Below, in pieces: positions 1 through 64,000 of a stretch of DNA of 64,000 bases. Position 1 is the stretch's first letter. The number at the start of each line of letters is the position of its first letter. Both the position numbers and the translations under genes were made by a program. Source of the DNA: Pseudanabaena sp. FACHB-2040. Its GTDB lineage: Bacteria; Cyanobacteriota; Cyanobacteriia; Phormidesmidales; Phormidesmidaceae. The stretch covers positions 62,001 through 126,000 of the forward strand of contig NZ_JACJQO010000022.1 of NCBI RefSeq assembly GCF_014696715.1, given 5' to 3'. Below the pieces are notes generated by a model. The model was not told the origin of the DNA. It did not search any database and saw only the letters and a list, made by a program, of their open reading frames with translations.

Positions 1-502
1 AACCGCTAGAGAAGCCAGCAGGAACACTTTCAACGGTTTCCCGCACATTCTTTAGCAGGGTCTGAGCTTTTTCGAGGCAGGGCTTGAGCAGGCTCATCTG
101 CTGAGGCGGCAGAGTTTGGCTCAAGCGCTGGGCTAATACTTCAAATAGCTTTTGGTCAACCGCCTCTGTGTTGTAGGCCTTGACTATCTCTGGCAGCCAA
201 CCCCGCAGCCGCTCTTCTACAAACACCTCGTCATCCATCAGCATGGCCATAGCGGCATAGCGCAAAACCAGTAGGCCGCTGCGAACGCTAAATTCTAAAG
301 TGGCTTCGGGCACGTCCGGCATTTGCTGCTGCAGACTATCGGCTACTGGCTGCATCAGCGCCACTTCCTGATCTCGCAGCAGACGATAGGCTTTCATGCG
401 CTCTGGAATAGAGCTAACATACTGACTCAAAACACTCAGTTCGTCGGCATTGAGATAGCGTTTTTCGGGCTCATCAAACAGGGCATCCAATTTAGGGTTC
501 AT
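1..502 (-). CDS. Phycobilisome/globin-like helical protein, 3' end beyond window (partial)
   Basis: The gene starts with an ATG at 502..500, preceded by GAGG about nine bases upstream, and runs off the left edge, so only the first 167 codons are visible. The readable protein begins MNPKLDALFDEPEKRYLNAD and is soluble and helix-rich, without signal peptide or membrane segment. I read it as a phycobilisome-type globin-like protein from its overall pattern and its position. It is the third gene of an operon whose first two genes look like Synechocystis slr0144 (V4R) and slr0145, so it would correspond to slr0146. That operon has been linked to photosystem II assembly. The family call is tentative because no single diagnostic motif is visible and the C-terminus is missing. 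A 180-base gap separates it from the gene upstream. Confidence 0.5.
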   Translation of the reverse strand, partial: MNPKLDALFDEPEKRYLNADELSVLSQYVSSIPERMKAYRLLRDQEVALMQPVADSLQQQMPDVPEATLEFSVRSGLLVLRYAAMAMLMDDEVFVEERLRGWLPEIVKAYNTEAVDQKLFEVLAQRLSQTLPPQQMSLLKPCLEKAQTLLKNVRETVESVPAGFSSG

Positions 503-682
503 ATTGGGTCCTCAGGGGTTAGGAGTTAGCAGTAGAAGTTAGGAGTATTGGTTGGGTGTTCAATCGGGCGATGGGAATTGAACGTCAGTGAGTTTAGACG
601 ATGCCCTTGCCTTAAAACGACCTGCTTGAAGGAAGTTACTCTGGTCTTTAAGAGACCTCGTAATAACCGTTAATAGCCTGAC

Positions 683-994
683 TCAGAACAAGTCAGAGAA
701 GAGATCGAGGGTGAGAGAATCACCGGCAGCTGCTGGCGCATCAGAAAGCATTTCAATCGGCGCAACTGGAGCTGCAATTACAGGCTGGCCTTCCCAGGGA
801 AGGGTGCCAAAGAAGGTGCTTACCCGCATTGTCATGAGCGACTCACCCGATGGATCGTCGGTAGGCTCATGGCTGGCAACTTGGGGAGGCCGCCCATCCC
901 AGGCCATCAATTCGAAGAAGGTGCGAACGGAGTCTTGCAGCCAGGGCTGAGACGCTGTCCCCGCTCCATTGGCTTTGGCGGTCAGATTAATCAT
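683..994 (-). CDS. Small Slr0145-like protein with internal duplication
   Basis: This 103-residue soluble protein is translationally coupled to the V4R gene before it: its ATG at 994 overlaps that gene's stop in an ATGA. It contains two copies of one motif, residues 23-36 (VRTFFELMAWDGRP) and 58-71 (VSTFFGTLPWEGQP), about 35 residues apart, so it looks like a tandem duplication of a short unit. The C-terminus is acidic and hydrophobic (LDLFSDLF). I know of no biochemical function. The order V4R - small protein - globin-like protein matches the start of the Synechocystis slr0144-slr0152 operon, which is involved in photosystem II assembly, and the call rests mainly on that context. Confidence 0.65.
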   Translation of the reverse strand: MINLTAKANGAGTASQPWLQDSVRTFFELMAWDGRPPQVASHEPTDDPSGESLMTMRVSTFFGTLPWEGQPVIAAPVAPIEMLSDAPAAAGDSLTLDLFSDLF

Positions 995-1674
995 GCGCCG
1001 CTCTCCCCAGATCGCAGCCGCTTCTCGATATCGCGGGCAGTAGCCCCTTCGTTCATCCAGAAGGCGGCTGCATCAATCCGCTCTTTGCCGCCTAGGAGAA
1101 ACTTGCAGTAGGTTTCCCCCATTGAGTAGCACTGAATTTCAATGCAGCTCAGCTGCTTGCGCACCATTTCTGTAAAGAAGCCCGCAAAGAGCCCAGCATA
1201 GAGGTGACAGACAGGCTTGCCGACATCCCCTAAGGTGCGAGCTACGGCGGAGTCGAAGAGGTTGATGAACATAAAGCCCTGCTTGCGATCGCTCATGTCC
1301 ACCTCCCACCGGCCCCAGCCCTGGGCAATGTACGGCCACCACCAAGTCTCTAGCAGAAACATCAGGTTGGCGCTGCGAGAACTCATGCCAAACTCTTTTT
1401 CAAACCAAGTTTGGAAAACAAGGGAATCGTATTTGCCCCACTCTATGCCGATGGAGTACATGATGGCGGCGGAAGATTCGCCAACCTCTTCTTCCAAACC
1501 TTCTAACAAACCAATGATAAAGTCTTCGCTGGTAAAGACATTGCGGCACTCATTCCAGTCAGTAATAATGCCCTGTTCAGGGTTGAACTGGAAGAAGTCC
1601 CGTAGCGCATAATGGTTATGCTTTTTGGGGTGCTTGTGGTGGAGACGGTGGGCTGTCTCGGTGGTCGTAACCAT
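991..1674 (-). CDS. V4R (4-vinyl reductase-like) domain protein, Slr0144-like
   Basis: The protein of 227 residues from ATG at 1674 ends in a V4R domain. Its signature is visible in the last third: GKPVCHLYAGLFAGFF, then SCIEIQCYSMGETYCKF, with three well-spaced cysteines, as in V4R domains thought to bind tetrapyrroles or other small ligands. The N-terminus is rich in His and Lys (HRLHHKHPKKHNHY). A longer reading frame back to a TTG at 1749 exists, but the ATG is the better start. It is the first gene of the minus-strand operon and overlaps the next by four bases. The Synechocystis counterpart would be slr0144 in the operon required for efficient photosystem II assembly. The assignment is by domain and gene order. 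Ligand binding is inference. Confidence 0.75.
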   Translation of the reverse strand: MVTTTETAHRLHHKHPKKHNHYALRDFFQFNPEQGIITDWNECRNVFTSEDFIIGLLEGLEEEVGESSAAIMYSIGIEWGKYDSLVFQTWFEKEFGMSSRSANLMFLLETWWWPYIAQGWGRWEVDMSDRKQGFMFINLFDSAVARTLGDVGKPVCHLYAGLFAGFFTEMVRKQLSCIEIQCYSMGETYCKFLLGGKERIDAAAFWMNEGATARDIEKRLRSGESGA

Positions 1675-1870
1675 AGGTGTTTTGAGCCCTGAAAGACTGT
1701 ACTCACTGCTAGGTGTAATGTGCCCAGCCTGCAGCGGAAGTAACGGCAACAGAGATCTTGTTGAAAAACTTTAAGCTTTTTCAATACCTATTGATTTGAT
1801 CAGTTATGAGCCCTCTGACTGACTTACAAGTAGAGGAAATGGGAACAATTTAAGAATCAGGAAAAAGCTT

Positions 1871-1918
1871 CTGCCTTCCACCTTCTGCCCCTGCCTTCCA
1901 CCTTTTGCCCTCTGCCCC
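1871..1918. repeat. Tandem 20-bp low-complexity repeat
   Basis: Two adjacent 20-base units (1871-1890 and 1891-1910) built on CTGCCTTCCACCTT differ at one position and are followed by a partial third. They lie between the V4R and rhodanese genes. Pyrimidine-rich short tandem repeats of this kind are common between cyanobacterial genes. No function is assigned. Confidence 0.8.
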
Positions 1919-1920
1919 AC

Positions 1921-2277
1921 CTAATACCGAGGCACCGAACGATCAACCACAGCACTATAAGCATCAATACCACCAGCCAGGTTCTTCACGTTGGTAAAGC
2001 CCTGCTGCGATAGCCACTGGCACATCTGGGCGGAGCGCATGCCGTGGTGGCACATCACAATGGTTTCTTTTTCGTTGTCAAAACGGTTGTGAATGCTCTC
2101 TGACCAGTCGGCAAATTCGCTTAGAGGCAGGCGTTCAAAGCCTTCAAGGGAAGCTAGCTCAAGCTCTGTCGGTTCTCGTACGTCGATTAGCTGCAGCTTA
2201 TCTCGCTCAGTCTGGAAGCGTTGGGCAAAGGTTTCGACGTCGATTTGCTCAAAGGGGACAGCAGGATTAGGAGACAT
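1921..2277 (-). CDS. Rhodanese-like domain protein
   Basis: This 118-residue protein is a single rhodanese domain. It shows the N-terminal LIDVREPTE motif (residues 30-38) and the active-site loop MCHHGMRS with catalytic Cys76, followed by the usual C-terminal GFTNVKNLAGGIDAY. Single-domain rhodaneses carry sulfur as a persulfide on the cysteine. The physiological acceptor cannot be told from sequence. It starts at ATG 2277 and is divergent from a Yfr1-like small RNA just upstream. It stands alone, with no obvious operon partner. Confidence 0.9.
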   Translation of the reverse strand: MSPNPAVPFEQIDVETFAQRFQTERDKLQLIDVREPTELELASLEGFERLPLSEFADWSESIHNRFDNEKETIVMCHHGMRSAQMCQWLSQQGFTNVKNLAGGIDAYSAVVDRSVPRY

Positions 2278-2397
2278 AATAATTTAGCCTAATCAATGAG
2301 TATAGTAAACTCGATTTATTTTAAGCAATTACAAAGTGATGACACAAGGCTGTCACATTGCGATCGCACCAAAGACACGCCAATTATTTACATTTAA

Positions 2398-2466
2398 ACC
2401 TAAGTAGAGAGTTCTACTCCTCACAACACCCATCGCCAAGGGGCTTTCCCCTTGGCATTTCTTTTG
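2398..2466 (+). ncRNA. yfr1: Yfr1-like small regulatory RNA
   Basis: The intergenic segment has the three-part layout of the cyanobacterial sRNA Yfr1. First comes a 5' hairpin (AGTAGA 2403-2408, loop GAGT, TCTACT 2413-2418). Next is an unpaired CA-rich stretch containing ACTCCTCACA (2416-2425), which matches the first ten bases of the conserved Yfr1 core ACUCCUCACAC. Last is a 9-bp terminator stem (2435-2443 with 2448-2456, loop CTTT) followed by ATTTCTTTT. The length of about 65-70 nt is also typical. The core differs by an extra A (CACAAC rather than CACAC). AT-rich sequence around 2385-2396 could hold the -10 box. Yfr1 is known to base-pair with outer-membrane porin mRNAs and is needed under stress. 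Confidence 0.68.
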
Positions 2467-2484
2467 GGTACCCCGGCTGAACGA

Positions 2485-2518
2485 AGAAACCGGATTTCTT
2501 TGGAGAAACCCGGTTTCT
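2485..2518 (-). repeat. Paired AGAAACC(C/G)GGTTTCT-type palindromes after chlN
   Basis: Two 15-base near-palindromes (2485-2499 and 2504-2518) separated by four bases lie just after the chlN stop codon. The second, AGAAACCCGGTTTCT, is a type I recognise as widespread between genes in filamentous cyanobacteria. The pair can also fold as one larger hairpin at the 3' end of the chlN mRNA and may act as its terminator or stabiliser. Confidence 0.65.
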
Positions 2519-2523
2519 GAAGG

Positions 2524-3963
<1,440 letters not shown>

Positions 3964-4054
3964 TTACTCGAAATGTTTAGGGCAGCTAACGTTGCGCGGG
4001 GCACCAAAAGCCTAAAACCCAACCCTCAAGACCTTAGAAAATTCGACTAGAAGA

Positions 4055-4531
4055 CTATGACTTCGTGCGAGGCCGATCATCTTCTCTGCCCCCCACCCCA
4101 CGACACTCTTCGTCTTTGTCGGGAGCAGGTTTGGCCGGGATCTGTTCTACGTTGAGGGTAACGGGAAGGGCGACGGGAGCCTCCATATTTACTTCGGCTT
4201 GGCTGCTGCTGGGCAGCATACGCTGGGCATCAGCCAAAGCTTTGAGCTCTTTGTCGGGGCTAATATTGAGCCCTAGAGCGGCAACGATACGGTCAGGGTT
4301 GCTGCTGAGATCCACCACCAGAGGAAGAAGTTGGGTCAGATTGGGCTCTAGCGTTGAGAGCACTCCCAGAATGAATCCAGAGGCCGGGCGGCGCTGCCCA
4401 TCCACAGTGACCCAGAGACCTAGACGGTCGATCCACTCACGATTGTCCCGGTAATAGGTCAGCCACTTAACTTTGAGAGACTGACGCAGTTGCTTGCTGT
4501 TCACAGATGTTTTGAGGGTGCGGACATTCAA
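4055..4531 (-). CDS. DUF5331 protein, second copy in the chlL-chlN cluster
   Basis: This 158-residue protein belongs to the cyanobacterial family DUF5331, which commonly sits between chlL and chlN. The conserved core is visible in residues 20-105: KVKWLTYYRDNREWIDRL, a GQRRPASGFILGVLSTLEP segment and a LGLNISPDKEL end. It shares this core with the preceding gene (KWLDYVQSNRGWL, GGRRPSSFLVLGVINALEP, LGLNFDPEMAL), so the two are tandem paralogues. This copy has a longer charged C-terminal tail, rich in Lys, Asp and Arg. No signal peptide or membrane segment is seen. Function is unknown. The location suggests a role linked to dark-operative protochlorophyllide reductase, such as assembly, but that is inference. 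Confidence 0.85.
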   Translation of the reverse strand: MNVRTLKTSVNSKQLRQSLKVKWLTYYRDNREWIDRLGLWVTVDGQRRPASGFILGVLSTLEPNLTQLLPLVVDLSSNPDRIVAALGLNISPDKELKALADAQRMLPSSSQAEVNMEAPVALPVTLNVEQIPAKPAPDKDEECRGVGGREDDRPRTKS

Positions 4532-4586
4532 CCCCTTCTCCAGAGATTGATTAAATCAGAAAATCGCACACCCGCAGCGCTAACTG

Positions 4587-4934
4587 CTATAGACCTGGAA
4601 CATCCGGAAGGAGAGGAGTATCGTCGCTTGCATCAATTGTCTGGGGAGCGCCGCCGTTATCGAGAGCCATCTCTGGATCGAAATTGAGCCCTAACACTTC
4701 TACAAGCGCATCCTCATCAGAGTTGAGTTGGTAGAAGGGAACCATCAGGTTCGAGAGCTTGGGCTCTAGCGCGTTGATCACACCCAAAACTAAGAAAGAC
4801 GAAGGACGACGCCCGCCATCTGGGGTGCGTACCGAGGTCTGCTGCATCTGCAGGGTTAACCAGCCCCGGTTGGACTGCACATAATCCAGCCATTTCTGGC
4901 GAATAACCGCTGTGAAGTTCTCAAAGAAGGCCAT
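4587..4934 (-). CDS. DUF5331 protein, first copy in the chlL-chlN cluster
   Basis: This 115-residue protein starts at ATG 4934, 217 bases after the chlL stop. It has the same DUF5331 core as the following gene: IRQKWLDYVQSNRGWL near residue 12, GGRRPSSFLVLGVINALEPKLSNL, and EVLGLNFDPEMAL. The C-terminus is short and acidic. It is a small soluble protein with no catalytic motif that I recognise. The 55-base gap to the second copy and the shared orientation suggest co-transcription from the chlL promoter. The two copies have diverged clearly, so the duplication is not recent. Confidence 0.85.
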   Translation of the reverse strand: MAFFENFTAVIRQKWLDYVQSNRGWLTLQMQQTSVRTPDGGRRPSSFLVLGVINALEPKLSNLMVPFYQLNSDEDALVEVLGLNFDPEMALDNGGAPQTIDASDDTPLLPDVPGL

Positions 4935-5151
4935 TGTCTAGACTCTTAAATCGTTTGCTGAGTACTGTCTTGTCAGGAATCGACAACGCAGTACAGAGAT
5001 AATAATGCAGCAATCGATCTGTGGAACTTCGCTCGGTGGGAATCTTTCAGCTTTGTTTCAGGGAATTGGAGGAGCTTCAAACGCGAGGTTAATCCTCCGG
5101 ATAGGCTTCGCGTTTTATGTCGCTCCGCGAAAGGCGTCTTTACAGTTAGGG

Positions 5152-6018
5152 CTACACCATCATCAGATCTAGCTCATCGGCAACCTGCTTGGGCGCTTCA
5201 GGTGGCGGATTGAGGTAGAAGTCTGACAGTAGAGTAAACAGGTCGCGGTCCAGCGTTTCGTTAGGCACCACGCCTTCTGGGTTAGCCAGAACCTGATCAG
5301 CAATGTTCAGGTAGTACTGGCAAATCGGCTCCAGCGAAGGATCGGACTCGGCCATTTCAAAAATGGTTTTGCCCTTCACTCGGGAGACCCGAATATCTTC
5401 GATCAGCGGCAAAATCTCTAGCACCGGGATGGGTACATGCTCGATGTATTTATCGATTAGATCGCGCTTGGAGGTACGGTTGCCGATCAACCCAGCTAGC
5501 CGTAGGGGGTGGGTACGAGCCTTTTCCCGAACGGAGGCGGCAATGCGATTAGCGGCAAACAGGGCGTCAAAGCCGTTGTCGGTGACGATCATGCAGTAGT
5601 CGGAGTAGTTTAGCGGTGCCGCAAAGCCTCCACACACAACGTCGCCCAGCACGTCGAATAGAATCACGTCGTACTCATCGAAGGCATTGAGTTCCTTGAG
5701 GAGCTTGACTGTTTCGCCAACAACATAGCCGCCGCAGCCAGCGCCAGCTGGAGGCCCACCGGCTTCTACACAGTCAACCCCTGCATAGCCGTGATAAATC
5801 ACGTCTTCAGGCCAGATGTCTTCGTAGTGAAAATCTTTTTCCTGCAGGGTATCGATGATGGTTGGGATAAGAAAGCCAGTCAGGGTAAAGGTGCTGTCAT
5901 GCTTGGGGTCGCACCCGATCTGAAGAACTTTCTTGCCTCGCTTAGCCAGCGCTACAGAGATGTTGCAGCTGGTGGTGGATTTTCCGATACCGCCTTTGCC
6001 GTAAACAGAGAGTTTCAC
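5152..6018 (-). CDS. chlL: Light-independent protochlorophyllide reductase iron-sulfur ATP-binding protein
   Basis: ChlL is the nitrogenase-iron-protein-like reductase that passes electrons to the ChlN/ChlB complex with ATP hydrolysis. The 288-residue protein has an N-terminal P-loop ([10 protein letters not shown], residues 6-15). It also has both cluster-ligating cysteines of the dimer-bridging 4Fe-4S centre, C95 (AGAGCGG) and C129 (DVVCGG). Length and ends are normal for the family. The ATG at 6018 follows a GGAG ribosome-binding site (AGGAGACCCTTCG). It is the first gene of the minus-strand chlL-DUF5331-DUF5331-chlN cluster. An exact 14-base match to the region upstream of chlB lies 75-88 bases before the start (6093-6106), which may mark common regulation. 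Confidence 0.98.
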
Positions 6019-6092
6019 GAAGGGTCTCCTATGAGAGGTCTCTTAACTGGAGTAGTCAGAGGGAGGTTTTCATCGGCAGGTCTAAATGCTGG

Positions 6093-6106
6093 TCAGGTGT
6101 TTCGGC
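6093..6106 (+). promoter_or_regulatory. Candidate shared DPOR regulatory site upstream of chlL
   Basis: The 14-mer TCAGGTGTTTCGGC occurs here and again at 29019-29032 upstream of chlB. Similarity extends to both sides (about 19 of 22 positions). In this copy the motif is on the strand opposite to chlL. No known cyanobacterial regulator site is matched. The call is inference from the exact match in two functionally linked promoters. Confidence 0.45.
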
Positions 6107-6677
6107 TTATTGATCTGCATTATTGACAATGACGGCAGGTTTGGGAAGGGGGGAAGAATTTGGCTTTGAGCCTATGCGAGAGCTAAGAAGCTTCGGAAAT
6201 AGTTTATGAAACCGGAACACGACAGGCTGTCTCTCAGGCAAATTAAGAGGGCAATTTTAAAATTTCACTATTTTGATTTAGTAAATAAGAACAATAAGCA
6301 AAAAACGATGCCTCAGGACTGGGGTTAAGCATGACTGCTGATTGGAGGAAGGGCTAAGAGATGCGATCGCACCCTCTGTCTCCCCCGCTGCCTCAGGCTG
6401 AACCGCTTGCAAAGCTTCAGTAAGCCAATCAATTAGCTGAATTTTCGAGACGTTTCGCCCGTGGAAAAGCCTGATCTAGAGAGGCCAAAACTTTTTTATG
6501 AATAAGCGTAAATTTTTACAGCCGAGCCACCGCTACGACGTGCCTAAATAGAGTTCATAGATTCCATCGGAAGTACATAGAAGCTTTAACTGTTTTCCCA
6601 AAAAAGCCTGATAGGTTTGATCTAGGGGACAGCAGTTTAGAGGTATAGGAAGCACAAACTTTAAACGCGAGCGATTT
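6107..6677. other. Long intergenic region upstream of chlL
   Basis: About 570 bases lie between the candidate chlL control site and the start of the small membrane protein at 6678. One HIP1 octamer (around 6363) and AT-rich stretches near 6250-6300 and 6490-6510 are visible. The latter may hold promoters for the divergent genes. A 107-codon open frame on the minus strand (6533-6856) overlaps the next gene antisense and is not accepted. No RNA gene is recognised. Confidence 0.6.
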
Positions 6678-6965
6678 ATGACTGTTTTGCTAGTTATTGG
6701 ACTGATTTTTCTGCTGTGCCTGTTCCTGGTTTTTGCTGCGCTCATCAAAATGATCGCGCATATCTGGCAGATGTCTGAAATGGACGATAGCCCGTGGGGT
6801 ACGCCTGAACCAGACACTTCAAATATGGCGGATGCTCCTCGGGAATCTGTCTTCAACCGATTTGACCTGGTTTTTGAATCCAGCTTGGAGCTATCCCCAC
6901 CTCTGTTGGAGCTATCTTCGTCTCTGGTCGAAATCCCAGAGATGAGTGTGCAAGAGATGGCTTGA
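6678..6965 (+). CDS. Small single-pass membrane protein, unknown function
   Basis: The 95-residue protein has one strongly hydrophobic N-terminal segment (residues 2-28, VLLVIGLIFLLCLFLVFAAL). An acidic cytosolic or lumenal tail follows, with a short repeat of SLELSPPLLELSSSLVEIPE character near residues 70-88. It starts at ATG 6678 and is followed by a strong bidirectional terminator at 7020-7065. I do not recognise a family. The hydrophobic anchor, the dedicated terminator and the intergenic position support it as a real gene. It lies between chlL (divergent) and por (convergent), but nothing else links it to chlorophyll synthesis. Confidence 0.6.
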   Translation: MTVLLVIGLIFLLCLFLVFAALIKMIAHIWQMSEMDDSPWGTPEPDTSNMADAPRESVFNRFDLVFESSLELSPPLLELSSSLVEIPEMSVQEMA

Positions 6966-7019
6966 AATCAACCAGCCGCTAGGGTGCGTCGTTGGGATAT
7001 CTAACTGATCTTTCGTTAA

Positions 7020-7065
7020 AAAAAGGAAGAGCAGGAGTGCGATCGCACTCCTGCTCTTCCTTTTT
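7020..7065. terminator. 46-bp perfect palindrome, bidirectional terminator
   Basis: A perfect inverted repeat centred on a HIP1 octamer (7039-7046) has GGAAGAGCAGGAGT arms, flanked by A5 on the left and T5 on the right. It can therefore terminate the small membrane protein gene on the plus strand and por on the minus strand. Confidence 0.9.
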
Positions 7066-7112
7066 AGGTTCTAAACTAACTGCCGTTTGCCAAGGCTAGA
7101 AACAAAACCCTA

Positions 7113-8156
<1,044 letters not shown>

Positions 8157-8293
8157 CTATAGTTTTAAGGATTGCCTGCCCCTTGTGAGCAACTCTTAAC
8201 GTTTTTTGAGGTGTCGTTACAAGAGATTAGCAATGCGCAATCATCCACAGATTGCCGAAGGGACTTTTGCTGACGAGCCTTTACCAAACTCTC

Positions 8294-8390
8294 GTAGGCT
8301 GGGCTGAGGATCAGCGGAACCCAACAGTTTCAGGAATTTGTTGGGTTCCGCAAGCTCGACACCAACCTCCAAAAAGGGACTAGACATGCC
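8294..8390. repeat. Dispersed intergenic repeat, copy A
   Basis: This stretch of about 97 bases begins GTAGGCTGGGCTGAG, includes two inverted GGAACCCAACA/TTGTTGGGTTCC arms and ends CTAGACATGCC. It is clearly related to copy B at 26528-26622 (shared CGCAAGCTCGACACCAACC). Both copies are intergenic and could form a hairpin in RNA. Confidence 0.8.
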
Positions 8391-8435
8391 ACTACTTTTG
8401 AGGTTGCTTGCCAAACTGACGCTAAAGGATAAGTA

Positions 8436-8609
8436 TCAACCTCCCAGGTCAAAGAGAACTATAAAAGCAGCCTTTGGAATGAGTTGACGCAACACCTGCA
8501 GGTGCCCATCAGCATCAGAGCGGCTTCGAAACCGCCCTACTACAATGCGCTGACAGCGTGGCAGCAAGCGCACTATTGTCCAAGGATTGAGCCGATCTCG
8601 ATACGGCAT
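8436..8609 (-). CDS. Conserved-looking 57-residue protein, divergent from XRE regulator
   Basis: The start is fixed by a strong GGAGGT nine bases before the ATG at 8609. A longer frame (to 8774) has no such signal and runs through the palindrome at 8686-8723. The protein MPYRDRLNPWTIVRLLPRCQ and onward is basic in its first half. It continues VGRFRSRSDADGHLQVLRQL and ends with a hydrophobic strand (AAFIVLFDLGG), a pattern I associate with short conserved cyanobacterial proteins of unknown function. It is divergently transcribed from the XRE regulator at 8784, with two operator-like palindromes in between, so the two genes may be controlled together. Confidence 0.65.
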   Translation of the reverse strand: MPYRDRLNPWTIVRLLPRCQRIVVGRFRSRSDADGHLQVLRQLIPKAAFIVLFDLGG

Positions 8610-8685
8610 AATAAGTAGACCTCCATTGCAAGGTGGAGCCATAGCCAGTGCGAAAAGGTGGCCGCCCGGACGCGCTGGCTTTTGG

Positions 8686-8723
8686 CGATTGTCATTGTTC
8701 TGTATACAGAACAATGACAATCG
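8686..8723. promoter_or_regulatory. 38-bp perfect palindrome, candidate operator
   Basis: Both 19-base arms match exactly around the centre TGTA/TACA. The core is GTTCTGTATACAGAAC. It has no T-run on either side, so it is unlikely to be a terminator. It lies between two divergent gene starts (8609 minus, 8784 plus), where an operator for the XRE protein would be expected. Confidence 0.65.
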
Positions 8724-8731
8724 TAGCATCA

Positions 8732-8747
8732 GATCTGTATTCAGATC
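8732..8747. promoter_or_regulatory. Second operator-like inverted repeat (GATCTG-TATT-CAGATC)
   Basis: This 16-base inverted repeat shares the core TCTGTAT-CAGA with the larger palindrome. Its centre is 35 bases away, and it lies 36 bases before the XRE start codon. Two related dyads near a regulator gene suggest autoregulation. Confidence 0.55.
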
Positions 8748-8783
8748 ATTTACGGAGTTATAGGCCTTTGACAAAATCGAGTC

Positions 8784-9005
8784 ATGGGCAAGGCAGGTAT
8801 AGCACTTCGACAGGTTTTAGAGAAATACGAGATTCCCCAAAACAAACTTGCTGTCATGATGGGTGTCTCTCGCTCCAACATTCACCGCTGGATTTATGAA
8901 GTTGGCGATCCCTCTGGTGACAACATCCTCGCTATTCGCGATGCGCTCCAAAAAGCCAATCCCGAGGCCGCTAGCGCCTTCATTGAACTTTATTTAAATT
9001 CCTAA
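8784..9005 (+). CDS. XRE-family helix-turn-helix regulator
   Basis: The 73-residue protein is almost entirely one XRE-type DNA-binding domain. The helix-turn-helix is visible as IPQNKLAVMMGVSRSNIHRW (residues 17-36), followed by the usual DNILAIRDALQKANPEAA helix. There is no effector domain, so it probably acts as a dimer on a palindrome. Two operator-like dyads with a shared TCTGTAT-CAGA core lie immediately upstream. The 57-residue protein gene on the other side is the most likely second target. The ATG at 8784 has only a weak ribosome-binding site. Confidence 0.85.
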   Translation: MGKAGIALRQVLEKYEIPQNKLAVMMGVSRSNIHRWIYEVGDPSGDNILAIRDALQKANPEAASAFIELYLNS

Positions 9006-9018
9006 CTCCCATTACTTT

Positions 9019-10272
9019 TTAGGAATTAGGGGTTGAGCTTTGCTTTTGTTCAGAGAGCTTTCGGCGAACCTCTAGCAGGCGATTGTAAGCTTGCCAGTTG
9101 ATAGCTTTGAGCTTGAGTTTTTCCTTGAGGGCTTTAGCAGCCAAGGTATAGCCGCCATCGGCTCCGTCAATGAAGTGAACCTGACGGCCATTGCGCTCAA
9201 ATACTAGACAGGTCATCAGCGCTCGATTGGAGACATGCAGGCCGTAGATAAGATTGCCTGCTTGATATTGGGCATCGAGATACTGGGTTAGGCTTTCTCG
9301 CTGCTTGGGCGTGCCTGCGATAATCATGCGGAGCATGTCATCGAATTTTTTGTAGTCACTGGCAGCCTGAACGATGCTTTTATACTGGCCCCAATCCACA
9401 TCGCCGACTTTGAGCTTGAACTTCATCAGGATCACGCCCAGAGTGGTTTCGGCCTGAATTCGTAATAAGTAGAGCCATCGGTTCAGCCATTTTTTGGCGT
9501 GCGATCGCACCTTAGTCTCCGGTATGAGCCGCTTAGTTCGCAGAGAGAGCTTAAGGTTGTTCAGGGCAATGGGATGAAAGTCATCCTCTGTGCCATAGGC
9601 TTTGTAAATTTGCTGAATGACGTCTCGATAGATAGCAGTATTGCCTGCTGCATCGTGGGCCAGCGCCAGCACTATGAGCGAGATAGTTTCTCCATGCTGG
9701 CTTAAAATGTCTTGCCAGCGGCATTCTAGCCCTGCTAGATTGGGCTGCACCAGTTCTGCTGTCTTAAGCTGATACAGATGAGCCGTATCAGGAGACTTGA
9801 CCAGTTCTGTTGCAAAGTTGAGCCCGCCCCCTGTAAAAACGGCCTGTTCATAATTCTCTGAAATCCGCAGTTTGGTCAGTCTGACCTCGTAACCAGCCTG
9901 GTTAACAACCGCAATGGGGACAATTCCCACTCTTAGGTCTAGGCCAAACTCTGCCTGGGCCATTTGCCTCACTGCTAGCAGTTGTGGCTTGATCTTTTCT
10001 AGCAGCGACGGTGGCACTAAAAAAGAGGCTCCGTCTCCTCCAAATACGTAGGGGATTTCAAGGTGATCAACTGCGTTAAGAACAGTCGCGATAGAACAGG
10101 CCCCTAATAAGTTGACCTCTTTATAAAGGCCTGATTCGATTGCTTGGGTTGAGCCTATGATATCGGTAACAATAATGTACCAATCAGCAGGAGCCGCAAC
10201 AAAATTGTCAGCATCAATAGCGTTGAGAAAACTATCTATTGCGGGTAGTTTGGCATAGAAATCTTTCGACAT
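9019..10272 (-). CDS. DUF3095 protein with cyclase-like N-terminal fold
   Basis: About 417 residues from ATG 10272 (MSKDFYAKLPAIDSFLNAID). The frame extends to a GTG at 10311, but the internal ATG fits the family's usual N-terminus. The first 200 residues read like a nucleotide-cyclase-type fold: WYIIVTDIIGSTQAIESG, then PYVFGGDGASFLVPP, reminiscent of the metal-binding and GGD segments of class III cyclases and GGDEF proteins. This is the pattern of Pfam DUF3095. The C-terminal half is basic and ends with FIDGADGGYTLAAKALKEKL. No membrane segment is present. Whether it makes or binds a cyclic nucleotide is unknown. It is a single gene, ending close to the XRE gene's end. Confidence 0.8.
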   Translation of the reverse strand: MSKDFYAKLPAIDSFLNAIDADNFVAAPADWYIIVTDIIGSTQAIESGLYKEVNLLGACSIATVLNAVDHLEIPYVFGGDGASFLVPPSLLEKIKPQLLAVRQMAQAEFGLDLRVGIVPIAVVNQAGYEVRLTKLRISENYEQAVFTGGGLNFATELVKSPDTAHLYQLKTAELVQPNLAGLECRWQDILSQHGETISLIVLALAHDAAGNTAIYRDVIQQIYKAYGTEDDFHPIALNNLKLSLRTKRLIPETKVRSHAKKWLNRWLYLLRIQAETTLGVILMKFKLKVGDVDWGQYKSIVQAASDYKKFDDMLRMIIAGTPKQRESLTQYLDAQYQAGNLIYGLHVSNRALMTCLVFERNGRQVHFIDGADGGYTLAAKALKEKLKLKAINWQAYNRLLEVRRKLSEQKQSSTPNS

Positions 10273-10560
10273 AGCTAGGCCATGCTGTAGTGCGAATGTC
10301 GAACTGAACACCCCGAAGCCGCGCTCTAACCGTCTTTCAGGAAAGCCCTGCCTTGAACGGTGACAGTAACGGTATCTCTAACTCTCAAACTACAGTCTGA
10401 GGTTCACAGGCCATCGAAGCCTGGCAGAATTAACCTCTAAAAATTCCTTACGGTTAGGCATTCGAAGGACGCATAAAAATTCCGGAGAGATTTCAGTGCA
10501 TCCTTTTGAGCAGGGGAGAAGTTTGTTAAGATCCCGACTGCCCACCTCGTTTCTCCAGCT

Positions 10561-10911
10561 ATGGATTTATCCATAATTGTTCCCCTATTCATTGTAGTTA
10601 TTTTCATTGTTGTCGTTGTTGGGCTGCTGGTGGCTATCTTTAAAGCGATCGCACAGTGGCGTCACAACAACCTGCAGCCAATCTCTTCCGAAAGGGCTCA
10701 GGTCGTTGCTAAACGAACTCGAGTCAGCGGGCACAACTCATCCCACTACAACAGCCGAACCACCACCTTTTACTACTGCACCTTTGAAGATGAGCGAGGA
10801 ACGCGCCACGAATTTCAAGTTTCGGGGCCGGAATATGGGCTGCTAGTTGAGGGCGATTTAGGCAGGCTAAGCTACCAAGGCACTCGCTATAAAGGGTTTC
10901 AGCGACAGTAG
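10561..10911 (+). CDS. DUF2500-type membrane protein
   Basis: This 116-residue protein has one long N-terminal membrane segment (residues 4-28, IIVPLFIVVIFIVVVVGLLVA). A soluble domain of the DUF2500 type follows: ERAQVVAKRTRVSG, then TTTFYYCTFEDERGTRHEFQVSGPEYGLLVEGDLGRLSYQ-type beta strands ending with a tyrosine- and arginine-rich tail. Function in this family is unknown. The start at ATG 10561 directly follows the intergenic region. The gene converges on the oxidoreductase gene, with only 11 bases between their ends. Confidence 0.8.
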   Translation: MDLSIIVPLFIVVIFIVVVVGLLVAIFKAIAQWRHNNLQPISSERAQVVAKRTRVSGHNSSHYNSRTTTFYYCTFEDERGTRHEFQVSGPEYGLLVEGDLGRLSYQGTRYKGFQRQ

Positions 10912-10922
10912 CGTTAACTTGC

Positions 10923-12362
10923 TTACCGATAACTACTGCGCCGCCAGTTAAACCAGTTTTCTGCCCAATCGCGCCGCCAGCGCCCCTCTTGCCAGCGGCC
11001 TTGCTGCCACTGCTGAGCGGTTTGCACCAGCACCTCTGTAAGTGTGTGAGGGATAGCCGGAAAGGTGGCGATTTCGCTCACATTTCCCTGATGGGCCATC
11101 AGCAGTGCAAGACTCTGCACTAGATCGCTGGCCTGAGGGCCGACTAGGCTGGCTCCTAAAATTTCCCCGTTGCGCCGGACAATAAGCTTACAAAAGCCAG
11201 CGGTTTCTTCTAACAGGTGGGCTTTTAGACTAGCGCTGACTGGATTTATCAGCACTTCGGCATCGCTGTAGCGTTGACGGGCTTGGGCTTCGGTCAGGCC
11301 CACTCGGCCTAACTCAGGCGTTGTACCGAGGCTATAGGACAAACTGTGCAAATTGATCGAGCGTGTGGGCAAGTAGAGGGCGTTGTGCAGCGCAATTTGG
11401 GCCTCGTGGCGGGCAATGGCTCCGTGGCGAAGGCTGCCCAGCACTGATCCGGCAGCAAAGATACGGGGGTGACTGGTTCGCAGCCGCTCATCTACCCACA
11501 GACCGTAGCGATCTTGCCGCACCCCTACCCGGTCGAGGTTGAGCCCGGCGACGGCAGGCAGGGGCTGAGTTGCTATCAGCATCTGATCAGCAATCACAGG
11601 TTCGGCTCTGGCTAGCTGCACCAAGACTTTTTCCCCTTTCTCCTGCACGCCTTCCACTTGGGCATTGAGCCTTAGACCTATCCCTTCTGCCGTCAATACA
11701 GTTTCTAGAAATTGCGATACCTCCGGGTCTTCTGCAGGCAGCAGCCGGTCGCCCCGCGTGATGAGCGTGACCTGGGTACCGAGGGTAGCGAAGGTTTGGG
11801 CTAGTGCGATCGCAACCCCCGCCCGGCCCAAAATCACTAGTTTTTCTGGCTGGGTCGCCAGCGACAGCAGCGTTTCAAGGGTGAGATAGGGCACCTGATC
11901 TAGGCCAGAGATAGCAGGCAGGGCCGTCTGGCTGCCGCAGGCAAGCAGGTAAGCCCTGGCGATAAGAGTTCGCTGCTCGGTGGTGAAGGCTAATCGGGGT
12001 TTGGGGCTGAAGTAGCCCGCATCGGTGACGACATCTACTCCCTGCACCGCCAGAGCCTCTGGGGTGAGGTGAGGGTGGGCGATCGCACCGGCCATTTCGA
12101 TGGCCTGCTGGAGCAGGGGCCAACTCCAGTCGGGCTGAAGATCGGCTAGGGAATGACCCAGGCCCAAGCCCTGTAAAGGTTGACTGGCCTTGCTGCCCCA
12201 GTGGGTTAAAACCTGGCTCAGCAGATCTACCTGAAGCTGAGTCTGCAGGCGTTCGGCAGAGAGGACGAGGGCAACGCGGGCCCCTTCGCGGGTTGCGATC
12301 GCAGCTGCCTCTCTGGCCTCTAACGTTTCTCCAACAATTACCAGGTCGTAATCGACCGCCAT
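10923..12362 (-). CDS. Pyridine nucleotide-disulfide oxidoreductase family protein lacking the redox disulfide
   Basis: About 479 residues from ATG 12362, which follows GAGGGCGG closely. The fold is that of dihydrolipoamide dehydrogenase or mercuric reductase. An FAD-binding start (YDLVIVGETLEAREAAAIA) lacks the usual GxGxxG. An NAD-binding motif (VILGRAGVAIALAQTFATLG) and the second FAD motif (HPRIFAAGSVLG) follow, and the C-terminal dimerisation domain ends in FPAIPHTLTEVL, which keeps the His of the family active site. The CxxxxC pair expected about 40 residues from the N-terminus is absent, so it cannot be a lipoamide dehydrogenase or mercuric reductase. It could be a plain FAD-dependent NAD(P)H dehydrogenase. 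It is 50 bases downstream of the GT2 gene on the same strand. Confidence 0.8.
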   Translation of the reverse strand: MAVDYDLVIVGETLEAREAAAIATREGARVALVLSAERLQTQLQVDLLSQVLTHWGSKASQPLQGLGLGHSLADLQPDWSWPLLQQAIEMAGAIAHPHLTPEALAVQGVDVVTDAGYFSPKPRLAFTTEQRTLIARAYLLACGSQTALPAISGLDQVPYLTLETLLSLATQPEKLVILGRAGVAIALAQTFATLGTQVTLITRGDRLLPAEDPEVSQFLETVLTAEGIGLRLNAQVEGVQEKGEKVLVQLARAEPVIADQMLIATQPLPAVAGLNLDRVGVRQDRYGLWVDERLRTSHPRIFAAGSVLGSLRHGAIARHEAQIALHNALYLPTRSINLHSLSYSLGTTPELGRVGLTEAQARQRYSDAEVLINPVSASLKAHLLEETAGFCKLIVRRNGEILGASLVGPQASDLVQSLALLMAHQGNVSEIATFPAIPHTLTEVLVQTAQQWQQGRWQEGRWRRDWAENWFNWRRSSYR

Positions 12363-12412
12363 ACCGCCCTCTGCCAATACCCCCTGAGTGTATCGTTTCC
12401 CGCAGCTGACGC

Positions 12413-13318
12413 TTAACCCTGCAGCGGGTTTTCCATCGCCTTCTGGGGTAGATCAGGATTAGGAACGGCACTGAGTAGGGGCTGCGGAGAAACCCCATTT
12501 AGCCACTCTGGATGCTCCAGTTCGCGGGCCTTGAGCACAATCAGGTACTCATAAAATGCCTGTAGCGTACACCAGGCCAATCCAGCCCGCCCATCCATCC
12601 AGCCGCCCAGCACAAACACCATGTACAGCCAGCGCACCAAGGGGCGAAAGGGCATTCGCAAGGACAAATCTTTCAAGGCTCGCCGCCGCTCCACTTCAGA
12701 CTCGCCAAAGAACAACTCCCGCCAGGCCACAGTGCCCACCTGAAGCTGCTGAACTGTCTCGCGGGCCTCGTCTGTGGAGTAGCGATTGTGCTTTTCAATC
12801 CAGCGGCTTAGCCCTTTGCTGCAGGTGTAGTGGGGATAAGTGGCTTTGAGAAACCCAGTTGGGCCATCAACCACTTCGCGCTCGGTGTGGCCATAGTCGT
12901 CGAACCAGACTTTGCCCCGCTGCAAAAGCCGCAGCTGATAGCGGGGAAACTGGGTGCTGCGGCGAATCCAGGTGCCCATAAACATGACCCGCTCTGCCGC
13001 ATAGTAGGCCACGTTCTGCGAAGGCTGGATCGCCTCAAGGCACTCCTGAAATAAAGCCGCAGTCATGCGCTCATCGGCTTCGAGAATATAGGCCCACTCA
13101 TGCTGATAAGCTACGTTTTCTAGCATCCAGGTGCGCTGTTTGCCGTGGCTCTCAAAGGCGTGCTGCACCACGCGAACAGGGTACTGTGAAGCGATTTCCA
13201 CGGTGCGATCGCTGCTGCAAGAGTCTACGACAATCACATCGTCTGAAAGTAAAGCAGACTCAATGCAGGCAGCAATGTCAATCTCTTCGTTGTAGGTCAG
13301 GATAAAGATTGAAAACAT
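12413..13318 (-). CDS. Glycosyltransferase family 2 protein (WaaE/KdtX-like)
   Basis: The 301-residue protein has a GT-A domain at its N-terminus: SIFILTYNEEIDIAACIESA, VDSCSSDRTVEIA, and the metal/donor-binding region YILEADERM (residues 78-84). The middle has the WIRRSTQFPRYQLRLLQRGK segment typical of WaaE-like enzymes. A hydrophobic stretch near residues 225-245 may attach it to the membrane. Such enzymes transfer sugars during lipopolysaccharide or other surface glycan synthesis. The exact donor and acceptor are not predictable. It starts at ATG 13318 and probably forms an operon with the oxidoreductase that follows. Confidence 0.88.
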   Translation of the reverse strand: MFSIFILTYNEEIDIAACIESALLSDDVIVVDSCSSDRTVEIASQYPVRVVQHAFESHGKQRTWMLENVAYQHEWAYILEADERMTAALFQECLEAIQPSQNVAYYAAERVMFMGTWIRRSTQFPRYQLRLLQRGKVWFDDYGHTEREVVDGPTGFLKATYPHYTCSKGLSRWIEKHNRYSTDEARETVQQLQVGTVAWRELFFGESEVERRRALKDLSLRMPFRPLVRWLYMVFVLGGWMDGRAGLAWCTLQAFYEYLIVLKARELEHPEWLNGVSPQPLLSAVPNPDLPQKAMENPLQG

Positions 13319-13481
13319 GGGCAGTGCGGGCTAAGTGTCTAGAACGGACACAGGTAGAGGCTATCTTATTCAACCCAAAAGGGTACTCCCGTGTGAACCC
13401 ACTAGCCTATTTCAGGTTAAACCTTAGCCAGGAGTGTTACCGAGTAAAGGGACTATGAAATCACAGAAGCTAGCTCAGAGC

Positions 13482-13910
13482 CTACTTCTGAGCCAAGTGA
13501 GCCTGAATGGCCTCAACGTATTGGGGATATTGGGCTAAGGCGAACTTAATCGCCTGGTAGACCAGCACGAGATTAAGGTCATCGTACTCATGCACCAGAC
13601 GATTTCGCAGGCCCGCTGAAGGAGCCAGCCGCTGCGCCAGTTCAGCCGGGAGAATGCCCAGCCGACCGACCTGAATAAAGCTGTTGAAGTAGGTATCGGA
13701 GGGGGGCTGGCTGTTGCTGACCAGCAGATGATTATTGATATCAATTGCTGCCTCAATAATCAGGTGAAGCAGCCTCTCTACAATTAGCTGCTGCTCAACA
13801 TTCTCTAGAAATTCCTGTTCGCTAGCACGGCTATGGCGCTGCAACAGTCCCAGGTTACGCAGCATCACCTGAAGCTTCCGAAGAATGATTTCTCGGTCTA
13901 GGTGAGTCAT
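13482..13910 (-). CDS. HepT-like HEPN domain toxin (DUF86)
   Basis: This 142-residue protein is a HEPN-domain protein of the HepT/DUF86 family. It carries the RxxxxHxY motif at R102, H107 and Y109 (RNRLVHEY). In studied systems this motif is an RNase-type active site that the cognate MntA nucleotidyltransferase silences by AMP transfer to the tyrosine. The gene directly follows the nucleotidyltransferase and overlaps it by four bases (ATGA at 13907-13910), the standard antitoxin-toxin coupling. The pair sits immediately downstream of gyrA on the same strand. Toxicity is inferred from family and context. Confidence 0.88.
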   Translation of the reverse strand: MTHLDREIILRKLQVMLRNLGLLQRHSRASEQEFLENVEQQLIVERLLHLIIEAAIDINNHLLVSNSQPPSDTYFNSFIQVGRLGILPAELAQRLAPSAGLRNRLVHEYDDLNLVLVYQAIKFALAQYPQYVEAIQAHLAQK

Positions 13911-14317
13911 TGCTTGAGCTGCTTCAGCATTCGGGCTATATACTGCTCTTGGGCCTGCCGCAGTTTGGCGGTGTCGGCATAGACCTTAGCAGCTTTGACC
14001 TGAAAACAGTGAAACAGTCCCGGAATCTCTTCGTATAGGGGCATGCCTTCGGTCGCCATCGCAAATCCTAGCAGCGGCGAGCAACGATCTAGATTCACCA
14101 AATCGATTTGCTCAGACTGTATGCCCAGCACTTCAGCCAGCGGCACGGCTAAAGCCAAAAGGCTCCAGCCATCTAGATCGGGATCGCTCAAGCCCACGCC
14201 CAGGTCCCAGTCGCTGCCCTCGGTGGCGGTACCTTTGGCGCGAGAGCCAAAGAGCACCAGCAGGCGCACCTGGGGCAGCCGACTAGACAAATCGACCAAG
14301 GGCAGAGAGGAGGTCAC
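13907..14317 (-). CDS. MntA-like nucleotidyltransferase antitoxin
   Basis: The frame is open back into gyrA, but the sensible start is the GTG at 14317, only ten bases after the gyrA stop. It gives about 136 residues, the usual length. The minimal nucleotidyltransferase signature GSx10DxD is exact: LFGSRAKGTATEGSDWDLGV, residues 22-41 in this numbering, with Asp36 and Asp38 as metal ligands. In the MntA/HepT module this enzyme adds AMP to the HEPN toxin. The gene overlaps the HepT gene by four bases. Because it follows gyrA so closely, read-through transcription from gyrA is likely. Confidence 0.85.
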   Translation of the reverse strand: MTSSLPLVDLSSRLPQVRLLVLFGSRAKGTATEGSDWDLGVGLSDPDLDGWSLLALAVPLAEVLGIQSEQIDLVNLDRCSPLLGFAMATEGMPLYEEIPGLFHCFQVKAAKVYADTAKLRQAQEQYIARMLKQLKQ

Positions 14318-14327
14318 GCAGGCCAGC

Positions 14328-16970
14328 CTACTCTTCTTCGGAACTGGTGACTTCGGCAATGAGTTCGGTGGTCGCTTCAGAGAGGGCTTCTTCGCTGATG
14401 CCGACCGATCCCTCAACGTCAATCGTGAGATCTTCCGTTTCGCCCTCCTGCAGAGATTGGGGTACGAGCGCCACAGCTGCGATCGCATCTTCCCCATCTA
14501 ACTTCTGCAGACGTACGCCGGTAGCCTGCCGCGACTGCACCGAGATATCGTTCACCCGCTGGCGAATAATAATGCCGCGATTGGTTACAATCATCAGCTC
14601 GTCGCCGTCGTGGGTAACCAGCAGCGCCACCAGAGCATCATCCCGCTTGCGGAACTTGATTGCCTGCAGACCCATCCCAGCCCGATTTTGCAGCCGGAAT
14701 TTAGAAACCGGCACCCGCTTACCCAAACCGGCAGCAGTGATTACCAGCACCCAGGGGCCTTCGCCATTGGTAGGCTCAGAATCTTCCGACTCATCCTCGC
14801 TTTCAGCAGCAGCCTGCACCGCCTCCACTACCTGGCTGGGCAAAATGTCCATGCTGATCAGGTCGTCTCCTTTGCGCAGGTTCATCGCCTTTACCCCACG
14901 GGTAGGGCGGCCTAGGGGGCGCAGCTGATCGTTGTCAGCCTTGAAGTGGATGGTCATGCCGCCGTGGGAGCCGATCAGAATGCTGTCGGTTGTGCGGGCC
15001 AGCCGCACCCAGCGCAGGCAGTCTCCATCCTCCAAAGAAATGGCGATTAGACCATTGGCCCGAATGTTGCTAAAGGCAGATAGAGCCGTTTTCTTGACAT
15101 AGCCGCCCTTGGTTAGCATTACCAGGTACTCGTCATCGGTGAACTCCCGCACCCCTAGCACTGAGGTGATGCCTTCCTCAATGGGGATTGGCAGCATCTG
15201 CACAATCGGGGCTCCTCGCGCCACGCGCGACCCTTCCGGGATCTGATAGGCCCGCAAAGAGTAGGCCACACCGCGATCGCTAAAGAACAGCACATGGTCG
15301 TGGGTGTAGCAGGTGATGAAGTGCAGCACGCCGTCGTCTTCCTTCATCTTGGTGCCCGCCTTGCCTCGGGTAGCGCGGCTCTGGGCCTCGAAGGTGGCAA
15401 CCGGCATGCGCTTGATGTAGCCTTGCTCAGTAACCAGGATGACCACCTGCTCGTTGGCAATCAGCGAGATGTCGGTAAGTTCGCCGTCGTCGAGCTCAAT
15501 GATGGTACGGCGCTGATCGGCGTGCTTCTCGCGAATCTGCACCAGCTCGGCCACAATGATCTCGAGAATGCGCTCTCGGCGGGCGAGAATGTCGTTTAGA
15601 TCGGCGATCTTAGCCTGCAGATCGTTGTGCTCCTGATCGATCTTCTCAGCCTCTAGAGCTGTGAGGCGGCGCAGCTGCATTTGCAAAATGGCATCGGCCT
15701 GGGTCTCAGAAAGACCGTAGGTATCCATCAGCTCCTGCTTGGCAGTGGGCGTGTCGGCAGCCCTACGAATTAGAGCAATGACCGCATCTAGGTTGAGCAG
15801 GGCAATCAGATAGCCCTGCAGAATATGGTCGCGCTCTTCAGCCTTGCGCAACTCGTACTGGGTTCGACGGGTGATCGTCTCTACCCGGAAATCGACGAAG
15901 ACCTCCAGCATTTGCTTAATGCCGAGGGTCTGGGGCTCGCCGTTAACCAAGGCCAGCATGTTAACCCCAAAGTTGTTTTGCAGTGGGGTCTGCTTGTAGA
16001 GGTTGTTGAGCACCACGCGGGGGTAGGCATCGCGCTTGAGCTCAATGACGATACGCATACCGTCGCGATCGCTCTCGTCACGGATATCGGAAATGCCCTC
16101 TAAGCGCCGCTCGTTCACCATCTCGGCAATGCGCTCGATCATAGCCGCCTTGTTGGTCTGGTAAGGCAGCTCGGTGATGATGATCGCCTCGCGGTCAGGT
16201 CGGCCCCGCTGCTCAAGCGTTTCAATGGAGGCGACGCCGCGCATGGTAACAGAACCACGCCCAGTAAAATAGGCTTCGCGAATGCCGCTGCGGCCCAAGA
16301 TTTGCCCGCCCGTAGGAAAATCAGGGCCAGGGATAATCTCTATCAGCTCACTAATAGAGATGTCGGGGTTACTGATCAGGGCAATGGTGCCGTCAATCAG
16401 CTCACCTAGGTTGTGGGGTGGGATATTGGTGGCCATGCCCACAGCAATGCCGGAGGAGCCGTTGAGCAAAAGCTGGGGAATGCGTGACGGCAGTACCGTT
16501 GGCTCTTGCTGGGAACCATCGAAGTTGTCAACAAAATCGACGGTCTCAGACTCAATATCTTGGAGCAGGGCGTCGCTGGAGAGCGATCGCAACCGACACT
16601 CCGTATAACGCATTGCGGCAGGTGGGTCGTTGTCGATGGAGCCAAAGTTGCCGTGACCATTGATCAGCGGCGTTCTCATAGAGAAGTCCTGGGCCATCCG
16701 CACCAGGGCATCGTACACTGCGCTATCGCCGTGGGGGTGAAACTTACCCAGCACTTCCCCAACCACACGGGCACATTTACGGAAGGGCCGATCAGCCGAC
16801 AACCCCAGTTCGTGCATGGCATAGAGGATGCGGCGGTGCACCGGCTTGAGGCCGTCCCTGGCATCTGGCAGCGCCCGACCTACAATTACGCTCATAGCGT
16901 ATTCCAGGTAGGAGCGGGACATCTCGTTACGCAGATCCGTAGGGATAATGCGCTCTTCGGGGGTAGCCAT
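14328..16970 (-). CDS. gyrA: DNA gyrase subunit A
   Basis: This 880-residue protein is the breakage-reunion subunit of a type IIA topoisomerase. The catalytic tyrosine is Y122 (AAMRYTE), with the quinolone-resistance region around H80-G81-D82-S83. The winged-helix domain, a coiled-coil segment (about 420-480) and six C-terminal beta-propeller repeats follow, for example IALTE-type blades and the TRGKAGTKM segment. In the canonical GyrA box position the sequence is [11 protein letters not shown] rather than QRRGGKG. I regard this as normal for cyanobacterial GyrA, but it means a ParC-like role cannot be fully excluded without a tree. An acidic tail ends the protein. The mntA-hepT pair follows at a ten-base gap. 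Confidence 0.93.
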
Positions 16971-17573
16971 ACGCGAAAAAACTCCGAAATTGAGAATAAC
17001 AAAGCGCTAAATCAACATCTGCACTGAAATTGCGTCAGAAAATGTCGATTAGCGCCAAATTGTTTGCAAATTCTCCAGTCATACGTATAATATTCTACCA
17101 CATTTTCCCTGGTTGGGCGGGGCTGAGCTGGGCGTAGTGGACACTGATCTAGCAAGGCTTATCCGCTCAAAGTCAGACTCAGCAAAACCAGATCTTGGGC
17201 TCGCCCCAGATCGAGCTTGAAGAAGGTTTGCTAGCAGTGGTTTTGGGTTAGCCCAGGCCATTTATTAGTTAAAGCTCGACTTGGCTTTGAATGGCTATGT
17301 TCAAGAACGATTCAAGCGAAGAAATACATCAAGGCGCACAAACTCAAAACACAGGGATAAAACCGAACGAACTCTGCCCTTTTAATATCAAAAAACCACT
17401 GCGACAAAAGTGTTTAATAGACCTTTTGTTGCTAATAATTGTGAAGTAAAGATTTAAATTTATTGAGGAAAATAACACCGCTTTGCAAAGCCTTGATTTA
17501 AGCTTATAGCAGCCCAAAAGATGGGCATCCAAGAGTCTCGTTTAACAAAAAAGTTCTCTCAAACCCTAAAAAA
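16971..17573. other. Intergenic region upstream of gyrA
   Basis: About 600 bases contain the presumed gyrA promoter (AT-rich around 17040-17100, with TATAATATT near 17085-17095). A short, unsupported open frame (plus 17291-17449, 52 codons) has no ribosome-binding site. The 60-62 codon frames on the minus strand are not convincing. No RNA gene or clear terminator is seen. Confidence 0.55.
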
Positions 17574-17789
17574 ATGACTTCTTCAAACAACAATCTTTAT
17601 AACCTGAAGGTTCTTCCCGGAACCCGAGACCATCATGGCTTCTTTATTCAAGAAACAACCTATAAAATGGCAGGCATGACTGCTTCAGGCTGGGCTCATA
17701 TCTGTTTAGATAGTGCTGCCTGCTACTACGTCAGCCCAGATAGCTTCCTAGAGGTATCTGTGGGAGGAGAAGATTTTATTGGAGAATAA
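17574..17789 (+). CDS. Hypothetical small protein (71 residues)
   Basis: The protein MTSSNNNLYNLKVLPGTRDH and onward is soluble and has two cysteines near its middle (LDSAACYY). It ends with an acidic segment (SVGGEDFIGE). No family is recognised. It begins at ATG 17574 after an A-rich stretch, with no clear ribosome-binding site. A perfect 11-bp hairpin (17807-17831) separates it from a second small gene in the same direction. Both lie between gyrA (divergent) and a strong terminator at 18147-18183, so they may form one short transcription unit. Confidence 0.5.
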   Translation: MTSSNNNLYNLKVLPGTRDHHGFFIQETTYKMAGMTASGWAHICLDSAACYYVSPDSFLEVSVGGEDFIGE

Positions 17790-17806
17790 CGCTTGCTCAA
17801 GGCCGG

Positions 17807-17831
17807 AGGGTTAAGGGAATCCCTTAACCCT
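17807..17831 (+). terminator. Perfect 11-bp hairpin between two small genes
   Basis: Arms AGGGTTAAGGG (17807-17817) and CCCTTAACCCT (17821-17831) flank loop AAT. No T-run follows, so it may be an attenuator, processing site or mRNA-stabilising element rather than a full terminator. Confidence 0.55.
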
Positions 17832-17856
17832 GAAACTTTGACAGCTTGGAGTTTTT

Positions 17857-18087
17857 ATGGAGATAGGACTCCTAAAAGTTATGACCAATCAAAATGCCAG
17901 CTACTCAGTTTATCTATCGAACTTCGCGGTCGAACTTCGCCGTGAGAAAAGCGATTTCAGCGGAGCACAACTGGTTTGTAGTCAAAATAGTTATGCCAAG
18001 GTTCTTCAATTTGCTGAAGCTCTAGCTCACAGCAAAGAAATGCCCTTACAAAATTACACCCAATTTGAACGCCGGTATGAGTACTGA
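17857..18087 (+). CDS. Hypothetical small protein (76 residues)
   Basis: The ATG at 17857 is preceded by GGAG at a five-base distance, which supports this start over the in-frame ATG at 17881. The protein is soluble and basic in its central part (VELRREKSDFSGAQLV), ending with NYTQFERRYEY. No known domain is seen. It follows the other small gene in the same direction after a hairpin and is closed by a strong terminator. The two proteins are not obviously related to each other. Confidence 0.5.
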   Translation: MEIGLLKVMTNQNASYSVYLSNFAVELRREKSDFSGAQLVCSQNSYAKVLQFAEALAHSKEMPLQNYTQFERRYEY

Positions 18088-18146
18088 AAGGGTGAACTAA
18101 TGCAGGCTCTTTTGAGCAGGCTAAAAATATTGATAGTTACTTTGGC

Positions 18147-18183
18147 AAGCTCCTCTATTCATTGCGCATGAATAGAGGAGCTT
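18147..18183 (+). terminator. Strong hairpin terminator after the two small genes
   Basis: A 16-bp perfect stem, AAGCTCCTCTATTCAT (18147-18162) with its complement (18168-18183) around a five-base loop, is followed by a CATTTTG T-rich stretch. Confidence 0.85.
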
Positions 18184-18446
18184 CATTTTGTGAATCCAGC
18201 TATTTAGGGCTAAAAAAAGAGCTAATCACCTGTCCAGAAGAAAGATTTTAGCGTATGTTATGAATACTGCCCTATGGGCTCGTGAGCAGCCCAAAATAGG
18301 CACTAGCATGAGAACGGCAACTCAACTCTCTCAAAAGCCGAAGTCATGTTTATTTGTGGCTGCCTGCTTAGCCTCCATTAGGCAATTAAGTGCCTGCTGT
18401 TCTGACTGATTGTTAATGTCTAGTATTGCCTGTGCATCCTCACTTC
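18184..18446. other. Intergenic region upstream of the deacetylase gene
   Basis: About 260 bases, AT-rich near 18210-18260. No gene, repeat or RNA is recognised. A promoter for the following gene is expected here but is not clear. Confidence 0.5.
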
Positions 18447-19376
18447 ATGGTCACCGAGTTAGCAATTCTCTATTCACCTCAGTTTTTAGAGCACGACACG
18501 GGGCAGTACCATCCTGAGAATGCAGGACGGCTCAAAGCCGTAGTGTCGGCCATCAAGGCAGCAAGCTGGGCAGATCATCTGGACTGGCGAGAGCCAACTC
18601 CGCCTTCCCAGCGGGATATTTTGCCCCTGGTTTTACAGTTGCACAACCCCAAGTATGTTGAAGCCCTGCAGCACTTGGCTGCTAAAGGCGGGGGCCACAT
18701 TGATGGCGATACGCCTGTGTCGGCCCGCAGCTATGACATAGCGCTGCTGGCGGTGAGTGCCTGGCTAGACGGGGTAGATTACGTACTGAAAACGAGCAAC
18801 TCAGCCTTTGTGCTGGCCCGCCCTCCTGGACACCATGCTGAACGAGATTATGGCATGGGGTTTTGCCTGTTGAGCAATTGTGCGATCGCAGCTCACTATG
18901 CCCTAAGTCAGCCAGGCATTCGGCGAGTTGCTATTCTCGACTGGGATGTTCATCACGGTAATGGCACTCAGCACCTGGTGCAAAGCAACCCTAATATTGC
19001 CTTTTGCTCGCTGCACCAGTCGCCCTGCTACCCTGGCACTGGAGCGGCGAGCGAGCGGGGCATGCACAACAACGTGCTGAACGTACCCATGCCATCGGGC
19101 AGCATCGGGGCAGACTACCTGGCCCAGTTTGAGGCAGAGGTCATGCCCTTTTTGCAGCAGTTTCAGCCAGACCTGCTGATTGTCAGCGCTGGGTATGATG
19201 CTAATCATGCTGATCCCCTGGCCAATATTTCCCTCCAGCCCCAGGACTATGGGCTGTTTACTCAGCATTGCCTGACGCTGACGCCCAAGATTTTGTTTGG
19301 CTTGGAAGGGGGCTACGACTACACAGCTCTGAGCCAGTCGGTGCTGGCAACCCTAGAGGCTCGGTTGATGGCTTAA
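18447..19376 (+). CDS. Histone deacetylase-like (arginase/deacetylase superfamily) amidohydrolase
   Basis: The 309-residue protein from ATG 18447 (a TTG at 18426 is also in frame) has all the zinc-deacetylase hallmarks. These are the His129-His130 pair in PPGHHAERDYGMGFC, the zinc ligands Asp167 and His169 in LDWDVHHGNGTQ, Asp256 in YDANHADPLA, and the transition-state tyrosine 290 in EGGYDYTAL. Bacterial members remove acetyl groups from polyamines, acetoin-related substrates or proteins. The substrate here is unknown. The gene stands alone and is followed by a short region with an imperfect inverted repeat around 19407-19438. Confidence 0.93.
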   Translation: MVTELAILYSPQFLEHDTGQYHPENAGRLKAVVSAIKAASWADHLDWREPTPPSQRDILPLVLQLHNPKYVEALQHLAAKGGGHIDGDTPVSARSYDIALLAVSAWLDGVDYVLKTSNSAFVLARPPGHHAERDYGMGFCLLSNCAIAAHYALSQPGIRRVAILDWDVHHGNGTQHLVQSNPNIAFCSLHQSPCYPGTGAASERGMHNNVLNVPMPSGSIGADYLAQFEAEVMPFLQQFQPDLLIVSAGYDANHADPLANISLQPQDYGLFTQHCLTLTPKILFGLEGGYDYTALSQSVLATLEARLMA

Positions 19377-19550
19377 AGGCTAGTTTCGGAGCATTGGCTT
19401 CATGAGGTGTTGGTCGCGCTGCGCCTGACGCCAACCTACGGAGCTTTACTAGTGAATCCGGTGCATAGCTTAAGAATTCTGCTTTTTGTGACATTTTCCT
19501 GAACTGACCGTCAGAATTGAGCCAATAATGCTCTTTCTGAGGCGGTTCCA

Positions 19551-20210
19551 ATGGTCGATAACACTGCGGTTCAGGTCCTGCAAGGGATTCTACATGCCTA
19601 CGTGCAGCGGTTTGCACCTGGGTTAAGCGGGGACGATCTGCTCAGCACGATTGAGGCCATCATTCCCCTGGTATTCGATGGCAGCGTGACCAAAGCTGAG
19701 GCGCTGATACTGGTGCAGCAGGTGGCCTCGGTGTTTAACCTCAGGCTAGCCCTCACTCAGAGCATTCAGCCAGAGTACCTGAAGCTGGCCCAAGAACTGG
19801 CGCTGTGTATGGCGCAAAAGCCGATGGAGGAAGCTGTCAAAGAAACCGTTGTAGCCTATATCAAAAAGTACGAACAGACCTTGGAATCAGTGGGCGAGAA
19901 CCTGATTGAATCGGCTATTGCCGCTATTGTGAAGGGCGAGGTTGAGTTTGACTGGCAAACTGAGCTGAACCTGGAGGATAAAAAGCTGCTGATTAAGCAG
20001 GTTTCCTTTAAGCTCAACATCATGCAGGCCGACCCGATCCCCTGTAAAGCCGCTCAGGAAATTGCCGCCCAGATTTATGGGGAAGTTGAGCGATTCCGCA
20101 CAGAGCGGCAGGCCGCTCTCGGCTCGACGGATATTAGCAAGGGGCTTTTAGAACCAGATAGTTTAGAGATTTCTAGTATTTGGATGGGTACTCCGCCGGA
20201 GGAAGGCTGA
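19551..20210 (+). CDS. Hypothetical helical protein (219 residues)
   Basis: The protein is predicted to be soluble and mostly alpha-helical, with many Leu/Ile/Ala-rich amphipathic segments (LLSTIEAIIPLVFDGSVTKA, LIESAIAAIVKGEVEFDW). It ends in a disordered acidic tail (SIWMGTPPEEG). I recognise no domain. It starts at ATG 19551. The neighbouring deacetylase and diguanylate cyclase genes face the same way, but spacings of about 175-185 bases make an operon uncertain. Confidence 0.7.
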   Translation: MVDNTAVQVLQGILHAYVQRFAPGLSGDDLLSTIEAIIPLVFDGSVTKAEALILVQQVASVFNLRLALTQSIQPEYLKLAQELALCMAQKPMEEAVKETVVAYIKKYEQTLESVGENLIESAIAAIVKGEVEFDWQTELNLEDKKLLIKQVSFKLNIMQADPIPCKAAQEIAAQIYGEVERFRTERQAALGSTDISKGLLEPDSLEISSIWMGTPPEEG

Positions 20211-20395
20211 GCCACGGGGAAGAAGTTGAGCAAGGTAAGACAGCCTTTAACCATTGGCTGCGGAGCTTTGTGAATCTTTATGCTGCTTGGGGAACTTTTC
20301 CTGGTTTTGGCGCTTGTTTTAGCTAAATCTTTGTAAACCGGTCGCTTAGCTTCCCTTCTCTGTGAATACTACAGGGCGGAATCGGAGGTGATGCT

Positions 20396-23300
20396 ATGTC
20401 CGAAGAAAAAGTGCCTATGACAGGGGTCGATCTGGGGCAGATACTAGAACCTCTAACACAGCTAGCGCTGCAAATAAACCGTTCTAGGAGCCTGAGCGCG
20501 GCCTTAGACGCTGCCGTGAGTACAGCCAGGGAGATGTTGGGGTGCGATCGCACTTTGGTTTACCAGTTTCTGGTAGACAGTGAAGGGGTGGTCTTATCAG
20601 AATCAGTAGAGCCAGCATTTAAGTCTATTCACGGTCAGATACTTTACGATTCCCATTTGCGATCGCAGTGGCACAGGCCCTACCAGCAGGGATATACCAG
20701 CCAGATTGAGGATACGGCAGCTAGTAACTTGGCTTCCTGCTACCTTGAGCTGCTGGCTCACCTGCAGGTTCGGGCTAACTTGGTCGTGCCGATTTTGGCC
20801 TGGCCTGATGAGCCAGGCCAGGATGTAGCTGCCGAAACCAGGCCTTCTACACCCGCATTGTGGGGGTTACTAGTCGCCCATCAGTGCCGAGGGCCGCGCC
20901 AGTGGCAGCCTCTGGAGGTGGAAACACTCAAGCACATTGCTGCCCAGTTAGGCGGAGTCGCCGCCCGCTTCAAAACGCAGTCTCAACCTGCCCGGCCAAG
21001 CTCACTGCCCTCGGTTCAGAGTCTGCCGCTCCAGGAAGAGTGGGCACCAGTGGCAAGAAAGCGCGCCCATCAAGAAACACTGCTCCAGGTGATGGCCGAT
21101 GCCTCTCACCTAGGCTTTTTCATTGTGGATAACCGCACGGACGAGATCCTGTACTTCAACCATCGTTTTTGTGAAATTTGGCATCTGGAGTCGCTAGAAG
21201 CCGACATGCTCCAGGGCAAGCTCAAAAACAACGATCTAATTCCGGCCTGCCTGCCGCTAATTGCTGATGTTCCGGCCTTTGCCGAATCTTGCCAGCCGTT
21301 GCAGAGCGAGCACAACTGCTGCACGATAGAAGACGAAATTGTCTTTACTGATGGCCGCACCATTCGCCGCTTTTCTAGCCAGATTCGCGATCGCAACAAT
21401 GCCTATTTTGGGCGGCTCTATATTTTTGAGGACATTAGCGATCGCAAGCGCCTAGAGCAGGCGCTACAGGCCTCTCAGGCTCGATTTTCTGGCATTTTGG
21501 AAATTGCCAATGATGCGATTATCTCAGTGGATGCCGAGCAGCGGATCACCCTGTTTAACCAGGGGGCCGAGAAGATCTTTGGCTACTGCTCTGCCGAAGT
21601 TTTGGGAAAGCCCTTGAGCCTACTCCTGCCAAAGCGCTTTGCGGCCTGCCACCATCGGCATGTTGATAAGTTTACGACAGCTCCCAAACGAGCCAGGAAA
21701 ATGGGCGAGCGGGGTGAAGTTTGGGGCCGACGTAAGAATGGGGCTGAGTTTCCGGCAGAAGCTTCTATTTCAAAACTAGAAATCGGGGGAGAAACCGTTT
21801 TCACGGCGATTCTGCGAGACATTAGCGATAGGAAACAGGCCGAGACAGAGTTGGCGGCTCAGCAGGCTTTTTTGAGACAAATTATTGATACGGTGCCCAG
21901 CTGCATCTTTGCCAAAGACCGCAAGGGTCGACTGCTGGTGGTAAACCAAGCCAGTGCTGACATCCACAGCTGCAAAGTTGAGGACATGCTAGGCAAACGA
22001 GAGCCTGAATTTAACTCCAACTTTGAGCCCAACCAGCTAGGTCGGTTTTTGACCATCAATCAAGAGGTCATGGCCACTCGGCAGCCCCATCAGCAGATCC
22101 AAAAAATCGTCGACTCAGCTGGGGCACTGCGCTGGTATCAAACGGTGATAAGGCCCCTGCTAGATGATCAAGATCAGGTCCAAGGCATTGTGGGCAACGC
22201 TATTGACATTACCGAGCTAAAGCAGGCAGAAGCAGCTCTAGAAGACAAGTCCCAGCGGTTAGCAGCAGTGATTGCAATTCAGCAGGAGATTGCTACCCGT
22301 AACGCTGACCTAGATAAGGTTATGGCGCTGATTGTAAAACGCGCCCAGGCTCTGACTGCAGCCGATGGGGCTGCTATTGCAACGATTGAAGCCGAGGAGC
22401 TAGTCTACCGAGCGGCGAGCGGCGTTGGGACAGCCTTGGTAGGGTCACGGCTGAAGTTGGCGGATAGCGTGTCTGAGGCCTGCCTTGAAACGGGCCAAAT
22501 TTTGAACTGCGATGATGTGGACGCTACCTCCCAAATAAATCTGGAAGTCTGCCGGCAGATGGGGCTGCGCTCAATGGTGGTAGTGCCTTTGCTGCACCAG
22601 GGTGAGCGCATCGGGATCTTACAAGTGTGCTCCTCAAAAGTAGCAGCGTTTACACCTCAAGACATTCAGACTCTGCACCTGACGGCTGGATTTTTGGCAG
22701 CTACCCTGCGGTTGGCCTCGGAATTTGAAGCCAAGAACCACCTGCTGGCCGCGCTGCAGGACAGCGAGACTCGCTACCGCTCGGTGGTGGATGCGTTGGC
22801 TGAGGGCATTGTCTTGCAGCAGGCAGATGGCCAGATTATGGCGTGTAACGCTAGCGCAGAGGAGATTTTGGGCCTAACTACTAGCCAGATGATAGGGCGA
22901 ACTTCAGTCGATCCTCACTGGCAAACTATTCGTGAAGATGGCTCCCCGTTTCCGGGCGAGGAGCATCCGGCAATGGTCACCCTCCGCACAGGAAAACCTC
23001 AGTTTGGGGTCGTCATGGGGGTACACAAGCCAGACGGTCTCACCTGGATCTCGATTAATTCTCAGCCCCTATTTCACGCTGATCAGCCTCTACCCTATGC
23101 GGTGGTCACCTCTTTTGCCGATATCACGGCACTCAAGCGCAATGAGCAAATCCTGCGCCAGCAGACAGAGCGGGAGCAGATGAGCCATGCGATCGCACAA
23201 AGTATCCGCCAGTCCCTCGATCTTGATCAGGTGCTCAGCACGACCGTTGAAGAGGTGCGCCGCTTCCTTAAAACTGACCGAGTGATTATCTACCGCTTTA

Positions 23301-24202
23301 ATCCAGACTGGAGCGGGGTGGTCGTGACCGAGTCGGTGGCGGCGGGATGGCTGCCAATTCTCAACACGTCTATTACAGACACTCACCTTGTTGAAAGACA
23401 GGAGCAACTTTACGCGGCTCAGCAGGTTCAAACGGCAGCAGATATATACACCGCCGGGTTGACCCCTTGCTATTTGGAACTGCTAGAGCGGTTTCAAGTA
23501 CGAGCCAAGCTGGTGGTGCCGATTTGGCAAGACTCTAAATTATGGGGGCTGCTCATTGCCCATCACTGTCAGGGGCCACGCCAATGGCAATCTCTAGAAA
23601 CTGATCTGTTGGTGCAGCTAACCACTCAGGTTGCGATCGCAATTCAGCAGTCAGAACTGTACCAGCGGCTGCAGGCTGCCAACCGCGAACTCGATCAGCT
23701 CTCGACTACCGACGCCCTGACCCAAATTGCCAACCGTCGCCGCTTTGATGCCTATCTTGGACAGGAATGCCAGCGGCTGCAGTCAGACACGACGCTAACC
23801 CTAATTTTGTGCGACGTTGACTATTTCAAACCCTATAACGACACCTACGGCCATTTGGCAGGAGATCATTGTCTAGCTGAAGTAGCACAGGTAATTCAGG
23901 CCGCTGTCGGACGACCGAGCGATCTGGCCGCTCGCTATGGAGGCGAAGAATTTGCGATTGTCTTACCCAACACCCGTCGCGCTGGCGCAGTCCATATTGT
24001 TAACCAAATTCGCCATATGCTCGAAAGCCTGCAGCTGCCCCATGCCGGATCTCAAGTCAGCGATCATGTGACCTTGAGCTTTGGGGTTGCGATCGCAGCG
24101 CTTCCCACCACGCCTCAAGCCTTAATTGACTGTGCCGATCAGGCTCTTTATCAGGCTAAGGCTCAGGGCCGCGATCGCTACTGCATTGTGAACAACGCTT
24201 AG
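20396..24202 (+). CDS. Multi-sensor diguanylate cyclase (GAF-PAS3-GAF-PAS-GAF-GGDEF)
   Basis: This 1268-residue soluble signalling protein starts at ATG 20396 behind GGAGGT. Approximate domains are GAF 30-190, PAS 225-345, PAS 355-475, PAS 485-610, GAF 620-775, PAS 785-905, GAF 925-1095 and GGDEF 1110-1265. The cyclase site is intact (GGEEF, residues 1182-1186) and the inhibitory RxxD is present (R1173-D1176), so it should make cyclic di-GMP with product inhibition. The first and last GAF domains resemble phytochrome/cyanobacteriochrome GAFs (YRFNPDWSGVVVTESV, FQVRAKLVVPI, LWGLLIAHHC). They carry a cysteine at the chromophore position, C115 and C1025, each followed by Tyr rather than the usual His. 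Bilin binding is therefore possible but unproven. No EAL domain is present. Confidence 0.93.
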   Translation: MSEEKVPMTGVDLGQILEPLTQLALQINRSRSLSAALDAAVSTAREMLGCDRTLVYQFLVDSEGVVLSESVEPAFKSIHGQILYDSHLRSQWHRPYQQGYTSQIEDTAASNLASCYLELLAHLQVRANLVVPILAWPDEPGQDVAAETRPSTPALWGLLVAHQCRGPRQWQPLEVETLKHIAAQLGGVAARFKTQSQPARPSSLPSVQSLPLQEEWAPVARKRAHQETLLQVMADASHLGFFIVDNRTDEILYFNHRFCEIWHLESLEADMLQGKLKNNDLIPACLPLIADVPAFAESCQPLQSEHNCCTIEDEIVFTDGRTIRRFSSQIRDRNNAYFGRLYIFEDISDRKRLEQALQASQARFSGILEIANDAIISVDAEQRITLFNQGAEKIFGYCSAEVLGKPLSLLLPKRFAACHHRHVDKFTTAPKRARKMGERGEVWGRRKNGAEFPAEASISKLEIGGETVFTAILRDISDRKQAETELAAQQAFLRQIIDTVPSCIFAKDRKGRLLVVNQASADIHSCKVEDMLGKREPEFNSNFEPNQLGRFLTINQEVMATRQPHQQIQKIVDSAGALRWYQTVIRPLLDDQDQVQGIVGNAIDITELKQAEAALEDKSQRLAAVIAIQQEIATRNADLDKVMALIVKRAQALTAADGAAIATIEAEELVYRAASGVGTALVGSRLKLADSVSEACLETGQILNCDDVDATSQINLEVCRQMGLRSMVVVPLLHQGERIGILQVCSSKVAAFTPQDIQTLHLTAGFLAATLRLASEFEAKNHLLAALQDSETRYRSVVDALAEGIVLQQADGQIMACNASAEEILGLTTSQMIGRTSVDPHWQTIREDGSPFPGEEHPAMVTLRTGKPQFGVVMGVHKPDGLTWISINSQPLFHADQPLPYAVVTSFADITALKRNEQILRQQTEREQMSHAIAQSIRQSLDLDQVLSTTVEEVRRFLKTDRVIIYRFNPDWSGVVVTESVAAGWLPILNTSITDTHLVERQEQLYAAQQVQTAADIYTAGLTPCYLELLERFQVRAKLVVPIWQDSKLWGLLIAHHCQGPRQWQSLETDLLVQLTTQVAIAIQQSELYQRLQAANRELDQLSTTDALTQIANRRRFDAYLGQECQRLQSDTTLTLILCDVDYFKPYNDTYGHLAGDHCLAEVAQVIQAAVGRPSDLAARYGGEEFAIVLPNTRRAGAVHIVNQIRHMLESLQLPHAGSQVSDHVTLSFGVAIAALPTTPQALIDCADQALYQAKAQGRDRYCIVNNA

Positions 24203-24247
24203 AGCTAAACGCTCTAGCTCTCCGCAGCTTCAGATCTACGCGCTCGC

Positions 24248-25324
24248 TCACACCGGTTGGACACGGGCCTGCTTGTTCTGGAAAGCCTGGATCATGCCAT
24301 CGGTATAGGGTTTGATTAACGCCTTTTGAGAGGGCTCTAGACAGTTCAAAACCTCATCCATTAAAAGTTCATTTGCCTGTGCCGTCATCTCCCAAGGAAC
24401 CCCCACGCTTTCGAGCACCATGATGCATAAAGCAACCAGTTCTTGCTCAACAGCTTTCAAACTTCCCTGCAGCACACACAGCCATAGGTAGGCTTGAAAC
24501 ATACTAAAGTCTCGCAGGCAGGAATGCTTGATCTCTAGGTCGCTTAGTTTACCTCTGCGGCTGTAGTGGCTTGGAAAAGATTTGCACAGTCGCTTGTAAA
24601 CTGCGATTGAAATCCTTGGTACCATTGGCAGCATAAATTCAACCAAAGTGAAGGTTGGAGAATCTGGAGCATGTTTTGCTGCTGCCGCACAAATTCGCTG
24701 CCAGGGCAACGCCACCTGCTCTTCGACAAACCTGAAGTACGGCTGGATTAAAACCTGTTCTGCAGGGGTTAATTGTTCAAGCAATAAAGCATTGCTGAAG
24801 TTTATCTGCGTTGTAATAAAGCCTAGTGTCCGCCAATCCTTGGATATCATGTGCTGTTCCTGGAACTCCAATATTAAGGGTTCTAGGGTATCAGCCAATT
24901 TATCAATTTTAGGAATTCCCCAAGCCGCAAGAGAAGAGTCTCCAAAGGTTGCTAACAGCTCTGCCTTTGATGACACTGCAACTGAAGGCGAATCTTGATA
25001 AACCTCAAGCAGCTTGAGATAAATGCGGCTAGCAAATTGCGATAAGCGTACCGCCTCCATGAAATCTAAGATTTCAGGAAGCTGCTCGTAAAGGTTTTTG
25101 GTTCTAACAGATGCAAGCTTGCAGTTTTGCTCAATCAAATGTTTGTTTAATTTTCTAGCTGTCTGAGCCCGGCCGTTTTGCGAAGAGGCTTCGCGCAATT
25201 CACTGCGCATTGAAGGATCATTACCCAACGACAAAATAGAGAGATTAGGCAGGTAGCGATCAGCCCAAATATTAACTAAACGCTCAACAGTTGGAACTTG
25301 GGATAGCTGAGAACTTACTAGCAT
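24248..25324 (-). CDS. Hypothetical helical protein (358 residues)
   Basis: This soluble, helix-rich protein starts at ATG 25324 and faces the diguanylate cyclase gene, converging with only 45 bases between the ends. Sequence features are a Ser/Leu-rich N-terminus, a basic region near residue 45-60 and many amphipathic helices (QRICAAAAKHAPDSPTFTLV, QAYLWLCVLQGSLKAVEQEL). There is no signal peptide, membrane segment or catalytic motif that I recognise. Upstream lies an orphan plus-strand terminator (25416-25440), which suggests a small RNA next to this gene's start. Confidence 0.65.
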   Translation of the reverse strand: MLVSSQLSQVPTVERLVNIWADRYLPNLSILSLGNDPSMRSELREASSQNGRAQTARKLNKHLIEQNCKLASVRTKNLYEQLPEILDFMEAVRLSQFASRIYLKLLEVYQDSPSVAVSSKAELLATFGDSSLAAWGIPKIDKLADTLEPLILEFQEQHMISKDWRTLGFITTQINFSNALLLEQLTPAEQVLIQPYFRFVEEQVALPWQRICAAAAKHAPDSPTFTLVEFMLPMVPRISIAVYKRLCKSFPSHYSRRGKLSDLEIKHSCLRDFSMFQAYLWLCVLQGSLKAVEQELVALCIMVLESVGVPWEMTAQANELLMDEVLNCLEPSQKALIKPYTDGMIQAFQNKQARVQPV

Positions 25325-25349
25325 AATTAGGTCTTTCCCTATTTAGTTA

Positions 25350-25446
25350 AATTTAATGAGCTCTAAAATCAATTAGAGATAACAGCAATTCTTATTCACA
25401 TCGACTACGTACAGCAATTGCCGCAAGCTTTGCGGCAATTTTGTTA
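25350..25446 (+). ncRNA. Candidate small RNA with orphan terminator
   Basis: A plus-strand rho-independent terminator has no plus-strand gene in front of it. Stem AATTGCCGCAA (25416-25426) pairs with TTGCGGCAATT (25430-25440), loop GCT, then TTTTGTT. A smaller hairpin CTCTAA...TTAGAG (25361-25378) lies before it, and a possible -10 box (TTTAAT, 25352-25357) precedes that. Together they suggest a transcript of about 70-90 nt, divergent from the gene at 25324. There is no homology to a known sRNA that I can see. Confidence 0.35.
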
Positions 25447-25834
25447 GCTAGTCTGCTCAAACTTCAGGTTGAGTAGAGCGTGCTGTCCTAAGTTTTTAGT
25501 TGAAGCTATATTCCCCAATACGCAGTCTACGCATAGGAACCGGAAGGAACGGGAACTTTTTGATCAGTTGAGTTTGTAAAGAAATTGGGTGAGCTGGCGA
25601 TTGAACTGGGTGCAGAGGATTGCGATCGCATCTATGCCATTTTCCTGAAGAATTAATGACAGGTGGATTGACTTTTCAATAGATATACAAGAAGTAGATC
25701 TATAGCTGCAACTGTGAAGACAATGTATTGCAAGAAATGCAGTGCCGTCTTGATATTAACCGCTAAATTTAATGATGAGTACGCTTTGCTTTGCCTATCC
25801 CACGTAGGGGACTTATAACCCCCGGGCAAGTGCT
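25447..25834. other. Intergenic region, nothing recognised
   Basis: About 390 bases contain one HIP1 octamer (around 25622) and AT-rich stretches. No gene, RNA or clear repeat was found on either strand. Confidence 0.5.
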
Positions 25835-26149
25835 CTAGTCACGTAACGGTATCTCGACTAACTCTCCGCTGGGTTTCAGCAGCTTTGCATAGGTAATTGG
25901 AGCATAGCCAGGGAAACCCAGATAGATCTGATGCTCATACTCAACCTGATAAACGTAGATGAGCAGGCCGCTACCCGTAATCTCGTCCGGAGGGCCAAAG
26001 ACCTGCTCTGCTCCACTAGGCGTTAGGCTGCGGGTGAGCTCTGGCAGCATAGCCTCTACGGTAGGCAATTCAGGCTCTAGGTGTGGGACAGGTTCGCTGG
26101 CACCCAGTAGAACTAAGGCAGCAGCCAGGGATAGGGGGAGGCGATGCAT
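25835..26149 (-). CDS. Small exported protein, BamE/SmpA-like C-terminal part
   Basis: The 104-residue protein begins with a signal peptide (MHRLPLSLAAALVLLGASEP). A Pro/Glu-rich linker follows, and then a domain with FGPPDEITGSGLLIYVYQVEY, which resembles the BamE/SmpA-OmlA pattern (a start helix, FGxPD, then beta strands with aromatic residues). The start ATG at 26149 has no good ribosome-binding site. It would act in the periplasm or be released outside. The functional similarity to BamE is only a fold-level suggestion. Confidence 0.6.
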   Translation of the reverse strand: MHRLPLSLAAALVLLGASEPVPHLEPELPTVEAMLPELTRSLTPSGAEQVFGPPDEITGSGLLIYVYQVEYEHQIYLGFPGYAPITYAKLLKPSGELVEIPLRD

Positions 26150-26453
26150 AAAATCTTTTAAAGAGAATTTAGGTTAAACCTGGGTTGCAAGGCTTCTAAT
26201 GTCTTAAGTTCTACAAAACTGCATTTGAGCTCGCTGTTCGGCTTAGACGAGACACTACCAAAAAGAAGCAAGCCAGTTCAACCTTAGTTGTAAAAGCGTA
26301 ATGCGATCGCAACAGCACAGAGGAAAAGGGCACCGCCCATTACCGAAAGTTAATTAGCGTGGGTTGCGATCGCAACTCACAGACAACCCCATTTAGGCGA
26401 AAGCGCCAGCAGCAGTTTAGGCTTCGGCTAACAAATTGAGCTAGGCACAAAAA
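26150..26453. other. Intergenic region with HIP1 sites
   Basis: About 300 bases contain two HIP1 octamers (around 26303 and 26367). No open frame or RNA gene is supported. The right end borders a minus-strand terminator. Confidence 0.5.
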
Positions 26454-26474
26454 ACTCCGCCTCGAGTGCGGAGT
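26454..26474 (-). terminator. Minus-strand terminator downstream of dcd
   Basis: Arms ACTCCGC and GCGGAGT flank a seven-base loop. An A-run on the plus strand (26448-26454) gives U residues in the minus-strand transcript. Confidence 0.7.
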
Positions 26475-26527
26475 GTGGTCGCTTATCTAGCAATAATAGT
26501 GCGTTTAGGCTGGAATTTTGTGTTTTT

Positions 26528-26622
26528 GTAGGTTGGGTTAAGCGGAGCGAAACCCAACAGTTTAGTCCTTTGTTGGGTCTCGCAAGCTCGACACCAACCC
26601 ACAAAAGGGGCCTAGACAGACC
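26528..26622. repeat. Dispersed intergenic repeat, copy B
   Basis: This copy begins GTAGGTTGGGTTAAGC, has inverted AACCCAACA/TGTTGGGT arms and contains CGCAAGCTCGACACCAACC, like copy A at 8294-8390. It lies within the 3' flank of dcd. A shorter related fragment (GTAGGTTGGGTCAAGC) occurs at about 60631. Confidence 0.8.
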
Positions 26623-26657
26623 AGTACGCTTTGATTTGCCCGTCTACACTAAGAGTT

Positions 26658-27257
26658 TTATACTCGCGCTAGCGTCACCTGCTCAGGCTGGTCTTGGTAC
26701 TTGCCGCGACGGGCTTCGTAGCTGACCTGGCACTGCTCGCCTTCAAAGAAAATGAGCTGCACCACGCCTTCGTTGGCATACATGCGGCAGTCGGCGCTAG
26801 AGGAGTTGGAAAACTCCAGGGTCAGGTGACCACGCCAACCAGCTTCTGCGGGCGTGAGGTTGGCGACAATGCCACAGCGGGCATAAGTACTTTTACCAAT
26901 GCAAATAACGCTGATGTTGTCGGGCACCGAGATTCTTTCTAGCGCAACTCCCAAGCCGTAACTATGGGCTGGAAGGATAAAGTAGCTGCCGTTTTCATCG
27001 GTGCGGAGGGCGGTAGGTTCTAGGTTGTCGGGGTTGAAGTTTTTGGGATCAACCACAGTCCCAGGAATGTGGCGGAAGATGCGAAATTCAGAGGGCGACA
27101 GGCGAATGTCGTAGCCGTAGGAAGAGAGGCCGTAGCTAATCACTGGGCGCTTTACACCCAGAGTATCTAGGTCAATGTGGCGCACTAGCTTTGGCTCAAA
27201 CGGCTCAATCATGCCCTCTTGGGCCATTTGATTAATCCAGGCATCGTTTTTGATCAT
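26658..27257 (-). CDS. dcd: dCTP deaminase
   Basis: The 199-residue trimeric enzyme deaminates dCTP to dUTP, supplying the dTMP pathway. Family motifs are clear: SSYGYDIRLS (residues 45-54), GKSTYARCGI, and the catalytic TPAEAGWRGHLTLEFSNSS with Glu138. The C-terminal region (GKYQDQPEQVTLARV) matches the flap that closes over nucleotide. It starts at ATG 27257. The preceding gene on the same strand, the CobO-like protein, ends 106 bases upstream. The mono- versus bifunctional (dCTP deaminase/dUTPase) type cannot be decided with confidence by eye. Confidence 0.96.
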   Translation of the reverse strand: MIKNDAWINQMAQEGMIEPFEPKLVRHIDLDTLGVKRPVISYGLSSYGYDIRLSPSEFRIFRHIPGTVVDPKNFNPDNLEPTALRTDENGSYFILPAHSYGLGVALERISVPDNISVICIGKSTYARCGIVANLTPAEAGWRGHLTLEFSNSSSADCRMYANEGVVQLIFFEGEQCQVSYEARRGKYQDQPEQVTLARV

Positions 27258-27363
27258 GGTTTTCCCTGGCTTAGTGTGATTTGTGGGTTTAGGTTGCTTG
27301 GGTCAATCTAACCTGTTTGATTGGCCTATTAATCGCGCTGTGCTTGCCAACCTGCGGAGATTA

Positions 27364-27921
27364 TTAAGGGAGGAAGTTGCGCCGAAATTGGGTGACCTGA
27401 TCAGCGACCTCTAGGATCGAATCGGGCATTGCTGGCCCTGTCAAGACCACATCTACCTGAGGCGGGCGCTGCTTGAGAAAATGCAGGACTTCGGCTTCGG
27501 CAATGAGGCCGTAGGTCATAGCCAGGCTCAGCTCGTCTAGCACGACCAAGGCATAGCGTCCCTGCTGGACAACTCGCTGGGTGTGCTGCCACAGGTCTTG
27601 AATGGCTATCCGGTCTTCGTCGGTAACGTCGGAGGTATGAACGCAGTGAGCCATGTCGCTGCGAACCCAATCAAGGTTTTGCCCCAACTGCATAGGTTGG
27701 TCTGCCCCTTGACCAATGCCTCCCTTGAGAAACTGCACGACCAGCACCGGAGTTCCCTGTCCGGCGGTGCGGAGCGCCTGCACCATAACATTGGTGAAGA
27801 AACTGCGGTGGGCTGAAGTAAAAACTTGAACGGTGCCTTCGACGGTCTGCAGCAAGGGATGCCGAACGATAGAAGGCTTGGGAATGGCCGTGAGGTTGCT
27901 GGTTGTGAGTTGGGAAACCAT
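27364..27921 (-). CDS. CobO/BtuR-like P-loop family protein with degenerate Walker A
   Basis: This 185-residue protein (ATG 27921; the frame opens to a TTG at 28011) aligns with ATP:cob(I)alamin adenosyltransferases of the CobO/BtuR type. It shows VLVVQFLKGG (residues 59-68), LVVLDELSLAMTYGLI (125-140) and VVLTGPAMPDSILEVADQVTQFR (158-180). The N-terminal nucleotide-binding loop of that family (GxGKGKTT) is replaced by TSAHRSFFT at residues 35-43, with no lysine or Thr-Thr. It therefore probably does not use ATP like CobO. I recall proteins with this change in other cyanobacteria, so it looks like a conserved derived subfamily rather than a broken gene. Function is unknown. Confidence 0.8.
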   Translation of the reverse strand: MVSQLTTSNLTAIPKPSIVRHPLLQTVEGTVQVFTSAHRSFFTNVMVQALRTAGQGTPVLVVQFLKGGIGQGADQPMQLGQNLDWVRSDMAHCVHTSDVTDEDRIAIQDLWQHTQRVVQQGRYALVVLDELSLAMTYGLIAEAEVLHFLKQRPPQVDVVLTGPAMPDSILEVADQVTQFRRNFLP

Positions 27922-28124
27922 ATCAAGGGGAACGGGCTCTTGCCTGGCTAAATATAGCGTACTTATAGCAGAGTTTTTGAGGGAGCACGCCACATCTGCT
28001 AAAACAGTCAACCCATACTCACCTCCGGAACCTGTTCACATTGGTTTAGCCAATTAGCGCCTACGACGCTGCGGTATGGCCTTGGGCCTGCTGTATTCTA
28101 AGGAGGGTTTCTGAGGCAATTCCT

Positions 28125-28844
28125 ATGGCTTGGCAGCGTCCAGATGGGCGGCGACCTGATCAGCTGCGTCCTGTGAGCTTTGAACGGCAGTTTACCCGGT
28201 TTTCGGCGGGGTCGGTGTTGGCTAGATGTGGCGATACTCAGGTGCTGTGTACGGTGTCGGTGCAGCGTGGAGTGCCCCGGTTTTTAGAGGGGACAGGCAA
28301 GGGCTGGCTGACAGCAGAGTATCGAATGCTGCCTGGAGCCACCCCCCAACGGCAGCAGCGGGAGCTTTTGAAGCTGTCGGGCCGCACTCAGGAGATTCAG
28401 CGATTGATTGGCCGCAGTCTGCGTTCAACCCTCGATTTTGAGGCATTGGGCGAACGGACATTGACGGTAGATACTGATGTGCTCCAGGCCGATGCGGGCA
28501 CGAGAACCACGGCCATTACCGGAGGGTATGTGGCGCTGAGAGATGCGATCGCATCTCTCCTCCAATCAGGTGAACTAGAAACTTCCCCGCTGATTCATCA
28601 GGTCGCTGCCGTCTCAGTCGGTCTGCTCGAAGGTGAGGCATTCCTCGATCTCAAGTACGAGGAAGATGTCGCTGCCGCCGTTGACTTCAATGCGGTATTA
28701 GACGAAAACCTCGACATTATCGAGCTGCAGGGCACTGCGGAAGAGGGCAGCTTTAGCCGCAAGCAAATGGATCAAATCTTGGATTTGGCTGAAAGCGGCA
28801 TCAAAGATCTGCTGGAGGCGCAGAGACAAGTGTTTGAGGGGTAG
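28125..28844 (+). CDS. rph: Ribonuclease PH
   Basis: This 239-residue phosphorolytic 3'-5' exoribonuclease trims tRNA 3' ends. Motifs include [17 protein letters not shown] at the start, [32 protein letters not shown], and the phosphate/catalytic region [20 protein letters not shown], followed by [16 protein letters not shown]. Length and ends are normal. It starts at ATG 28125 and diverges from the CobO-like gene. It is followed by a G-rich repeat at 28852-28895. chlB, the next gene on this strand, starts 220 bases further on and has its own candidate control site. Confidence 0.97.
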
Positions 28845-28851
28845 TAGCTGG

Positions 28852-28895
28852 GTGGAGGGGTGGATGAGTAGATGGGTAGGTGGGTGGGGGCTAGT
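28852..28895. repeat. GGTGGATGAGTAGATGGGT-type repeat
   Basis: A G-rich stretch made of near-copies of GGATGGGTGGATGAGTA lies after rph. Related stretches occur at 44028-44075, 45439-45475 and 50958-50986. Confidence 0.7.
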
Positions 28896-29018
28896 TAACA
28901 AATATTTCAGCGATCGCACCTGCGGTGGAATTCATCTAAGGTGGAACTTGTGAGTGGCAACCCCACTCGCTGAAGCAACTGCTTCATTGAGGGAAAAATC
29001 TCTGTCGGCTAATTCGGT

Positions 29019-29032
29019 TCAGGTGTTTCGGC
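29019..29032 (+). promoter_or_regulatory. Candidate shared DPOR regulatory site upstream of chlB
   Basis: Exact 14-mer TCAGGTGTTTCGGC, 36 bases before the chlB start and matching 6093-6106 upstream of chlL. Here it is on the same strand as the gene. See the chlL entry. Confidence 0.45.
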
Positions 29033-29067
29033 AAATTCACACTGAACGGAACGCGGGAGACTAACCC

Positions 29068-30594
29068 ATGAAACTGGCCTACTGGATGTATGCAGGCCCG
29101 GCGCATATTGGCACTCTACGGATTGCTACGTCCTTCAAGAACGTGCACGCAATTATGCATGCGCCGTTGGGGGATGACTATTTTAATGTGATGCGTTCCA
29201 TGCTGGAGCGGGAGCGGGACTTTACACCTGTGACCACTAGCGTTGTCGATCGCAACGTTTTGGCGCGAGGTTCGCAGGAAAAGGTCGTTGACAATATTGT
29301 TCGAAAGGATAAGGAAGAGTCGCCTGATCTGATTGTGCTGACGCCGACCTGTACTTCTAGCATTCTGCAGGAAGACCTGGAAAACTTTGTCGAGCGGGCT
29401 CAAATCGATTCGCGCGGCGATGTGCTGCTGGCGGATGTCAACCACTACCGTGTCAATGAGCTGCAGGCAGCCGATCGAACGCTACAGCAGATTGTTCAGT
29501 ATTATCTGGCCAAAGCCGAGAAAAAGGGCGATAGGCCCCAGGGCAAAACTGAAAAGCCCTCGGTCAACATTATCGGTCTGACTACACTGGGCTTTCACAA
29601 CAATCACGACGGCACTGAGCTGAAGCGGCTCATGGCGGATCTGGGGATTGAAATCAACGAAGTGATTCCCGATCATGCCTCAGTGCACAATCTTAAGAAC
29701 CTGACCCGCGCTTGGTTTAACCTGGTGCCGTACCGGGAAGTCGGCATGATGACTGCCGAGTATCTGCAGGAGGCGTATGGCATGCCTTATGTGGATATTG
29801 TGCCGATGGGCATTGTAGAGACGGCGCGCTGCATTCGCAAGATTCAGGCTGTCCTCAATGAGCAGGGAGCAGGCGTTGACTACGACGGCTTTATCGATGA
29901 GCAGACTCGCTTTGTCTCGCAGGCGGCCTGGTTTTCTCGCTCGATTGACTGCCAAAACCTGACGGGCAAAAAAGCGGTCGTGTTTGGCGACAACACCCAT
30001 GCTGCCGCCATGACCAAGATTCTGGCGCGGGAAATGGGCATTCATGTAGTGCTGGCAGGCACCTACTGCAAGTACGATGCTGACTGGTTCCAGGAGCAGG
30101 TGGGCGAGTACTGCGATGAGGTGCTGGTGAGCGATGACAACGGGGCGATTGGCGATGCGATCGCACGTCTCGAACCTGCTGCCATCTTCGGCACCCAGAT
30201 GGAGCGTCACGTTGGCAAGCGCCTGAACATCCCCTGCGGCGTCATTGCTGCACCGATTCACATTCAAAACTTCCCGGTGGGCTATCGGCCTTTCCTGGGT
30301 TATGAAGGAGCCAACCAGATCGTCGATCTGGTCTACAACTCTTTCACCCTAGGCATGGAAGATCACCTATTAGAGTTCTTTGGCGGCCACGACACCAAGG
30401 AAGTGATTACCAAGACCGTCTCTGCCGGATCTGACATGGGCTGGACTCGCGACGGCCTAGCCGAACTCAACAAGATCCCTGGCTTTGTACGCGGCAAGGT
30501 GAAGCGTAATACGGAGAAGTTTGCGCGCGATCGCAACATCTCCGAGATCAACGCTGAAGTGCTCTATGCGGCGAAGGAAGCCGTCGGGGCATAA
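29068..30594 (+). CDS. chlB: Light-independent protochlorophyllide reductase subunit B
   Basis: ChlB (508 residues) completes the dark-operative enzyme with ChlN, binding protochlorophyllide and contributing the unusual aspartate ligand of the NB cluster. That residue, Asp36, is in place (HAPLGDDYF). Other conserved stretches are [13 protein letters not shown] near residue 95 and the C-terminal domain (residues about 455-508, [32 protein letters not shown]), which caps the active site. It starts at ATG 29068 behind GGGAGA. It is separated from chlL/chlN by about 23 kb but shares a 14-base upstream motif with chlL. A perfect hairpin at 30624-30650 ends the transcript. Confidence 0.98.
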
Positions 30595-30623
30595 GCAGAG
30601 AGCGTTAAATTAGCAGTCTGATG

Positions 30624-30650
30624 GAGCCAGGGAATTAAATTCCCTGGCTC
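30624..30650 (+). terminator. Hairpin terminator after chlB
   Basis: Arms GAGCCAGGGAA (30624-30634) and TTCCCTGGCTC (30640-30650) flank loop TTAAA. It lies between the convergent chlB and pentapeptide genes. Confidence 0.75.
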
Positions 30651-30675
30651 TCTGCTTTGCGCCGCTGCGTCCCCC

Positions 30676-31488
30676 TTATGCCTGTGTGCTCCAAAACTCA
30701 ACATCCTGCTGCTCAACACTGCCATCTGGTAGCGTCGTGTGGCTAAGCTTGGCCCCATGCAGCTCATGGCCCTGAAGCTCGGCCCACTTGAGGTCGGCCT
30801 CGGCCAGATTAGCTCCAAAAAACTGAGACTTCCACAGTTCTGCCCCCCGCAAGGTTGCGCCTTTGAGGTCAGCTCCGCGCAGATCGGCTCCGGTTAGATC
30901 CGCGTGGGTGAGGTTGGCTTGGCGCAGATCGGCTCCCTGCAAATCGGCTCCCTTGAGGTTGGCCTTTTCTAGGTTCGCCCCTCGCAAGATCGCTTGAGTT
31001 AGCTGGGCGCGGTGGAGACAGGCGGCTCGCAGGTCGGCCTTGGCTAGATTGGCCTCCATCAGCTGGGCCTCGGGCAGATGGATTTGGGTGAGATTTGCGC
31101 CGGGGGCTTCTAGCGATCGCAACGGCACCCCATCCTGGTGTAAATCCTGCAAGGCCTGGAAGCGGGCATAGCTGGTCGAGACTTTGCCAGCCGCCGCATT
31201 GTCAATAATGCGCCAGGCTTCATAGTGCTTTTGGGCCTTGCGATCAGGTGCGCCCTTGAAGTACAAGATCACCGCTGCCACGATCGCAAAAGATTCGGCA
31301 TTCTCAAAAAAGATTTTCAGCGCATCTCGCTGAAACAGATCCAGCGGTGAGCGAATTACGACATCTTCCTGCACCCAGAGGGCAACTGCAGCCAAACACA
31401 CCACCGACACCAGCACCGCCAACCAGGTTGGGACACACCGGGCCACCCACTCCAGCTGTTTAACAAACCTCAAAGAGCTCCATCGCAT
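30676..31488 (-). CDS. Membrane-anchored pentapeptide repeat protein
   Basis: The 270-residue protein has two hydrophobic segments (about residues 20-42, WLAVLVSVVCLAAVALWV, and 63-80, ESFAIVAAVILYFKG). A run of about 17 pentapeptide repeats of the A(D/N)LxX type follows (residues about 135-250, such as ANLEKANLKGADLQGADLRQ). Such repeats form a right-handed quadrilateral beta helix. The membrane-bound layout is frequent in cyanobacteria. Function is unknown. It starts at ATG 31488, just 60 bases after the end of the ATPase gene on the same strand. Confidence 0.88.
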   Translation of the reverse strand: MRWSSLRFVKQLEWVARCVPTWLAVLVSVVCLAAVALWVQEDVVIRSPLDLFQRDALKIFFENAESFAIVAAVILYFKGAPDRKAQKHYEAWRIIDNAAAGKVSTSYARFQALQDLHQDGVPLRSLEAPGANLTQIHLPEAQLMEANLAKADLRAACLHRAQLTQAILRGANLEKANLKGADLQGADLRQANLTHADLTGADLRGADLKGATLRGAELWKSQFFGANLAEADLKWAELQGHELHGAKLSHTTLPDGSVEQQDVEFWSTQA

Positions 31489-31548
31489 TGGCGGTTTCCC
31501 TCACCAGATAGAAGGATTTTCGCACGACCGGGCAGAGAGGAGCATGAT

Positions 31549-33006
31549 CTAATGTTTCAGGCTCAAAAAGCTGCAAAAGGCAGGGTGAATGCAGAAGTGC
31601 TCAACATTTTCTAAATTGATTGTGGGCAGCTCATAGTGGCCCAGGTAGGCAGCTTTTGCTGCTGTCGATTGCCCCATTTGCTTCGGCATCTTGGCCTTGA
31701 GAAAACCGATGTGCCACAGCAGCTTTTTCAGATCCAGATAGTCCATCTCCAGCACCCAGTCTGCAGCTCTGTCTACATCCAACTCGCCGCAGACAGCCGA
31801 CAGCAGCAAATACTCCAGCTCGTCTTTCGCAAAGTGGGCTTTGCGGCCCCGAAACACTTCAAAGAGATCTAGAAGGTGGGGATATTTGAACCGATATTCT
31901 GAAGCTAAATCCTTGATCTTTTGCTCAGAATAGATTTCTTCTGCAGCGAGGATAGTGTCTTCTGTGATGCGTTTACCCTCGCGGTAATACTCTATACACA
32001 GCTTGCAAAACTGCAGCAGTTCTCTAGGGCGAAGCTGTGTGCGATCAAGAATATAGTCTGCCGACTCTTCGTTATGATCCGGCAGGTGGGAGACAAAAAT
32101 CGAGTTCCAGCGCCGCAGCCCCGGAGCCTCCTGCAGATCAGCAAAGCAGTGAGCAATCCGCAGACCAATCAGCTCTAACAGTTCCGGCTTTCTCCAACGA
32201 ATCACCTCCACATCTTCCCGAATTTTTTGAGCATCTTCATAAATCTGAGGAATGTTGTCAAACAGTTCCTGGCGAATGGAAATGTAGATTTTCAGATTTG
32301 GGCTAATCAGGTTGAGCTTTTGGGCGGCTTGAAAAAGCCCGGCCAGGAAATATTTGGCATCTTCAGAGTTATCCCAGCCTTTATCAAGCTCATCAATAAA
32401 TACTTTGATTCGCAGCTTTTCTAAGACTCTTTTGAGGCTCGGCAACAGGCCTTTGATTTCCTCCAGGCTGTATAAAGCCTGCAGCTCACGCGTTTTGCTT
32501 AAACTTTCAAAGCTGCTCAGCTTAATACTTTCTAAGCGCTTGAGATAGGAAAAAAGAATGCCCACTGAGTTAAGGTTCTGGTTCTGCAGGTTGTTCTGCA
32601 CATAGGCGTAGATATCTTTGAGAGGCCCTAATAGGAGCCCTCGTTTTTCCTCAACCACTTTCTTAAAGATGAGGTTGTACAGTAGGTACTGCCAGGCAAC
32701 TGAGTAGGAACTTTGCTTGCCCCAAGATCCCTCCTGCTCGCTGCGAAGAAACTGCGACAGCAGCTCATAGGAATATTCTTCGGGAGAAAGTTCAATCACG
32801 AGGTGGCTTTTGCGAGCCTCTGCCGCTGCCATGTACTTAAAGATGGCGCTCTTACCCGCTCCTCGGTTGCCGACCAAAATGGTCTTGCTGCTGTTGAAAA
32901 ACTTTTGGTAGGTGGAGTTGCGGTAGAAGTATTCGGCTAGGCCAACGGCAATATCTCGCTCTGCAGAATCAGATCCAAGGTTGAGAAGACGAATATCACG
33001 CGGCAT
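31549..33006 (-). CDS. P-loop ATPase of the Sll1717 type
   Basis: This 485-residue soluble NTPase has Walker A GNRGAGKS (residues 46-53) and Walker B VFIDELDKGW (Asp205, Asp208). A sensor-like region ISIRQELFDNIP and a helical C-terminal half (TQLRPRELLQFCKLCIEYYR, then a winged-helix-like end) follow. This fits the cyanobacterial Sll1717 family of STAND/KAP-like ATPases, whose role is not established. Relatives of such switches act in signalling or in phage defence, but there is no effector domain or defence neighbour here. It may be co-transcribed with the pentapeptide-repeat gene that follows. Confidence 0.8.
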   Translation of the reverse strand: MPRDIRLLNLGSDSAERDIAVGLAEYFYRNSTYQKFFNSSKTILVGNRGAGKSAIFKYMAAAEARKSHLVIELSPEEYSYELLSQFLRSEQEGSWGKQSSYSVAWQYLLYNLIFKKVVEEKRGLLLGPLKDIYAYVQNNLQNQNLNSVGILFSYLKRLESIKLSSFESLSKTRELQALYSLEEIKGLLPSLKRVLEKLRIKVFIDELDKGWDNSEDAKYFLAGLFQAAQKLNLISPNLKIYISIRQELFDNIPQIYEDAQKIREDVEVIRWRKPELLELIGLRIAHCFADLQEAPGLRRWNSIFVSHLPDHNEESADYILDRTQLRPRELLQFCKLCIEYYREGKRITEDTILAAEEIYSEQKIKDLASEYRFKYPHLLDLFEVFRGRKAHFAKDELEYLLLSAVCGELDVDRAADWVLEMDYLDLKKLLWHIGFLKAKMPKQMGQSTAAKAAYLGHYELPTINLENVEHFCIHPAFCSFLSLKH

Positions 33007-33432
33007 AGGCAGGCAATGGCAGGGAAGGGAAAACCAAGCAAGTCACCACCCCATAGTCTACGTCCCCATTGGAGCCTAAAAACAGTACACAGACGGGGCA
33101 TATTACCTGGCAGATGTTGCGATCGCAGCCTCATCCCACAACTGTGCGGCCTTTCTCTAACAAGCAACTTTTTCCTTATTTAAACGATTCTTATCCTTTT
33201 TTGTAGGCTTTTTTTAATGTTGACTAGGCACGATTTAACACTGGTTGTTCAGTGTATTAACGGTCGAGGCTTGACATCATTGTTTCAGTATTCGCGCTCT
33301 TGTTCAGTAGCGAGAGAAGCAAAACCCCTGTTCATCTGAGCAGCACCAATTGCCCGCTGCGGTTGGTATAGAGGTTTATCTGGCCCAGCCCAGGCCGTGT
33401 GGTTCTAGAAAGGTTATTTTTGTTCGCCCAGT
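33007..33432. other. Intergenic region upstream of the nucleotidase gene
   Basis: About 430 bases contain one HIP1 octamer (around 33121) and an AT-rich stretch near 33175-33220 that may carry promoters for the divergent genes. No gene or RNA is recognised. Confidence 0.5.
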
Positions 33433-33463
33433 AGCGACACCTCAGCAACCTCCGGGTGTCGCT
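33433..33463 (+). promoter_or_regulatory. Hairpin in the leader of the nucleotidase gene
   Basis: Arms AGCGACACC (33433-33441) and GGTGTCGCT (33455-33463) lie about 150 bases before the chosen start. It could be a leader attenuator or an mRNA-stability hairpin. No riboswitch class is recognised. Confidence 0.4.
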
Positions 33464-33609
33464 AACCTGGCTGAACCGTCACTGATGTAGCAGCAAATAG
33501 GCACCGCGCTCAAAAGTTCGGCCAATTGGCAAACTTCATGAGCACAGATCCTTGCGTCCGTTTGGCTAGCCCCCCTTTGGTTGTTGGACTAAATTTAGGA
33601 ATCAGGTTG

Positions 33610-36600
33610 ATGGAAAACTTTACCCTGCAGTTGTTCCACGTTGCTGACCAGGAAGCTGGAATTCCTGCGATTGAAGATGCGCCTCGATTTTCTGCGGTGC
33701 TAGAAGCGCTCAGACTTCAAGATCTAGATGAGGACGGCGCACCTGGGTTTGCCAATACGCTGACTCTGTCCTCAGGAGATGCCTACATTCCAGGAGCCTT
33801 CTTCAGCGCCAGCCTGGCGGCCTTTGGCGGCGCGGGTCGGGGCGATATCTTAATCCAAAATGAGCTGGGCATCCAAGCGATCGCATTTGGCAACCACGAA
33901 TTTGACCTGGGCACCGGCCAGATCGGCGAACTGCTGCGGCCTAGTACCAGTGCTTCAGGCTCCCCGTATCCTGGGGCGCTGTTTCCCTACCTGAGCGGCA
34001 ACCTAAACTTTGCTCCTAACGGCGACCTGGCTTCTCTGGTAACTGCAGACGGCCAGGAAGCTAGCACCATTCCTGGCCGCATCGCCGCTAGCACAATCAT
34101 TACAGTCAATGGCGAGAAGGTAGGCGTTGTCGGGGCCACCACGCCTACCCTGCGGGCAATCTCTAACCCAGGTACCGTTGAGGTTACCCCCTCCCCCTTT
34201 AGCGGCAACCCCTCGCCTGCTGAGCTTGATGCCTTAGCTGCAGTCATCCAGGCAGATGTCGATGCGCTGCTGGTCGCTAACCCAGACCTAGATAAAGTGG
34301 TTTTGCTGGCGCATATGCAGCAGATCGCCATTGAACAAGCGCTGGCGACTCGGCTTCGCAACGTGGACATTATTGTGGCGGGTGGTTCCAACACTCGGCT
34401 AACGGACGAAAACGACCGTCTGCGGACTGGGGACACTAAGCAAGGGGACTATCCCATTTTCACAACCGATGCTGGTGGCAACCCCATAGCCATTGTCAAC
34501 ACCGACGGCAATTACAAGTACGTCGGTCGCTTGGTGATTCAATTTGATGCCAATGGCAACATCATTCCCGATAGCTATAACCCCAACATCAGTGGTGCCT
34601 ACGCTACTGATGAGCAGGGCGTAGCTGATTTAGGTGCAGCGGAGCTGGTTAACCCTCGCATTCAAGAAATTGCGGATGCCATTGGGACGGTCATTGCCGA
34701 GTTGGATGGAACTATCTTTGGCAAAACTACTGTTTTCCTCAACGGTACCCGCCAGGATGTACGCACCCAGGAAACCAACCTGGGCAACCTGACGGCCGAT
34801 GCTAACCTGGCCTATGCCAAGACTGTCGATGCTAGCACTGTTATCTCCATCAGGAATGGGGGCGGCATCCGCAACGACATTGGCATTATCAGCGCGCCAC
34901 CTGGCTCCACCGAGGTGAGCGAGGTGGAAAAGTTACCCCCAGCAGCCAATCCCCTGGCAGGCAAGGAAGAAGGCGACATTTCCCAACTCGATCTCTCCGA
35001 CAGCTTGCGCTTCAACAATGATCTTGCGCTGGTAACGGTGACGGCTCAGGAACTGTTAGCCCTGGTGGAGCATGGCGTTTCGGGTGTCAGGCCTGGGGCA
35101 ACGCCCGGTGCGTTTCCCCAAGTGAGCGGCATCAACTTTAGTTTTGACCCTACCGCTCCAGCCAACGACCGGGTTCAGAGCTTGGTCGTGATTGATGAAC
35201 AGGGAGCGGTGCAAGATACTGTGGTCCGTAACGGGGAAGTTGTGGGCAACCCTGATCGCACCTTCCGAGTGGTGACGCTCGGTTTTTTGGCAACGGGTGG
35301 TGATGGCTACCCCTTCCCCGACCGAGAGCGAGTCAACCTGCAAATCCCTCAGCTATCCGGGCGTACAGGAGAGGCCACTTTTGCCAACGATGGCACCGAG
35401 CAAGATGCTCTGGCCGAGTACCTGCTGGCCAATTTCTCTGCTGAGACTCCTTTCAGCCAGGCCGATACAGTCCCGCTGCTAGATACCCGCATCCAAAACC
35501 TGTCTGAGCGGTTTGATGCGCTCAGTGAGGCTAGCTTGTTTTCTTTTACTGGCCGTATTCAAACTGCTGGTGCGGAAATCTCAACTTATGACGCTCAATC
35601 GCAGCGGCTCTTTGTCACAACGGGCTCCGGCATTGAAATTGTCAATATCGCTGACCCCAGCAACCCAGTGAGCCTTGGGCTAATCAATATCTCTGAGCTG
35701 GGGGCTACGGTCAACAGTGTGGCTGCCAGAAACGGCATTATCGCCGCTGCCATCGACGCCAGCCCGATTACCGATGCCGGGGTCGTGGCATTTTTCAATG
35801 CCCAGGGCGTCCTGCTGAAGTCTGTCACCGTCGGATCGCTGCCCGACATGCTCACCTTTACCCCCGACGGCACCAAGGTGTTGGTTGCCAACGAAGGGGA
35901 GCCTCTTGAAGGTGTGAACCCCAATGGATCGATCAGCATTATCGATATTTCCAATGGGGTGGAAGCCGCTACGGTAACTGAAGTAGGCTTTACCCAGTTC
36001 AACGGCCAAGAGAACGCGCTGCGATCGCAAGGTATCCGTATCTTCCCCGGTGTAGCTGCCGCTGCCGATTTCGAGCCGGAGTACATCGCGATTTCTCCCG
36101 ACGGCACCCAGGCGTTTGTCACCCTGCAGGAGAATAACGCCCTAGCTGTTGTCGATATTGCCTCGGCCTCAGTGGTTGAGTTAGTGCCCCTAGGTGTGAA
36201 AGACCACAGCCAGCCAGGTAATGGCCTCGATGCCAGCGATCGCGATGGCGGCATCAACCTACGCAATTTGCCTGTGTTTGGTCTGTATATGCCAGATGCG
36301 ATCGCATCGATCGAAGTGGGCGGCCAGACCTACTACCTGACAGCCAACGAGGGCGATGCCCGCGACGAGGATGCTCGCGTAAGCTCCTTGACGCTAAATC
36401 CCACCGCCTTCCCCAACGCCGAAGTTCTACAGCGAGAGGAAAACCTGGGCCGCCTCAATGTCTCCAGGATTGACGGCCGCGGCCCAACTGATACCTACAG
36501 CCAGCTCTTTGCCTACGGCGCGCGCTCCTTCTCGGTCTGGAACAGCGCAGGCGAACTGGTTTACGACAGTGGCGACGAGATCGAGCGGATCGTAGCCTCG

Positions 36601-37728
36601 CTCACCCCCGATCTGTTCAATGCCAATAACGGCGACCCAGCTCTGGTAGATACCCGCTCCGACGACAAAGGCCCCGAACCCGAAGCCGTGACCACCGGCT
36701 TTATTGGCGACACGCCCTTTGCCTTTGTTGGGCTAGAGCGAGCAGGCGGCGGCGTGCTGGCCTACGACATCAGCAACCCACTGGCCCCCGTTTTCGTCCA
36801 GTATCTACGCAGCCCCGAAGACATCAGTACCGAAGGTGTACTGTACATTCCCGCCGCTGAAAGCCCCAACGGACAAAACCTGCTGGTGCTCTCCCATGAG
36901 GTCAGCAAGACGGTCTCTATTTACCAGACCACCCTCACCGATCCTGGCCCTCTTCCAGTGCCTGTGCTAGACGCCAACCAGCCGTTCTTTGTCGGCTTCG
37001 AGCAGTTTGTTCGGGGCTTGGCTACGATTGGCGAAGAGCTGAACTATACCCCAGTAGAAACTGGAGCACTCAGTCTAGGCGCTCTGTTCGACGAAACCTA
37101 CTACCTGGGCCAAAACCAAGATGTAGCCGTCGCCGTTCTAACGGGCAGCCTCGAAAGCGGCTTTGAGCACTTTGTCGAATTCGGCCAGTTTGAGGGCCGC
37201 GACCCGAGCCGCTTCTTTGACAGTGCCACCTACGAGAGCGAAAACCCCGATGTGGCTGCTGCCGTAGCAGCGGGTGCCTTTAGCAGCTTCCAGCACTTTG
37301 CGCTATTCGGCCATATCGAAGGCCGCAGCGGCAGCCCCCTCTTTAACCAGGCCAATTACCTAGCTAGTAACCCCGATGTGGCTGCCGCCGTACAGGCTGG
37401 TGCCCTCGCTAGCGGCTTCGAGCACTACGTCGAGTTTGGCATCCGCGAAGGCCGAGTCCCCGGCATTGCCCTGTATGACGAAGCCTTCTACCTAAGCCAA
37501 AACCCCGACGTCGCTACCGCCGTACAGGGAGGTAGCTTCTCCGATGGCCTAGAGCACTTTGTCTCCTTCGGCACCAGCGAAGGCCGCAACCCCAGCAGCC
37601 TGTTCACCGAAAGCGCTTACCTAGCAGGCAACCCCGACGTCGCCGCCGCTGTTGAAGCAGGCGGGTTGCCCTCGGGCTTCGCTCATTATGTGTACTTTGG
37701 GCGACCGGAGGGACGTGCGATCGCATAG
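33610..37728 (+). CDS. Giant 5'-nucleotidase-like / choice-of-anchor I protein with C-terminal NPDV repeats
   Basis: From ATG 33610 (MENFTLQLFHVADQEAG) this is 1372 residues. A longer frame opens at a TTG at 33526. The N-terminal half is a calcineurin-like phosphoesterase plus 5'-nucleotidase C-terminal domain. GNHEFD (94-99) and LLAHMQQ are visible, but the usual final GGHxH is GGSNTRL (258-264), so metal binding is altered. The second half is a 'choice-of-anchor I' beta-propeller-like region. The last 215 residues are five repeats of a YLxxNPDVAAAV...GFEHYVEFGxxEGR unit of about 40 residues. No N-terminal signal peptide is present, as is common for large cyanobacterial proteins exported by type I secretion. 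It probably acts outside the cell, perhaps in phosphorus scavenging, but substrate use is inference. Confidence 0.88.
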   Translation: MENFTLQLFHVADQEAGIPAIEDAPRFSAVLEALRLQDLDEDGAPGFANTLTLSSGDAYIPGAFFSASLAAFGGAGRGDILIQNELGIQAIAFGNHEFDLGTGQIGELLRPSTSASGSPYPGALFPYLSGNLNFAPNGDLASLVTADGQEASTIPGRIAASTIITVNGEKVGVVGATTPTLRAISNPGTVEVTPSPFSGNPSPAELDALAAVIQADVDALLVANPDLDKVVLLAHMQQIAIEQALATRLRNVDIIVAGGSNTRLTDENDRLRTGDTKQGDYPIFTTDAGGNPIAIVNTDGNYKYVGRLVIQFDANGNIIPDSYNPNISGAYATDEQGVADLGAAELVNPRIQEIADAIGTVIAELDGTIFGKTTVFLNGTRQDVRTQETNLGNLTADANLAYAKTVDASTVISIRNGGGIRNDIGIISAPPGSTEVSEVEKLPPAANPLAGKEEGDISQLDLSDSLRFNNDLALVTVTAQELLALVEHGVSGVRPGATPGAFPQVSGINFSFDPTAPANDRVQSLVVIDEQGAVQDTVVRNGEVVGNPDRTFRVVTLGFLATGGDGYPFPDRERVNLQIPQLSGRTGEATFANDGTEQDALAEYLLANFSAETPFSQADTVPLLDTRIQNLSERFDALSEASLFSFTGRIQTAGAEISTYDAQSQRLFVTTGSGIEIVNIADPSNPVSLGLINISELGATVNSVAARNGIIAAAIDASPITDAGVVAFFNAQGVLLKSVTVGSLPDMLTFTPDGTKVLVANEGEPLEGVNPNGSISIIDISNGVEAATVTEVGFTQFNGQENALRSQGIRIFPGVAAAADFEPEYIAISPDGTQAFVTLQENNALAVVDIASASVVELVPLGVKDHSQPGNGLDASDRDGGINLRNLPVFGLYMPDAIASIEVGGQTYYLTANEGDARDEDARVSSLTLNPTAFPNAEVLQREENLGRLNVSRIDGRGPTDTYSQLFAYGARSFSVWNSAGELVYDSGDEIERIVASLTPDLFNANNGDPALVDTRSDDKGPEPEAVTTGFIGDTPFAFVGLERAGGGVLAYDISNPLAPVFVQYLRSPEDISTEGVLYIPAAESPNGQNLLVLSHEVSKTVSIYQTTLTDPGPLPVPVLDANQPFFVGFEQFVRGLATIGEELNYTPVETGALSLGALFDETYYLGQNQDVAVAVLTGSLESGFEHFVEFGQFEGRDPSRFFDSATYESENPDVAAAVAAGAFSSFQHFALFGHIEGRSGSPLFNQANYLASNPDVAAAVQAGALASGFEHYVEFGIREGRVPGIALYDEAFYLSQNPDVATAVQGGSFSDGLEHFVSFGTSEGRNPSSLFTESAYLAGNPDVAAAVEAGGLPSGFAHYVYFGRPEGRAIA

Positions 37729-37858
37729 GTAGGGGAGATGGGGGAGGTAGGGGAGATGGGGGAGGTAGGGGGATGGCTCACTTCCCCACCTTCCTCACCC
37801 CCCTCACCCCCCTCACCTTCCCCACCCTCTTTCCCCCTCCCTGCGTCTCCCCTACCCC
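37728..37858. repeat. Purine tract followed by pyrimidine tract between convergent genes
   Basis: An 18-bp G/A-rich unit (built on GGGGAGATGGGGGAGGTA) is repeated at least twice in 37728-37774. A long C/T-rich tract (37780-37858) follows. Transcribed, the two tracts can pair into one large imperfect hairpin. It separates two convergent genes and may end both. Confidence 0.7.
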
Positions 37859-40155
37859 TGAATCACTCGCCGCTTCTTAGACCCAAACTTGAGCGATCGC
37901 AACTGCCGCTGCAGATGGCTCAGGTTCGGGTCTTCATTGCCATAGCGCCAGCGGACGTAGGCGTGGGAGATTTCGTTGACGATTTGGGCGGGTTGGGCCT
38001 GAGCCTGCTGATAGAGGCGCTGGCCAAACTCTAGGGGAGTTTCGCTGGCACGTTTGGTAAAGCCTTGGTGGGCTAGACGGTCTAGCATTTGTTGGTAGAG
38101 GCGTTCCATGGCGGGGAGGCGGCTGAGTCGCCAGCGTCGCCAGCCGCTTTGCCAGCCCTGCCAGCCGAGCCAGCCCAAAAAGGCCAGTGCCGTAGCACCA
38201 GCAAAGCCCAAGATAATAGCGGCCCAGTCTTGGCCAAACAGGCGGGCGATGACCACAAAGAGCTGAGTCAGCAGTCTGGTAAACAGCTGAATTAGGCCGT
38301 CTAGAACAGCAGTAACGGGGGAGGGCAGCCAGCCCGCAATCCAGTTCCAAAACTGGCGCACCAGGCTAAAGGTTTCAGACTGGCGCAGGGAGGGAGGCAG
38401 CACCTCATGACCGGGGATGGGGTCAAAGCCAAACCAGCCATACTCTGGAAAATAGACTTCCGGTAGGGCGTAGGCGTCGGTGTTGCGAACGATGTAAAAG
38501 CCGGTGAAGGGGTTAAACTCGCCCTGACCAAAGCCGACCACTAAGCGGGTGGGAATGCCGATCGAGCGCAGCATGATAGTCATCACAGTGGAAAAGTGGT
38601 CAGGGTAGCCGCCCTGGTAGTCAAACAAAAAAGATTCAACCAGATCCTCGTTCTGATTAAAAAAGGGCAGTTCTGGCTCAATCGTGTAGCGCTGCTTTAA
38701 GGTCTGGGCCAGGTATAAAGAGATCTCATAGGGATCTTCCAGCGGATTAGGGGCTGTGGCCAGTAGTTCTTCGGTCTGCTGTCGCACCCGCTCGCGAATG
38801 CCCTCGGGAACGTCCAGATAGTACCTGCGGATGGGGTCGGGGTAGTCGGTTCCGGCCTCGCGTAGCTGGGTGCGATCGCGATAGGGCACTTGCGATACCA
38901 CGGTGTAGGTCATGCCCTTTTCCAGGCTAACCGGCGCTCGCAGGCCGCCTTCGGGGTCAATCGCTACTTCCTGAGTCGGAAAATACAGTTCGCGGGCCTG
39001 GTGCAGCGTTGGAATCAGGTTAGGAAAGTCTTCCACCAGCGTATAGGTCTGGATCACCTCCCGACCGCCACCCTTCTGCCCCTGCCACGGCAAAAACATC
39101 TGATAGGAAAAGCTGGAGCGCTTTAGGGTGATCACCGTCTCGTTGCGAGACATATCCCAGCCCTGGCCCGTGTAGCGGTCAAAGGCCAGCACTCGCCAAA
39201 AACCAGGGGCTTGCGATCGCACCCGCATCACCACCTGAGGCGTCATGGTGCCGCGCAGGTTTTGGTTCATCTGCTGGTTAAAGCCGTAATAGGAAGTCGT
39301 ATCGACTACCCCCGGCCCAGTCAGTTTGCCAGTCTGCTGAATCGCTCCAGTAGAGCCTTCTCCCGTCTGACTGCCGCCCTCTGCGCCCTGAGTCACATAG
39401 CCAGGGTTGATGATGTTCTGACCGTTGAAGTTGCCCTGGTAGTCAACCGTGGAGCTAACCGGGAAGTTGCGAATCTGATAGCCCGGCAGCCGGGGCAGAC
39501 ACAAAAAAATCACCAGCCCCAGAGCCAGCGTCATCAGCAGTACAGCCCCTAATCGGCGGGGAGCTAACTGCAGCCCAACCTGATCCCACGACTGCGACAG
39601 CAGCCCTAGCCGGGAGCGGTAGTCTAGCACCAGCACCGGCAGCGCTACCCCCAAGAAAAGCAGCAGCAGCGGCCCAAAGGCGAGAGTTTGGCTGATTGTA
39701 GCGGCTACTCCCAGCAAAATCAGGCCGATGATCGTGGAATAGCCCAGATCTTTGCGGCGCGGCAAGTCAAAGCTGTGCAGCACCTGCAGCTGAATCAGCA
39801 GTACAGCCAGCAAAATCCGGGTGTCTCCCGGTTCGTTGAGCAGGCGCGAAATCAGCCCCGCTAGCGCCATCAGCATACCGATGGCAATGAAAAACTTAAT
39901 AGCAATGTTGCGCTGTCGCCGTCTGTGCCAGCTAAAGTAGGCACCCAGGGCACTCAGAGGAATCGCCAGCAAAATCCACAGCGACGTTTGAGTAACGCCA
40001 GAAGCAGCAATGGAGACAGAGGCAATTCCCAGAGTGACCAGCAGCTGCACCAGCACCCTTAGGAGAATAGAGTCCTCAATTTCAGAAGACTCGGTTCTAA
40101 ACGCGCTCCGGAATGAGGAGGCGTCTGAACGACTCAGATTTGCAGTCACACGCAC
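37852..40155 (-). CDS. TgpA-like transglutaminase-fold membrane protein lacking catalytic residues
   Basis: The 767-residue protein follows the TgpA plan. Several N-terminal membrane segments (about residues 30-215, DUF3488 type) are followed by a large periplasmic transglutaminase-like domain. Another membrane segment (about 655-680) and a cytosolic C-terminal DUF4129-like tail complete it. In the domain core the motif is GYPDHFST instead of GFCEHYAS, so the catalytic Cys is Pro518. The HAWVEVY motif is YALPEVY, so the catalytic His is Tyr562. Asp578 remains. The protein therefore should not have transglutaminase or protease activity. It begins with GTG at 40155. I believe other cyanobacteria carry the same changes, which points to a conserved non-enzymatic role. 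Confidence 0.85.
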   Translation of the reverse strand: MRVTANLSRSDASSFRSAFRTESSEIEDSILLRVLVQLLVTLGIASVSIAASGVTQTSLWILLAIPLSALGAYFSWHRRRQRNIAIKFFIAIGMLMALAGLISRLLNEPGDTRILLAVLLIQLQVLHSFDLPRRKDLGYSTIIGLILLGVAATISQTLAFGPLLLLFLGVALPVLVLDYRSRLGLLSQSWDQVGLQLAPRRLGAVLLMTLALGLVIFLCLPRLPGYQIRNFPVSSTVDYQGNFNGQNIINPGYVTQGAEGGSQTGEGSTGAIQQTGKLTGPGVVDTTSYYGFNQQMNQNLRGTMTPQVVMRVRSQAPGFWRVLAFDRYTGQGWDMSRNETVITLKRSSFSYQMFLPWQGQKGGGREVIQTYTLVEDFPNLIPTLHQARELYFPTQEVAIDPEGGLRAPVSLEKGMTYTVVSQVPYRDRTQLREAGTDYPDPIRRYYLDVPEGIRERVRQQTEELLATAPNPLEDPYEISLYLAQTLKQRYTIEPELPFFNQNEDLVESFLFDYQGGYPDHFSTVMTIMLRSIGIPTRLVVGFGQGEFNPFTGFYIVRNTDAYALPEVYFPEYGWFGFDPIPGHEVLPPSLRQSETFSLVRQFWNWIAGWLPSPVTAVLDGLIQLFTRLLTQLFVVIARLFGQDWAAIILGFAGATALAFLGWLGWQGWQSGWRRWRLSRLPAMERLYQQMLDRLAHQGFTKRASETPLEFGQRLYQQAQAQPAQIVNEISHAYVRWRYGNEDPNLSHLQRQLRSLKFGSKKRRVIQG

Positions 40156-40215
40156 TCAGGATAAGAAAGGTGCTCCTATCCTAGCCCACAGATTTTGGGC
40201 CTACGAATTCTGGGA

Positions 40216-41256
40216 CTAGGGCTCTGAGCCACCTAGCCAGATCAGCGTAAACTGCAGCGGCGACTGAGACTCTAACAGCCCCACAGTCACCGAGTAGGTT
40301 TGCTCAGCCTGGGGCGCTTCTAGCATAGCTACCAGTTCACCGGGCTGGTCTTTCTCAGCCCGCACGCCTTCTAGATGCAGGTAGCCCGCCTGCGGCAGCA
40401 CAGCCTGAACCTGAATGCGGCTTCCTTCAACCTGGTAAGTAGCCGTCAGCGTCAGCAGGCCCACTGGGGTAACCCACTGCCGCTGTACGCTCGGTTCAAG
40501 GGCCGACAGGGTTAGCGTCAGAGATTGAAAAATCTCCTGGGCAGCCAGCATAGCCAAGGCAACCTGCTGCTGGGTGTTGGCGCTTTCGTAGTCGAGGGTG
40601 AGCGGTTCGGGGGTGCGACCAGATCGGTAGGCCGGGGTCAACACCATGCGGGCCATATTTTCTAAGGTCTGGGGCTGCCCCGGAAACAAAGCCTCTACGG
40701 CTTTAACCAGCCGCACGCCCGACTTTAGCGGCTGCCGGGCTAAATCCTGGCAGTGCTGCAGCAGGGTGACTAGCACCTCGTCGGGCAGCAGGGTGGGCAG
40801 CTTGAGTTGGCGCAGCTGCTCTATCCAGACAGGAGCTGCAGGGGCCTCTCCCATCAACCACTCTGGATAGTCTTGAATGCCCTGCTCCCAGGGGAAGCGG
40901 GGCGGACGGCGCTCAATTTCTAGGCGCAGTCGGCGTTTAATAAGAGCTTGAAAACGGTCTTGCACAGCGGGTATTTCTCCCAAAGAAACAGGATGGGGTA
41001 AAGCGTCTGGGCGTATTAGCCCAGGGTTTAAGTCAGCTACGGCAAAGGCTTCTGATTCAAAGGGATCCCAGGAATCATCTACCCCGTCGACACGACCTTC
41101 CCTAAAAAGGGCTTCCCCAGAGGGCGCTGCCCCAGAGGGGGCTGCCTCAGAGAGGGACACATTCAGGGGCATACCTGACAAGGTCGAGCTAGTCGGCTTA
41201 GGATCGCTAAGGAGCCAAAGCAAGATATCCCTGATGATTTCTGTGTCTCTCTTCAT
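40216..41256 (-). CDS. PatU-like protein
   Basis: The 346-residue protein starts at ATG 41256, only 24 bases after the hetZ-like gene, so the two form an operon. It has a low-complexity N-terminus (SEAAPSGAAPSGE). A conserved middle follows (VQDRFQALIKRRLRLEIERRPPRFPWE, residues about 95-125), and a beta-rich C-terminal domain ends in LQFTLIWLGGSEP. The RFPWE region and its placement behind hetZ fit PatU, which in Anabaena works with HetZ in heterocyst patterning and is also kept in filamentous strains without heterocysts. The name rests largely on gene order. Sequence alone gives only moderate support. Confidence 0.6.
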   Translation of the reverse strand: MKRDTEIIRDILLWLLSDPKPTSSTLSGMPLNVSLSEAAPSGAAPSGEALFREGRVDGVDDSWDPFESEAFAVADLNPGLIRPDALPHPVSLGEIPAVQDRFQALIKRRLRLEIERRPPRFPWEQGIQDYPEWLMGEAPAAPVWIEQLRQLKLPTLLPDEVLVTLLQHCQDLARQPLKSGVRLVKAVEALFPGQPQTLENMARMVLTPAYRSGRTPEPLTLDYESANTQQQVALAMLAAQEIFQSLTLTLSALEPSVQRQWVTPVGLLTLTATYQVEGSRIQVQAVLPQAGYLHLEGVRAEKDQPGELVAMLEAPQAEQTYSVTVGLLESQSPLQFTLIWLGGSEP

Positions 41257-41280
41257 CGCTATTTCACATACATCCGGAAA

Positions 41281-42444
41281 TTATAGATTACGAATTTCCC
41301 ACGCCTGCTCTAATAAGGCTGACCAATTTTTCTGAAACTGCGTTGGAGTTAGTCCTAGGACTTTGGCAATCTCAGAATCGGGTTCGCCCTGCTGCTTAAG
41401 CATCAGCAGTTTAGCCTGTTTTTGGGTGAGGGTGTCTTGCAGAGCCTGCCACTGCTGGGGGGTCAGCCCCAGATTGCGCTCTAGGTCGGCCTCTAGCCAC
41501 TCGTGTACCAGCTCCCAGTGGTGGGACAGGGAAAAGCGGATTAGATGGTACTTAAAGCGCTGCTGCAGGTAGTCTCGCTGGCGGGGCGAAAGGCCCAGCA
41601 TGGATTCGATCTCAGGGGTGGGCAGATCTAGTAGCCGCAGCGCGAAGTAGTCGGCGCAGTCTTCCTGATCGCGCTCTTTGAGGTAGGCTAGCAGCTCCTC
41701 AACGATGCGATCGCGCAGCGAATCTTCGGGCAGTTCGTCGCTCTGAGCGATCATTTCCTCCCGCAGCCGCTGCTGAGAGGTGATCGGCCGAGGCTCGTCA
41801 CTGTCGCCAGAGCCGCCGTGGTCGGTGGCCTGCTCGATGTCAATCGCTACTTCGGGTGGCTGCTGCTTGGAGAAGGTCTGGGCCCGCAAAATGATCAGCT
41901 GCTGGCTGCGCCGCCCCGGCAGCGGAATTCGCCGCTTGGCATAGCGCTCGGTAAAAGCCATGTATTCCGCCAGCTCCAGCAGCGTTCGCGGCTGGTAGGT
42001 GGCTGGCATCTGGCTTTCCCGCCGAAAGGCGTTGAGGGCTTCGACATAAAAGCCCTGGAGAAAGTCTTCGATCAGGTTGAGACGAGCCTGGTAGCTGGTC
42101 TGAACCTGCGGCGGCGTGATGTAACGGTAAATGATCGCACTGAGCGTGCTGTGTAGCTCTATTCGGCCTTGGTGGGAGCCCAAGCTATAGTATTTCAGGC
42201 ACTGTTTGAGCCGATGTTTGCCCAGGGTCATGGCCCAGGTATCGGTCTCGCCTGAATCTTGAATCCGCTCGCTCTCGGTACAAATGCGTTGGACTTCGTA
42301 GTCAAGGCGCTTAGCGACGGCTTCGCAGGCAGATGCGGAGGCGTTGGTGGCGTCTCTTAGCTCACTGAATAGGGTGTTGTACAGTGCGTCCACGCTCGAG
42401 CGATAGGTTAACCCCGATGGATATTGTTTAGCCAAACCTAGCAC
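41281..42444 (-). CDS. hetZ: HetZ-like transcriptional regulator
   Basis: The 387-residue protein (GTG start at 42444) closely follows the pattern I know for HetZ. It shows ACEAVAKRLDYEVQRICTESERIQ near the N-terminus, HRLKQCLKYYSLGSHQGRIELHSTLSAIIYRYI, and NLIEDFLQGFYVEALNAFRRE. Further on are LLELAEYMAFTERYAKRRIPLPGRRSQQLIILRAQTF, then LGLSPRQRDYLQQRFKYHLIRF and a C-terminal helix-turn-helix-like segment (GEPDSEIAKVLGLTPTQFQK). HetZ regulates early heterocyst development in Anabaena. Non-heterocystous filamentous strains also carry it with unknown targets. It is followed at 24 bases by the PatU-like gene. No other heterocyst gene is visible in the window. Confidence 0.8.
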   Translation of the reverse strand: MLGLAKQYPSGLTYRSSVDALYNTLFSELRDATNASASACEAVAKRLDYEVQRICTESERIQDSGETDTWAMTLGKHRLKQCLKYYSLGSHQGRIELHSTLSAIIYRYITPPQVQTSYQARLNLIEDFLQGFYVEALNAFRRESQMPATYQPRTLLELAEYMAFTERYAKRRIPLPGRRSQQLIILRAQTFSKQQPPEVAIDIEQATDHGGSGDSDEPRPITSQQRLREEMIAQSDELPEDSLRDRIVEELLAYLKERDQEDCADYFALRLLDLPTPEIESMLGLSPRQRDYLQQRFKYHLIRFSLSHHWELVHEWLEADLERNLGLTPQQWQALQDTLTQKQAKLLMLKQQGEPDSEIAKVLGLTPTQFQKNWSALLEQAWEIRNL

Positions 42445-42621
42445 AAAGTAATTCAGGAGGTTTTGTAATCCCTCCCTGGGTAGGTGAATTGTGGTAGACG
42501 CTCCTTACTATAGTTAACCCTTTTACCTGCCAAAATGGCTAGGGGGCCTGACCAGTTGCTCACTAGATTAAGGTTTAGACATACCTTGCAATGAAGTGAC
42601 ACAAAGGATTGAAGAAATTTT

Positions 42622-43095
42622 ATGGATCTAGATGCGCAAGTTCAATCGCTGATCGAGACAGCGCCCAGCGATGGGGTCACAGGGGATGCGGTAGTTGCGA
42701 TCGCACCCACGCTAAAAGCAATCGCCAGCCAGCTAAAGTACGACCAGTACTATATTCTGCAGAATCTAGAGCAGGGTTGGGTCATGACGACGCTAAGCAG
42801 CCGCACTGAGCCGGAGGCCCGCAAAAACATTGTCTATGCTTTCCCATCGCTGAAGGATGTGGCCGCTGGCCCTCACTCAATTAAAGACCCTCAGGTGATG
42901 GCGCTGCCGGTGCCCGTCATCCACATTATTTTTCAAATGCTGGCGCTCAAGCCGATCGATAGCATTATCTTTTTTGAAACTCCCGGAAACTTGAACCAGG
43001 GCGTTGAAGTGCGCCGCCAGGATGTGCAAAATCTGGTGCAGACCCAGCTTCAGCAGACTCAGGGCGCTGCTCCTATTCCACCGGATCTGGCCTGA
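42622..43095 (+). CDS. Hypothetical protein (157 residues)
   Basis: This soluble protein starts at ATG 42622 and diverges from the hetZ-like gene. An N-terminal helical part (VVAIAPTLKAIASQLKYDQYY) is followed by beta-type segments (GWVMTTLSSRTEP, KNIVYAFPSLKDVA). A C-terminal helical region (VEVRRQDVQNLVQTQLQQTQ) ends in Pro-rich APIPPDLA. I recognise no family with certainty. A tRNA-Val gene follows 88 bases downstream. Confidence 0.65.
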   Translation: MDLDAQVQSLIETAPSDGVTGDAVVAIAPTLKAIASQLKYDQYYILQNLEQGWVMTTLSSRTEPEARKNIVYAFPSLKDVAAGPHSIKDPQVMALPVPVIHIIFQMLALKPIDSIIFFETPGNLNQGVEVRRQDVQNLVQTQLQQTQGAAPIPPDLA

Positions 43096-43183
43096 TCCTA
43101 GGAAAAAGTCGGTTTTTTGAGCGCAACTTCAGCGGCTCTACCCACCCAGTCTCTTTAAGCTGTGGTAGGATGAAAAACCGCAA

Positions 43184-43255
<72 letters not shown>

Positions 43256-43348
43256 TTTTATTAAAAATATTGTCCCTAGCTACCACGAGCCGTTTGTGAG
43301 GCCTGGTACGAGGTTTGCGATCGCACAACCAGCCAAGGCACGTTGCGG

Positions 43349-43744
43349 CTAGCTAGCTACCGCTAGCTCTGTTTCAACCAGGCTCAAGTCGGCTGTCTTT
43401 TGTAGCCGCTGGCCCGCGCCATTGGATTTGGGCACCAGTTCGTGAACCAACTCTACAGGCTCTACAGTCTGATTTACTAGCTGCCAGCCACAACTCTCTA
43501 AAACGTCTTTTCCGCTACTACTAAAGACGAGATCCAGTACGGGCAACAGAGCGTCTGCGACTTCCACTAGAGCACAGAAGGCAGAAAATTGCCGACGATC
43601 GATTGGGTGGGCGCTGACTGTATGAGCCCCATTATTGTTGAGGACGATCACCGGATGCCCATTATTAGGTAGACAGAGCGAGAGTGTTTTGAAGGCATGG
43701 CTGACGGTCAGCCCATAACGCTTCTCGTTGGTGTAGTGGTGCAT
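43349..43744 (-). CDS. Hypothetical protein (131 residues)
   Basis: The ATG at 43744 opens a soluble protein with MHHYTNEKRYGLTVSHAFKT at its start. A central Leu/Val-rich stretch (ALVEVADALLPVLDLVFSSS) and a polar C-terminus follow. No known domain or good ribosome-binding site is visible. It is isolated between the tRNA and a long gene-poor region. It may be a real lineage-specific gene or a chance frame. Confidence 0.45.
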   Translation of the reverse strand: MHHYTNEKRYGLTVSHAFKTLSLCLPNNGHPVIVLNNNGAHTVSAHPIDRRQFSAFCALVEVADALLPVLDLVFSSSGKDVLESCGWQLVNQTVEPVELVHELVPKSNGAGQRLQKTADLSLVETELAVAS

Positions 43745-44509
43745 AACTAGTTTCAGCTTGCTAACTCTCTAAGCGACCGTATTCCTGTGTTTATCTGCAC
43801 CCTGAAGCCCGGTTGCCGCCATGATGGTTTTACTGCGGCTATAAAACAGTTGCGTTCGTCGGTTGCCTTAGCTCTATCAACACTGACTGGCGCTTGTTAC
43901 TTCTATTACTTATGTTGTAAATGCTTTCTCGGTCTTTTCACTCAGACTTTTTGGGCATAATGCGTAGCCTGAAGGCTGAGGTTCGGGATGTTTAAGGGGT
44001 TGGGTAAAGTCGGTTGGTTTAGTCCGACTGGTAGATGGGTGGATGGGTATATAAGTGAATAAGTGGATGGGTTTGATCGCATAGCAAGCTGATGTGTTGC
44101 GATACGGTATTAACTCACCCTGCTAGCCCGATAAAGCCAAAGCCTGTAACACGCCAGTTCATTGCGTGGTTTGTTTCTCGCAAAGTGCGAAGCGAAGCAA
44201 TCTCTGTATGTCAGCGCCAAGACTTGTAATACGTTGCTGTCATTGCGGGCAAAGCAGTGGCAAAGTCATGCCCGCAGTTCGCTTTCCACAGGGCAGGGTC
44301 TATAGCAACCTCTGTATGAGGATCTGTTATGAGGAGAGTAGGGAGAAGCCGCGCTGCGATCGCAGTGACAGAAATCCTTTGAGAATTATGTATGTGAGTA
44401 CTGAGGGGCAATGATTGTTTTGTGGAGTACCGGAGGTGGAATGAGGGAAGCTGTATCTTGTAAAAAGCTATCCTCGGCAAAGAGTTCTCACTAGGATATA
44501 GGTCGGACA
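43745..44509. other. Gene-poor region with repeats
   Basis: About 765 bases have no convincing gene. It holds a GGATGGGT-type repeat (44028-44075) and an inverted repeat ATTGCGGGC...GCCCGCAGT (about 44240-44278). Two near copies of GCAATCTCTGTATG occur (around 44196 and 44308). The frames in this stretch read across repeat-like DNA. Confidence 0.6.
44028..44075. repeat. GGATGGGTGGATGGGT-type repeat
   Basis: Near-copies of GGTGGATGGGTATA and AAGTGGATGGGTTTG, related to the stretch after rph. Confidence 0.6.
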
Positions 44510-44686
44510 ATGAGGCCACAACGAAAGGACAAGATCGCACAATCAATTGTGAATATCATTGCTTTGTTCATGGTGCTGGGGGGACTGTATCTAATATTTT
44601 CACAACAAGATTTGCTAATTGGTGGTGCTAATGCGGTGTTGGGTGCCTCTCTTTTTTCCGCCGAAAGATGGCGAAGAAGCGAGTAG
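44510..44686 (+). CDS. Small membrane protein (58 residues)
   Basis: ATG 44510 opens a 58-residue frame (MRPQRKDKIAQSIVNIIALF and onward) ending at TAG 44686. It has a positively charged N-terminus and one clear membrane segment (about residues 14-34, IVNIIALFMVLGGLYLIF). A second hydrophobic stretch (GGANAVLGASLF) and a basic end (RWRRSE) follow. No ribosome-binding site is obvious and no family is recognised. The charge and hydrophobicity pattern is that of a real small membrane protein. Confidence 0.45.
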   Translation: MRPQRKDKIAQSIVNIIALFMVLGGLYLIFSQQDLLIGGANAVLGASLFSAERWRRSE

Positions 44687-44971
44687 TTAAGTGAGGCAGG
44701 CTGCGCTCCTCCTTTAGTTAGGGCTGCAATCAAGCCATCTCAGCCTACAGGCATGGCGCATCTTCATACTTGAGCTCAGCTCGCTTTCTCCCTCTAGATA
44801 GTCAAAAGTTCTGTCTATTACCTATACGCTAGAAAACATAGGAAAGCAGTTTCGCCTGCTTCTCAAACAACAAATAAATAGCGACATAAAACAACAGGGG
44901 CTTCTAGCCTGCTTAAGGTAATCGATAAAATTTTCCGGCTGATTCTAAAGCATTTTACTTAGAGGGAACCC

Positions 44972-45241
44972 ATGAATATTCTGGCTTGGATTGTATTAGG
45001 TTTGATTGCGGGTGCGATCGCAAAGGCTATCTACCCTGGCTACCAAAGTGGCGGCATTCTGGGAACGCTGCTGCTCGGCATCGTAGGGGCCTTTATTGGG
45101 GGTAGCCTGTATAGCCTGCTCACCACAGGAACTCTAGCTTTGACCGCTGCTGGACTGAGCCTTGGGGGAGTTGTTCTCTCAGTTGTTGGCGCTGTTATCG
45201 CGCTCTGGCTCTACTATGCTTTTGCCCGCAGAGCTTACTAA
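44972..45241 (+). CDS. GlsB/YeaQ/YmgE family stress-response membrane protein
   Basis: This 89-residue protein is almost entirely hydrophobic, with three membrane segments and the family glycine-rich pattern: WIVLGLIAGAIAKAI, the loop PGYQSGGILGTLLLGIVGAFIGG and a last segment GGVVLSVVGAVIALWLYY. Members of this transglycosylase-associated family are induced by stress in other bacteria. Their molecular role is not known. ATG 44972 follows GAGGGAACCC. A terminator at 45351-45385 lies downstream. Confidence 0.92.
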   Translation: MNILAWIVLGLIAGAIAKAIYPGYQSGGILGTLLLGIVGAFIGGSLYSLLTTGTLALTAAGLSLGGVVLSVVGAVIALWLYYAFARRAY

Positions 45242-45350
45242 AAACCCAGGGCTGTAGTTCGCCATAGCGTACAGACGGCACTCGTGTAATTACCTGCTTT
45301 CTAGGCAGCTTTCAAGCGTCAAATGTGAAGACTCTCCATCTCTTACTCTT

Positions 45351-45385
45351 AACCCACTGCCTTGCTTCAAGGGCAGTGGGTTTTT
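45351..45385 (+). terminator. Hairpin terminator after the GlsB-type gene
   Basis: Arms AACCCACTGCC (45351-45361) and GGCAGTGGGTT (45372-45382) are followed by TTT. Confidence 0.85.
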
Positions 45386-45408
45386 CACGGCTAGCAATAG
45401 CAGGGCTA

Positions 45409-45497
45409 ATACCAATTCCAGGAAAAAGTGCTCAGATAGGGGGGTGGGGAAGTAGATGGATGGGTGGATGAGTAGCGGCTATTTAGAGAATTGGTAT
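45409..45497. repeat. MITE-like element, copy 1 (89 bp, terminal inverted repeats)
   Basis: The element is bounded by perfect 10-bp inverted repeats, ATACCAATTC and GAATTGGTAT. The interior contains AGTAGATGGATGGGTGGATG. A second copy (50923-51006) shares about 80 percent of its bases by eye. Confidence 0.7.
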
Positions 45498-45502
45498 CAG
45501 CC

Positions 45503-48500
45503 TTATTTGGGCTGGCGGTGCCGGGTTAGCGCGTCAATCGTTCGTAACAGGACTTCGGGCTCTACTGGTTTGGAGACGTGCCGTTGAAAGCCTGCCTGGA
45601 GTGCCTGCTGTTGATCGGACTCTCCAGCATAGGCGGTAAGTGCGATCGCAGGTATTTGCCCCCCCTGCTCTGACGACAAAGCTCTGATCTGCCGGATCAG
45701 CATGTAGCCATCGGTGCCGGGCATGCCAATATCGCTAACCAGGACATCGGGGTGATATTGGGTTAGCGCGGCGACTGCTTCTGCTGCAGAGGTTGATGTG
45801 ATCACCTTGGCTCCGGCCTGTTCCAATAGAAAAGCCGTAAAGTCTCGGGTATCGGTATCGTCGTCTACCACTAAAACTCGGATACCGCTCAAATCAAGGG
45901 TAGGTTCTGACAGCTGAAAATCCTGGCTGACCGCTGGTTGAGTCGGCATGAGCGGCATCCTCACCGTAAAGGTGGCCCCCAGGCCCTCACCGGGACTATC
46001 GGCTCGAATAGTACCCCCGTGCAGTTCGACCAGGTGCCGCACGATCGCAAGCCCTAAGCCCAGCCCGCCAAAACTACGGGTGGTAGCGCTGTCGGCCTGG
46101 CGAAAGTAGTCAAACACGTGGGGCAGAAAGTCAGGCGCAATGCCCTTTCCAGTATCGCTAACAGTGATTTGGGCAAATCTGTCATGCGCCCCTGATTCTA
46201 GGACGTGGGGTTCAGAACCTGGGGCCAATGCCTGCTCACCCGTAACTAGGGACAGCCTCACCTCAACCTGCCCCCCAGCTGGCGTAAATTTCACGGCATT
46301 GGAGAGCAGGTTCCACACCACCTGCTGTAGACGAGTGGGGTCGCCTAATACCATAGGAGGCGAAGAGATGGGCGGAAGGAGAGAGGCATTTACTCGCGCT
46401 GGGCTCCTATCTCCTATCTCCTCACTCCTCACCTCAATAGATTTGGCTTCTGCAGCAAGTCGCACGGTTTCAATTGCGGCTTTGACAATAGACGTCAGGT
46501 TCACTGGGCTAACGGTGAGGCTGAGTTTGCCCTGCAGGATGCGAGACACATCGAGCAAATCTTCAATCAGTTCGGCCTGTAGCTGAGCGTTGCGCTCAAT
46601 GGTGGTGAGTGCCTGCTGTGTCCTAATTGGGTCTAGTCGGTTGGCTTGTAGCAGCCTAGACCAGCCCAGAATCGGGTTGAGGGGCGATCGCAACTCGTGG
46701 GAGACAACTGCCAAAAACTCATCTTTGATGCGGTTTGCGGTTTCGGCGGCTTCTCGAGCGGCCTGTTCTCTGGCTAAGAGCTGTTCTCGTTCTGCTTCGA
46801 TCTGTTTGCGATCGTCAATATCGGTGGCGGTGCCGTACCAATAAAGGATTTGGCCCTGATCGTCTTTCAGCGGCACCACCCGGGCCAGATGCCAGCGGTA
46901 GGTTTGATCAACCCGCTTGAGGCGGCATTCTACCTCGTAGGCTTCACCTGCTTGGATGGCTTTTGCTCTTTTTTCTGAGGTGGGCTGAAGATCATCGGGG
47001 TGAAGGATATCTGCCCACAGCCCCACGTTTAGCTCTAAATCATCAACTCCCGTGTAGGCCTGCCACTGCTGGTTATAAAACTGAACCTTACCCTGGGCAT
47101 TATTCACCCACATCAGCTGGGCCACTGCGTTGGCTAGGGTGCGGTAGCGATTTTCGCTCAGACGAAGGTTTTCTTCGGCCCGCTTGCGATCGCTCATATT
47201 TACCAGCGAAACCAGCACTCGGTCATAGGCGGCTGCAGGTGGAAAGGTGATGGCAAACCAGACATAGAGGCGATCGCCCTGTAGGGTTTGTAGGACGGTT
47301 TCGGCAGCGAAGTAAGTTTCTTCTGCTGCGATAGAGAGCAGTTCAGCGATAAAGGCGTCCTGGGTTTCGGGCGTAAAAATCTGGTGAAGAGAGGTTAACA
47401 GCTCTGCTTTGCTTTGAGCCCCAAACAGCTGTAGAGCTGCCTGATTAACGTCTCTTAGGTGCACCATGCCAACTGCCTGCTGCACAAAGTCCGGATGCTC
47501 ATTGAAGTACTGGCGAAAATCTTGAATCCCTGCTGCTTTGAGCTGGTCAATGGCAGCTTTTACCTCAGTGAAGTCTTCTTCCCAAATGGGAACGTTGACG
47601 GCCTCAAAAATGTATCGATAGCGCTGCTCTTGAGCCGCCAACGCCATTTCTGCCTGCTTGCGATCGGTAATGTCGAGGGCAGTTCCAAAGAAACCAACTG
47701 GTTGCTGCGATGCCCCTTTATCAGCAAACTGCGCCTGCCCGTTAGCAGAGACCCACCGCTCACTCCCGTCATTCCAAATGATGCGGTAGTCGGCCTCATA
47801 GATGCCAGCTGTGCCCGGGGCTAGGGCGGCGTTAATTGCGATCGCAACCCGTTCGCGATCGTCCGGGTGAATCCGTGCAATCACCTGGGGCAGCGGCAAA
47901 GCTTCTACCGCCGCAGGTTCACCCCAGATCTCCCGCATCCGCTCGTCTAGTACCACCCAGTGGGTAGTGAGGCTGTAGCGCCAAGTCCCCAGCCGCCCCA
48001 CTTTGATAGCCAGCCGCGCCTGCTCCTCGCTCTGGCGCACAGCGTTCTCAGTCCGTTTCCTTTCGTCTTCAACGCGCTTGCGCTCGGTAATGTCAGCGGC
48101 AAAAACCGTCAGACCATCGGGTGCAGGATAAACCCGATGCTCGTACCAGCGATTCCAGGCAGTGTAAAGATACTCAAACTGAATCGACGTTTGCTCGCTA
48201 AGTGCCCGCTGAAATTGCCTGTAGAAGTCAGTATCCACAATATCGGGAAACAAGTCCCACAGGCTTTCATTGAGAACGTCTTCACGCTCCATGCCAGTGA
48301 TTTGGCAAAAACGATCGTTGACATAGGTGAAGCGCCAGCTGCGATCGAGCCTGTAGAACCCATCATTAATGCTGGCCAATACCGTTTCTAACCGTTCCTT
48401 GGCAGCATGGGCCTCGCCTTGGGCAGCTTCGCTGTCAGCCCGCAGGCGCTGCTCCCGACGCATAGCATTTCGGCACGACTCATTTAGCCCGCTAATCAGC

Positions 48501-48805
48501 AGGGCCGCCATCACAAAAACCCCCAAGCGAATGATGCTGCCTACTTCCGGCGTGTTGAGGGAGTGGTAGGGAGCAATAAAGCCGTAGTGAATTGCCAGCG
48601 TAGACAAAACCGTCGCCACCAGGCCCGGCCCCAAGCCACCCCACCAAGCACTCACCATGACCGCCACAAAAAACAGTGAAGTCGGGGTTGGTCTTATCAG
48701 AGGCCCCAACGACAGACTGATCCCCACAGCTAGGGCAACGGAGAACACAGCTACGGCATAGGAAAGCAGTCGGGTCTTCCGGGTGACTTTTTTCCCAACT
48801 CTCAA
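45503..48805 (-). CDS. Membrane-bound hybrid sensor histidine kinase/response regulator
   Basis: This 1100-residue protein starts with TTG at 48805 behind a strong AGGAGG six bases away. An N-terminal membrane module resembles the four-segment MASE/DUF4118 region of KdpD (residues 12-105). Four PAS domains follow (about 135-250, 260-390, 400-550, 555-675), then a HisKA domain with phosphorylatable His703 (SHELRSPLNPIL), an HATPase domain, and a C-terminal receiver with Asp1025 (VSDIGMPG). The HATPase domain contains an unusual insert (about residues 785-815) coded by DNA that looks like an intergenic repeat. The likely output is phosphotransfer to a separate partner. Confidence 0.93.
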   Translation of the reverse strand: MRVGKKVTRKTRLLSYAVAVFSVALAVGISLSLGPLIRPTPTSLFFVAVMVSAWWGGLGPGLVATVLSTLAIHYGFIAPYHSLNTPEVGSIIRLGVFVMAALLISGLNESCRNAMRREQRLRADSEAAQGEAHAAKERLETVLASINDGFYRLDRSWRFTYVNDRFCQITGMEREDVLNESLWDLFPDIVDTDFYRQFQRALSEQTSIQFEYLYTAWNRWYEHRVYPAPDGLTVFAADITERKRVEDERKRTENAVRQSEEQARLAIKVGRLGTWRYSLTTHWVVLDERMREIWGEPAAVEALPLPQVIARIHPDDRERVAIAINAALAPGTAGIYEADYRIIWNDGSERWVSANGQAQFADKGASQQPVGFFGTALDITDRKQAEMALAAQEQRYRYIFEAVNVPIWEEDFTEVKAAIDQLKAAGIQDFRQYFNEHPDFVQQAVGMVHLRDVNQAALQLFGAQSKAELLTSLHQIFTPETQDAFIAELLSIAAEETYFAAETVLQTLQGDRLYVWFAITFPPAAAYDRVLVSLVNMSDRKRAEENLRLSENRYRTLANAVAQLMWVNNAQGKVQFYNQQWQAYTGVDDLELNVGLWADILHPDDLQPTSEKRAKAIQAGEAYEVECRLKRVDQTYRWHLARVVPLKDDQGQILYWYGTATDIDDRKQIEAEREQLLAREQAAREAAETANRIKDEFLAVVSHELRSPLNPILGWSRLLQANRLDPIRTQQALTTIERNAQLQAELIEDLLDVSRILQGKLSLTVSPVNLTSIVKAAIETVRLAAEAKSIEVRSEEIGDRSPARVNASLLPPISSPPMVLGDPTRLQQVVWNLLSNAVKFTPAGGQVEVRLSLVTGEQALAPGSEPHVLESGAHDRFAQITVSDTGKGIAPDFLPHVFDYFRQADSATTRSFGGLGLGLAIVRHLVELHGGTIRADSPGEGLGATFTVRMPLMPTQPAVSQDFQLSEPTLDLSGIRVLVVDDDTDTRDFTAFLLEQAGAKVITSTSAAEAVAALTQYHPDVLVSDIGMPGTDGYMLIRQIRALSSEQGGQIPAIALTAYAGESDQQQALQAGFQRHVSKPVEPEVLLRTIDALTRHRQPK

Positions 48806-49008
48806 CGCGATCCTCCTATCAGGTATCTCCTAGAGGCTTCAATACCAAAGCTGCTGTAAACGCTTCAGCAGGAAAAAAGCTCACCTATTTTGGTCATTAT
48901 GATGCTTGCTACCATTGATGATCTACCTACCAGCAGAAACAAGAATCTGCCTCAAGGGGGAGTAACTTTGAAACGGCTGACTAAGTCTTCATTACCGCCC
49001 CGTCTTCC

Positions 49009-49749
49009 TCAACGACCAAATGCCTGCGCTAGAAACGTCACAATCTCTACCCAGGCCGCATCAGTAGCAACCGGATCATAGCGGTAGCCGTCATCTCGCA
49101 TGAAGGTATGGTTGGCTTCATAAAGCAGCGTTTGGTGCTGAACCTGGGCGGTTTCTAGAGCCTGCAAAATTTTCTCTCTACCCTTAGGGGGCACATGGGG
49201 ATCGAGCATGCCAAAGAGGGTCAAGACCTGCCCCTTGATTTCACTCACCCGCTCAATTGTATCGGCGACGCCCCGCCCCAGTTTGCCGCTATGAATTCCG
49301 GTGGGATAACAGCACACCGCCGCTTTTACCTCACTTCGAAAAGCCGCGCGAAACGCTAGATGCCCGCCAATGCAAAAGCCCAAGCTGCCGATTTGATCGG
49401 CGGCAACCTGACCATCGGCCTGCAGCCAGGTCAGCAGAGCCAAGGCATCAGCATCGTATTGGGCAATTTCAGTGCGTCGGGCTGCGTCATTGCCGCGCAG
49501 TCGTCCTAGGTCATCGGGTTCGATGACGGTGCCGACGGGCTCTAGGCGATGGAAAATTTCGGGCGCTGCTACCACAAAGCCATAGCCCGCTAAACGATCC
49601 GCCAGCAGCGTCATGGGCCGGCCCAGCTGATAGATATCGGAATAGAACAAAATGCCGGGATATTGGCCAGCGGGTTCAGGAGAGGCGACATACACCCGCA
49701 TCAGGCTGTCATCGACCGTTAATCCAATGTTTTGCTGCTTAACCTGCAC
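49009..49749 (-). CDS. Dienelactone hydrolase family protein
   Basis: This 246-residue alpha/beta hydrolase shows the dienelactone hydrolase pattern. The nucleophile is a cysteine, C126 in GFCIGGH, with acid Asp183 (LDPHVP) and His214 (NHTFM). The N-terminus matches the family (MRVYVASPEPAGQYPGILFYSD). Members open lactone rings or hydrolyse esters. The natural substrate here is unknown. It starts at ATG 49749. A divergent SDR gene begins 163 bases away, so the two promoters may overlap. Confidence 0.93.
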   Translation of the reverse strand: MQVKQQNIGLTVDDSLMRVYVASPEPAGQYPGILFYSDIYQLGRPMTLLADRLAGYGFVVAAPEIFHRLEPVGTVIEPDDLGRLRGNDAARRTEIAQYDADALALLTWLQADGQVAADQIGSLGFCIGGHLAFRAAFRSEVKAAVCCYPTGIHSGKLGRGVADTIERVSEIKGQVLTLFGMLDPHVPPKGREKILQALETAQVQHQTLLYEANHTFMRDDGYRYDPVATDAAWVEIVTFLAQAFGR

Positions 49750-49912
49750 AGGCTCATTCCCCAGAGGCGTCTCCCCGGATTATAGAGGGCCTGCATCGAG
49801 ACGGCTGTTGACCAATCTCGAAGAGTGAGGCTCTATCGCTCCAACAGCAGGGGTTTTAAAGGTGCCAACACCGTAAACTGCTAAATTACGGACCGTAGCA
49901 AGGGCACTGATC

Positions 49913-50881
49913 ATGAAGCGGCTTGAGGGTAAAATTGCGCTGGTGACCGGGGCCACTCGGGGCCTTGGCAAAGGCATTGCCATTGGCCTAGGCGAGGCTG
50001 GGGCAACGGTCTACATTACAGGCCGCACGCTAACGCCCACCGATTCGATAGAGGGTTCTCTAGAAGCGACTGGCTCTGCCGTTGAGCAGGCTGGGGGCGT
50101 TTGTATCCCGGTGCAGGTAGATCACAGTGATGATGGGCAGGTGCGATCGCTATTTGATCGGATCGAGTCGGAGCAGTCGGGACGGCTGGATCTGCTGGTA
50201 AACAATGCCTATGCTGGGGTGTCTGCCCTCAAAGCTGCCTACGGCAAACCCTTTTGGGAATCTGAGCCTAGCTTTTGGGACGCCAGCAACAACGTAGGTC
50301 TGCGTAGCCACTATGTCGCTAGTGTCTATGCTGCCCGCCTGATGGTGCCGCGTCAGCAGGGGTTGATCTGCACGCTCTCTTCCTGGGGTGGTCTGTCCTA
50401 CATTTTTGGGGTGCCCTATGGCGCGGGGAAGGCGGGTTGCGATCGCATGGCAGCGGATATGGCCGTTGAACTAAAGCCGCACAAAGTTGCCTCGCTCTCC
50501 CTTTGGCCCGGTATCGTTGGCACCGAGCTAATGACCCAGTTTGCCGCTGAGCTAGAAGCTGTCTCTGCCGACCCTCAAGCCGCCTCTATCCGAGAAGGCT
50601 ACAACTGGGAAACCCCGCTTTTAACCGGAAGAATCATTGCCGCTCTGGCTAGCGACCCTAATATCTTGCGCCGCACTGGGCAGGTGCAAATTGTCGCGGA
50701 ACTGGCCCGAGAATTTGGCATCGTCGATGAGAACGGCAACCGCCCTGCTTCCCTGCGTTCTCTGCGGTTTGTGCTGCCCTTTGCCGTACCTGCCCTGAGG
50801 CAGCATCCGGAGTGGGTACCCGATTTAGAAGTGCCGTGGCCGCTGCTGCTGATGGGGGCTTTGGGATCGCCTAAGGCTTAG
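49913..50881 (+). CDS. SDR family oxidoreductase (DHRS1-like)
   Basis: This 322-residue short-chain dehydrogenase has the NAD(P) motif TGATRGLGKG (residues 12-21), the LVNNAY motif (95-100) and the catalytic residues Ser156/157, Tyr169 and Lys173 (LSSWGGLSYIFGVPYGAGKAG). The C-terminal extension after residue 250 (including RSLRFVLPFAVPALRQHP) is longer than in classical SDRs and like DHRS1-type members. Cofactor and substrate are not certain. It diverges from the dienelactone hydrolase gene. Confidence 0.92.
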   Translation: MKRLEGKIALVTGATRGLGKGIAIGLGEAGATVYITGRTLTPTDSIEGSLEATGSAVEQAGGVCIPVQVDHSDDGQVRSLFDRIESEQSGRLDLLVNNAYAGVSALKAAYGKPFWESEPSFWDASNNVGLRSHYVASVYAARLMVPRQQGLICTLSSWGGLSYIFGVPYGAGKAGCDRMAADMAVELKPHKVASLSLWPGIVGTELMTQFAAELEAVSADPQAASIREGYNWETPLLTGRIIAALASDPNILRRTGQVQIVAELAREFGIVDENGNRPASLRSLRFVLPFAVPALRQHPEWVPDLEVPWPLLLMGALGSPKA

Positions 50882-50922
50882 CAGATATGGCTGGTGTATC
50901 CCTTTAGGCTTGCCGCCCCCTT

Positions 50923-51006
50923 ATACCAATTCCAGAAGGAAGTGCGGCAGATAGGGGGTGGGAAAGTGGATGGGTTGATGAGTAACGGCTATCTAGAAAA
51001 TTGGTA
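50923..51006. repeat. MITE-like element, copy 2 (84 bp)
   Basis: It begins ATACCAATTCC and ends AAATTGGTA, with an interior like copy 1 at 45409-45497 (GATAGGGGGTGGGAAAGTGG, GATGAGTAACGGCTATCTAG). Confidence 0.7.
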
Positions 51007-51158
51007 ATAGGACACTTAAGCTAGCTGACCATACAGCAACCCTAAGCCTCTATCGCGGGTTTAGGCTCATCTCAAGGGGAATCTCTAATTCAATTAGAGA
51101 GGACGGTGGGAGCACTGTGGGCTGCGATTTAACCTAATTGCTATTTAGACGGGTACTT

Positions 51159-51536
51159 ATGCCTTTCCTCAGAGGGCTGGTCTTTAGGAAAATCTGGTGC
51201 AGCAGTGCAGTGCTGGGAATGGCAATTGGCCTGGTTCAACTGCCTGCTTTACCGCAGCAAGACAGCCCAAACACCCCGCCTCCAGACAATATCTACCACG
51301 AAGCCGAAAACTTGCCAGACGATGCCGATACCTTTCCCCGCATGGGAAAAATTGAGGGCGCTGAGTGGGAGCAAACCAACTGCCGGGTTGCCCCTTGGGG
51401 TAGCGTTGTCACCCGTTTTCCCGGCAGCTCTTTTATCGAGATTAGTCGCCGCCAAGTTGATAGCAGTGGGGAGTCTTGGTTCTACAACGGCGATCTCAGC
51501 TGCTGGATCCACGATAGCCGGATTGATTTGTTATAG
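51159..51536 (+). CDS. Exported protein with SH3-like C-terminal part
   Basis: The ATG at 51159 is preferred over an upstream TTG. The 125-residue protein has a signal peptide or anchor (residues 5-32, VFRKIWCSSAVLGMAIGLVQ). A Pro/Asp-rich linker and a small domain follow, with two cysteines (ETNCRVAPW-like QTNCRVAP, and DLSCWIHDSR) and strands SSFIEISRRQVDSSGESWFY. This suggests an SH3-type fold outside the membrane. Function is unknown. The next gene, a lipoprotein, starts 18 bases downstream, so the two are probably co-transcribed. Confidence 0.65.
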   Translation: MPFLRGLVFRKIWCSSAVLGMAIGLVQLPALPQQDSPNTPPPDNIYHEAENLPDDADTFPRMGKIEGAEWEQTNCRVAPWGSVVTRFPGSSFIEISRRQVDSSGESWFYNGDLSCWIHDSRIDLL

Positions 51537-51554
51537 ACGCCGAGAGCGATCCAG

Positions 51555-52283
51555 ATGAACGTTCCTTTGAAAACTCACTTCAGAAAAGCGCGATTGCTCT
51601 CCTCTCTTGTTGCGGGCTGCCTGCTGTTTAGCAGTGCGATCGCTGGCTGTACCAGCCCCAACTCTCAGCAACACACTGACACGGCGGCCTCTACTGCGAC
51701 AGATGTAGCCGCGCCGAGTGTGGCAGGCATACAGCAGTGGGCCGTCATTTTGAAGGGCGAGACTGTACACGGGCTGACCTTTACCGATGATGGACAGCTG
51801 CTGTATCAGGAGAAACCGCTGCTGAATGAGATTCCTGTGAGCTATGTCAGCGATGGCACTGACACCTATGCTCAACAGCTAATTGTGTCGGATCCGTCGC
51901 CATCAGGCCGCTTCAATATTGTTAAAGCCTGCGAAGGTTCTGCAGATGAGGCAGGGCTGTGTTGGGCCGTTTTTCTCGTCGATCGTCAGGCTGAAACGGC
52001 TGAGAAAATAAGCATTGCAAAATATGGCGGGCAGGATTGGGTGCAGTGGTCGGCAGATGAACGCTACGCCGTATTTGCAGAATCTATGGAGGGGGTCACC
52101 TGGTTTGTGGCGCTTGACCTACAGACCGGCGATAGCCAAATGTTTGACCAAATGCTTGCCGCTATTGATTTGAGCAGCTTTACCTGGCTAAGCGATCGCA
52201 CCTTGCAAGTCAATGTTTCCTGCGATTCTGACTGCGCGGAAACGCAGTTTCAAGGAGACATCGCGGCCCTGTTTTCTCAATAA
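51555..52283 (+). CDS. Lipoprotein with beta-propeller-like domain
   Basis: The 242-residue protein begins with an n-region (KTHFRKARL), a hydrophobic segment and a lipobox SAIAGC with Cys31 (the exact position depends on the cleavage site). A Ser/Thr/Ala-rich linker follows. The rest is beta-rich, with WSADERYAVFAES and WLSDRTLQVNVSCDSDCAETQF, which looks like a fragment of a propeller or a WD-like sensor domain. There is no catalytic motif. It would be anchored in the outer or plasma membrane. It follows the SH3-like gene by 18 bases and precedes a TPR-like exported protein. Confidence 0.7.
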   Translation: MNVPLKTHFRKARLLSSLVAGCLLFSSAIAGCTSPNSQQHTDTAASTATDVAAPSVAGIQQWAVILKGETVHGLTFTDDGQLLYQEKPLLNEIPVSYVSDGTDTYAQQLIVSDPSPSGRFNIVKACEGSADEAGLCWAVFLVDRQAETAEKISIAKYGGQDWVQWSADERYAVFAESMEGVTWFVALDLQTGDSQMFDQMLAAIDLSSFTWLSDRTLQVNVSCDSDCAETQFQGDIAALFSQ

Positions 52284-52396
52284 GCTTGCCTAGGTAGAAC
52301 GGAGGTTTTGAGTAGCCGCTTCTACTGAAGTTGGCAACCAGGATTTTTGGCGTCTTTTTCAGTTCCAGTATCTATAGGGGACGGTTAACTAACGTG

Positions 52397-54709
52397 ATGC
52401 AATTTACTAACAGCATCTTTAGAAGAATGGGCACGCTCCTGTGCCTGAGCCTTGTGAGCGTCAGCGGTTTGGCAGTGCAGTCTAATGCGGCAGCGGCCCT
52501 GATGTTAGCTCAAGCTACTCCTGTCGCTTCTCCACGAGATTGTCGGGAAGAGCGCCAAATAGCGCAAGAAACCTTGCTCAATGCAGCCATTGACCAGGCA
52601 GAGCAATCGCTCAACAGCGGGCAGCTTGATCACGCTGCCCTGCTGCTGGTTCGCACCCTGCAAAACATCCAGGCAATGGAAAACTCGCCTGCCAAAGTCA
52701 ATCTGCTGGAGCGATTGGTCGGCAGTGTGAACGAAAACTCTGCCCATACCGGCATATTGAAGCGCCTGGTGCAGACTGTTCCCACCGAGAAGCCGCAGCC
52801 CGCTATAGCCGTGCTAGCCGCGGCAGTAGAAACAACTCAGAGCCTGAGCAGCGGCTACAGCGCGTCTAAAACCCGAACCTTCCTGGCTTTGGCCGACTAC
52901 TACACTGGGTTGGGACAGCCCGGCCAAAACCGTCAAGCGTTGGCCGAGGCCCTGTCAGCGAGCATGTCAATTCATGGCGCTGAATTTCAAACGATGGCCT
53001 TCAGTGCGATCGCAGCCGCCTATATCCAGGTTGATCAAGTAGAAACAGCAGTGCCCTTACTAGCCCAAGCGCTAGAGTCTACTAAAGCCTTTCCCGCCGA
53101 ACCCTACCGTCAGGCGGTGGCTTTGGAGCAGATTGCCAGCTTATACGCCCAAACCGGTCAGCCCGACCTGGCGCTGCAGGCCCTTCGCATGATTCCGATG
53201 CCGAACCACCCCTCCAACGCAATTCTCAGCGTTGTAGGCGGGTACGGTGAGGCCGGACAGGTCGATCGGGCTTTAGAAGTCGCACAAACCATTCAGCCAA
53301 ACACGCAAAAAGCGGTAGCCCAGGCCGTTCTCGCCGGTCGGCTCACGACACAGCAACCCCAACAAGCTGCCCGAATTTATGCCCAGGCTGTTGCACTGGC
53401 TACTGCGGGGGAAGATGCGGACTCAACGCTGGCGAGGGTAGCGCAGCACTATGTTGAAGCGGGGGGCCTAGTCGTGGCTGCAGGCGGCACCATTCAAACT
53501 ATCAAAGACCCATTCGTCAAGGCCCCAGCCTTGGGTGCGATCGCACTGCTCCATGCCAAAGCCGGAGAGGAAGATCATGCTGACCTTCGCCTGGACCAAG
53601 TGCTTGAGGCCCTAGCCGCCATTCCAGAAGATAGCAACCGCAACAGTGTGCGGCAGCAGCTAATTGACCAGGCTGCTCAGAGCGGACGCTACGACTATGC
53701 CCTGAGAATTGCCCAAACGATTCAGCCCGGAGACGAAGCGCCGTTTGAGCGAGTTAATGTCTTGACTCTACTAGCAGAGCAGGCAATTGCCCAAAACCGC
53801 TATGATGCTGCCCTGCAACTCACAGAGCAGATTCCGCCCAGCTTTGTGAGCTGGCGCGATCGCCTGTTTCCGCAGATTGCGAGCGGGTTTGTGCAGGCTG
53901 GCGACTTTGATCGAGCCCTTGCGATCGCACAGCAAGACAACCTTAGTTTCAGTTTGCGGCCACGGAGCTTGGCGGCGATGGCGGCCCAGCTCGCGCAGTT
54001 AGGGCAGTCCGAGCAGGCAGCAGCGCTGTTCAATCAGGCGACGCAGTTTGCCAATGAGATTACCGATGCCTACACGAGAGTTGAGGTTCTAGGTGCGATC
54101 GCACAGGCCCACCTAACAGCCGGACAGCCCGAACCAGCCACCCAATTGCTCAACCAGGCAATTACAGCAGCTCAATCGATAGAAGACGTCTCTAGCCGAT
54201 CTCTTAGCCTGCGAACGGTTGCCGAGCAGCTGATTTTTGCCAACCACTATCAGGCGGCGCTTCAGGTTGCCCAGGCCATTCCAGAAGCCCTTGAGCAGCT
54301 TCATAAGCTCAATGATGTGATCGAAAAGGCGCTTGCAGCTGGGGACTTAGCAACAGTCCTCACCGTTCTAGATCAGCTAGAAGATCCGGCCGTGAAAACG
54401 CGCTGGCTAGTTGCCGCTGCCGATCGCCACATCTATCTAGGACGACCAGAAGCCGCAGCGGATGTGCTTAACCAAGCCTTCCAAACGACTCGCACTATCC
54501 CAGGAGAGGAGTCGCAGACCGTCGTGATTCGAAGCGGAGAGGATCCACTCAGCTTCGATGACAACGCCGATCGGGGCAGCTTTTTGGGTGCGATCGCGCT
54601 GAGGTATACCCAGATTGGCCAACGTTCTGAGGCCGAGCAAGTGGTTCAAGCGCTGGAGAGCAGTGCACTGAGGCAACAGGTAATCCAGGAGATGAACTGT
54701 TACCGCTAA
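52397..54709 (+). CDS. Exported TPR-like repeat protein
   Basis: From ATG 52397 (an upstream in-frame start at 52331 is possible) the protein has about 770 residues. It begins with a signal peptide (MQFTNSIFRRMGTLLCLSLV ... SNAAAA). Many helix-turn-helix repeats of roughly 35-40 residues follow, each built around GQPxxALQAL, ALxxAQxI and RVxxLxxIAxxYxxAG patterns. This gives an alpha-solenoid of TPR type covering nearly the whole chain. No other domain is visible. Such proteins serve as scaffolds in the periplasm or at the cell surface. The partner is unknown. It is preceded by two exported-protein genes on the same strand. Confidence 0.8.
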   Translation: MQFTNSIFRRMGTLLCLSLVSVSGLAVQSNAAAALMLAQATPVASPRDCREERQIAQETLLNAAIDQAEQSLNSGQLDHAALLLVRTLQNIQAMENSPAKVNLLERLVGSVNENSAHTGILKRLVQTVPTEKPQPAIAVLAAAVETTQSLSSGYSASKTRTFLALADYYTGLGQPGQNRQALAEALSASMSIHGAEFQTMAFSAIAAAYIQVDQVETAVPLLAQALESTKAFPAEPYRQAVALEQIASLYAQTGQPDLALQALRMIPMPNHPSNAILSVVGGYGEAGQVDRALEVAQTIQPNTQKAVAQAVLAGRLTTQQPQQAARIYAQAVALATAGEDADSTLARVAQHYVEAGGLVVAAGGTIQTIKDPFVKAPALGAIALLHAKAGEEDHADLRLDQVLEALAAIPEDSNRNSVRQQLIDQAAQSGRYDYALRIAQTIQPGDEAPFERVNVLTLLAEQAIAQNRYDAALQLTEQIPPSFVSWRDRLFPQIASGFVQAGDFDRALAIAQQDNLSFSLRPRSLAAMAAQLAQLGQSEQAAALFNQATQFANEITDAYTRVEVLGAIAQAHLTAGQPEPATQLLNQAITAAQSIEDVSSRSLSLRTVAEQLIFANHYQAALQVAQAIPEALEQLHKLNDVIEKALAAGDLATVLTVLDQLEDPAVKTRWLVAAADRHIYLGRPEAAADVLNQAFQTTRTIPGEESQTVVIRSGEDPLSFDDNADRGSFLGAIALRYTQIGQRSEAEQVVQALESSALRQQVIQEMNCYR

Positions 54710-54727
54710 CGATTTTAAGTCCTGCAC

Positions 54728-54748
54728 AGGGTCAGGAAACCTGACCCT
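54728..54748 (+). terminator. Hairpin after the TPR-like gene
   Basis: Arms AGGGTCAGG (54728-54736) and CCTGACCCT (54740-54748) flank loop AAA. No T-run follows, so it may be a weak terminator or stabilising hairpin. A repeat-like GTAGGGGCACGGTCTTCGCG stretch lies just after it (about 54765-54792). Confidence 0.55.
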
Positions 54749-55026
54749 ACCTTGAACAGGCCCGTTGTAGGGGCACGGTCTTCGCGCCCTTGTGTACTGC
54801 GAGTTTGCGCTCCCCCCAGCCCCTTAACAAAGGGAGGGATTACTACAAAGCTAATAAGAAGTCCGGGTTCATGATCCCCCCTGCTGCCTTTAATAAAGGG
54901 AGATAATACGATGGGCCGTAGAATCTTACGGCAACAGCTTTCTTACTAGACTAGGAAACGCTTTAAACAGGGTAGTATCTTTCTGCAGGTGAAAACAGGC
55001 CAACTCCAGCGGGGAAAACATTAGAA

Positions 55027-55761
55027 TTGGCAGCGCACTCCTTTAGCTATTACGGATTTTTCTTTCTAGGACTGATTCTGCTCCGCTATCTACTGATTTC
55101 GGGGTTAACTTACTGCGTCTTCTATCTCCCCCCAAAGCAGTCTTTTGCACTTCGACAAGGACGACGACTACCGCCAACAGTGGCTTCAATTCAGCGAGAT
55201 ATCGGGCTGTCCCTACTCTCTGCCGTCGTTTTCGCCCTCGCCTCTGCCTTAGTCATGAAAGCCTACGAGCAGGGTTCGACGCTCCTGTACAGCGATGTGC
55301 GCCAGTACGGAACCTGGTATCTAGGGATTAGCTTTTTTGCAACTCTTTTTCTGCAGGATACCTACTTCTACTTTATCCATCGAGCGTTCCACCATCCCAA
55401 TGTTTTTAAGTGGGTCCACAGCGGTCACCACCGCTCAGTTGTTTCAACACCGTGGACCTCTTTTGCCTTCGACCTGCCAGAGGCACTTATTCAAGCTCTT
55501 TTCTTTGTGGCGATAGTTTTCATTCTCCCGCTCCATCTTGTCACGGTGATTGCCATCCTTCTGACCATGACGGTGTGGGCGGTTTGGAATCATCTTGGGT
55601 TTACCATCACCTCATCGTTTTTCTTGAGCCAATGGTTGGGAAAATGGCTAATCGGCCCCAGCCATCATGGTCTTCACCATCGCAGGCATTCTCAACACTT
55701 CGGCCTATATTTCACTTTCTGGGATAGGTTGCTGGGAACGCAAAGCCCTGACGAGGAGTAA
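55027..55761 (+). CDS. Fatty acid hydroxylase/sterol desaturase-type membrane enzyme
   Basis: The 244-residue protein (TTG start at 55027) has four or more membrane segments and the diiron histidine boxes of this superfamily. These are HRAFHH (residues about 119-124), HSGHH (about 131-135), NHLG (about 188) and HHGLHH (about 214-219). Members hydroxylate fatty acids, sterols or carotenoids using oxygen and a reductase. The substrate cannot be told here. The gene is monocistronic and ends with a good terminator at 55864-55899. Confidence 0.88.
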   Translation: MAAHSFSYYGFFFLGLILLRYLLISGLTYCVFYLPPKQSFALRQGRRLPPTVASIQRDIGLSLLSAVVFALASALVMKAYEQGSTLLYSDVRQYGTWYLGISFFATLFLQDTYFYFIHRAFHHPNVFKWVHSGHHRSVVSTPWTSFAFDLPEALIQALFFVAIVFILPLHLVTVIAILLTMTVWAVWNHLGFTITSSFFLSQWLGKWLIGPSHHGLHHRRHSQHFGLYFTFWDRLLGTQSPDEE

Positions 55762-55863
55762 CGCTGTGGCGTTTCTTAACCAGGTGAAGGACAAGGATGT
55801 CTATATGTTTATATTTTTCTAAGCATAACCAGTAGACAAACGGCTCATTAACTGCATCATTTT

Positions 55864-55899
55864 AAAACGCCTCGATACCCTCCAGTACTGAGGCGTTTT
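55864..55899 (+). terminator. Terminator after the hydroxylase gene
   Basis: Arms AAAACGCCTC (55864-55873) and GAGGCGTTTT (55890-55899) flank a 16-base loop, followed by a T. Confidence 0.75.
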
Positions 55900-55990
55900 T
55901 AGTATCTATTGACCTTTACTTAACCCTAGCTTTACCCTTGGTTGAGCTAAGCATGAGAGCATTAAACCCGGGCCAAAGAAATGCCTCTAT

Positions 55991-56581
55991 GTGTTCTCTA
56001 AACCGTCTTTCTTTCTCTGTATGGTTTCATGTCGATTTTCAGCTTCAGGGCTGAGCCGAGCTTTACTTGGCCAGTTTTTGACGGCTGCAGTATGTTTTTT
56101 CTGGTTTTTGGGCCAAGGGGTTCAGCCTGCCCGTGCAGAAACTGAAAGAATCATCATTGAGATGTCTGTCTATGGCCAAATGATGCCGGGTGATTTGACT
56201 ACCCAGGCAGAGTCGATGGCAAGTGATTTAGTCAGCCGTCACTTCAGCCAGAGCGCCAGCTCGTCAGAGGTTGAGGTGGTGATAGTAGGTGATCGGCATG
56301 GCGAAATTGTTCCCATTCTGACTACAGCAGTTTCTCGAACTCAGTGGCAGGAAAACCCCCAAGTAAGCGCTTGGACCCGGTACTACAATGCCTCCCACGC
56401 GCTGCTTCAGCGCCATGAGGAAACGGAGAACACGACTATCGCCAGTAGCTCAGGCCGGTCGGGAAACATCAGCCCGGTTGGTATCAGTTCACTAGGCCAA
56501 GTGGCCCAGATTGATGCAGCCTTTGATCAAGGTCGCCTGACTGGGGTAGCTGCTCAGCCCTACCTCAGCTATTTGGATTAA
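55991..56581 (+). CDS. Exported hypothetical protein
   Basis: The frame opens at a GTG at 55991. An in-frame ATG at 56021 is an alternative start giving a compact signal peptide ending in ARA. The mature part (about 145 residues) has beta-type segments (ERIIIEMSVYGQM, SEVEVVIVGDRHGEIVPILT) followed by a Ser/Gly-rich region and a helical end (QVAQIDAAFDQGRLTGVAA). No family is recognised. It would act in the periplasm. It is followed 220 bases later by the PhoX gene. Confidence 0.65.
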   Translation: MFSKPSFFLCMVSCRFSASGLSRALLGQFLTAAVCFFWFLGQGVQPARAETERIIIEMSVYGQMMPGDLTTQAESMASDLVSRHFSQSASSSEVEVVIVGDRHGEIVPILTTAVSRTQWQENPQVSAWTRYYNASHALLQRHEETENTTIASSSGRSGNISPVGISSLGQVAQIDAAFDQGRLTGVAAQPYLSYLD

Positions 56582-56808
56582 TTCTGTCTAATGCAGTCAA
56601 TAGGTCGCTAACAGTTCGGCATGGCTGCTTGTTAACAGCAAATCTTCAGAATTTTCCAAGGGTCGAAGCATAGTTTTGTGTGACAAATTCAGGCTTGGAA
56701 CTGGGTTGTGTTTGCTTTGGGCTGAGTTGAAAGCAGGCGAATTCTGTTCCTAATTGTGTTGTCAGTCGGTTCGAAGACAACGGGTTAAAACATGAGAGGA
56801 GAGTGCAA

Positions 56809-58704
56809 GTGATTCACGACAATGGTATTAGTAATCGGTCGGGCAACCGCTCTTTTGAAGACGTGCTCCGGGCTCGGATGTCTCGTCGTAACGTGCTCGC
56901 TCGCGGCGCAGCGCTTTCAGCCACTGGCTTTTTAGCAGCTCTAGCTGGCAACAAGATGCTGGTTCAAGCTGCAGCGGCAGCCACCGCCCCGCAATCTGGT
57001 CAAGCGGGTGCCGGAGCAAGCAATGCGATCGCACAAGCCGGTCGCCGCCTGTTTAGCTTCCCAGCTGTGCCCGCTGCCAATGCTGTCGGCCCTGTGCCCA
57101 CTATTTCGTCGGCCTACCAGTATGAGGTGCTGATCCCTTGGGGCACCTCGATTCAGCCCGGCGGCCCCGAGTACACGGGTGATCCTAACAGCCGTCCTAC
57201 GGCAGCGCAGCAGACCCAGCAAGTGGGCATTGGCCACGATGGCATGTGGTTTTTTCCCATCGGCAACAGCAATGACCACGGCATGTTGGCGATCAACCAC
57301 GAATTCGGGACAAATCCCCACGTGCTAGGTAAAGATGCCCCTGAAAGCCTGGAGGATGTGCGCCTCTCTCAGCACGCCCACGGAGTGGCCGTTGTTGAGA
57401 TCAAAAAGACCGGCGGCAAGTGGCAGGTCGTCAGCGGCAAAAATGCTCGCCGTATCCATGTCAATACGCCCGTCAGCTTCAGTGGCCCTGCTGCCAACAG
57501 CCCTCTGCTACGAACGTCTGCAGGCAACGCCCCCCTCGGCACCGTGAATAACTGTGCCAATGGCAAGACCCCCTGGGGCACCTACCTCACCTGCGAAGAA
57601 AACTTCAACGGCTACTTCGGCGCTACTGGCGAGTGGACTCCCACCGAGGCCCAAACCCGCTACGGCTTTGCTGCTGAGGGTTTTGGCTATGGCTGGCACC
57701 TGTTTGATCCTCGCTTTGATCTCTCCAACCCCAGCTACAGAAATGAAGAAAACCGCTTCGGCTGGGTGGTTGAGATTGATCCCAACGATGCCTCTCAAAC
57801 GCCGGTCAAGCGCACCGCACTGGGCCGCATTAAGCATGAAAATGCTGAGCTGGTAGTGGGCCGGGGTGGTCGTGCCGTGGTTTACATGGGTGATGATGAG
57901 CGCTTTGACTACATCTATAAGTTTGTGTCCGACAGCAACTGGCGGTCGATGCAGGCTCGCGGCATCAGCCCGCTAGATCAGGGTAAGCTCTATGTTGCCA
58001 AGTTTAACGACAACGGCACCGGCAACTGGATCGAGCTGACCACGAGCAATCCGGCGATTCGGGCTAAGTTTAGCAACCAGGCTGAAGTGCTGACCTATAC
58101 TCGTCTGGCTGCCGATGCCGTAGGCGCAACGAAGATGGATCGTCCTGAGTGGATCGCAGCTTCCACGGGCGGCGATGTGTACTGCACTCTAACCAACAAC
58201 ACCCGACGTACTGCCGACACCACCAACCCGGCTAACCCGCTGGCCCCCAACCCCTTTGGCCACATCATCAAGTGGCGCGACAGCGATGACCACGTAGGCA
58301 CCACGTTCCAGTGGGAAATCTTCGTCCTCGCCAAAGACACCCACAACATTGATCAAAGTGCCTTTGGTAGCCCTGATGGTCTCTGGGGTGACTCCGATGG
58401 CCGTCTGTTTATTCAGACTGACGGAGATCAGCCAGAAGTCAACGGCGTGAAGCTCAATGACCAGATGTTGGTGGCCGACACAAACACGGGTGAGATTCGT
58501 CGCATCTTCGCTGGGGTCACGAGCTGTGAAGTGACCGGCATTACAGTTACGCCTGATCGACGCACCATGTTCGTCAACCTCCAGCATCCGGGCGATGGCG
58601 ACCCCACTCTGACCAATTTCCCAGCACCCACCGGCAGCGGCAGAATTCCTCGTGACGCGACGATCGTGATTACGAAGAAGGATGGCGGCATTATCGGTTC
58701 ATAA
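56809..58704 (+). CDS. Alkaline phosphatase PhoX family protein
   Basis: The likely start is the GTG at 56809, six bases after AGGAGA. A GTG two codons earlier is also possible. The protein of about 631 residues has a twin-arginine signal (SRRNVLARGAALSATGFLAAL), so it is exported folded by the Tat system. The body is the PhoX/DUF839 beta-propeller, with AINHEFGTNPHVLG, TYLTCEENFNGYFG, GRIKHENAELVVGRGGRAVV and VYMGDDERFDYIYKFVS. PhoX enzymes use iron and calcium and release phosphate from esters. No clear PHO box was found upstream. A terminator follows at 58761-58795. Confidence 0.92.
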   Translation: MIHDNGISNRSGNRSFEDVLRARMSRRNVLARGAALSATGFLAALAGNKMLVQAAAAATAPQSGQAGAGASNAIAQAGRRLFSFPAVPAANAVGPVPTISSAYQYEVLIPWGTSIQPGGPEYTGDPNSRPTAAQQTQQVGIGHDGMWFFPIGNSNDHGMLAINHEFGTNPHVLGKDAPESLEDVRLSQHAHGVAVVEIKKTGGKWQVVSGKNARRIHVNTPVSFSGPAANSPLLRTSAGNAPLGTVNNCANGKTPWGTYLTCEENFNGYFGATGEWTPTEAQTRYGFAAEGFGYGWHLFDPRFDLSNPSYRNEENRFGWVVEIDPNDASQTPVKRTALGRIKHENAELVVGRGGRAVVYMGDDERFDYIYKFVSDSNWRSMQARGISPLDQGKLYVAKFNDNGTGNWIELTTSNPAIRAKFSNQAEVLTYTRLAADAVGATKMDRPEWIAASTGGDVYCTLTNNTRRTADTTNPANPLAPNPFGHIIKWRDSDDHVGTTFQWEIFVLAKDTHNIDQSAFGSPDGLWGDSDGRLFIQTDGDQPEVNGVKLNDQMLVADTNTGEIRRIFAGVTSCEVTGITVTPDRRTMFVNLQHPGDGDPTLTNFPAPTGSGRIPRDATIVITKKDGGIIGS

Positions 58705-58760
58705 GAGCCGGATCTTAAAAGCCGGTTTTTCAGTCGATATAGCGGGTAACCTCTGACTGG

Positions 58761-58795
58761 ATACTCTGGGCCGCATTTGCTGCAGCCCAGAGTAT
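58761..58795 (+). terminator. Terminator after the PhoX gene
   Basis: Arms ATACTCTGGGC (58761-58771) and GCCCAGAGTAT (58785-58795) are followed by TTGG. Confidence 0.8.
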
Positions 58796-58827
58796 TTGGC
58801 TCAGACTGTCATTGAGGATGCGATCGC

Positions 58828-60525
58828 ATGCAAACCCCCCCTTGGCCCATTTCTGCCTGGCGGCAGCTCAAGCGAGGAGAAATCACCTGTGAAGGCGCAC
58901 TTAAGCTGCTGTGCAACGAGCAGGGCAGCCTAAATCTGGCGCTGCTAGATGAAGAGGTTTGCAGCCGCTTTTTCCAGCTCTTTTCGGGGCAGGCCTTGCC
59001 GCCCGTGATCCCGCTGCTGCTGTGGCAAAACTGCTTTTACTTAGGCAGCCCAATGGCAGTTTCTGAGGAGGTGGTGCAGCAGCTGTGCGATCGCAGTCTT
59101 AGCGATATCCGTATCGTCCCTATCACCGCTAAGAGCTATCGCGCCTGGCACCACGGCCGCTCAGTCGACATGAGCCAAATCCACGCCAACCCGCTGCTAG
59201 ATCCCCTCACCGGGGAGCAGATGCAGGAAGACGTAGGAGAAACCACAGAAATCTTTCTAGCCAAAGCCGAAGGCCAGCTAGAGCGCATTAAAGCCGTTAT
59301 CTCTAGTGCCCTGCGACACCGAGCCAGCGACATTCACCTAGAACCTACCGAAGCTGGGCTGCGGGTGCGCTACCGCATCGACGGGGTACTGCGCAACATC
59401 ACTACCCTGCCGCTGGATATTGGTCGGCGAGTAGTCGTCGCCCTCAAAGTCATGGCCAGCATGGATATCGCCGACAGCCGCCGCCCCCAAGACGGCCGGA
59501 TCGGTGAGCAGTACGCCCTAGGCCAAGACGTGGGTCTAGACATGGATATGCGGGTCAGCACCCTGCCCTGCGTAGGCGGCGAAAAAGCCGTAGTCCGGCT
59601 GTTGCCCCGCCAAAATCCGTTTTCCACCATCGACAAGCTAGGCTTTCCGCCCAAAGCTTTGGCGACCTACAAAACCTGGCTACAGCAGCCCCAGGGCCTA
59701 ATTATCTTCACCGGCCCCACCGGCTCAGGAAAAACCAGCACGCTCTACACCAGCCTGCAGGAAATTGCTACCGAAGATGTCAATGTGGTGACGGTAGAAG
59801 ACCCAGTGGAGTACGTGCTGCCCTGCATTACCCAAACTCAAGTCAACGAAGCCGCAGGCATGACCTTTGCCGCCGGACTGCGGGCAATTCTCCGGCAAGA
59901 CCCTGACATCATCATGGTTGGGGAAGTGCGAGATCACGCCACCGCAGAGACCGCAGTTCGGGCAGCCCTAACCGGACACCTGGTATTTACCACCCTCCAC
60001 ACCAATGATGCCGTAGGAGCCATTCCCCGCATCAAAGACATCGGCCCCGACACTGGCTTAATTAGCGACGCACTGCTGGGAGTCGTGGCCCAGCGGCTGG
60101 TGCGCCGAGTGTGCCCCCACTGCACTGAACCAACCAGCCCCAATCCCCAAGGAATTAAGCTCTTGGGGCTCGACAAAAAGCAGCTGGCCCAAGCCAACTG
60201 GCAGAGAGGAAAAGGCTGTAGCCACTGTTTTCAGTCAGGCTACCTGGGACGGGAAGCGATTGTTGAACTGTTAGAGGTAGACGATCGCATCCGCGAAATC
60301 ATGTACGACGGCACCATGACCCAACTCCACCGCCACCTCCACAAAGTCGGCTTCATGTCTTTTCGGACTGCGGCAATTGAGAAGGTACTGACAGGCGTGA
60401 CTACCGTCGAAGAGGTGCTTAGAGTGCTGCCTCGCAGCGCCCTGATCCGACACACCAGCGGCGATTCTGACTACATTCAGCTCTTGCCCAATACAGCAGA
60501 AACATCAGCTGTCGCCGCCACCTAA
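58828..60525 (+). CDS. GspE/PilB-type secretion ATPase
   Basis: The 565-residue protein begins at ATG 58828. It has the family N-terminal domain, then a RecA-like core with Walker A GPTGSGKT (Lys302), an Asp box (VVTVEDPVEYVLP), Walker B (DPDIIMVGEVRD) and a His box (TGHLVFTTLHTND). A zinc-binding module follows with CPHC (C429, C432) and CSHC (C464, C467). These ATPases drive type IV pilus extension or type II secretion. It is shorter than the main cyanobacterial PilB, so it may be a PilB2-like paralogue. No pilus genes lie next to it. Confidence 0.9.
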   Translation: MQTPPWPISAWRQLKRGEITCEGALKLLCNEQGSLNLALLDEEVCSRFFQLFSGQALPPVIPLLLWQNCFYLGSPMAVSEEVVQQLCDRSLSDIRIVPITAKSYRAWHHGRSVDMSQIHANPLLDPLTGEQMQEDVGETTEIFLAKAEGQLERIKAVISSALRHRASDIHLEPTEAGLRVRYRIDGVLRNITTLPLDIGRRVVVALKVMASMDIADSRRPQDGRIGEQYALGQDVGLDMDMRVSTLPCVGGEKAVVRLLPRQNPFSTIDKLGFPPKALATYKTWLQQPQGLIIFTGPTGSGKTSTLYTSLQEIATEDVNVVTVEDPVEYVLPCITQTQVNEAAGMTFAAGLRAILRQDPDIIMVGEVRDHATAETAVRAALTGHLVFTTLHTNDAVGAIPRIKDIGPDTGLISDALLGVVAQRLVRRVCPHCTEPTSPNPQGIKLLGLDKKQLAQANWQRGKGCSHCFQSGYLGREAIVELLEVDDRIREIMYDGTMTQLHRHLHKVGFMSFRTAAIEKVLTGVTTVEEVLRVLPRSALIRHTSGDSDYIQLLPNTAETSAVAAT

Positions 60526-60971
60526 AAAGTTAGGATACAGCATCACCAAAAAGGGCTCTTATCGCGGTTGACCTTAGCACTTCCCACATAAGCAGCTTCA
60601 AATTCTCACAATGCCCACCACGTCCAAAACGGTAGGTTGGGTCAAGCCCAGTGAAACCAAAATCCCCTCCAGCACTAGTTTTCGCTTCACACGGCCAAGC
60701 ACAAGCAAGCTACAGCTCAATCCACTTAATGCCCTGCTTAAGACATTTCAGGCTACTACAGCATCGTTTATTTACGACCATCCACTGAGCACCTTGAAGC
60801 ACAGATATTAGGCGATCCTAAACTCGCACCCTAGAAGATCAGAAGCCGCTCAAATCTTACGGCAGTAGTTGACTATAAACCTGTTTGAAGTGTTATTAAA
60901 CACTTCGTTTTTTTAGCCAATGATTTAGACTGCTTGCATAAATCCCACAGTGTTTGCTACTGGATGTTTTT
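60526..60971. other. Intergenic region upstream of the PEP-CTERM gene
   Basis: About 450 bases. A fragment related to the dispersed repeat (GTAGGTTGGGTCAAGC, about 60631) is visible. An open frame of 66 codons here (plus 60611-60811) overlaps that repeat and is not accepted. A promoter for the next gene is expected near 60900. Confidence 0.55.
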
Positions 60972-61562
60972 ATGAAGCACTTTGCTCTGGCTGCTGTAGC
61001 AGCTTTAGGTTTTTCTGCACTGGCTACACCGGCTAATGCTGCCATTTTTGCCTGGGACGTTGAATATACCGGCTGGTGGGAAGAAGAGGGCGGCGGCTCT
61101 ATTTCAGGCACCTTCTCTGCTAGAGAAGAAGACGCCCTAGACGGTATCGTATCGATTGATGAGATGCTGTCCTGGATCTGGAACTGGAGCGGCAACAGTG
61201 TGGTGCCCGCCTTTTCGATTGCCTCTAGTGGGGCAGGAACGACGGACTTTGATCCAAGTTTCTACGTCAATGGCACCCCTAATCAGCCCATCGGCTTGGA
61301 TCTTGTCGATCTAGATGGGCTCGATCAAGGCTTTTTTACTTCCGCTTCTGGCAATGAAGTTCTTGATCTACAGGCGCTGCTGGTGATTTCATACGCCGAC
61401 GATGGCACCGAGTTTCTGGCAACTGGAAACTCCAGTTCAACTCTGGGCGCTATTGCGGTTTCAGATCCAACCCCCGTTCCTGAGCCCGCAACTTTATTGG
61501 GTTTACTCGCTCTGGTGGGGGCTGGCGCGGCTACTCTCCAGCGTCAAAAGCAGGCTGTTTAA
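60972..61562 (+). CDS. PEP-CTERM sorting domain protein
   Basis: From ATG 60972 the protein has about 196 residues with a signal peptide (MKHFALAAVAALGFSALATPANA). A secreted beta-rich middle follows, acidic and low in lysine, as usual in such proteins. The C-terminus is a typical PEP-CTERM signal: PVPEPATLLGLLALVGAGAA followed by a basic tail (TLQRQKQAV). Such proteins are processed by an exosortase and exported to the surface or extracellular matrix. The exosortase gene is not in this window. Function is unknown. Confidence 0.9.
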   Translation: MKHFALAAVAALGFSALATPANAAIFAWDVEYTGWWEEEGGGSISGTFSAREEDALDGIVSIDEMLSWIWNWSGNSVVPAFSIASSGAGTTDFDPSFYVNGTPNQPIGLDLVDLDGLDQGFFTSASGNEVLDLQALLVISYADDGTEFLATGNSSSTLGAIAVSDPTPVPEPATLLGLLALVGAGAATLQRQKQAV

Positions 61563-61573
61563 GTAGCCCAATT

Positions 61574-62482
61574 TTACAGCGGCTGTTCCTGGCGCTTTGG
61601 CTCCTCTGGCAGGGGAATAAATTCGGTTTCCTGAGGAACTGGGTCAAAGCGCCCTTCTTGCCAGTCTCGCTTGGCCTGCTCAATGCGATCGCGGCGGCTG
61701 GAGACAAAGTTCCACCACTTAATTCGAGGCCCGACGGGTTCGCCGCCCACGATAATACAGCGAGCGGAACCATTGCAGCCAATCTCGACCGTTGCGCCTG
61801 AGGCTAATACGGCTAGCCGATGCTGCGCCAGTGGAGTGCTATTAAGGGCGAGTCCTGGGGTGACGCTATAAACTGCCTGCTCACTATAGTTACTCGGCAG
61901 CTTAAATTGCGCGCCGGGAGACATCTGGGCATCTATATAGATCATGGGAGAAAACGTCTGGACGGGCGAGGTGCGCCCAAAGGCTGCCCCAGCAATCAAG
62001 GTGAATGTAACGCCTCCCTCCTCCCAAGTGGGCAGGTCTGCTGCCGGGTGGTGGCGAAACCACGGGTCTGTTTCCTCGTGCTCATCGGGTAAGGCTACCC
62101 AGGTCTGAATGCCATGCAGTGTCGATTCCTGGGTGCGGGCTGAGTCGGGGGAGCGCTCTGAGTGGACAATACCTCGCCCCGCTGTCATCCAGTTCACGGC
62201 CCCCGGATGAATTTCCTGCACGCTGCCAACGCTGTCGCGGTGTAGGAAAACACCTTCAAACAGATAGGTCACAGTAGCCAGGTTGATATGGGGATGGGGC
62301 CTAACATCTACCCCCTTGCCGGGAGGAAAGGTGGCCGGTCCGAGGTGATCAAAGAAGATAAAAGGACCTACCATGTCAAGAACCTCTGAGGGCAGCAGGC
62401 GGCGAGCCTGAAACCCGCCTAAGTCCTGAACATGGGGCTCTATTAGGTGCTGAAGGGGTAGGTACTGAAGGGGATCAGTCAT
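61574..62482 (-). CDS. Pirin family protein
   Basis: The 302-residue protein has two cupin domains. The N-terminal one carries the metal site His63, His65 (RPHPHINLATVTYLFEG), His107 and Glu109 (GRGIVHSER), as in the iron- or nickel-containing pirins. Bacterial members with quercetinase activity use this site. The substrate here is unproven. The C-terminal half contains a second beta-barrel (GATVEIGCNGSARCIIVGGEP) and a charged tail. It starts at ATG 62482 and converges with the PEP-CTERM gene, 11 bases apart. Confidence 0.93.
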   Translation of the reverse strand: MTDPLQYLPLQHLIEPHVQDLGGFQARRLLPSEVLDMVGPFIFFDHLGPATFPPGKGVDVRPHPHINLATVTYLFEGVFLHRDSVGSVQEIHPGAVNWMTAGRGIVHSERSPDSARTQESTLHGIQTWVALPDEHEETDPWFRHHPAADLPTWEEGGVTFTLIAGAAFGRTSPVQTFSPMIYIDAQMSPGAQFKLPSNYSEQAVYSVTPGLALNSTPLAQHRLAVLASGATVEIGCNGSARCIIVGGEPVGPRIKWWNFVSSRRDRIEQAKRDWQEGRFDPVPQETEFIPLPEEPKRQEQPL

Positions 62483-62586
62483 AGTGAGGTTTGAAGGGGT
62501 AGGTGCGAGGTTGAGTTGCTGACGCAGACGAATGACTCAACCAATGCCAGCGGCAAAAAGCGCAGCTTGAGCTACCGCTGGCGGCT

Positions 62587-62862
62587 TCAATAGCTCTTCA
62601 TCTGCTCATCTGCAAAACACCACAGCCACTGCTCCCCAAGTTCTGCTGAGCTAATGACGGTGTGCCCTGTGGCTTCGTAGTGGCGGCGAGCATGTTGATT
62701 TTCTGAGGAGTCGCAGCATAGCATCTGGCCGCAGTCTTGGCAGATACGAAGGTGCACCCAGCGGCCATTGATTCGCGTGCACTCTTCACAGCGGAATGTG
62801 GGGTAGTTGGCCTTAGGAATAATATTTTCCGAAGTCAGGTGATTGAGGTGCTGGCAGGCCAT
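62587..62862 (-). CDS. UBP-type zinc finger protein
   Basis: The 91-residue protein from ATG 62862 is chosen because AGGA lies six bases before it. The frame opens further upstream at 62913. It is a single zf-UBP domain: MACQHL, CEECTRINGRWVHLRICQDCGQMLCCDSSENQHARRH and then EQWLWCFADEQM. Many cysteines and histidines (for example CEEC, CQDC, H74, H78 and H84, counted from the longer frame) are placed as in the ubiquitin-binding zinc finger, a domain that also occurs in bacteria without ubiquitin. Its ligand in bacteria is not known. Confidence 0.88.
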   Translation of the reverse strand: MACQHLNHLTSENIIPKANYPTFRCEECTRINGRWVHLRICQDCGQMLCCDSSENQHARRHYEATGHTVISSAELGEQWLWCFADEQMKSY

Positions 62863-62987
62863 AGGGGTTCCTACTGGGGTGTTAGGTGAGGCTGCTCGTT
62901 GAGTGTTAACCATTGTAGGGGGTAGGCCAGAAATGCAGTGTAGTTAGGCCAACCTCTTAGGAAAGAGCTTGCCTCTTGGCTCTTTGC

Positions 62988-63539
62988 CTACGGCTCTGCG
63001 GCCCGCTGCACCAGCACCTGCACTGTCCCAATGGCAACCTGCACTAAGAGCCAACCGGGGCTACACAATGCGATCGCAGTGCGATAGCGCACGTCAAACT
63101 GCCGCTGAATTGTCACAATTGCAGCTAACAGGCTCCAAGCCGCCAGCCCAATTTCAATCGGCCTGCCCAAGAGGGGCACCACCGTCAAAAAGTTAAGCAT
63201 CTGCGGGACGTGAGCAAGCCCAATGGGAGGGAGGATCTGCCGGTAGGCGGGTGAGCGCAGTCTTAGCAGCTGACCCAGCTTCATCACCGTAAATGTCCAA
63301 ACGGGGTAGCCGGCCCAGAGGGCGGCTCCATTCACTGCAAAACCTAGCAGCAGCAGCGGCCAGGAAATCTGGTAAATCAATAGAATGACAATGCTGCCTA
63401 GAGCATGGGAAATTGCCGCCAGAATAACGACCCGTTGAGCCAAGTGCCGAGCCCGTTCAACACCTGTGGTAGTTTCGGCATAGTCAGGATCAAGCGTCAG
63501 CACCTGACACATGACTTTTCTGAGTCCCATTTTTGGCAT
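62988..63539 (-). CDS. YIP1-like membrane protein
   Basis: The 183-residue protein has an N-terminal soluble part (QVLTLDPDYAETTTGVERARHL) and five hydrophobic segments, such as VVILAAISHALGSIVILLIY and LLLLGFAVNGAALWAGYPVW. This order fits the YIP1-type membrane family often seen in cyanobacteria. Function is not known. It starts at ATG 63539 and diverges from the next gene, which begins at 63654. Confidence 0.7.
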   Translation of the reverse strand: MPKMGLRKVMCQVLTLDPDYAETTTGVERARHLAQRVVILAAISHALGSIVILLIYQISWPLLLLGFAVNGAALWAGYPVWTFTVMKLGQLLRLRSPAYRQILPPIGLAHVPQMLNFLTVVPLLGRPIEIGLAAWSLLAAIVTIQRQFDVRYRTAIALCSPGWLLVQVAIGTVQVLVQRAAEP

Positions 63540-63653
63540 TCCTTACAGCAACATTTGCTAGCTCTGGTTTTGTGCCCTTAGGACGACGTTTTCTGGCAGA
63601 AGTTGGTTAAAGGTAGGGTCAGCCTGTTTGTCGTTCAAGGAAACTCCAGTTGA

Positions 63654-64000
63654 ATGATAAGTTTTCTGGGTAACATCCTGCGCTGGCTGCGACATGGTGG
63701 ATTTGGCTTGCTCCTGTTTGTAGCAGTGCTGCTGCTGGCCTGGGGTACCGTGGCTCCGGTAGGAACGTTGGTCTGGTGGTTGGGGGGCGGTGCTGATGCA
63801 GTGGAGAAGCGGGTTCGGCAGCTAACAAATGGGATCAATAGCGAGGCTGGCGAAGACGGCCGCGGTAGTCCCTCGGGGCCAGTCTTAAACCATCGCGCGT
63901 TTGATCCCTCCCAAGATGCTGATGGTGCCCGAACAGCCTCAGAGCCAGCCTGCTACATCGTATTTTTGACAGGCGTGGGCGATACCTCAGCCAACGAGTT
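63654..64000 (+). CDS. Membrane-anchored protein, 3' end beyond window (partial)
   Basis: ATG 63654 opens a frame that continues to the right edge (about 115 codons visible). The N-terminus has one membrane segment (residues about 15-40, HGGFGLLLFVAVLLLAWGTV). A charged region follows, and then a new domain starting ACYIVFLTGVGDTSANE, which looks like the first strand and loop of a hydrolase-like or Rossmann domain. I recall a conserved cyanobacterial protein with this motif but no known function. The remainder is cut off. Confidence 0.65.
   Translation, partial: MISFLGNILRWLRHGGFGLLLFVAVLLLAWGTVAPVGTLVWWLGGGADAVEKRVRQLTNGINSEAGEDGRGSPSGPVLNHRAFDPSQDADGARTASEPACYIVFLTGVGDTSANE

Follow-up and report, generated by a model that had tools for sequence, protein, structure and literature searches.

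A probable second Yfr1-motif small RNA gene with its own predicted promoter, distinct from Yfr1, in Pseudanabaena sp. FACHB-2040

Positions 2340-2466 of the window (the whole stretch of 64,000 nucleotides that was analysed) probably constitute a complete sRNA gene that includes its promoter (Table 1). The gene is probably a divergent ortholog of the Yfr1-motif sRNA that occurs, as a second one distinct from Yfr1, in Nodosilinea and some related genera, and its product would act by antisense pairing under the control of an activator. The assignment as a divergent ortholog was based on the match to a model of the Nodosilinea loci (R1), the rank of the site with a promoter-only matrix, and the retained spacing of the promoter repeats and the -10 box.

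Table 1. Predicted elements of the sRNA gene and its flanking genes (positions in the window)
Feature	Position	Strand	Basis and remarks
Rhodanese-domain protein gene	1921-2277	-	Pfam PF00581; divergent from the sRNA
TGACAC, repeat 1 of a putative activator site made up of three direct repeats of TGWCAY type	2340-2345	+	Gap-free alignment
TGTCAC, repeat 2, 11 bp downstream of repeat 1	2351-2356	+	Alignment with Nodosilinea loci, pattern search
AGACAC, repeat 3, degenerate, offset 33	2373-2378	+	Offset identical to that of Nodosilinea TGACAT
TACATT, predicted -10 box, offset 49	2389-2394	+	Offset and sequence as in most Nodosilinea loci
Predicted sRNA, ~65 nt	2401-2465	+	Fold and models; 5' end predicted from the position of the -10 box
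5' hairpin AGUAGA-GAGU-UCUACU	2403-2418	+	Fold; takes in ACU of the core
Core ACUCCUCACAACACCC	2416-2431	+	2416-2425 are the first 10 of the 11 nt of the Yfr1 motif
Intrinsic terminator (9-bp stem, U tract with an interruption)	2435-2466	+	Terminator scan, fold
chlN-like protein gene	2524-3951	-	Pfam PF00148; convergent with the sRNA

Read directly, the plus strand carries a 6-bp hairpin at the 5' side, then ACTCCTCACAACACCC, then a GC terminator of 9 bp, and AGTAGAGAGTTCTACTCCTCACAACACCCATC followed by GCCAAGGGGCTTTCCCCTTGGC-ATTTCTTTT lies in the gap between the start of the rhodanese gene and the end of the gene that we take to be chlN (a name based on the first-pass annotation and on context). 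No plausible plus-strand gene was found at the sRNA site, the only overlapping plus-strand open reading frame being of 40 aa with a TTG start. Inspection by eye showed no pairing between the core and the beginnings of the chlN or rhodanese mRNAs. A minus-strand sigma-70-like site (GTGTCA-16-TAAAAT, 2318-2345) lies ahead of the rhodanese gene. It overlaps the first sRNA promoter repeat, and the divergent genes may therefore share control. After chlN, an imperfect inverted repeat (AGAAACCGG...CCGGTTTCT) occupies 2485-2519; it is a dispersed repeat outside the sRNA, because many similar copies occur in the same genome and in distant cyanobacteria. When the intergenic region was used for a DNA similarity search, no ortholog emerged; the best matches were to this dispersed hairpin.

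The predicted fold of 2398-2466 was more stable than all shuffled sequences (-23.3 kcal/mol, z -4.8; 0 of 200 shuffles equally stable), with a stem at 2403-2408/2413-2418, a single strand, and a terminator at 2435-2456, the latter also selected by the terminator scan. The 5' hairpin alone was not significant (equalled or surpassed by 7.9% of shuffles), and it was absent from the Nodosilinea relatives. The unpaired probability was 0.77 to 1.0 for CCUCACA and 0.01 to 0.09 for the ACU of the core (2416-2418), which is predicted to be paired because it is used by the 5' stem; the pairing of these three core nucleotides counts against the preferred reading. Sixteen nucleotides remained unpaired between 2418 and 2435, but the 5' stem occupies the ACU of the motif. 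The U tract of the terminator was broken (ATTTCTTTTG). The architecture and length of Yfr1 had been attributed to the site in the first-pass annotation; a Yfr1-like plus-strand sRNA gene of ~65 nt with an altered core, in a real intergenic gap, was retained, and the use of ACU in the 5' stem and the interrupted U tract were added as corrections of detail.

The search for core variants covered 63 genomes of the family. Most genomes of one genus, identified as Nodosilinea by a scan of named genomes, contained a strongly conserved intergenic TGTCACAGGGTTGACATA...GTGACATA...TACATTAATTATTAATCGTTCACTCCTCAACACCCC with a GC terminator and a T run; the genus includes strains that go under the names Phormidium tenue, Tildeniella, Shackletoniella and Leptolyngbya. 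The core in Nodosilinea read ACUCCUCAACACC. Model R1 was built from 21 Nodosilinea loci with the window excluded; the invariance of the core in these loci is due to selection, because the core was part of the search pattern, and their promoter and terminator lay outside that pattern. The terminator stem of the Nodosilinea relatives covaried, with both sides changed in 6 of 11 pairs (0 of 500 shuffles). With R1, 22 of 26 Nodosilinea genomes scored more than 100 bits, and weaker candidates were obtained in three more genera (57.4 bits in genome G005, 32.3 in G006 and 27.1 in G010). R1 matched 2336-2466 of the window with 34.9 bits. The E-value was 4.2e-6 for the 64 kb and ~4e-4 when scaled to the genome; E-values from these short calibrations are rough. 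In the whole-genome R1 search the window site was not listed, apparently because it was not passed on by the first look, which scored only 56 of 1097 candidates there. Outside the promoter, core and terminator, the window and Nodosilinea sequences hardly aligned.

At the loci checked, the Nodosilinea element was divergent from a gene with an AIR carboxylase domain (PF00731), presumably larB, and often adjoined the gene of a small protein that matched no Pfam family; the G005 candidate was likewise beside larB. No larB match was found in the window, where the larB-side synteny was lost. The only other genome of the source genus (78% complete) gave no match for chlN, rhodanese or the sRNA element, and the fetched family members contained neither a CTCCTCACA core near chlN nor a Yfr1-like core with a terminator near rhodanese. 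In the G005 relative (contig C852) the core ACTTCTCACACCC breaks the anti-Shine-Dalgarno CUCCUC. The G006 relative (contig C127, minus strand, ~1420-1530) carried ACTCCTCACA, GCTCCTCATA and GCTTCTCACACC in tandem, followed by a hairpin and a T run, and with these three Yfr1-like motifs it is possibly a multi-site Yfr1-motif RNA.

The promoter was assessed alone, because the window and the Nodosilinea loci had both been picked by their core. The first repeat aligned to the conserved TGTCAC of the 21 Nodosilinea loci, and the alignment was gap-free from there through the -10 box, with the repeat offsets of 0, 11 and 33 and the -10 box at 49 all kept, although repeat 3 was degenerate. A matrix of 55 columns from the Nodosilinea promoters, without core or terminator, gave its highest score to window position 2340 among the 217,214 positions of the available sequence of this genome (10.5 bits, against 5.3 for the next), a score reached by 0 of 2000 shuffles. 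The other nine sites of the 10-mer ACTCCTCACA in this genome, including canonical Yfr1, scored below -11. With nhmmer, the promoter alone pointed to the same place as its best match, weakly (E 6.7), and the whole element gave E 0.0011. The pattern YGWCAC-N5-YGWCAY-N32-TA, whose degeneracy was set after the window had been seen and which is supporting only, occurred once in the genome, at the window promoter (reversed control pattern, three times). The shorter YGWCAY-N5-YGWCAY (expected 0.11 in 64 kb) occurred at the window promoter and once more, at 59777-59793, a pair that was rejected as lying within a GspE/PilB-like coding gene.

Response regulators of the OmpR/PhoB type that recruit RNA polymerase typically bind direct repeats with an 11-bp register of which the last stops 10 bp short of the -10 box, as it does here. 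Direct repeats of the TGWCA type with 11-bp spacing were also observed ahead of DUF4168 and PepSY-associated genes in several Nodosilinea genomes (five loci). These genes and the sRNA are a candidate shared regulon, and since similar repeats precede the DUF4168 and PepSY-domain genes, the sRNA may be part of a regulon of the envelope or stress type.

The 10-mer ACTCCTCACA had ten sites in the genome of 6.28 Mb, one of them the reverse complement of a Yfr2 gene, and a strong terminator followed at only two, canonical Yfr1 (-17.7 kcal/mol) and the window site (-16.6 kcal/mol; next best, -6.6 kcal/mol). These ten occurrences and the lack of significance of the 5' stem by itself would agree with a 10-mer lying by chance beside a terminator that belongs to some other transcript, in the absence of any sRNA gene; this is very improbable given an independent promoter match that ranked first among 217,214 positions, the E of 4.2e-6 with R1, and the absence of an upstream plus-strand gene that would need the terminator. 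Several candidates elsewhere were set aside. The exact 15-mer ACTCCTCACAACACC occurred in 1 other of 386 genomes of the phylum, with no terminator visible after it and probably by chance; three weak Rfam matches in the same genome did not contain the exact 10-mer; and several ACTCCTCAACACC matches in one genus (g3) had neither terminator nor promoter.

Yfr1 is defined by the 11-nt motif ACUCCUCACAC, which is perfectly conserved, and its classical gene order is guaB-yfr1-trxA (PMC2190773). Two stem-loops with 16 to 20 unpaired nt between them containing the motif, and an abundant transcript of 54 to 69 nt, were taken as further properties of Yfr1. Window positions 2416-2426 read ACUCCUCACAA, the adenine after ACUCCUCACA interrupting the 11-nt motif, as had been noted in the first-pass annotation. 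The Rfam Yfr1 model (RF01116) aligned to the window element over its full length with 19.1 bits, against a gathering cut-off of 38 bits, and no Yfr1 match was returned for the window at the gathering threshold. Canonical Yfr1 was found on contig C5 of the same genome with 56.8 bits, intact and flanked by GuaB-like and thioredoxin-like frames (named by eye from their translations), in the order guaB-yfr1-trxA. The earlier placement of Yfr1 between rhodanese and chlN was thus contradicted, the element there belonging by homology to the second lineage, for which conservation was best in Nodosilinea. Because of the 19.1 bits, the altered motif, and the place between rhodanese and chlN instead of beside guaB and/or trxA, the element departs from two defining properties of Yfr1 and from its usual position; judged by sequence, it is neither the Yfr1 of this genome nor a relocated Yfr1.

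The end-to-end alignment with the Rfam model (5' stem, core and terminator, 19.1 bits) and the identical order of the elements would also be expected of a duplicated and decaying paralog of canonical Yfr1 with a one-base change in its 11-nt core. Such an origin is quite unlikely, as the score was under the Rfam cut-off, the 5' stem was weak and consumed core bases, the promoter resembled that of the second sRNA of Nodosilinea whereas the best score of canonical Yfr1 with it was only -22.9, and intermediates joining the window element to the second lineage and its promoter were partly found. On comparison of the cores, the change is one of several within the second lineage and not simply that of a mutant Yfr1. 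The second lineage and Yfr1 may have an older common origin.

Additional RNAs carrying the Yfr1 motif have been described, namely MED4 Yfr10, Syr5, Yfr104 and Nostoc TSS 2515196r and 3750139f, and Yfr10-like RNAs have the motif alone in common, not sequence or synteny (PMC6778093). The window element is a predicted extra locus besides Yfr1, matching the motif at 10 of 11 positions, and its motif does not lie in a loop on a stem as in MED4 Yfr10. No Rfam cut-off was reached within the window by the Nodosilinea-type lineage, for which no name was found in Rfam or in the open-licence literature searched. It is unlikely that unrelated RNAs repeatedly acquired CUCCUCAC, with the likeness of the promoters due to a shared regulator only. 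Such convergence would agree with the Yfr10-like RNAs being alike in the motif alone (PMC6778093) and with the TGWCA repeats ahead of other Nodosilinea genes; against it, the offsets of 0, 11 and 33 and the -10 box at 49 were all retained, as were the GTTC preceding and the ACACC following the core. As a divergent member of the second lineage, the window RNA probably works like a Yfr1/Yfr10-type RNA while standing outside Yfr1 proper.

Yfr1 and Yfr10 act through the motif on mRNAs and Yfr2 (PMC6778093, PMC6974561); pairing of Yfr1 with GAGG-type ribosome-binding regions was shown in Nostoc and Prochlorococcus (PMC6974561, PMC6778093), and Yfr2 counteracted Yfr1 in an E. coli reporter assay (PMC6778093). 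Two Yfr2 genes (Rfam Cyano-1) were found in the genome, on contigs C17 and C5. Both have 5' motifs that could pair with the core of Yfr1, and one of them carried UGUGAGGAGU, the perfect complement of all ten window core bases. The length of core complementary to Yfr2 was eleven nucleotides in canonical Yfr1, ten in the window RNA and eight in the Nodosilinea RNA. Interaction energies were from simple duplexes and co-folds and do not demonstrate that the RNAs bind each other in vivo.

The transcription, regulator, targets and effect proposed for the window sRNA build on the observed sequence, homology, promoter spacing, covarying terminator of the relatives and complementarity to Yfr2. A DNA-binding activator, probably a response regulator of the OmpR/PhoB type because of the direct repeats in an 11-bp register, would bind the three TGWCAY repeats and recruit RNA polymerase to TACATT, and an RNA of ~65 nt ending at the GC hairpin would be transcribed. 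Single-stranded CCUCACAACACCC would then be available, with ACU added once the short 5' stem opens. CCUCACAACACCC / CCUCACA would pair with GAGG-rich ribosome-binding regions of mRNAs, and CCUCACAACACCC also with the complementary UGUGAGGAGU of Yfr2; with both kinds of pairing under activator control, the sRNA would be a signal-dependent input into the Yfr1/Yfr2 network. A broader and doubtful proposal is that a response regulator of the envelope type, whose repeats also precede the DUF4168 and PepSY genes, controls the RNA as a stress-induced, lineage-wide counterpart to Yfr1. The drift of the core (11, 10 and 8 nt against Yfr2) would shift the RNA from sponging of Yfr2 to an mRNA set of its own, and the Yfr1 network would be split into two arms, one constitutive and one inducible.

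The Yfr1 motif was previously described as perfectly conserved throughout the phylum, and additional RNAs with the motif as unconserved in sequence and place; here, the promoter of a second RNA was conserved throughout one genus and could still be recognised outside it, but the core changed. This natural series bears on which core bases serve the pairing with Yfr2 and which the mRNA targets, and on what signal drives the second arm.

In relation to known systems, the window element shares with Yfr1 (RF01116) its size, ACUCCUCACA, and the succession of a 5' stem, a CA-rich core that is unpaired, and a terminator. It differs from Yfr1 in the eleventh base of the motif (C in Yfr1, A in the element), in a core partly within a stem, in its weak Rfam score, and in place, promoter and lineage, with the true Yfr1 elsewhere in the genome. 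With the larB-linked RNA of Nodosilinea it shares promoter repeats of the same spacing, the GTTC-ACTCCTCA-ACACC elements and the terminator; the Nodosilinea RNA differs in the missing 5' hairpin, the core ACUCCUCAACACC and its other neighbours. The Yfr10-like RNAs are similar to it as extra Yfr1-motif RNAs besides Yfr1 with poor conservation beyond the motif. The window element has an altered motif; in MED4 Yfr10 the motif is in a loop atop a stem, whereas in the window it lies between two stems. As aligned here, the lineage differs from the known Yfr1-motif RNAs in its altered core and in a promoter conserved within and between genera.
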